Source: a virus
Reading direction: 5' to 3' (one strand)
Length of the DNA: 25,160 nucleotides
IMG/VR virus record: IMGVR_UViG_3300021197_000498
Location: 1 to 25,160 of that record
The translations under genes and the position numbers were made by a program. The notes below the pieces were generated by a model. The model was not told the origin of the DNA. It saw only the letters and a list, made by a program, of their open reading frames with translations, and ran no database searches. Shown here one piece after another: positions 1 through 25,160 of the stretch. Numbering within the stretch: the first letter of the stretch is position 1; every line of letters begins with the position of its first letter.

Positions 1-2
1 TT

Positions 3-86
3 GCAGAGAGCCGTGGGTTTGCTATACTCGACGAAACATCTTTAACGAATACCCCGCAGATAGAGGATCAAACTGATGGCTCATAA
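3..86 (+). CDS. C-terminal end of an upstream phage gene (partial)
   Basis: Reading frame 3 is open from the left edge to a TAA at 84-86. It encodes about 27 residues rich in Asp, Glu and Thr (it includes SRGFAILDETSLTNTPQIED). It would overlap the next gene by 11 bp, like the other junctions here. Frame 2 is also open, to a TGA at 74-76 that forms a TGATG junction, but its product is Arg/Cys/Trp-rich and looks less like a protein. The fragment is too short to assign a family. Given the neighbours it is probably another virion gene. Confidence 0.45.
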   Translation, partial: AESRGFAILDETSLTNTPQIEDQTDGS

Positions 87-423
87 AGTTGTAAAGTATC
101 GGCTTGAAGCGAATGGCACCATTCCAACTTGGCTAAAGTTTGGCGTTCCGCAATCAACGGGCGGCATGTATGCGGTTGCAGATAGTGGCACTGCTTCCCC
201 GCGAGATTGGATTATGATTGGTATTTCCGCAGATGGCGCAGACGTTTCTGGTGCGGTTGAGGAGGTAACGTCAAAAGCAAACTTGCAAACGTATCTGGCA
301 GCGCAAGCATCAGCAAATAGCTGGACAGATCCAGACCCAGATGATCCTGATGCAACGGTTGCTTTCGACGCGTCTGCACATGCTAAACGTGTTTGGGATG
401 ACCTTGACGCCCTGAACGCATAA
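76..423 (+). CDS. Small hypothetical virion-region protein (115 aa)
   Basis: A 115-residue acidic protein that I do not recognise. It has no signal peptide, membrane segment or known motif. The middle is Gly/Ala/Asp-rich and a stretch near residue 85 is almost all Asp and Pro (DPDPDDPDA), probably a flexible linker. The ATG at 76 follows an AGAGGA ribosome-binding site and sits against the end of the upstream frame. It heads a co-oriented run of structural genes, so a minor virion or tail protein is likely, but that rests on position only. Confidence 0.75.
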   Translation: MAHKVVKYRLEANGTIPTWLKFGVPQSTGGMYAVADSGTASPRDWIMIGISADGADVSGAVEEVTSKANLQTYLAAQASANSWTDPDPDDPDATVAFDASAHAKRVWDDLDALNA

Positions 424-436
424 GTTCAATTGAACT
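423..436. repeat. 14-bp perfect palindrome between genes
   Basis: AGTTCAATTGAACT is its own reverse complement. It begins on the last base of the stop codon of the 115-aa gene and lies just upstream of the AGGAAAGGA ribosome-binding site of the next gene. It has no loop and no T-run, so it is not a classical terminator. It could be a dimeric-protein site or an RNA-processing element. Confidence 0.5.
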
Positions 437-457
437 AATTGAGGAAAGGAATGTAAC

Positions 458-1039
458 ATGATCTTAGGCGGATCAGCCATTGCTCAAGTCCCAGTAGGGT
501 CAAGCGGATCAATATTAAGAGTATTGGTGACAGGCGTTGCCGCTACAGGTCAGGTTGGCTCTGCTGCTCCTAACACTGATCAGACAGTAACAGTAACAGG
601 CGTGGCTGCTACTGCCTCCCACGGCGTTGTAGCAGTAGGACTAGGAACAGGCGTTACCATTAACGCTGGTGCATCCGTTGGTACAACGCAGATTGGGTCT
701 ATTACAACGCCTGTTGGTACTGGGGTCACGGTTTCCGTAACTGGACTCTCGGCTACAGGTAATGTTGGCGATGCGACGAGCCTCATTAATGTTGATATTT
801 CTGTAGCAGGAATTGCAGCAACGGGTGCGCTAGATCCTGTAACCCAAGAAACAAGTCAGAGTGTTAGTGTTTTAGGTGTTGGAGCCACGGGAAGTACAAT
901 AACTGATGCGATAACTGTTACTGCTAATTCCAACGTGACTTTAACTGGGCTAGAGGCTAGTGGACAAGCAGGATCTGTGTTAGTGTGGGGTCATATTGTT
1001 CCCAGCCTTAACACAATTTGGACCGAGATAGCGGCATAG
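458..1039 (+). CDS. Repetitive beta-rich tail or surface protein
   Basis: 193 residues built from a repeat of the type V-x-V-x-G-[VLI]-x-A-[TS]-G. Clear copies have the core Gly near residues 26, 48, 96, 119, 140 and 164. Spacing is 21-24 residues, with one double interval around residue 71 where a copy has decayed (GTGVTINAGASVG). The composition is almost all Gly, Ala, Val, Thr and Ser, as expected for a beta-solenoid or Ig-like fibre. The C-terminus leaves the repeat with VLVWGHIVPSLNTIWTEIAA, an end I have seen on marine-phage repeat proteins. Translation starts at ATG 458 after AGGAAAGGA. It lies directly upstream of a tail-fibre gene, so a receptor-binding or decorative role is plausible but inferred. 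Confidence 0.75.
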   Translation: MILGGSAIAQVPVGSSGSILRVLVTGVAATGQVGSAAPNTDQTVTVTGVAATASHGVVAVGLGTGVTINAGASVGTTQIGSITTPVGTGVTVSVTGLSATGNVGDATSLINVDISVAGIAATGALDPVTQETSQSVSVLGVGATGSTITDAITVTANSNVTLTGLEASGQAGSVLVWGHIVPSLNTIWTEIAA

Positions 1040-1048
1040 GAAAAGTAA

Positions 1049-1774
1049 ATGGCAAGCACGTATGCGTCAAACACGGGTCTTGAACTTATCAGAAATGGTG
1101 AGCAGTCTGGAACTTGGGGAACAACAACCAACAATAATTTAAACATTATTGATAGACTGACAAATGGTGTTCTTGAGATAACTCTTAGCTCTACCTCAAA
1201 AACGTTAACTACAGGAAACGGTTCTCTTTCTGAGGGACAGCACAAGGTAATTGTTATCTCAGGAAGTCCAGGTGGGGCCGCAACTCTTACTATTGCCCCT
1301 AACACAAATGAGCATGTTTACTTCATATACAACAAAACAGATCAACAAATTACAGTGACACAGGGAAGTGGCGGAAACGTTGTGATTCCTGCTGTTGCAA
1401 CCAATGCTGGTGTTAACATTGTTTTCTGCGATGGCGCAGGAAGTGGTGCTAAAGTCACAAGTATTACAGATAACATAGCGTCTAATGCAATAAAGATTAC
1501 GGGCGGGGTAATTACGGGGATTACGGATCTTGCGATTACGGACGGCGGAACGGGTGCGGGTAGTGCCTCTGCTGCACGAACAAACTTAGGGGTTGCTATA
1601 GGGTCTGATGTGTTGGCCTACGACGCCAACCTACAGGGGTTTGTATCGGCCTTAACCTTTCCTACTTCAGACGGGTCTGCGGGGCAAGTTATGACTACAA
1701 ATGGAAGCGGTACGTTATCGTTCAACACAGTGGCAACTGCGGCGAGAGCCTATACATACAGTGTTTTATTCTAG
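1049..1774 (+). CDS. Tail fibre protein
   Basis: 241 residues. The N-terminal part (8-36) has NTGLELIRNGEQSGTWG followed by TTTNNNLNIIDR, the common virion-attachment opening of phage tail fibres. Residues 40-140 are Thr/Ser/Gly-rich and beta-prone. Residues 166-198 carry DGGTGAGSASAARTNLG then SDVLAYDANLQGF, a module found near the C-terminus of many phage fibres. The end (210-241) resembles a short trimerisation or tip segment. The protein probably forms a thin trimeric fibre that contacts the cell surface. No intramolecular chaperone or enzymatic domain is visible, and the fibre is short. Its ATG lies 10 bp after the previous stop. Confidence 0.82.
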   Translation: MASTYASNTGLELIRNGEQSGTWGTTTNNNLNIIDRLTNGVLEITLSSTSKTLTTGNGSLSEGQHKVIVISGSPGGAATLTIAPNTNEHVYFIYNKTDQQITVTQGSGGNVVIPAVATNAGVNIVFCDGAGSGAKVTSITDNIASNAIKITGGVITGITDLAITDGGTGAGSASAARTNLGVAIGSDVLAYDANLQGFVSALTFPTSDGSAGQVMTTNGSGTLSFNTVATAARAYTYSVLF

Positions 1775-1783
1775 GAGACTATA

Positions 1784-2128
1784 ATGGCAAACCCGAATAT
1801 TTTAACGGCATCCTCGGTTGTAGGAGAAAGCACTGTTTCTACTACCGTGGGAACCGGAAGCACCACTTTACTGACCACAGCAGGAAGCCATGTGTATCGT
1901 ATCGTAGGCGTGAGAATCGTAAATATTACCAATGACACCGCATCTTCTGCGACAATGCTGTTGGGTGGGGTAGAGTTTCTTCACCAAGTTAGCGTAGCCG
2001 CGAATGCAACATTAGATGTTGTTACAAAAGAGTTTCCTCTATACTTAAAAGAAAATGTAGCTCTTACTGCTACAGCAACTACCGCAAGTGCTCTTCGCGT
2101 TTTAATCGTTTACGAGGATGTATCGTGA
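1784..2128 (+). CDS. Small structural protein, beta-rich (114 aa)
   Basis: A 114-residue Thr/Ser/Val/Ala-rich protein with alternating hydrophobic beta strands, for example VYRIVGVRIVNI near residue 38 and ALRVLIVYED at the end. It has no Cys and no catalytic motif. It lies between the tail fibre and the tail-hub-like gene and is preceded by AGGAGACT before its ATG. The layout suits a small decoration, head-tail or fibre-associated protein. I do not recognise the family. Confidence 0.72.
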   Translation: MANPNILTASSVVGESTVSTTVGTGSTTLLTTAGSHVYRIVGVRIVNITNDTASSATMLLGGVEFLHQVSVAANATLDVVTKEFPLYLKENVALTATATTASALRVLIVYEDVS

Positions 2129-2131
2129 TCT

Positions 2132-4030
2132 ATGCCTCTATCAAAGTTACAATTTAAACCTGGTGTCAATCGGGAAGTTACCGCGTACACCAACGAAGGC
2201 GGCTGGTTTGATTCCGACCACGTTCGGTTTCAAAAAGGTTATCCTGAGAAAATAGGTGGTTGGCAAAAACGCGGGACAGACAATTTCCTTGGCACTTGTC
2301 GGGCGCTCCATCCTTGGGTGGCCCTTGATCGTGATCAATACATAGGCGTTGGTACGCACCTTAAATATTATATAGACAGAGGCGGAGAGTATAACGACAT
2401 CACCCCGTTGAGACTTACCACTGCGGCGGGGGACGTAACGTTTGCAGCTACAAATGGGTCCTCTACTTTAGTTGTGACAGACACAGCGCATGGTTCTGTT
2501 GTAAACGACTTCGTAACTTACAGTGGAGCGGCATCTCTTGGCGGAGTAATTACCGCTGGGGTTCTTAATCAAGAGTATCAGATTACTCTAATTGTAGACG
2601 CAAATTCCTACCATATCACCGCTAGAGCAGAGGGGGATCAGATTCAAGATCCTTTGGTTCCTTTGCCTGCAAATGGGAGCGACAGCGGAAATGGTGGCGG
2701 ATCTACCGTTGGGAAGTATCAAATAAACGTGGGATTGGATGTCACCGTAAGATCTTCTGGCTGGGGCGCAGGTACATGGGGCCGTGGAACGTGGGGTTCT
2801 GCTTCTGCCGATGCTATCGTCAGCAACACATTGAGGTTGTGGTCCCATGATAATTTTGGGGAAGATCTTCTAATTAACGTTAGGGATGGCGGGATATACT
2901 ACTGGGATGAAACAAATGGACTTGGGACTAGAGCAGTAGATATTACATCTCTTTCTACTCTGCCCTCTATTCCTACGGTTGCAAAACAGATCCTTGTTTC
3001 GGACAGAGATAGACACGTTATCGCTTTTGGTTGTGATTCTGAGGCTACTCCAGGGGTTCAAGATCCGTTGACCATTCGGTTCTCGGACCAAGAGTCTTTA
3101 ACCGACTGGGCCGCAACAGCGACCAATACGGCAGGGGAGTTGCGCCTTGGTTCTGGGTCTGAGATCGTTACTGCGATTGAAACTAGACAACAAATATTAA
3201 TTATGACGGACACTACGTTGTACGCGATGCAGTTCCTAGGCCCCCCATTTACTTTTGGTGTTACTGCAATTTCAGAAAACATAACAATTGCTGGACCTAA
3301 CGCTGCGATTGCGGTTGATGATAACGTGTTTTGGATGGGTCGCTCTGAGTTTTATATATATAGTGGCGCGGTTCAACGTCTTCCCTGTATGGTTAGAGGT
3401 TATGTTTTTTCTGACCTAAACGAGAACCAGCTAGAAAAAATTAACGCAGCCCTTAACACTGAGCACTCAGAAATTTGGTGGTTTTATCCTAGTTCAAACA
3501 GTGAAGAGGTGGACAAGTACGTTGTTTACAACTACCTCGAAAAAGTTTGGTACTACGGCACCTTTGGTCGCACTGCTTGGGTTGATCGTGGTATTTTTGA
3601 CTTTCCGATTGCCGCCAACAACGATGGGTTTTTGTACGAACACGAGTTGGGCTTTGATGATGGAACTACGAATCCGTCTTCTGCCATCAACGCATTTATT
3701 CAGTCAAGCCCCATGGATATAAGCGATGGCGAACAGTTTATGCTTATCCGCAAGATGATCCCTGATGTAGACTTTAAGAACTCTACGGCAATCCTACCTG
3801 AAACGAACATAACTTTGGACGTAAAAAATGCGCCGGACGGCACATTTAATAACAGTCAGACTGATACGTTTGTTAAGACCCAAGCGGCGTCGGTAAGCGC
3901 ACGAACAGAGCAGTTATATTTTAGGTTAAGGGGCCGACAGATGAGGTTTAAGATTTCATCGGACGAACTTGAGGTCACTTGGCGGCTGGGATCTCCTAGA
4001 GTTGACTTTCGCTCTGACGGGAGGCGTTAA
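2132..4030 (+). CDS. Tail hub / DNA-stabilisation-like structural protein
   Basis: 632 residues. The N-terminus (MPLSKLQFKPGVNREVTAYT, then WFDSDHVRFQKGYPEKIGGW) resembles the start of P22 gp10-like packaged-DNA stabilisation or tail-hub proteins, which close the portal after packaging. Residues about 100-165 form a Thr/Val/Gly insert (DTAHG, GGVITAGVLNQEYQITL) like small domains in other marine-phage structural proteins. The remainder is rich in aromatic residues and short strands, with repeated Trp and Asp-Gly turns typical of a beta-propeller. It is somewhat longer than P22 gp10. It ends in TAATG, sharing one base with the next start. The P22-like assignment is by pattern only and needs a structural or profile comparison. 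Confidence 0.65.
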   Translation: MPLSKLQFKPGVNREVTAYTNEGGWFDSDHVRFQKGYPEKIGGWQKRGTDNFLGTCRALHPWVALDRDQYIGVGTHLKYYIDRGGEYNDITPLRLTTAAGDVTFAATNGSSTLVVTDTAHGSVVNDFVTYSGAASLGGVITAGVLNQEYQITLIVDANSYHITARAEGDQIQDPLVPLPANGSDSGNGGGSTVGKYQINVGLDVTVRSSGWGAGTWGRGTWGSASADAIVSNTLRLWSHDNFGEDLLINVRDGGIYYWDETNGLGTRAVDITSLSTLPSIPTVAKQILVSDRDRHVIAFGCDSEATPGVQDPLTIRFSDQESLTDWAATATNTAGELRLGSGSEIVTAIETRQQILIMTDTTLYAMQFLGPPFTFGVTAISENITIAGPNAAIAVDDNVFWMGRSEFYIYSGAVQRLPCMVRGYVFSDLNENQLEKINAALNTEHSEIWWFYPSSNSEEVDKYVVYNYLEKVWYYGTFGRTAWVDRGIFDFPIAANNDGFLYEHELGFDDGTTNPSSAINAFIQSSPMDISDGEQFMLIRKMIPDVDFKNSTAILPETNITLDVKNAPDGTFNNSQTDTFVKTQAASVSARTEQLYFRLRGRQMRFKISSDELEVTWRLGSPRVDFRSDGRR

Positions 4031-4326
4031 TGTCTCGCCGTCTTACACGTCCATTTTTTCCTGTCCCGCCACAACAGTACATGCAAAATTATTTTGCGGA
4101 ATTAGTGCGGTCTTTTTCGGTGTACTTGGAGCAGATGCAAAATCCTGGGGATCTCAGGGCCACGACATTAACTTTAACCGCTTTACAAACTGATGATTCA
4201 GGTCTTGAAACAGGGGCATTGTTTCAGAGCGGCGGGTTTGTTAAGATAACTCTAAACAACAGCCCTAACTTGCGTGGTTCAGTGGGCGCAGGGCAAGTCG
4301 GACAGGTAACGGTGGTGATCACATGA
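4030..4326 (+). CDS. Conserved small virion protein (98 aa)
   Basis: 98 residues beginning MSRRLTRPFFPVPPQQYMQN, with LVRSFSVYLEQMQNPGDLRAT in the middle and a short beta-rich tail ending GQVGQVTVVIT. I recognise this as a recurrent small protein beside the tail-hub gene in marine phages, but I know no established function. The ATG overlaps the previous stop (TAATG). The stop overlaps the start of the following micro-ORF (ATGA), so translation is probably coupled. The C-terminal Gly/Val pattern recalls the repeats of the 193-aa protein upstream. Confidence 0.75.
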   Translation: MSRRLTRPFFPVPPQQYMQNYFAELVRSFSVYLEQMQNPGDLRATTLTLTALQTDDSGLETGALFQSGGFVKITLNNSPNLRGSVGAGQVGQVTVVIT

Positions 4327-4418
4327 CAAACAAACCTAAAAAAGAACCTAAAAAAGAACAAAAGGTTAATGCAACAGTCGTTGTTGTTGGCCCACCTCCA
4401 GCTACAGGAGAATCGTAA
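4323..4418 (+). CDS. 31-aa micro-ORF, Lys-rich then hydrophobic
   Basis: A 31-residue frame that exactly bridges two genes. Its ATG at 4323 overlaps the previous TGA (ATGA), and its TAA overlaps the next ATG (TAATG). The product starts MTNKPKKEPKKEQK, a basic and acidic low-complexity arm, and continues NATVVVVGPPPATGES. GGTGG upstream is a possible ribosome-binding site, and AGGAG near its 3' end serves the next gene. The overlap geometry on both sides argues that it is translated. The role is unknown. The main doubt is whether it is a product or only a spacer for reinitiation. Confidence 0.6.
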   Translation: MTNKPKKEPKKEQKVNATVVVVGPPPATGES

Positions 4419-5185
4419 TGGGTTTATTATCTGCAATAGGTGGTCTAGTTGGTTTGGCTTTTGGGGGTCCGATGGGCGCGGCCCTTGGTTCTGGAATCGG
4501 AACTCTGGCATCTGGCGGGGACATTGGGGATGCTTTGAAGTCTGGGGTTATGGGCTACGGAATTGGTTCCCTTCCTGGGGTTTCAGGGTTTGCGGGTCAA
4601 GCGGCGGGGGCCATGGGTATGCAGGGGATGGCTGGTCAGTTTGCAGCGCAGCAGGCAGCACAAAAAGCGGCTCTCAGTAAAATGGCTCCAGGTTTAATGA
4701 AGGCAACGGCTCCCATTGGGGACGCCATCTCAAAGATGGGCACAGGTGTTGCGGCAGGAGCGGGTGGTGCTCCGGCGGCAGAGGCCAGCCAAGGGTTGTT
4801 TGGTGGAATAAGCGACAACTTACTTCTTGCGGGATTAATTCAAGCAGGAGAACCGAAACCAACTCCTTTGACACCGGAACAACGTCGAATGGCGAGGACG
4901 GGTGAGCGGGTTCCTGATTATCAAGGTACGGCTGCTCCTGACTATCGCCGCCGTGGTATTGCAACAATGATGCAAGGTGGTTTTGTTAAAGGACCAGGAA
5001 CGGGCAAGAGCGACAGTATACCCGCAGCGATTTATCAAAACGGCGGCAGGGTTCAAGAGGCTCGGCTTTCAGACGGTGAGTTCGTCATGACGGCGGATGC
5101 AGTCAAGGGTGCAGGAGGCGGCAATCGATCAAAAGGGGCTGCTGAGATGTACAAGATGATGAACAGGTTTGAAAGGAGGGCTTAA
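4418..5185 (+). CDS. Gly-rich internal virion/ejection-type protein
   Basis: 255 residues. The first 70 are Gly/Ala-rich and hydrophobic (MGLLSAIGGLVGLAFGG onward), with Gly-zipper-like GxxxG spacing, so this part may insert in membrane. A basic/Pro linker lies around residues 145-180. Residues 187-255 hold a conserved module: GPGTGKSDSIPA, then LSDGEFVMTADAVKGAGGGN, then MYKMMNRFE. I recognise the SDSIPA..GEFV module from many phage virion and tape-measure-like proteins. Together with the next three genes it forms the set expected for DNA-ejection proteins in a podovirus-like particle. That role is inferred from composition and order. TAATG links it to the next gene. Confidence 0.65.
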   Translation: MGLLSAIGGLVGLAFGGPMGAALGSGIGTLASGGDIGDALKSGVMGYGIGSLPGVSGFAGQAAGAMGMQGMAGQFAAQQAAQKAALSKMAPGLMKATAPIGDAISKMGTGVAAGAGGAPAAEASQGLFGGISDNLLLAGLIQAGEPKPTPLTPEQRRMARTGERVPDYQGTAAPDYRRRGIATMMQGGFVKGPGTGKSDSIPAAIYQNGGRVQEARLSDGEFVMTADAVKGAGGGNRSKGAAEMYKMMNRFERRA

Positions 5186-6342
5186 TGGCGGAGTCAGTCG
5201 TCACGCAACAACAGTTGCAGCTTCTCCCTGAGTACCAAGAGAAGTTTATAAAAGATCTCTTAGCTAATCTGTACCGCACAGAAGAGCGTCAATCGGTGGA
5301 CGCAGAAGGTAATCTTCTGTTCGAAACGGATTCTGAGACAGGAGAACAGGTTCCTGTAATGGAGTCTTATGCCGCAGGCATAGGTTCTATGGCTCCGTTG
5401 TATGGAACTCCACGAGAAGATGAGGCGGGGAACCCTATTTACCGTCGTGACGCCGAAGGTAATTTAATTCTTGACGCTCGTGGAGAGCCTGTTCAGGACG
5501 TTGTTGGCGGCATTCCGGCTCCTGATGTTATACCTCTTACAGACACGCAACTTGCGGGTATAAAACTAGGTACAGAGGGAATTGGTGCGTATGCACCGAT
5601 GCTTGAAGAGGGTAAGCAGACGTATGAAAAAGGGGTCTCGGCTCTAAGTACTGGGTTTGATCCTGTGACGGGGCAAGCTCTGGCTTATGATCCCACGTCT
5701 TATCGAGAGTTTTATGATCCGTTTGTTGAAGATGTAATTGATGTCACACAACGGGACATTCAACGTCAAGCTAATATTGAACGTGGTAGATCAGCAGGGC
5801 AAGCTGTAGGTCAGGGGGCGTTTGGCGGATCTCGCGCTGTTGTAGCGGAACAAGAAATTCAACGCGCAGCCGATGACCGTGCTGCTAGAACAGGGGCACA
5901 GTTGCGTTCTGCAGCGTACACCGACGCTTTAAAAGGATCGCAGAATGCGTTTGAAAACCAACTGGCCCGTGGTCAGTCTGGTGCTCAAGTTTTTCAAGGT
6001 CTGGGTACTGCACAAGCTGGATTGGGTCAGTTTGCACAACTTCTTGGAGGCCGAGACGTAAAGAGCCTGATGGATTTAGGTGGCATTGAACAAACGCAGA
6101 GGCAGTCTGAGTACGACGTACAACGTCAGGCGGGGATTGAAGAAATGTACGAACCGTTTACACGGTTTGAGTCTTTGGCAAACATTTTTGCCACGGCAAC
6201 CAGAGGCACCCCTGCTTCCTCCTTAACCTTGGGTGTAGCGCCAGAACAGAATGTTCTTGGCAGCACGGTCGGAACTGCTATGGGTCTTGATTCATATCAG
6301 CAAATGTATGGCGGATCTTCGGGCCTTGGTTCTAAGAGATAG
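5185..6342 (+). CDS. Putative internal virion structural protein (385 aa)
   Basis: 385 residues, mostly helical and Gln/Ala/Arg-rich. Residues about 195-290 include RDIQRQANIERGRSAGQAVGQGAFGGSRA and a Gln/Ala-rich helix series, similar to phage injection proteins. The N-terminal 120 residues contain two short repeats of the form DAEGNL (near residues 39 and 93), suggesting small beta-hairpins. The tail (GSTVGTAMGLDSYQQMYGG) is Gly-rich. No enzyme motif is visible. Its start is fused to the previous stop (TAATG), with GAAAGGAGG as ribosome-binding site. I assign it only as a virion protein in the ejection-protein cluster. Confidence 0.68.
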   Translation: MAESVVTQQQLQLLPEYQEKFIKDLLANLYRTEERQSVDAEGNLLFETDSETGEQVPVMESYAAGIGSMAPLYGTPREDEAGNPIYRRDAEGNLILDARGEPVQDVVGGIPAPDVIPLTDTQLAGIKLGTEGIGAYAPMLEEGKQTYEKGVSALSTGFDPVTGQALAYDPTSYREFYDPFVEDVIDVTQRDIQRQANIERGRSAGQAVGQGAFGGSRAVVAEQEIQRAADDRAARTGAQLRSAAYTDALKGSQNAFENQLARGQSGAQVFQGLGTAQAGLGQFAQLLGGRDVKSLMDLGGIEQTQRQSEYDVQRQAGIEEMYEPFTRFESLANIFATATRGTPASSLTLGVAPEQNVLGSTVGTAMGLDSYQQMYGGSSGLGSKR

Positions 6343-6352
6343 GTAGATAAAC

Positions 6353-7528
6353 ATGAATGGCGTGTACAACCGTAAGCTCTTTACAAATAAATCCCAAGAG
6401 GCACGAAATAAACTTCGTGATATGGGTGGCGTAGCGCCCATGGCCCCACAAATGGGTGGGATTATGGCCTCGTCACCAGAACTAATGCAAGCTGCAATGC
6501 GGCGTCCCGTTGTTATGCCTGCAACAAATCAACCCATGATGGCTCCTGCGTCATCCCCCGCTCCGCAGATGCTACCTCCGTCGCAGCCCATTCCCAACAT
6601 CTCAGGTATTCCTCAAGGTTCTAGTCCCAAGGCTCCTGCTCCTCGGCCCATGGCTCAGAAACCTGGGGTAGCAAAGTTTAACGAAGGCGGCATGGCACCT
6701 AAGTTACAAGCGGAGTTGGAAAACACCGTAGGGATGCAGGACCGAATGGAAAAAACTTTAGCGATGTCCTTTGGCAAAGCGTTTGAATTTGGTTCGACGG
6801 CGATTACGACTGAGAACCCCGAAGAACTTGGTTTGCCTAAAGGCGCAAGAGCCGGAATTAAAAAGGCGAGGGACGAGTTGACGAATAACCCTGGGGCGTC
6901 GGCACAGGAATTTATTGCGGAAACAGTTCCTAAAAAAGACCGAACAGGGAACACAAAAAGCGACCTTCGCAAAGCGGCGGCAGTGGTAGGCATACAGCGT
7001 GTTCCAGCAGAAGCTGAAATCGATCAACTAAACAAGGCCATCTTTGGTGCGAAACTTGCGGGTGCAATTGCAGGTAACTACGTTAATCCAAACACAGGTC
7101 AAGAGCTACGCCCAACAGCAGGTTCTCGTATTGCACAAGCGGCAGTTGAAGGCTTGGCCGTGTCCCGTGAAACAGAAACACGTCGTGCGGCACAGGAAGC
7201 TGCACTTGCGGAGGCCAATATTCGTGCAAGGTCTAAATCTACGACATCTAAACTGTCTGGTGCGGACAAAGAACTAATGGATATGTTTGCTGATCGCGTG
7301 AAGAGCGGCGAGGATCCTGCGGACGTTGCGGCGGATTTTAACCGAGATATTCCAGGTTCAGGAGATCGCATCCTAACTTATTTGCAAAGCGCCCCTCTTG
7401 GTGGCGGCGGAGCAAGTGGTTCTACACCACGACCAACAAGTTATCCTCCTGGCACTATTATTAACCAGGGCGGCAACCGCTTTCAGGCTGATCAAAATGG
7501 GATCCCTCAGTTAATCCAAGGAGAGTAA
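6353..7528 (+). CDS. Putative virion protein with Pro/Met-rich linker (391 aa)
   Basis: 391 residues. The N-terminus (NRKLFTNKSQEARNKLRDMGG) is a helical segment I have seen opening proteins in this cluster of marine phages. Residues about 25-110 are a disordered Met/Pro/Ala-rich stretch ending in KFNEGGMAP. Residues 115-300 are charged and helical, with Ala-rich helices around 230-285. The C-terminus is Gly/Ser/Pro-rich. There are no catalytic motifs. The gene starts 11 bp after its neighbour and ends 2 bp before the giant internal protein, so the three are probably translated together. A role in the ejected protein complex is inferred from context only. Confidence 0.65.
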   Translation: MNGVYNRKLFTNKSQEARNKLRDMGGVAPMAPQMGGIMASSPELMQAAMRRPVVMPATNQPMMAPASSPAPQMLPPSQPIPNISGIPQGSSPKAPAPRPMAQKPGVAKFNEGGMAPKLQAELENTVGMQDRMEKTLAMSFGKAFEFGSTAITTENPEELGLPKGARAGIKKARDELTNNPGASAQEFIAETVPKKDRTGNTKSDLRKAAAVVGIQRVPAEAEIDQLNKAIFGAKLAGAIAGNYVNPNTGQELRPTAGSRIAQAAVEGLAVSRETETRRAAQEAALAEANIRARSKSTTSKLSGADKELMDMFADRVKSGEDPADVAADFNRDIPGSGDRILTYLQSAPLGGGGASGSTPRPTSYPPGTIINQGGNRFQADQNGIPQLIQGE

Positions 7529-7529
7529 C

Positions 7530-10500
7530 ATGGCGGACAAACAACCAGTGTTTGATCCTAATGCTCCTTTTGAGATCACGCTCCCCGATGTTCCTGAAGA
7601 AAAAGGTTCTTATTTTTCCGGCGATCAAGGTCTTGTGCCCGATACGTTTGAAGATATAGGCAAAGGTATTTACTCTGGTATCGTGTCCGTCCCACAAGGG
7701 ATCGTGGAACTTGGTGCTTTAGGCGTTGATGCGGCCCTAGATACAAATACTTCTAGGGCGGTTACGAAAGCCTTTGAGTACGTTAAACCAGAGTTAGGGA
7801 CCGCAGGAGAAGTGACGGAGGACCTTGTGGCCTTTGGTGTAGGTTTTGTTCCTATCGCTGGGTGGCTAGGTAAAGCAGGACAGGCGGCGAAGGCGGCGAA
7901 ATCAGGAAAGGCTTTGTCTACAGCGGGTCGTGGGAACTTTACTAAATCCGCTATTGACTTCGGCACATCTAAAACTGGACAAGCGGCCCTTGGTACTTGG
8001 GCTGGATTAACAGGCAGCACTGCAGCGGCTACGCTTGGTTATAGCACTGCTGTAGCTAACGATGGTCGCGCTACCCTGTCCGACAACTTTGATATTCTGC
8101 CGGACGCCTTAAAAACGGAAGAGGATGCTGGACTAACGGGCCGTCAAGAAGCGTCTCGTCGTTTCCGTAACAAGGTAAAAGTAGGTGTCGAAGACGCATT
8201 ACTTTCCGGTGCTTTTGACACAGCGTTAAAGGCTGGGTCGAAAGGTTTCCAAGCGGCAGATAAACTAACCGGAGGTGCGATTTCTACCACTGGGGCTAAA
8301 GCTGCACAGGCTACATTAGCCGCTCCAAGCAAGATTGCGTCTAGTTTTATGACCACACTGGAAACTCTTAGTCCAGATGCGGCTGCAAGAGTAGGCCGAG
8401 GCTCCACTGCGGCTAGTCAGAAATTTAAAAAGTATTTCACTGCGTCTGGTGGCGCAGAACAGAAGCTGTATGAAACCGTGCAGGATGCTCGTGCGGTAGC
8501 GGACTTGTACGAAAGGCAGGGTATTAAGGCTGCAGAAGACTGGTCCCGTGCGTCAGATGAGTTTGTCAAAGCTGGAAAGATGAAAGACGGCTCTCCTGTT
8601 GATGCGCAAATACTCCAATCGAATCTAAACCAATACCTTTTAGGTAACACAAAAGGTCTCGACAGTTACGCAAATCCATCTTTGAATAAAGCGGCTGACA
8701 AAATGATTGAGGTTCGTTCTGAGCTTGAGCAGGGTCTAATCACGCAGCTTGAAGATATTCTATCTGTTCGTGATCCTAGTACAAAAAAACGCATGAAAGA
8801 CCTTAAAACAGGTCAGTTCCTTATGAAAAAACCAGAAACGCCTGCTGAAGTCAAAGCAGCAAGGGCGTTGAAAGAGATGACCCAGAGCCAGAACGCTCAG
8901 AACGGTTATCTCCGTCGTATGTTCGAGCAGTATACAAATCCAATAGAGTTTTATCGGAACTTGGATCTTGATTCTCCTGAGTTCAACGATGCAGTTCAGG
9001 AAGTTGCCAGCCATATTGTGACAGGCAAAGGCCGTGCGCCAAACGCCAACGATATCGAACAAGCCAAGCGCGTAGTCTATGATTCCCTTGGTCTTCAAGC
9101 TATGGGAGGGTTGCCTCCAGAGTTGGCCTTGAAAAACCTACGAGGATCCATTGAGCGTAAGATGCGGGGCGATACCTTTGGTCTTACCGCTAGAGAACGT
9201 CCTGTATTGTCTTCTATCGATGACATTTTTGTAGAGCGTAAAGAAATTTTAGATTACAGCCCAAATCTTCAAAAACTAAAGGGCGTCTTGAAAGACCCCC
9301 TTGAGATATACAAGCGTACAATTACAGACATGGCACAAGCAAATGCCGCTGCTGACATGTACGCAGGTATTGCGCCTATGGGTACTAAGTTAATTGATTC
9401 GATGGACGCCTTAGTAAAGGGTGGTCGCCCCGCTATCATTGATGTACCAGACCCTAACAAGTATACGGTTGACCAGTTGGAAACCTTGTACCAACAGGAG
9501 ATGTCTCCGTTTGATCAAGTGGCTCAACAAGCCAACATCGGAAAGAGTTTCGAGGACTCTACACGCATTACTGGCGATCAGGTTGTCGAACAGTACAAAC
9601 AACAACTACGGGATGCAGGATACGTTCAGCTTGGTGATAACAAAGATTTGCAGCATGTCTTTGGCGGTTCCTACGGAGAGTTAACAGGGAAGTTTGTATC
9701 TCCTGAAACATACGGGGCGATCACCGCACCTTTGCGTCTTGGTACTGGGTTCTTGGGCGAAGCCACGGGCATTCTGTCGAACATGCGCTCGTTATCACAG
9801 AAAATGACAATTGTTCCAAACCCTGGTGCTCAAATCCGAAACATCGTTGGTAACATGGGGATGCTTGCTGCAAACGCAAACCTCGGTCGTGATACAGATT
9901 TCACCGACATGTTTAAGGTCTTCACCTCTAGTCTGGATACATTGGATGAAGCTGGCCTAGATCGCTTGGCTCGGAAGATCAGTCTCACAGGTGTTGAAGA
10001 CACAAGTTTGGTTACTCGTGCATTGAAAGAATACCGTACCGCAGGACAAGACCTGACTGTTTCGGGAAAACTTTCTAACGCGATTGATTATTACGAAGAC
10101 AAGATTCCGTTCATGAAAACATTTGAACGCATCTACTCAGACTCAGACTCGTTCTTTAAGGGTCTGTCACTACTGGGAGAAGAAAAGAAAATCCGTAACG
10201 CTTTGTCAGAAGCAGGCTTGCAAGAAAGTCCACTTGTACTAGACGCTTTTCGTCAAAATGGTTTGATAAAACGCGCTGCAGGCGAGACTCGACTTACAAG
10301 AGACTTAGACAACATCGAGGTTATGGCTGGGGACATTGTAAAGGACACAATGCCCATTTACCCTCGCGTGGGTAAGGCCGTTCGTGCCGTGGACATGGTT
10401 CCAATCTTTGGTAACTTTACATCGTTTGCCTCAGAAAACATCCGCAACTCTGTAAACATCTTGAACCGTGGCCTAAAAGAGTTGGCCTTCGAAGTGCCGA

Positions 10501-11933
10501 CAGAAATTAAAACAGCGATTGGAGATGAATCGGCTGCTGCATTAGAACGCCAGATGAGAGCCATTGGTGCGCAGCGTTTAATGTCATACACCGCAGTTGC
10601 TACCATTATCCCACAGACTTTGGTTCGGGCTTCTATGACCGCAACGGGCACCACACCAGAACAAGTAGAAGCAATGCGTATGCAGCTTCCAGATTACATG
10701 GACGGACATGATCTGGTCATCTTGGGTAATGATCAAAGAGGTAAAATTGATTACATCGATCTGAGTTATGTTAGCCCTTATGCCTTTGTCCTTGATCCTG
10801 CTCGTGCTGCTTTGCAGTCCTACAGTGAGAAGGGCAAGCTCGACAGAAACGAAATCGAGAAGATCGCAAGCGGAGCATGGCGCGGCTTTGAAATGTTTTT
10901 AGAGCCTTTCGGTTCTGAGTCCATGATTTTTGAACGTGCTCGTGACGTTCTTCCAAGTGAAGGTCTTTTAAGTCTTGCTGTTGGTCGAGGCGGTAAGACA
11001 GCGACAGGGGCAGACGTTTACGCAGAAACCGATGCTCAAGGTGAGAAGATCGGAGAAAGCATAGGTCACATCTTCAATGGTATTATCCCTGAGTACATCC
11101 GGTTAGCGGGACAGGTTAAGAACCCACTGACAGGAGAGTTGGAACCAGGTCGTGTGTATCGTGCTGTTGCAGGTATGCCTGGAAAACGCGGGGAAGAGTA
11201 CAATTCGTTTAAAGAAGCTGCTCGTTTGGTTACAGGTTTTACTCCGATGACTGTAGACCTACGAAACGATTTTTCTTTCAAAGGTTTGGAATACACTCCT
11301 CGTCGTACTGATGCCAAGACACAGGCTAGTCGTGTAATTCGCCGCGCCGATTCAACGATGGAAGACATGACCTCGGCATGGAACAAGTACCTCGACAATC
11401 TGTACCGTGAGCAAAGCAATCTCTACGTGAATATCCAAGCTGCTCGTCAAATGGGCTTGTCTGAAAGTGATATTCGTCGCAATCTTGTGAAAGGTGCAAA
11501 CATCGGCAGGAAAGAAGCCAACTCGATAATGCGTGGAGAGTTCTGGCCCACACAGGCAAGCAAGGAACTTTACAAGGACATTGTCGCTTTAAATAAAGCG
11601 GAAGGTCGGACACGAGTGACGGATCGTCCGTCGTTTTCAACGTTCAACAGATTATCTCGTGCAAGGAACGGGGAGCAACTGGCGGTTTCGGACCCTGTAC
11701 CAGCAGAACGCGCTGCACCTCCTGCCCCTGTTCCTGTCTTCGATCCATCTCAACCGTTTACGATTGATGCACCGTCTTCCTCTCCGGCAGTAGCCCCTGC
11801 GTTCAACCCATCGATGCCTTTCACAATAGAAACCCCGCCCGTTCCGGCTCCGCAGGGTCGAGTGGACCCCGCAATCCTTGGCAATGATCCGGCAACACAG
11901 GCTTTGGCTAAATCTCTAGGGAGGTCTGAGTAA
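7530..11933 (+). CDS. Large internal virion (ejection) protein, 1467 aa
   Basis: The longest gene in the window. Residues 6-16 read PVFDPNAPFEI, and near the C-terminus two related copies occur at 1402-1412 (PVFDPSQPFTI) and 1423-1433 (PAFNPSMPFTI). Residues about 95-190 have hydrophobic Gly/Ala stretches (GVGFVPIAGWLGKAGQAAKAAK; ALGTWAGLTGSTAAATLGYS) that could contact membrane. The rest is long, charged and helical. The C-terminal 70 residues are Pro-rich and disordered. Size, position after three smaller virion genes and composition fit the large internal virion proteins that podoviruses inject to span the envelope. No transglycosylase, protease or RNA polymerase motif is evident by eye. 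Its 3' end overlaps the convergent minus-strand gene by 26 bp. Confidence 0.72.
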   Translation: MADKQPVFDPNAPFEITLPDVPEEKGSYFSGDQGLVPDTFEDIGKGIYSGIVSVPQGIVELGALGVDAALDTNTSRAVTKAFEYVKPELGTAGEVTEDLVAFGVGFVPIAGWLGKAGQAAKAAKSGKALSTAGRGNFTKSAIDFGTSKTGQAALGTWAGLTGSTAAATLGYSTAVANDGRATLSDNFDILPDALKTEEDAGLTGRQEASRRFRNKVKVGVEDALLSGAFDTALKAGSKGFQAADKLTGGAISTTGAKAAQATLAAPSKIASSFMTTLETLSPDAAARVGRGSTAASQKFKKYFTASGGAEQKLYETVQDARAVADLYERQGIKAAEDWSRASDEFVKAGKMKDGSPVDAQILQSNLNQYLLGNTKGLDSYANPSLNKAADKMIEVRSELEQGLITQLEDILSVRDPSTKKRMKDLKTGQFLMKKPETPAEVKAARALKEMTQSQNAQNGYLRRMFEQYTNPIEFYRNLDLDSPEFNDAVQEVASHIVTGKGRAPNANDIEQAKRVVYDSLGLQAMGGLPPELALKNLRGSIERKMRGDTFGLTARERPVLSSIDDIFVERKEILDYSPNLQKLKGVLKDPLEIYKRTITDMAQANAAADMYAGIAPMGTKLIDSMDALVKGGRPAIIDVPDPNKYTVDQLETLYQQEMSPFDQVAQQANIGKSFEDSTRITGDQVVEQYKQQLRDAGYVQLGDNKDLQHVFGGSYGELTGKFVSPETYGAITAPLRLGTGFLGEATGILSNMRSLSQKMTIVPNPGAQIRNIVGNMGMLAANANLGRDTDFTDMFKVFTSSLDTLDEAGLDRLARKISLTGVEDTSLVTRALKEYRTAGQDLTVSGKLSNAIDYYEDKIPFMKTFERIYSDSDSFFKGLSLLGEEKKIRNALSEAGLQESPLVLDAFRQNGLIKRAAGETRLTRDLDNIEVMAGDIVKDTMPIYPRVGKAVRAVDMVPIFGNFTSFASENIRNSVNILNRGLKELAFEVPTEIKTAIGDESAAALERQMRAIGAQRLMSYTAVATIIPQTLVRASMTATGTTPEQVEAMRMQLPDYMDGHDLVILGNDQRGKIDYIDLSYVSPYAFVLDPARAALQSYSEKGKLDRNEIEKIASGAWRGFEMFLEPFGSESMIFERARDVLPSEGLLSLAVGRGGKTATGADVYAETDAQGEKIGESIGHIFNGIIPEYIRLAGQVKNPLTGELEPGRVYRAVAGMPGKRGEEYNSFKEAARLVTGFTPMTVDLRNDFSFKGLEYTPRRTDAKTQASRVIRRADSTMEDMTSAWNKYLDNLYREQSNLYVNIQAARQMGLSESDIRRNLVKGANIGRKEANSIMRGEFWPTQASKELYKDIVALNKAEGRTRVTDRPSFSTFNRLSRARNGEQLAVSDPVPAERAAPPAPVPVFDPSQPFTIDAPSSSPAVAPAFNPSMPFTIETPPVPAPQGRVDPAILGNDPATQALAKSLGRSE

Positions 11934-12099
11934 CAATTTGAAGCCCTCCAAAGATCTCTACTAAATCTTGGGCTTTCTCGTTCATCTCCTCGTATACTTC
12001 GGGATCCGCCATTGCAGCGGCATTCAGTGAACAGCTAATAAACTCCAGAAGTTCGATCACTTGACTTTTGTGCATCTCACGGAAACCAAGAGTTTTCAT
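11908..12099 (-). CDS. Small acidic protein downstream of DNA polymerase (63 aa)
   Basis: 63 residues, Glu/Leu-rich and mainly helical (VIELLEFISCSL; YEEMNEKAQDLVEIFGGL), not recognised. The ATG at 12099 overlaps the polymerase stop (ATGA), and GGGGAGG lies nine bases upstream, so translation coupling to the polymerase is likely. An internal Met at residue 9 is possible but has no better ribosome-binding site. It is the last gene of the replication operon and its end runs 26 bp into the convergent virion gene. A small polymerase-associated factor is a guess from position. Confidence 0.7.
   Translation of the reverse strand: MKTLGFREMHKSQVIELLEFISCSLNAAAMADPEVYEEMNEKAQDLVEIFGGLQIVTQTSLEI
11941..11975 (+). 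terminator. Weak terminator candidate at the convergent junction
   Basis: AAGCCC (11941-11946) pairs with GGGCTT (11970-11975), with an inner AAGAT/ATCTT stem and a bulge on one side. The following TTTCTCGTT is only partly T-rich. It is the only hairpin I see just beyond the virion operon. It lies within the coding region of the opposing 63-aa gene, so coding constraint or chance is a real alternative. Confidence 0.3.
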
Positions 12100-14021
12100 C
12101 CTTCAATACCTCCCCAATCGTCAGCATACTCATCATCTACCTTAGAGGGAACTTTCAATATATCGGACAACCCGTTTTCCATTATCTCTTTAATGCGTCT
12201 CGCTTGGTCGTCGCCCTCTACAGAAAAGCATAACTCATCATGCACCGTCAACAAAGGGGTCAAGCCCTCAGAACAGCAATCTGCCATTGCCTTTTTTGTT
12301 TGGTCGGCTGCTGATCCTTGGATTAATTTGTTTAACGCTTTGTAAGTAAACGATCTTTTCAAGCTGCCTACGTCGCCATACTTTTCCTGCGCTTTTTCCA
12401 ACGACAGAGCTTCCTTAAACCCAAACCCTTTAGGCTCCCACTTATCAAAACGACACAAGCGTCCAAGCAATGTTCGTATCTGTCCGTACTCCTCGGCTCT
12501 GTTCGAAGCAATTTTAGCAAGCTGTCTAACAAACGGAACCTTTTCTTGGTGCGTTGACAATAACATACTGGCCTCGTTTTCAGAGATACCAAGCTGCGCT
12601 GCCAGTTTGCCTTTGCCCATGCCATACATAATCCCAAGGTTAACAACCTTTGCCTCCTTGCGATTAATCCCTGCAATGTCTGCTACCATTTGGTGTAGAT
12701 CCACATCCCCCTTGTGATACTCGTCCACAATCGTATCAACCATTGGATGCCGCATGGAGTCTGGCATGGACGCAGCAAAATGCACCAAGAGCCTTGGTTC
12801 TTGGCTCGAATAATCAAACGATCCCCACTTGGTTCCCTCTTCTGGCATAAACAACCCACGAATTAACTTCTTAATATCTGGGTCACGCGCAGGAATTTGC
12901 TGAAGGTTTGGGTTTGAAGACGAGAACCGCCCCGTTACCGTTCCGCCATCGTCAGAGCGAAGCTGATGAAACTCGCAATGGATACGACCTTTATGTTCGT
13001 GCTTGAGAATTGACTCTACAAATGTCCCACTTGCTTTGTCAAATTCTCTTAGCTTCACAATCATCTGCGCCACCTCATGCGGGTGAGCCTTGAGATAATT
13101 CTTTGTGAACGACGGCACTGGCTTTTCAGAATCCGTCATAGGGTATTTGAGGTTTAGTGCCTCAAAAACCTTTGCAACAGACGCACTGGCCCATGGTTCT
13201 AGGTCCACACCTGTACGGTGTTTGATATCGGCTTTCAGGTTTTGAACCTTGATCTTTAGTTCTTTCTTAACACGATCTGCTTTGTCCAAGTTTACACGCA
13301 CACCGTTAAACCGCATCTTAATCATAAGTGGAATGAGGCTAGTTTCTAGTGCGAAAATGTGATGTAGGTCCTGCCCGTTGATCTCACTCCTCATGCGGTC
13401 CCACAACCGTAATGTCAGAGAGGCGTCTTGCTCTGCGTAATCCCCTACATACTTAGCAGGAAGCCGCCACATTTCACCTTTTGCATCAACGCCCCAGTCT
13501 TTTGCGGCTGCGCGTAAAAGCTTTTCGCTTTTTCGTTGCCCCACGTAATCGAAACCCAAAAGATTTAAGCTGTAAGAAAACCTATTTTCGTCCACTAAAG
13601 GCGCGGCAACCATCGTATCGAGGATCCGTCCTTGGACCTCAATTCCTTCTGCCAACAACCAACCAACATCGTATGTCGCGTTGTGAAAAAGTTTGTCTAT
13701 GTGTGGCGTTGCCATCTGTTTCTTGAACCACTTGAGCGTAAACTTGGGGTCCATGTTTTGCCCGTGTTGGTGACGGATTGGAAAGTACCAAGATTGATCC
13801 CCACCAGCCACAGCAATTCCGACAATGTAACCATCGTTACGAGGCCATCCTGGTCCCATGGTTGTGAGGTTCGGGTCACGAGTTTCCAAGTCTATCGCAA
13901 TAGTTTTATACTTCGATAGGTCAGGGTATTCTGGAGGGCAATTCCAATCCGGCTCTGGGTTGTCCATCTCCATTCGTTCTAAAAACGCTATTGTTTTTTT
14001 GTCTGACTTGTTTCTTGCCAT
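12096..14021 (-). CDS. polA: Family A DNA polymerase with 3'-5' exonuclease
   Basis: 641 residues; replicative polymerase. The exonuclease domain shows DLET (44-47), HNATYD (113-118) and YAEQD (195-199), matching Exo I-III with all acidic residues present. The polymerase domain shows TGRFSSSNPNLQQIP (363-377), motif A SFDYSSQEPR (401-410, Asp403), motif B RKEAKVVNLGIMYG (454-467), and motif C VHDE (593-596). There is no 5'-3' exonuclease domain, as usual for phage enzymes. In motif B the residue equivalent to E. coli Phe762 is Leu462. GGAG lies eight bases before the ATG. The gene overlaps the 56-aa gene upstream by 34 bp and the 63-aa gene downstream by 4 bp. Primase and helicase genes lie in the same operon. 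Confidence 0.97.
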   Translation of the reverse strand: MARNKSDKKTIAFLERMEMDNPEPDWNCPPEYPDLSKYKTIAIDLETRDPNLTTMGPGWPRNDGYIVGIAVAGGDQSWYFPIRHQHGQNMDPKFTLKWFKKQMATPHIDKLFHNATYDVGWLLAEGIEVQGRILDTMVAAPLVDENRFSYSLNLLGFDYVGQRKSEKLLRAAAKDWGVDAKGEMWRLPAKYVGDYAEQDASLTLRLWDRMRSEINGQDLHHIFALETSLIPLMIKMRFNGVRVNLDKADRVKKELKIKVQNLKADIKHRTGVDLEPWASASVAKVFEALNLKYPMTDSEKPVPSFTKNYLKAHPHEVAQMIVKLREFDKASGTFVESILKHEHKGRIHCEFHQLRSDDGGTVTGRFSSSNPNLQQIPARDPDIKKLIRGLFMPEEGTKWGSFDYSSQEPRLLVHFAASMPDSMRHPMVDTIVDEYHKGDVDLHQMVADIAGINRKEAKVVNLGIMYGMGKGKLAAQLGISENEASMLLSTHQEKVPFVRQLAKIASNRAEEYGQIRTLLGRLCRFDKWEPKGFGFKEALSLEKAQEKYGDVGSLKRSFTYKALNKLIQGSAADQTKKAMADCCSEGLTPLLTVHDELCFSVEGDDQARRIKEIMENGLSDILKVPSKVDDEYADDWGGIEG

Positions 14022-14158
14022 TTAAGGTGCTCCGCCAACTCTGCGATTATTGCAGTAAAATGTTCTGGGTCGATTTTGGCTATTAAAACACCGCCCTTTT
14101 CCCAAATATACAAAGCGTCATCTCTAACACTCCAGTAGTAATCCCACTTAGAACTCAT
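13988..14158 (-). CDS. Small hypothetical protein between helicase and polymerase (56 aa)
   Basis: 56 residues starting MSSKWDYYWSVRDDALYIWE, aromatic-rich at the N-terminus and helical and basic at the end (EHLKWQETSQTKKQ). The frame extends further upstream to 14269, but that part lies inside the helicase gene. The ATG at 14158 has GGGAGA nine bases upstream and gives a normal 11-bp overlap with the helicase stop, so I chose it. The 3' end overlaps the polymerase start by 34 bp. No family is recognised. Confidence 0.7.
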   Translation of the reverse strand: MSSKWDYYWSVRDDALYIWEKGGVLIAKIDPEHFTAIIAELAEHLKWQETSQTKKQ

Positions 14159-15689
14159 ATTTGTTTCTCCCTGGAGGATCGATAATGTGTAAGCTGTGCT
14201 TTGATCGTGTGATCCCCACGTACATACAACGGTGCTCATCGTCTGGGGTCTTTGTTGTTCTGATGTCACAGATCGGAGGCACCTTTGAAAACACTGCGCA
14301 GTTATCGTCCTCTCCTCCCTTCATGCTGTGAAACGTAGAAAGTTTAATCCGAGGTGTCGAAGTCACATCCTCACCCCGACGAATAAGGGACTCTATGTAC
14401 ATCCGCTCGTCATCCCCGAATCTCGCAACTTCAAACGCATCGCGCTCTTTATCTGCGACCATACCAAACTGCATAGATAAATCATCCCATGTCAAAAACG
14501 CATCCGGTGCGGCTGCATCTAAAAGCCCTGCGGCCCCATGTTTTACGACAGCCAAATCCCCGCGCTTGCGCACATGTTTGTAAAAGTCACGGATCAATCC
14601 AAGTTCAACACCTTCACCCGCTTGCAGCTTGCGCCATGTGTTCATAGCATTGGCAGACTTTTGATTTACGCTGCTATGCCCCTTGTAAGAGTACAAATAT
14701 CCTTGGTCCCGCAGCGTATCGCCCCAACGACGAATGTATTTATTTGTTCTAGCCATTAAGGTCCATGAACCATTGTCCAAATCCAAATCGTCTGCGCTGT
14801 AATGCCAATCTACACGGCCCTCATCATCCGTTGGATGAAACAACTTTTCTTTGCGTAAACTAATCCGCTTTACAATCCTTTGTGACAGAAGGTGTACCTT
14901 TTCTGGCATTCGATAGCTTTGCGAAAGAACGCGGATATTGTCTGATGATTCAAGAAACTTCCGTATGTCCACACCTGTCCACCTATGGATCGCTTGATCG
15001 TCATCTCCTGCAATAAGTACACGCTCGGCATTCTTTGAGATCTTCGTTATCATCGCCCATTGCAACGGGGTTAGGTCTTGTGCCTCGTCAATAATCAACA
15101 TTTCAAGATACGGTGGCATACCGCAGTCTATGTATAGTTCGATCTGATCCACGAAATCGATTTTATTTAACTTAGATTTATACAGCGCATACTCTTTTTG
15201 CACCCTGCGCAGGATGTTAAAGTCTTTGCTCCAATCTTCTGCCTCATTAAACTCTTGCTCAATAGACACCATTCGATACCGCGCACGGTCAATCATACGC
15301 AGATACGTGTCTCCTGCTTCGAACTCGCTCTCCGGCGCTAACAACAACCCTTCATCGGGGTTGACCCTTGAAGCTCCTGAAAATTTCATTCCTACCTCAC
15401 GGCCCAAAACGCCCCAATCTTCCGAGGACATCATGTCGGTAGAACTCGCGCCTATGCCATTGAACCCCCATGAGTGCAGTGTGCGAAACCATGGCAACTG
15501 CTTCTGGTCGATGCCAAATTGCCCACAGGCTCGTTCTATGGCCTCTTGGATGGCCTTCTTGGTAAAAGACACATAACCTATGCGGTCAGGAGCAACGCCC
15601 CTTGCAAGGGCTGTCTCCACCTCTTTGATTAAAGTGTATGTTTTACCCGTTCCTGGCGGACCAAAAATTAATTCCGACTTAGGAATCAT
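14148..15689 (-). CDS. UvrD/Rep-like superfamily 1 helicase
   Basis: 513 residues; an ATP-driven DNA helicase. Motif I/Walker A is GPPGTGKT (10-17), followed by a motif Ia region YVSFTKKA (39-46). Motif II is DEAQD (201-205), motif III GDDDQAIHRW (228-237) and motif IV QSYRMP (257-262). Motif V is FHSMKGGED (453-461) and motif VI YVGITRSK (490-497). At 513 residues it is shorter than UvrD or Rep (about 670-720), implying reduced 1B/2B subdomains. The start overlaps the HTH gene by 11 bp. In this operon it probably assists replication fork progression or recombination. Motif V has GGED where host enzymes usually have GLEF/GLEW, a local departure worth noting. Confidence 0.93.
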   Translation of the reverse strand: MIPKSELIFGPPGTGKTYTLIKEVETALARGVAPDRIGYVSFTKKAIQEAIERACGQFGIDQKQLPWFRTLHSWGFNGIGASSTDMMSSEDWGVLGREVGMKFSGASRVNPDEGLLLAPESEFEAGDTYLRMIDRARYRMVSIEQEFNEAEDWSKDFNILRRVQKEYALYKSKLNKIDFVDQIELYIDCGMPPYLEMLIIDEAQDLTPLQWAMITKISKNAERVLIAGDDDQAIHRWTGVDIRKFLESSDNIRVLSQSYRMPEKVHLLSQRIVKRISLRKEKLFHPTDDEGRVDWHYSADDLDLDNGSWTLMARTNKYIRRWGDTLRDQGYLYSYKGHSSVNQKSANAMNTWRKLQAGEGVELGLIRDFYKHVRKRGDLAVVKHGAAGLLDAAAPDAFLTWDDLSMQFGMVADKERDAFEVARFGDDERMYIESLIRRGEDVTSTPRIKLSTFHSMKGGEDDNCAVFSKVPPICDIRTTKTPDDEHRCMYVGITRSKHSLHIIDPPGRNKYEF

Positions 15690-15912
15690 TTTTCTGCACC
15701 CCCTTGGGCCGTCCTTTTAGCCAGTTTAAAACGTCTGTCTTGTACCAACGAACCGCGCTGCGCTTGCCATCTTCCTGACCAAGTACCACAGGTTCAGGAA
15801 ACTTGCCTTCATCAACCCATCGATAGATGGTTGCCCGTGAAATCGTTAGCATCTCACACACCTCCTTAAGTTTCATCAACTGTGGATTGTTATCGTTAGA
15901 ATGGGATATCAT
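15679..15912 (-). CDS. AlpA-like / excisionase-type HTH protein (77 aa)
   Basis: 77 residues with a MerR/AlpA-type HTH: LMKLKEVCEMLTISRATIYRWV (12-33), a DEGKFPEPV wing and AVRWYKTDVLNWL (54-66). I start it at ATG 15912, not at the in-frame codon 18 bases upstream, because AAGGAG sits seven bases before 15912. The initiation site lies inside the last codons of the primase gene (17-bp overlap), and the 3' end overlaps the helicase by 11 bp. AlpA-family proteins act as transcription activators or excisionases. Here, with no integrase in view, it may be an operon regulator or an origin-binding protein (inference). Confidence 0.88.
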   Translation of the reverse strand: MISHSNDNNPQLMKLKEVCEMLTISRATIYRWVDEGKFPEPVVLGQEDGKRSAVRWYKTDVLNWLKGRPKGVQKNDS

Positions 15913-17434
15913 ATTTATTCTCCTTAACATCTATTTCTACGTCTAAGTTTTCAAACTCAGGAACCCACCACACTCGTGTGTTTGATCTTTTACCATCGTC
16001 CTTCGTGTAGTTTAGTTTCCCATGGCACTCTTCGTTGCTGTTCAAACGTTGAATGTGCTCCTGTATCCGACCCGTAGTAAAATCAGTGAAGTCATTGTTG
16101 CGTAGGAACTTTTCGAAAGAATCGATGCGAAACATCGTCTTACCTTTGTCTGTCCAAGGTTTCCCAGACAGAACCTCTTCGGGTGTTACTGCTCGAATGT
16201 GGCTTGTGCAGAATTTGCGGAGCAGGTTTTCAAACTTCCCTGCCCGTGTAAGCTCTGGTGCCACCTCTTGTTTGGTTGAGGTACTTAACATACCATTGAT
16301 TAACTGTTGCCAATCTCCCCGTGTTGGTACAGGCGGCATCATATCCAACTGTTCCATACAAGCTTTTTGCCAAAGCGTTGGGTTTTGTAATTGATCTGTT
16401 GAAAGCGTGAGTGACTTTCCCTCCACACTCATGAAGTATAAGCGCGGTTCCGATAACATGATAGTAATACTCCCTATCTGAACCTGATCCTCGGAACTCG
16501 ATCCGATGCCATACTTTTGCATCTTGCACTTTGACTTGTTACAATAGTCCTTGAGAGGACACATTGTGCATTGGTAAAAGTATCCGTCCTTTTTCTTTAA
16601 AGATCTTTGCTGATCGACAATTTCCTTCGACGGCAGAGGAGGATCACATAGCTGTCGATTGTATTCCTCGTGGTGAGTTTCCCAATCATCAGGCCATTTG
16701 TTTTTACAATACACGCCCACGTTAAACATAAAAATGTTTCGGTTCTCTGTGATCTTGCCCATCGACGCAAGGATTTGTAGACAGATTGGTCCGTCTTCAA
16801 AATACTTTTGATCCCCGCTTAACTCGATCTCTTGTACCGAGGCCATCGAAACTCGGTTCTTTTCCACAAAGTCTAAGAACTCCTCAACCTCCAACGCCTC
16901 CACTTTTTTATTATAAGCGTAGCGGGTGGGTGTTTCTGACATAAAATACGGAAGGTTAATCCCGTTTCCAACCTCCCCGTCCTTATCATTAATTACCTCT
17001 TGAGCGGGAAATAGTTCTCCCGAACCGCTAAAACCCAACGCAGAACGCATCTCAACCAATAGTTCCCGAACCATGGCACAAGATTCCCAATCCTTAAAAA
17101 AGAGATAGAGATGCGCCCCGCCTGACTTTGAGCGGCAGTGTACCAACGGCAACTTCAAACGTTGAATGTTTGCCTGTAAATCCTTGTGGTCAAGATCGTA
17201 CACGTCGATATCGATCACCCCAAACATACATACATTACCAGAAGAAATAGGGACAACTCCCACCCCACTTACGCCGTCCAAATGCAATTGCATAACGCTC
17301 TCGTCAATTTGTCCGTGAATTGTGCGATACTCGGCCTCAGTTTTACCTCTGTGACCTTTGCCCTTAACTCTAGTAACAAGATACCCAAGGTCTGATCCCT
17401 CAAACGCGGACATCATTCTTTTTGCTACTGACAT
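15896..17434 (-). CDS. Archaeo-eukaryotic-type primase (AEP/PrimPol-like)
   Basis: 512 residues; expected to synthesise primers. The catalytic core shows FGVIDIDVYD (71-80, metal-binding Asp75 and Asp77), RSKSGGAHLYLFF (101-113, His108) and GELFPAQE to GNGINLPYF (139-164). This matches the AEP order hhhDhD, SxH, then the third strand, in the style of TOTE-type or phage primases. A C-terminal cysteine set (Cys218, Cys289, Cys292, Cys298, Cys303) just before KYGIG suggests a zinc or iron-sulphur site, as in PriCT-type domains. The last residues are NKYDIPF, resembling an SSB C-terminal tip. GGGAG lies seven bases before the ATG. No DnaG-type Toprim motif is present. The AEP class is confident. 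The exact subfamily and polymerase ability are not. Confidence 0.85.
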   Translation of the reverse strand: MSVAKRMMSAFEGSDLGYLVTRVKGKGHRGKTEAEYRTIHGQIDESVMQLHLDGVSGVGVVPISSGNVCMFGVIDIDVYDLDHKDLQANIQRLKLPLVHCRSKSGGAHLYLFFKDWESCAMVRELLVEMRSALGFSGSGELFPAQEVINDKDGEVGNGINLPYFMSETPTRYAYNKKVEALEVEEFLDFVEKNRVSMASVQEIELSGDQKYFEDGPICLQILASMGKITENRNIFMFNVGVYCKNKWPDDWETHHEEYNRQLCDPPLPSKEIVDQQRSLKKKDGYFYQCTMCPLKDYCNKSKCKMQKYGIGSSSEDQVQIGSITIMLSEPRLYFMSVEGKSLTLSTDQLQNPTLWQKACMEQLDMMPPVPTRGDWQQLINGMLSTSTKQEVAPELTRAGKFENLLRKFCTSHIRAVTPEEVLSGKPWTDKGKTMFRIDSFEKFLRNNDFTDFTTGRIQEHIQRLNSNEECHGKLNYTKDDGKRSNTRVWWVPEFENLDVEIDVKENKYDIPF

Positions 17435-17449
17435 ATTAAGCTCCCAATT

Positions 17450-17490
17450 AAAAAAGGGGCGGCAATAATGAGGAGAGAATTGCCGCCCCT
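17450..17490 (-). terminator. Intrinsic terminator between SSB-like and primase genes
   Basis: A perfect 12-bp stem: AGGGGCGGCAAT (17455-17466) pairs with ATTGCCGCCCCT (17479-17490) around a 12-nt loop. Read on the minus strand, the hairpin is followed directly by TTTTTAATT. It begins 7 bp after the SSB-like stop codon and ends about 20 bp before the primase start. This is a textbook rho-independent terminator inside an otherwise continuous operon. Confidence 0.9.
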
Positions 17491-17496
17491 AGCTGC

Positions 17497-18285
17497 TTAG
17501 AACGGAATGTCGTCCTTATTTACGGAAGAGGCTTGGGAAGACCCCTCCTCTGGTGCAGCTTTTACCTCACCCGCAGCAATGCTGTCTCGGAAAGATTTTG
17601 CCTCAAGTCTCACATCACGGGGAGCTACCCCAACCTTCGCAATTAGGTAGTTAGACCACGACCCTTGGTCATTGCTTTCTTCCATTGTTGTCAACTTCCA
17701 CATGGTTGCAAACAAAGGCGGTTTGATTACCTTACCTGTTTTTGGATGCGCAATCTTCTGTATCGCAATCTGCGTTTTCCATCTGCGGCTTACCTTCAAT
17801 TGTGTAGACTTCATGTCCACAACAACTGGCTGGAGCAAGCCGTCCTCGCCCACTACTAAACAGTAATGCTGATCGGACTTAACCAACTCATTACCCGTGG
17901 GCAAAATCTCTTTTGAACCATTGCGTGTGGTACGAGTAAGAATCGGATCGCTGACCGGAATTTCACCACGAAAACCACCCCCCTGTTCACGAGGTGTGAA
18001 CTCCAAATACTTTGTGGTTTGAAAGCACGGCACAAGATTGACTCCTTTCTCGCCGTCAAAAAACTCGTGGGTCACTGTATTGAACATGTCGCCAGACGAA
18101 GCACCTTCAATGTACTCAGACTTTTTCTTGTTCAACTGTGGCGACAATGCTTGTAGTACACGCAAGAACGGTATTTGCATCTCTGAGCTGTCAAAAACCG
18201 CACCTTCTCCCTCGTATTCAAGAATATCATCCATTACGTCTGTGCTTAACTCTGCACTTTCTTTCATAGCTACTTGATTACTCAT
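17497..18285 (-). CDS. SSB-like single-stranded DNA-binding protein
   Basis: 262 residues. The last residues, NKDDIPF, match the acidic tip (DDDIPF) by which bacterial SSB recruits partners, and a low-complexity Ala/Glu/Ser linker (about 237-255) precedes it, as in SSBs. The body (about 40-230) is beta-rich with aromatic residues, but I see no obvious sequence match to the classical SSB OB-fold, and it is longer than E. coli SSB (178 aa). It lies in the replication operon with polymerase and primase, and its transcript ends in its own terminator, fitting a protein needed in large amounts. The start overlaps the upstream gene by 8 bp with GGAGG upstream. Function is inferred from the tip and context. 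Confidence 0.65.
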   Translation of the reverse strand: MSNQVAMKESAELSTDVMDDILEYEGEGAVFDSSEMQIPFLRVLQALSPQLNKKKSEYIEGASSGDMFNTVTHEFFDGEKGVNLVPCFQTTKYLEFTPREQGGGFRGEIPVSDPILTRTTRNGSKEILPTGNELVKSDQHYCLVVGEDGLLQPVVVDMKSTQLKVSRRWKTQIAIQKIAHPKTGKVIKPPLFATMWKLTTMEESNDQGSWSNYLIAKVGVAPRDVRLEAKSFRDSIAAGEVKAAPEEGSSQASSVNKDDIPF

Positions 18286-18466
18286 CTTTATTTCCTCCGC
18301 TTTTTTTATTTTGTAGTTCTTGAATGACCTCTACTAACTCTGTGTTGACAAAGTCAGACTCCTTAAACCCAACCTCATCTTCTCGCGCAATGATTTCACT
18401 CATACGCTCCTCGGCTTTTGAGTTACGATCCATTTCTTCCAACTGCATTTTCTTTGAAATACCCAT
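18278..18466 (-). CDS. Small charged helical protein (62 aa)
   Basis: 62 residues, very rich in Glu and Lys, predicted helical or coiled coil, not recognised. I start it at ATG 18466, which shares one base with the previous stop (TGATG) and has GGAGG eight bases upstream. A TTG codon immediately before it is in frame but less likely. The stop is embedded in the start of the SSB-like gene (ATGAGTAA), so the two are tightly coupled. It could be a small partner of the SSB-like protein; this is positional inference. Confidence 0.7.
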   Translation of the reverse strand: MGISKKMQLEEMDRNSKAEERMSEIIAREDEVGFKESDFVNTELVEVIQELQNKKSGGNKDE

Positions 18467-19023
18467 CAAGCTTTCCTCCGAATTTGTGCAGCGTTTGCGA
18501 GGAAGGCCCCGAACATGTCAAGGTCAATTGGTTTCCCGTCCGTCACACGTTCTTTAATAAACGCCTTGAGTGTGGATGGGTGGACATGAGTTTTGGTCTT
18601 TGGATCAAACCCACGATCTTGCAAGATGCCAACTGCATCCCCTGCCAAGTTGTCTTGGCCTTTACCAAACGAACAAGTAACATCATTCTTGATAATGTCG
18701 TCCAGATTGTTTTCACGCAACCACGCAAACGCCTCATCCTTGCGGTCTTGAGGTATCGAAGCATGAACCATCACCTTGCGCTCGACGGTCAAACCATCAA
18801 CGTCCAGACGTTCAACGCCCATCTCGTCCATAAGAGCAGGAATGTTCTCGACAGAAAGCTTGTGCTTCTCTTGCTTGAGTGTCTTCAGGTGTTTTTCCGC
18901 ATCGTCTATCTGTTGCTCGACGTTACGAAGTACGCGGACAAGGTCGCTTAACTGCTTTCCTGTTCCGGTATTGACGTTGGCAAGCGCACCGCCTTCATCA
19001 AAAATGTCATCAAAAATATCCAT
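18466..19023 (-). CDS. Conserved phage replication-region protein with coiled coil (185 aa)
   Basis: 185 residues. An acidic N-terminus (MDIFDDIFDEGG) is followed by a coiled coil (about 24-58, RVLRNVEQQIDDAEKHLKTL) and a mixed domain containing SIPQDRKDEAFAWLRENNLDDIIKN and HPSTLKAFIKERVTDGKPID. I have seen this general pattern in phage proteins encoded beside SSB or recombination genes, with no established function that I can name. It heads the minus-strand replication operon, with AGAGGA before its ATG, and diverges from the SNF2-like helicase. A Gam-like nuclease inhibitor was considered because of the coiled coil, but the evidence is weak. Confidence 0.75.
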   Translation of the reverse strand: MDIFDDIFDEGGALANVNTGTGKQLSDLVRVLRNVEQQIDDAEKHLKTLKQEKHKLSVENIPALMDEMGVERLDVDGLTVERKVMVHASIPQDRKDEAFAWLRENNLDDIIKNDVTCSFGKGQDNLAGDAVGILQDRGFDPKTKTHVHPSTLKAFIKERVTDGKPIDLDMFGAFLANAAQIRRKA

Positions 19024-19096
19024 AAGTTTTTTTCCTCTTCAGGGTTGATTTATGAACTACCTTAGTCCATGTATAAGACTATATAAGGAGGATGAT
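19024..19096. promoter_or_regulatory. Divergent control region of the two replication operons
   Basis: These 73 bp separate the minus-strand replication operon from the plus-strand helicase operon and must serve both. On the plus strand ATAAGAC (19073-19079) is followed ten bases later by ATAAGG (19083-19088). The same arrangement occurs at the promoter near 24930. AAGGAGG (19085-19091) is the helicase ribosome-binding site. I see only poor -35/-10 matches on either strand, so an activator or a phage-specific sigma or RNA polymerase may be needed. Confidence 0.45.
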
Positions 19097-20557
19097 ATGA
19101 AATGCAAGTACAAATTCAAAACAAAACCATATAAACATCAGCAGACTGCACTGGACCTCGCAGGACAACGGCAGTCTTTTGGGTTTTTTATGGAAATGGG
19201 GACGGGCAAATCAAAGGTCCTGATTGATAACATGGGTATGCTTTACAAAACAAGGCAGATCAATTTTGCTTTGGTCATTGCCCCAAAGGGCGTGTATCGC
19301 AACTGGGTAACTAAAGAAATTCCAGAGCACATGTCAGATGATGTGCCCCATCGCGTAATCCGTTGGGTTAGCGGTGCTAACAAAAAACAAAAAGAGGAAA
19401 TGCGCTCGGTCAAAGACAAGTTTGATGGCCTGACTATCTTTGTTATAAACGTCGAGGCGTTTTCCACGTTGAAGGGTAAACAAGCAGGAGAGTGGATGCG
19501 TTTGAAGTTTGGAGCTTCCGGTTTAATTGCTCTTGACGAAGCAACTACTATTAAAAACCATGCAGCCAAACGCACTAAAAATTTATGTAAGATCGCCCAG
19601 GGTTTTAAATTCAAAAGGTCGCTTACTGGTTCACCTATTACAAAAAGTCCGCTCGACATTTATGCTCAAGCTGACTTTCTACAGAACGGTATTCTGGGAT
19701 ACGACTCGTATTACGCCTTTCAAAATCGATACGCAGTCATCGTGAAGCAATCAATGGGAGCAAAATCCTTTAATCAAGTAATCGGGTATCGCAACATCAA
19801 TGAACTAACTCAGAAGATCGATGACTTTAGTTATCGAGTGCTTAAAAAAGACTGCCTTGACCTACCCGAAAAGCTATACACAGTTCGTTATGTAGACATG
19901 ACCAACGAACAAAAGGAGATGTACGAGTCCATCCGCAAATATGCGTTAGTCATGCTTGACGACGGTGAAATGACTACGGCTCCCGCTGTGATTACGCAGC
20001 TTCTCAGGCTGCAACAAATCCTTTCAGGGCATTTGAAAACAGACGAGGGAGAGATGGTAACGTTTCCTTCAAAGCGGCTAGATACACTACGAGAGTGCCT
20101 ACAAGAACATGATGGGAAGGCAATTATCTGGTCACGTTTCCGTCATGACATCCAAACCATTACCAGCATGCTGAATAAAGAGTTTGGAAATGATAGCGCA
20201 GCCGCATACTTTGGGGATACCTCCGATAATCAACGGAACAATATCATAAAAGAGTTTCAGAAAGGATCAAAGCTACGGTTCTTCGTAGGCAACCCCGCTA
20301 CCGCAGGGTACGGACTAACGTTGACCGAAGCAAACCTTGTGGTGTATTATGCTAATGACTTCAACCTCGAAACTCGGATCCAATCAGAGGATCGAGCGCA
20401 CAGAATTGGTCAGAAAAACAACGTGACATACATAGATCTGATTACGGAAAGCACCATAGACGAGAAGATAGTTCGCTCATTGCAATCAAAGATAGAACTA
20501 GGTGCAAGGGTGTTAGGAGAGGAGGTGCGACAATGGCTGACTATGACCCCAAAATAA
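19097..20557 (+). CDS. SNF2-type superfamily 2 helicase/ATPase
   Basis: 486 residues. A Q-motif-like PYKHQQTAL (11-19) precedes Walker A MGTGKS (34-39). Motif II is LDEAT (146-150), motif III LTGSP (176-180), then NPATAGYGLTLTEAN (399-413), and motif VI QSEDRAHRIGQ (429-439). The QxxxRxxRxGQ form and overall spacing are those of the SNF2/RapA group, which translocate on double-stranded DNA. The frame is open further up to 19052, but ATG 19097 has a perfect AAGGAGG five bases upstream, so I use it. It diverges from the replication operon and likely helps fork remodelling, protein displacement or origin melting. Anti-restriction or recombination roles are alternatives. Confidence 0.92.
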   Translation: MKCKYKFKTKPYKHQQTALDLAGQRQSFGFFMEMGTGKSKVLIDNMGMLYKTRQINFALVIAPKGVYRNWVTKEIPEHMSDDVPHRVIRWVSGANKKQKEEMRSVKDKFDGLTIFVINVEAFSTLKGKQAGEWMRLKFGASGLIALDEATTIKNHAAKRTKNLCKIAQGFKFKRSLTGSPITKSPLDIYAQADFLQNGILGYDSYYAFQNRYAVIVKQSMGAKSFNQVIGYRNINELTQKIDDFSYRVLKKDCLDLPEKLYTVRYVDMTNEQKEMYESIRKYALVMLDDGEMTTAPAVITQLLRLQQILSGHLKTDEGEMVTFPSKRLDTLRECLQEHDGKAIIWSRFRHDIQTITSMLNKEFGNDSAAAYFGDTSDNQRNNIIKEFQKGSKLRFFVGNPATAGYGLTLTEANLVVYYANDFNLETRIQSEDRAHRIGQKNNVTYIDLITESTIDEKIVRSLQSKIELGARVLGEEVRQWLTMTPK

Positions 20558-20745
20558 CAAAGCTGCTTGAGAGTCGATGCAATGGACACGTCTCGGAAAT
20601 GAACGCAGCGGAGGAAATCGTAAAGCTGACGGGACTGGATTTTGATGTCGCTAGGGCTTTCTCTAGGGGATGGTCGCGGATGCAGCCCAACCAAATTAGG
20701 GGATACAACAAAGATACCCGTGGAAATAGAATACCCAAGCTGTGA
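20533..20745 (+). CDS. Small hypothetical protein after helicase (70 aa)
   Basis: 70 residues, helical, basic at the C-terminus (RGYNKDTRGNRIPKL), not recognised. The segment AAEEIVKLTGLDFDVARAFSRGWSRM (25-50) has a helix-turn-helix-like rhythm, but I would not call it an HTH. The ATG follows GAGAGGAGG and overlaps the helicase end by 25 bp, indicating co-translation. No stop-associated terminator is visible downstream, so the transcript may continue into the next genes. Confidence 0.72.
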   Translation: MADYDPKITKLLESRCNGHVSEMNAAEEIVKLTGLDFDVARAFSRGWSRMQPNQIRGYNKDTRGNRIPKL

Positions 20746-20907
20746 GTGGGCGCGTTTTGGATGTTCCGCATAAACCACAGCAGCAAGAGCAAGGAAACCT
20801 CCGTGTTGTATAACACATACCTTTCTTCCTTGTGATCTTGTCGGCAGAAACCACGATACGGTTAGTCCCTGTGTTGCCGCATGGGGCACCTAATTTCGGA
20901 GGTAAAC

Positions 20908-21318
20908 ATGGATGATAACATAGTAGGCTTCCCACAACACAGCGACATAGACAGGCAGTTCCTTGAGTTGGAACAGCAACAAAAGTTAATCCAAAACCAA
21001 AGAAAGCAAATCATGGAGATAGAACAAAACAAGATGACCCCAAAACAACTGGCATCAATAGAGAACGAACATATGCGGCTGAACCTGCAACCTAACTCAG
21101 CTATAAACGGGCGGAACTACAAGAACAAAGTAGATTTACGAGCCGTGGTGTTTGACGTGTTGAAGACCCGCGAAGCTTGGACCGTATCCGACCTTGCAAA
21201 ACGTATGAAGTTGAAGGAAGGCGCAGCACATCAAATGTTAAAGGAACTTAAACGAGACGGGTATCTTACGTGCCGAACCCTTCACGATGAGTTTGTCTTT
21301 GAACACAGAAAAATATGA
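20908..21318 (+). CDS. Coiled-coil winged-HTH protein (136 aa)
   Basis: 136 residues. Residues about 15-58 are a Gln/Glu-rich coiled coil (ELEQQQKLIQNQRKQIMEIE). Residues about 78-125 form a winged HTH (VFDVLKTREAWTVSDLAKRM, then a recognition helix AAHQMLKELKRDGYL). The frame is open 27 bases further up, but ATG 20908 has GGAGG six bases upstream. It is probably a dimeric transcription regulator of phage genes. Which genes it controls is unknown. A 162-bp gap separates it from the preceding gene, so it may have its own promoter. The stop and an upstream-extended frame of the next gene overlap at ATGA. Confidence 0.8.
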   Translation: MDDNIVGFPQHSDIDRQFLELEQQQKLIQNQRKQIMEIEQNKMTPKQLASIENEHMRLNLQPNSAINGRNYKNKVDLRAVVFDVLKTREAWTVSDLAKRMKLKEGAAHQMLKELKRDGYLTCRTLHDEFVFEHRKI

Positions 21319-21335
21319 CAAAGTGGAGCTTTAAT

Positions 21336-21503
21336 ATGATTAACCGCCACGAATACGAGCGCGTTTGCGAGGAGAACCGTGAGTTGCGGAGAGAGTTGGA
21401 TCAAATGACGCAACAGTTATTTGTTTTGTACGTTACAGGTAAAAAGAAACTAGGAGGTAACATTGACGGGACTAGACAAAATGAAGGCGTTGGCCTTGAT
21501 TGA
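21336..21503 (+). CDS. Small coiled-coil protein (55 aa)
   Basis: 55 residues beginning MINRHEYERVCEENRELRRE, a short Glu/Arg-rich coiled coil followed by a hydrophobic turn (LFVLYVTG) and a Gly/Lys tail. An upstream in-frame ATG at 21315 overlaps the previous stop but has no good ribosome-binding site. ATG 21336 has GTGGAG seven bases upstream, so I prefer it. The end overlaps the next gene by 41 bp. No family is recognised. The leucine/arginine pattern suggests dimerisation, perhaps with a neighbouring HTH protein. Confidence 0.62.
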   Translation: MINRHEYERVCEENRELRRELDQMTQQLFVLYVTGKKKLGGNIDGTRQNEGVGLD

Positions 21504-21774
21504 GAATAAAGAAATGATCGCTAAATGCGGGGGACGTTCCTTAAATTATGGGATTGTACAAGAACACCAAAAAAGCAGCGGAAATCCCCGCATGTCGGAC
21601 ATCGGAAGATCAAAACCCGCGCAAGATCTGCTACGTTTAGCGGAGCAAGGGTTTAGTCTGGCGGAAGCCGCACGAATTACGCGCACTCCGGTAGAGGAGG
21701 TTATATCTAAATCAAAACGGTATCAGATAACGTTTGAAGGTAGTCCTGAAGGCTATGGATACGAAAACAACTAA
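21463..21774 (+). CDS. HTH protein with TTG start (103 aa)
   Basis: 103 residues. Residues 53-84 (AQDLLRLAEQGFSLAEAARI, then TRTPVEEVISKSKRY) form a helix-turn-helix of the homeodomain-like type common in small phage proteins. I start at TTG 21463 because AGGAGG lies five bases upstream. The first ATG, at 21481, lacks a comparable site. The N-terminal 50 residues are unassigned. It is the last plus-strand gene before the convergent small-gene operon, whose terminator begins 3 bp beyond this stop. A regulator or DNA-binding accessory protein is likely. Confidence 0.72.
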   Translation: MTGLDKMKALALIENKEMIAKCGGRSLNYGIVQEHQKSSGNPRMSDIGRSKPAQDLLRLAEQGFSLAEAARITRTPVEEVISKSKRYQITFEGSPEGYGYENN

Positions 21775-21776
21775 GT

Positions 21777-21808
21777 AAAAAAAACCCTCATCGTTTTAAC
21801 GGTGAGGG
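21777..21808 (-). terminator. Intrinsic terminator of the small-gene operon
   Basis: CCCTCATCG (21785-21793) pairs with CGGTGAGGG (21800-21808), nine pairs including one G-T, around a TTTTAA loop. On the minus strand the stem is followed by eight Ts (complement of 21777-21784). The stem contains the stop codon of the last operon gene. Downstream on the plus strand there is no T-run, so it acts mainly for the minus strand. Confidence 0.88.
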
Positions 21809-22018
21809 CCTTAGCTTTGGCCTAATAAGTTTAGAACGGATTTCAGTTTGCCGACACTTCATGCTGGTGTTTTTGTAGTTGTTGTAAAAAACATCGTACA
21901 GTTCATCTATGCGTAACGTTCGTTCACAATGATCCCACGTTTCAAAAAGTATACGCGACTGTATTGTTTTAGACTGCATCTCGTACTCAATTACTAACAC
22001 TGTAAAAAACTCAATCAT
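21788..22018 (-). CDS. Small hypothetical protein, last gene of the operon (76 aa)
   Basis: 76 residues. The N-terminal half is aromatic and acidic (FETWDHCERTLRIDELYDVF), the C-terminal half basic (RQTEIRSKLIRPKLRPSPLKR). The basic tail is partly encoded by the terminator hairpin, so its sequence may be shaped by that. The ATG overlaps the upstream stop by 8 bp, with AAGGAT before it. I do not recognise the family. The basic tail could bind nucleic acid, but that is only suggestive. Confidence 0.65.
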   Translation of the reverse strand: MIEFFTVLVIEYEMQSKTIQSRILFETWDHCERTLRIDELYDVFYNNYKNTSMKCRQTEIRSKLIRPKLRPSPLKR

Positions 22019-22217
22019 CGTTCGGATCCTTCAAACAATCAGCAAAATACTCAAGGTTCTTTCCGCCACAACTAATGCACAAACTGCGGGTCAATTGCTC
22101 TAAGGTGTCTACCGAAACAGGAAAATAAAACATAACCCACTCCTCCTCACAATCTGCACACACTACCTCGCACTTGGCTCGTTTGCCCTGCGGTCCCGCG
22201 CTTAATAACAAACCCAT
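22011..22217 (-). CDS. Small zinc-ribbon-like protein (68 aa)
   Basis: 68 residues with CADC (20-23) and CISC (47-50), spaced like a two-knuckle zinc ribbon, plus Cys16 and Cys61. The region between them is hydrophobic (WVMFYFPVSV). Such small zinc ribbons in phage operons often bind nucleic acid or host transcription or translation factors, but I cannot name a partner. The ATG lies 5 bp beyond the preceding stop. The ribosome-binding site (GGGAGG) is rather far, about 14 bases. Confidence 0.72.
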   Translation of the reverse strand: MGLLLSAGPQGKRAKCEVVCADCEEEWVMFYFPVSVDTLEQLTRSLCISCGGKNLEYFADCLKDPNDD

Positions 22218-22221
22218 CTAA

Positions 22222-22464
22222 TCACTTCACAACCTCCCAAACAATCTCTAATCCAGCGTAAGTCTTAGTGTCTCGGATCAATCCAGCCTTATGCAAAGCA
22301 GACAAGTTAGGGCGAATAATACTTAACCTTAAACCCATGCGATCCGATAACTGACGGGCCGTCCCCGCTCCACGATTTAACTCGTGGAGAACTTGCTCCT
22401 TGCGAGTAAGACGCACATTCGACATCCGCTTTGCCATAATCCTATTCCATATTTTTAGAAACAT
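22222..22464 (-). CDS. Winged-HTH regulator (80 aa)
   Basis: 80 residues. LTRKEQVLHELNRGAGTARQ (19-38) followed by LSDRMGLRLSIIRPNLSALHK (39-59) and AGLIRDTKTYAGLEIVWEV is a typical small winged HTH with a beta wing. The ATG at 22464 has AAGGAG, the best ribosome-binding site nearby. A later Met at residue 10 lacks comparable spacing. It overlaps the upstream gene by 23 bp. Probably a transcription regulator encoded by the early-type operon. Its targets are unknown. Confidence 0.8.
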   Translation of the reverse strand: MFLKIWNRIMAKRMSNVRLTRKEQVLHELNRGAGTARQLSDRMGLRLSIIRPNLSALHKAGLIRDTKTYAGLEIVWEVVK

Positions 22465-22672
22465 CGTTTATCTCCTTCTTGTCTACCATGACTTTCTTTC
22501 TCTTTTGTTCCTTCCCTAAAAGCCGTCGCTCCTTGCGGTTCGAGGGCGGAAGATGAACGTACAACTTCCCCCCAAGTGAACTACCTTGGTTCAAACGACT
22601 TTGAAAACCCCGAACAGCATTAGTTACCGAATTGTCCTCGGCCCAATGCCTCTTTTCAAGCTTCTTAGGCAT
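22442..22672 (-). CDS. Small basic protein (76 aa)
   Basis: 76 residues, strongly basic, with Lys/Arg clusters at both ends (MPKKLEKRHW; RKERRLLGKEQKRKK). I start at ATG 22672, which overlaps the previous stop by 8 bp and has GGAG seven bases upstream, rather than at the in-frame GTG two codons earlier. It is not recognised. The charge would suit binding to DNA, RNA or ribosomes. It may be a host-takeover protein, as expected of early small genes, but nothing in the sequence proves it. Confidence 0.65.
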   Translation of the reverse strand: MPKKLEKRHWAEDNSVTNAVRGFQSRLNQGSSLGGKLYVHLPPSNRKERRLLGKEQKRKKVMVDKKEINDVSKNME

Positions 22673-22934
22673 CCGCACACTCCATACATATATCTGCGTC
22701 CCGCCCCATAAACATCGTTACCAAAGCGCCACAATCACACAAACGCTCAACCATACCCTCGCCCATACACGTCTCGCATGTCTCCGTCTCAACGTCGATT
22801 ACACCAACGTCACGGGAAGGACCTCGATACCGAGGGTGCTCAACCTCAATAGTCCCTTCACCCCAACAATCAGAACACGCCTCCATAATCGGCGTCTCTT
22901 GCATCTCAATCAATATGTTTTTTATCTTGCTCAC
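22665..22934 (-). CDS. DnaJ-type zinc-finger protein (89 aa)
   Basis: 89 residues with CSDCWGEG (20-27) and CETCMGEG (53-60), two CxxCxGxG repeats like the cysteine-rich centre of DnaJ. CDCG (66-69) and CMEC (83-86) follow. The set can form two zinc sites. There is no J-domain and no substrate-binding region, so it is a free-standing finger. The start is a GTG at 22934 with AAGGAG eight bases upstream. A later ATG at residue 11 lacks a ribosome-binding site. DnaJ-like fingers mediate protein contacts and disulphide or chaperone functions. Which applies here is unknown. It overlaps the upstream gene by 29 bp. Confidence 0.83.
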   Translation of the reverse strand: MSKIKNILIEMQETPIMEACSDCWGEGTIEVEHPRYRGPSRDVGVIDVETETCETCMGEGMVERLCDCGALVTMFMGRDADICMECADA

Positions 22935-23094
22935 GGTTCTTTCTCCTTAACTGATTGACGCCCAAGTTATAAATCAACTCGCGCTTGAACTCCTCAACCT
23001 GACGCAAAACAGACATGTCCTTTTGCTTGGTCGATGAAACTATGTCCCCCAAACGATAAATAACATAGTGAAGGTCTACACGATCATCATCCAT
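22906..23094 (-). CDS. Small helical protein (62 aa)
   Basis: 62 residues (MDDDRVDLHYVIYRLGDIVS onward), acidic at the start and basic at the end (RRKNREQDKK), predicted mostly helical. I start at ATG 23094, not at the in-frame TTG nine bases upstream. GGAGGTTGAGGTCG precedes the ATG, nearly identical to the leader of the next-upstream gene. Not recognised. Position in the early-type operon is the only functional hint. Confidence 0.65.
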   Translation of the reverse strand: MDDDRVDLHYVIYRLGDIVSSTKQKDMSVLRQVEEFKRELIYNLGVNQLRRKNREQDKKHID

Positions 23095-23099
23095 CGACC

Positions 23100-23324
23100 T
23101 CAACCTCCCATTATTTTTATAAAATTCACTTGCTTCATGATCCCATAAACCTTGGCAGTGACATCCTCGCCATCGTAATCAACCTCCATGTCAGTATCCC
23201 CAAAGTCAGGGTCCTCCGCATACATCTGACCAAGGGCGTCAACCATGTCCTCTCCCTCTTTCGTTTGGACATAGAACTGGATCGCGCCGTTCTCACCCTC
23301 ATACCATCCACTCAACTTACCCAT
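23100..23324 (-). CDS. Small acidic protein (74 aa)
   Basis: 74 residues, very acidic (many Asp/Glu, for example YAEDPDFGDTDMEVDYDGED) with a short beta-like start (MGKLSGWYEGENGAIQFYV). The net negative charge could mimic nucleic acid, as in phage DNA-mimic inhibitors, but I have no motif to support that. Start at ATG 23324, preceded by GGAGGTTGAGATCG. It overlaps the XRE gene end by 8 bp. Other possibilities are a structural stub or a partner of the adjacent genes. Confidence 0.65.
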   Translation of the reverse strand: MGKLSGWYEGENGAIQFYVQTKEGEDMVDALGQMYAEDPDFGDTDMEVDYDGEDVTAKVYGIMKQVNFIKIMGG

Positions 23325-23568
23325 CGATCTCAACCTCCATAACTTTTTGTTCCTTTAGTATTCCTACAGCCAAGCTTATCTTTGCCTGAACCTCCATAGG
23401 AACAGGCACAACGCCACGCTCATATCGAGACACTTGGTGCTGCGTCAGCCCCACAATATATCCAAAATCAGTTTGATTAAGGGCCTCGCTGTACCGATGC
23501 CCCCGCATCTTGTGCCCAAAAGTCTGAATCCAATCCGAACAAGACATCCCTAGCCTCCGTTGTCCCAT
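23317..23568 (-). CDS. XRE/Cro-type HTH regulator (83 aa)
   Basis: 83 residues. The helix-turn-helix is at about 31-52: NQTDFGYIVGLTQHQVSRYE followed by RG, with the conserved V-S-R-[YW]-E-x-G recognition helix end. The ATG at 23568 overlaps the previous stop (TAATG), with GGAGG upstream. It is the only classic phage-repressor-type HTH in the window and sits inside the operon whose promoter (24915-24943) carries operator-like repeats. Autorepression is therefore a sensible hypothesis. No peptidase domain like that of CI/LexA is present, so it would be a Cro-like, single-domain regulator. Confidence 0.85.
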   Translation of the reverse strand: MGQRRLGMSCSDWIQTFGHKMRGHRYSEALNQTDFGYIVGLTQHQVSRYERGVVPVPMEVQAKISLAVGILKEQKVMEVEIDG

Positions 23569-24080
23569 TACGCCTCCTCCATCAACTCAGGCTCCCACGA
23601 ACGATCCGTACCATAGGCATACTCACCCTCAAACATGCCGCCCTCGTCCTGATAAGTAGCATGAACATCAACACCTATCTCATGCAACTTGTCCCAAACA
23701 GGAGTAGGTGGACCCCATGCCGTCCAACAACTAAAATCAAAGGACGTGCTCGTGGTTGAACGTAGCGCAGACCACTGGTCCTCGTCTGGATGGGTCGGTA
23801 AAAACTCCCCATCAATCGTAACCTCACACACATCCCACTTCGTACCCCAGTTATTAACGCGCCAGTCATACCAACCGGAAACCTCGTGCCCCCGCCAGTT
23901 AGTCTTGGGCGCTTGCCACTGCTCAATGGGCATCGGAACAATCAACTGACAAAACTGTGGACCCTTACATCGACCGCCATTGTAAGGATCATAACCGTTC
24001 TCGGTTAATCCATCCCACAAACGAGACACCAAACAATGTGGACCCTCTATAAAAACCTGCTGATAACAATGATTAGGCAT
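23568..24080 (-). CDS. Api92-like protein (170 aa)
   Basis: 170 residues. MPNHCYQQVFIEGP at the start, GWYDWRVNNWGTKWDVCEV near the middle, WTAWGPPTPVWDKLHEIG and a C-terminal YQDEGGMFEGEY match the pattern of the Api92-like ferredoxin-fold family (DUF1281 group), found in phages and plasmids. The biochemical role of that family is not established as far as I know. I start at ATG 24080 with GAGGAGG upstream rather than at the earlier in-frame TTG. The start overlaps the 49-aa gene by 8 bp. Confidence 0.82.
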   Translation of the reverse strand: MPNHCYQQVFIEGPHCLVSRLWDGLTENGYDPYNGGRCKGPQFCQLIVPMPIEQWQAPKTNWRGHEVSGWYDWRVNNWGTKWDVCEVTIDGEFLPTHPDEDQWSALRSTTSTSFDFSCWTAWGPPTPVWDKLHEIGVDVHATYQDEGGMFEGEYAYGTDRSWEPELMEEA

Positions 24081-24222
24081 CTTGAACCTCCTCAACTACT
24101 AAATCACCGTAACCCCCAAACAAAAAGTGACGCCATAAATTAGCCTCAGCCTCCCGTCTCGAATTATATATCTCATCAATCACACCGTAAGATCGGCTCT
24201 TGTCTCGAATAATATACCTCAT
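24073..24222 (-). CDS. 49-aa gap-filling small gene
   Basis: A 49-residue frame beginning MRYIIRDKSRSYGVIDEIYN and ending in an acidic tail (LVVEEVQDA). The ATG overlaps the upstream stop (ATGA), the stop overlaps the downstream start by 8 bp (ATGCCTAA), and AAGGGGG lies about eight bases before the start. Without it there would be a 138-bp hole in an otherwise gap-free operon. The perfect fit at both ends makes it a likely real gene. No family is recognised. Confidence 0.72.
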   Translation of the reverse strand: MRYIIRDKSRSYGVIDEIYNSRREAEANLWRHFLFGGYGDLVVEEVQDA

Positions 24223-24629
24223 GCGCTGGCCCCCTTCGGATCAAACCGTAGGTGATGTTTGTCGGCCACCTTATCTAAAGACAGGACAATGTTCTCAGAC
24301 CAAGAAGAATTAATGTCGTCATGCGCCTTCTGCAAATCAAACAATAATTCTATCTGATCTTCAGTTAAATGCTCCTGACCCCATGACCACGCAACAGCAT
24401 TAGCAACAGATGCGTCGCCGGTTATTCCACTGCCCTCAAAATGCTCCTCATAATACTTGTCCTCAATAAACAAACCAACAGCGCACTTCTGGCCGTTGAA
24501 CTCATAGTCATCATACTCGTCACGTACCGTTCCACGGTACGCACAAGCGTCACCGTCTGCATCAACGCACGGGCCATCCATGCCCATCAAATGAATTGCA
24601 GCCTTGTTAAATATCTCTTGTGGCTTCAT
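24219..24629 (-). CDS. Conserved hypothetical phage protein (136 aa)
   Basis: 136 residues. MKPQEIFNKAAIHLMGMDGP, then CAYRGTVRDEYDD and NGQKCAVGLFIEDKYYEEHFEG, and LFDLQKAHDDINSSWSENI followed by VADKHHLRFDP. I have seen this pattern (EIFN..A.HL, CAYRG, CA.G..I.D..Y, LQ..HD) in small phage and bacterial proteins of unknown function. Cys20, Cys29 and Cys49 are spread out and do not form a clear zinc site. The start overlaps the upstream gene at ATGA. Its place near the promoter means it is made early in this transcript. Confidence 0.75.
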   Translation of the reverse strand: MKPQEIFNKAAIHLMGMDGPCVDADGDACAYRGTVRDEYDDYEFNGQKCAVGLFIEDKYYEEHFEGSGITGDASVANAVAWSWGQEHLTEDQIELLFDLQKAHDDINSSWSENIVLSLDKVADKHHLRFDPKGASA

Positions 24630-24886
24630 TGTCCCGTCTCCTCTGAAGTTAGGCTATCCTCATAATGCGAAGCAAGCTCATGGTAATCAATCTCACCCAA
24701 CGCACAGTTCAATAGATCCAAAGCAAAATCATTAACATCTGGCGCACTATCCTCAATACAAAGATCAACATGTCGCTCTATATAGTCAGCAGTGATCTCA
24801 GCACCCGCATCTTGGTCTTCGGTTAATGTATCGCCCAACCACAGGTTCACGAGCCACGTTTCTTTGTTCTTCCATCCGTTATACAT
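24626..24886 (-). CDS. Conserved phage protein with YNGWKNKETW motif (86 aa)
   Basis: 86 residues starting MYNGWKNKETWLVNLWLGD, a motif widespread in small phage proteins (YNGWKNYETWN..LW) whose function I do not know. The remainder is acidic and helical. It is the first gene of the twelve-gene minus-strand operon. AGGAGG is well placed before the ATG, and the promoter -10 lies about 30 bases upstream. The stop overlaps the next start (ATGA). Confidence 0.82.
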   Translation of the reverse strand: MYNGWKNKETWLVNLWLGDTLTEDQDAGAEITADYIERHVDLCIEDSAPDVNDFALDLLNCALGEIDYHELASHYEDSLTSEETGQ

Positions 24887-24914
24887 CTCAAGCTCCTCCT
24901 ATTGTGTATTCCTT

Positions 24915-24939
24915 ACTATAACGTCTTATAGTGTCTTAT
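24915..24939. promoter_or_regulatory. Operator-like repeats overlapping the promoter
   Basis: An inverted repeat, ACTATAA-CGTC-TTATAGT (24915-24932), covers the -10 element. Two direct copies of GTCTTAT (24923-24929 and 24933-24939) are exactly ten bases apart, one helical turn, within the spacer. This is the geometry of a repressor or activator site. The operon's XRE protein is the obvious candidate, unproven. Confidence 0.55.
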
Positions 24940-24943
24940 GCAA
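24915..24943 (-). promoter_or_regulatory. Sigma70-type promoter of the small-gene operon
   Basis: Read on the minus strand, TTGCAT (24938-24943) and TATAGT (24915-24920) are separated by 17 bases. The -10 matches consensus at five of six positions and the -35 at three of six. Transcription would start near 24908, giving a short leader with AGGAGG before the first ATG at 24886. A second TTGCAT lies 13 bases further upstream (24951-24956). Confidence 0.72.
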
Positions 24944-24977
24944 TAGGGAAATGCAAAAGTTATTTATTTTTCCTTAA

Positions 24978-25017
24978 AGGGGGATTTGCCCCCTCGTTAG
25001 TTTTTTTTTTTTTTTTT
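24978..25017 (+). terminator. Hairpin with T17 tract
   Basis: AGGGGG (24978-24983) pairs with CCCCCT (24989-24994) around ATTTG, and after six bases comes a run of seventeen Ts (25001-25017). It would stop plus-strand transcription. No plus-strand gene lies close upstream, so it may act as an insulator of the control region. Exact homopolymer length is also a typical place for assembly error. Confidence 0.65.
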
Positions 25018-25037
25018 AATTGAAAATCTTTTCCTCC

Positions 25038-25110
25038 CCGTCCTCACCGTCCTCAACCCTCTTTCTTATTGTTTTTTACTAAGGGTTTATACGCGTTTTG
25101 ATTTGAGGAC
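25038..25110. repeat. Iteron-like short repeats in the right-hand non-coding region
   Basis: CCGTCCTCA occurs twice in tandem (25038-25046, 25047-25055). Its core recurs inverted as TGAGGAC at 25104-25110, with TATACGCGTTTT between. The surrounding 24887-25160 has no convincing gene on either strand and is very AT-rich. It may be an origin or a regulator-binding region. With so few copies this is tentative. Confidence 0.4.
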
Positions 25111-25160
25111 ACTTTTTTTTTTCAGGTAATGGTTGTGCCTTTATATGTTAAAATTTAGTG

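Follow-up and report, generated by a model that had tools for sequence, protein, structure and literature searches.

Matching C-terminal tips of a phage archaeo-eukaryotic-type primase and its neighbouring SSB-like protein change together among related phages

The closest described arrangement is that of phage T7, in which the SSB gp2.5 ends in EDGDF and the primase-helicase gp4 ends in NDTDF, giving a DF/DF pair. The acidic tails of gp4 bind basic patches of gp5, a family A polymerase (PMC12593628), and the gp2.5 tail has been implicated in binding both the polymerase and the primase-helicase (PMC5686142). In E. coli, it is the DnaG primase that receives the SSB tip (PMC5872125). The window analyzed here, i.e., the whole 25,160-base viral record, encodes a primase with the C-terminus KENKYDIPF and an SSB-like protein with the C-terminus VNKDDIPF. 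Direct translation agreed with the sequence-only reading, which had reported the endings NKYDIPF and NKDDIPF, and a search of the complete record for D-I-P-F-stop (GAYATHCCNTTYTRA) returned exactly two sites, located at the ends of the primase and SSB-like genes. The coordinates of the features are collected in Table 1.

As in T7, the SSB or SSB-like protein and the primase of a single phage carry acidic tails with identical final residues, and the replication module also encodes a family A polymerase, on which the T7 tails dock (PMC12593628, PMC5686142). However, the primase in the window belongs to the archaeo-eukaryotic (AEP) type and is not fused to a helicase, whereas T7 gp4 is a primase-helicase; the SSB-like family has no sequence relationship to gp2.5; and the tips, for the most part of the bacterial (I/V)PF type, differ from lineage to lineage while being mostly matched within each phage. 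By analogy, the matched tips can be described as a shared-tail replisome of the T7 kind, built from unrelated parts. Both tips have the form of the bacterial SSB-Ct (DDDIPF), in that a flexible tail, here of low pLDDT, terminates in acidic residues and then I/V-P-F. They differ from it in that the tip is carried here by the primase, whereas E. coli DnaG receives it (PMC5872125), and in that many of the lineages use non-PF tips.

Table 1. Features of the replication block and of the two tips (window coordinates).
Feature	Coordinates	Strand	Evidence
Family A DNA polymerase with 3'-5' exonuclease, foremost of the candidate tip receptors	12096..14021	-	Pfam, PHROGs
UvrD-like helicase, candidate tip receptor	14148..15689	-	Pfam, PHROGs
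AlpA-like HTH gene	15679..15912	-	Pfam Phage_AlpA E=2e-11
Archaeo-eukaryotic-type primase (AEP-TOTE PF22548; phrog_21866), 512 aa	15896..17434	-	Pfam E=3.1e-13; PHROGs E=5e-74
Primase tip NKYDIPF + stop (seven codons + stop)	15896..15919	-	Direct translation
Primase predicted flexible acidic tail, residues 493-512, bearing the tip	15899..15958	-	AlphaFold2
12-bp perfect hairpin + T run in the gap between SSB-like stop and primase start	17449..17490	-	Script scan; RNA fold -24.4 kcal/mol
SSB-like protein (Pam3_Gp34 PF23977; phrog_2402), 262 aa	17497..18285	-	Pfam E=1.5e-61
SSB-like tip NKDDIPF + stop	17497..17520	-	Direct translation
SSB-like protein predicted flexible tail, residues 239-262	17500..17571	-	AlphaFold2 pLDDT ~57-68
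Pam3 gp33-like protein (DUF7307; phrog_2378), conserved replication-module gene	18466..19023	-	Pfam, PHROGs
SNF2-type helicase, candidate tip receptor	19052..20557	+	Pfam, PHROGs

The 512-aa protein is identified as an AEP-type primase by its profile match, its catalytic residues and its predicted fold. Its score against the PF22548 profile (50.3 bits) lies above the curated cut-off of 27, and the residues D75, D77, S104, and H108, which correspond to AEP motifs of the DxD and SxxxH type, were found to be invariant in the primase alignments. The best Foldseek match of the model was the CAPP Prim-Pol (E=3e-10, prob 1.00). AlphaFold2 predicts a folded structure as far as approximately residue 492, followed by a low-confidence tail of 20 residues, and the final two residue blocks have a pLDDT of 56 and 53. 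AEP was the only match within the protein, and the helicases are encoded by separate genes, with no fusion of the primase to a replicative helicase. Thus, the protein shares its catalytic domain fold and family with the AEP-TOTE/CAPP primases but differs from them in being encoded within a phage replication module and in carrying further C-terminal sequence with an SSB-type tail. A TOTE conflict system, which would have a defence-type neighbourhood, was rejected since the neighbours are PolA, helicases, and the SSB-like and AlpA-like genes.

The SSB-like protein is a member of the Pam3 gp34 family (PF23977, phrog_2402), which is present in about 500 sequenced phages; it differs from most of the annotated members (YuA, PB1-type, and related) in that these occur in phages without a primase detectable by tblastn. 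A canonical bacterial SSB was ruled out, as no PF00436 match occurs in the record and Pfam assigns the protein to Pam3_Gp34. Most of the core was modeled by AlphaFold2 with pLDDT >90, and the order of strands and helices is OB-like. A fold search of the PDB gave no match at E <= 0.001, the top match being RPA (E=0.02) among weak OB-fold matches, and neither a single-sequence nor a profile search of the PDB detected sequence relatives. In BFVD, most of the matched proteins were phage proteins without a name, and the few matches named SSB were weak. Pam3_Gp34/phrog_2402 carries no annotated function, and gene position, the tail and the modeled topology mark the protein as a plausible but putative SSB.

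The genes on the minus strand are arranged in the order gp33-like, small ORF, SSB-like, primase, AlpA-like, UvrD-like helicase, small ORF, and family A polymerase, and the SNF2-type helicase adjoins this block on the opposite strand. The hairpin and T run preceding the primase gene probably form an intrinsic terminator or attenuator; by restricting read-through, they may keep the production of primase below that of SSB. Among 141 related SSB-primase gaps, 45 contained comparable hairpin/T-run elements.

The tip is conserved among the relatives of the primase. When viral contigs were searched with the family profile, nearly all the primases recovered ended in acidic-x-PF, down to ∼40% identity; for example, a primase of 43% identity (L011) ends in LDDVPF. 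The set was enlarged by four further scans, and 169 phages dereplicated at 85% primase identity were used for comparison. The PF ending was found in 78 of these 169 primases and in 103 of the 169 SSB-like proteins, and in only 3 of the 1165 other genes (>=100 aa) of the related loci, which excludes a chance resemblance. Unrelated C-termini in homologous primases, which would have spoken against the sequence-only reading, are not found in most relatives; the exceptions are the HTVC023P-type and Nanhaivirus clades, described below.

The two tips were also found to change together. Primase and SSB-like protein had an identical final residue pair in 114 of the 169 dereplicated phages, whereas such agreement with the SSB-like ending was seen for 3 of 1165 other genes from the same loci; among other genes within 6-7 kb, none shared the last three residues of the SSB tip. 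Where the SSB-like tip was not PF, the primase still matched it in 37 of 66 phages, as against 0 of 436 other genes. Matched switches included IV/IV, NY/NY, IM/IM, IA/IA, SF/SF, PY/PY, and VF/VF, with pairs (primase/SSB-like) such as ENIV/QDIV, EDIL/KSIL, EDIA/EDIA, EDIM/EDIM, ENF/TNF, RSF/TSF, AVF/EVF, and EEAPY/KQPY. There was no match even in the last residue in 28% of the pairs, among them those of the HTVC023P-type and Nanhaivirus clades.

These changes were placed by parsimony, and hence approximately, on a maximum-likelihood tree of the primase built without its last 40 residues. For the class of the last residue, the tree carries 19 changes in the primase and 18 in the SSB-like protein; nine of the changes fell on shared branches, as compared with 2.5 expected when changes are placed by branch length (P = 2e-4). 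Joint changes between PF and non-PF numbered five against 0.45 expected, a value reached in none of 5000 replicates, and NY/NY pairs, with SNY/SNY as an example, occurred at three places of the tree. A strict test of independent pairs on well-supported branches, which has low power, gave ∼4.6 changes in the same way, 0 in the opposite way, and 3.4 unchanged (median p 0.06), a result that points the same way but falls short of significance. The sequence-only reading had suggested that the primase has a copy of the SSB tip of its own; this is strongly supported, as the tip is both conserved and changes together with that of the SSB-like protein; the scope is wider than that reading had it, the comparison across phages revealing a matched tip pair that evolves in step.

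We favour, with moderate confidence, the explanation that both tips dock on the same surface of one phage-encoded replisome protein, PolA being the most likely receptor. The ends of the primase and the SSB-like protein would be two copies of one short docking motif, each terminating a flexible acidic tail, and both copies would bind one surface on the phage-encoded partner. By the T7 analogy this partner would most likely be the family A polymerase, followed by the UvrD-like or the SNF2-like helicase. With a single pocket, SSB-coated DNA and the primase would alternate on the same partner, and the alternation would bring the polymerase to the new primer and free SSB locally. We infer all four elements of this proposal, namely, that there is one receptor, that the phage encodes it, that this receptor is the polymerase, and that the primer is handed over in this manner. 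Choosing the receptor by gene content fails because PolA, the UvrD-like helicase, the SNF2-like helicase, and the gp33-like protein co-occur in all 13 of the 13 complete related phages; PolA is favoured by analogy only, on the precedent of T7 gp2.5 and gp4. A further step, which we put forward tentatively although it could well hold, is that the C-terminal code is specific to each lineage and limited to the SSB-like protein and the primase, forming a hub insulated from the host SSB hub, with the code and its pocket diverging together and competition between the tips governing primer hand-over.

The main rival to docking on a separate phage protein places the receptor in the core of the SSB-like protein: the primase tip would bind the DNA-binding cleft of that protein and oust the tail which the protein itself carries, and the tips would co-vary by fitting one core. 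The joint change of the two tips fits this arrangement too, and it is explained without invoking a further receptor. The T7 gp2.5 tail and ssDNA reportedly compete for one surface, and a parallel on the primase side is offered by PrimPol, a eukaryotic AEP enzyme that has RPA-binding motifs and is recruited by RPA. However, the AlphaFold2 model shows no confident docking of the protein's tail on its core, although weak contacts are often missed by AlphaFold2, and we consider this rival rather unlikely. More improbable still is that the primase tip mimics the tip of the host SSB and draws in the host partners of SSB, such as PriA, RecQ, RecO, and Pol III chi. The DIPF ending does agree with DDDIPF, the SSB-Ct of bacteria (PMC5872125), the phage tips are most often PF, and the host SSBs that were examined end in DDxIPF. 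A host receptor selecting for IPF would not, however, predict that whole lineages leave PF jointly in both proteins. The host SSBs of Pelagibacterales single-cell genomes terminate in DDDIPF or DDEIPF, whereas the phage pairs (primase/SSB-like) have departed from PF and read EEAPY/KQPY (L379) and ETPY/EAPY (L396); this contrast within the same single-cell genomes fits better with a phage-encoded receptor. The suggestion of the sequence-only reading that host SSB-binding proteins are targets of the tip is weakened by these observations.

It is very improbable that the resemblance of the tips is accidental or was imposed by base composition or by the overlap with the AlpA-like gene. The start codon of the AlpA-like gene (15912) is made of the Tyr and Asp codons of the primase tip, so the start indeed lies inside the tip codons, as had been noted from the sequence. 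Among the 78 dereplicated PF primases, the next gene could start within or before the tip in 38, as it does in this record, and had no clear start in 21, the calling of starts being crude. Against such a constraint, the next gene begins at the stop codon in 10 and after it in 9 of the 78, and the synonymous codons vary freely, with CCG, CCA, CCC, and CCT as well as TTC and TTT all in use. These varied codons, together with the 19 PF primases without overlap or read-through, indicate that the tip is kept at the protein level independently of the nested AlpA start, and the overlap is refuted as its cause. Although non-PF tips are commoner in AT-rich phages, base composition fails as a cause of the match under the control with other genes, as 37 of 66 primases and 0 of 436 other genes follow a non-PF SSB-like tip.

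The matched tips provide natural co-variation evidence for a common docking site of SSB and primase in a system with no sequence relationship to T7; the evidence comes from numerous phages, among which the tips switched independently several times. The favoured explanation would make the unannotated phrog_2402 protein a likely partner in a replication hub, and it suggests that the docking code of the replisome of these phages is separate from the host SSB code; the matched sets of tips are material for specificity-swap experiments. No earlier report of matched SSB-like/primase tips was found in the literature searched, most subscription journals lying outside its scope.

The tip is not universal, and the mismatched clades (HTVC023P-type, Nanhaivirus, and small groups) indicate that it was lost or replaced in some lineages. 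In HTVC023P-type phages, the primase ends in GKFRT or similar and the SSB-like protein in VPF or TPF, and in Nanhaivirus the primase ends in GEA or GQD and the SSB-like protein in E(I/V)PF. The primases of a group of Klebsiella, Salmonella, Acinetobacter, and Providencia phages end in EF, with EF, EY, DM, or EM in the SSB-like protein. Four further phages (L190, L193, L194, and L214) have mismatched endings, DMM, DLL, DML, and SDL, against APF. The primase gene of HTVC023P overlaps the helicase gene by 35 bases. Across the HTVC023P-type loci L284-L331, the primase tip is replaced by a conserved MDDEFHTGKFRT-like ending, which is sometimes extended, and the SSB-like protein keeps VPF/TPF.

Some variant endings were also observed. 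In phage 023Pt_psg01 (L016:1802-3346), the primase ends in SKTPYQIENF and the SSB-like protein in DSTPY, i.e., a matching TPY followed in the primase by five extra residues. In two related loci (L385 and L386), the SSB-like protein is tail-less, ending in ANHK or ANKG, and the primases end in EPSFK and EAPFA, one residue past F. The phrog_2402-type protein ends in PVF, EQF, EEF, and DNF in YuA, Myosmarvirus, Pbunavirus, and Carpasinavirus (L356, L357, L359, and L360); neither an AEP primase nor a neighbour sharing the aromatic tip of this protein was detected in these four. In Pseudanabaena phage Pam3, gp34 ends in EDDPPF and the adjoining gp35 (L358:9046-9438), a 130-aa protein without a known Pfam family, ends in LDDIPF; a primase of the present kind was not detected in Pam3. 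Proteins of 723-927 aa encoded in alphaproteobacterial genomes (L400, L412, L413, L417, and L418) end in DEDIPF, DEDLPF, NDEIPF, or DDDVPF, similar to the SSBs of those genomes, which end in DDEIPF. Four of these proteins have AEP-TOTE domains and the one in L412 has a PriCT_1 domain, and they could possibly represent a second, host-like use of the tip.
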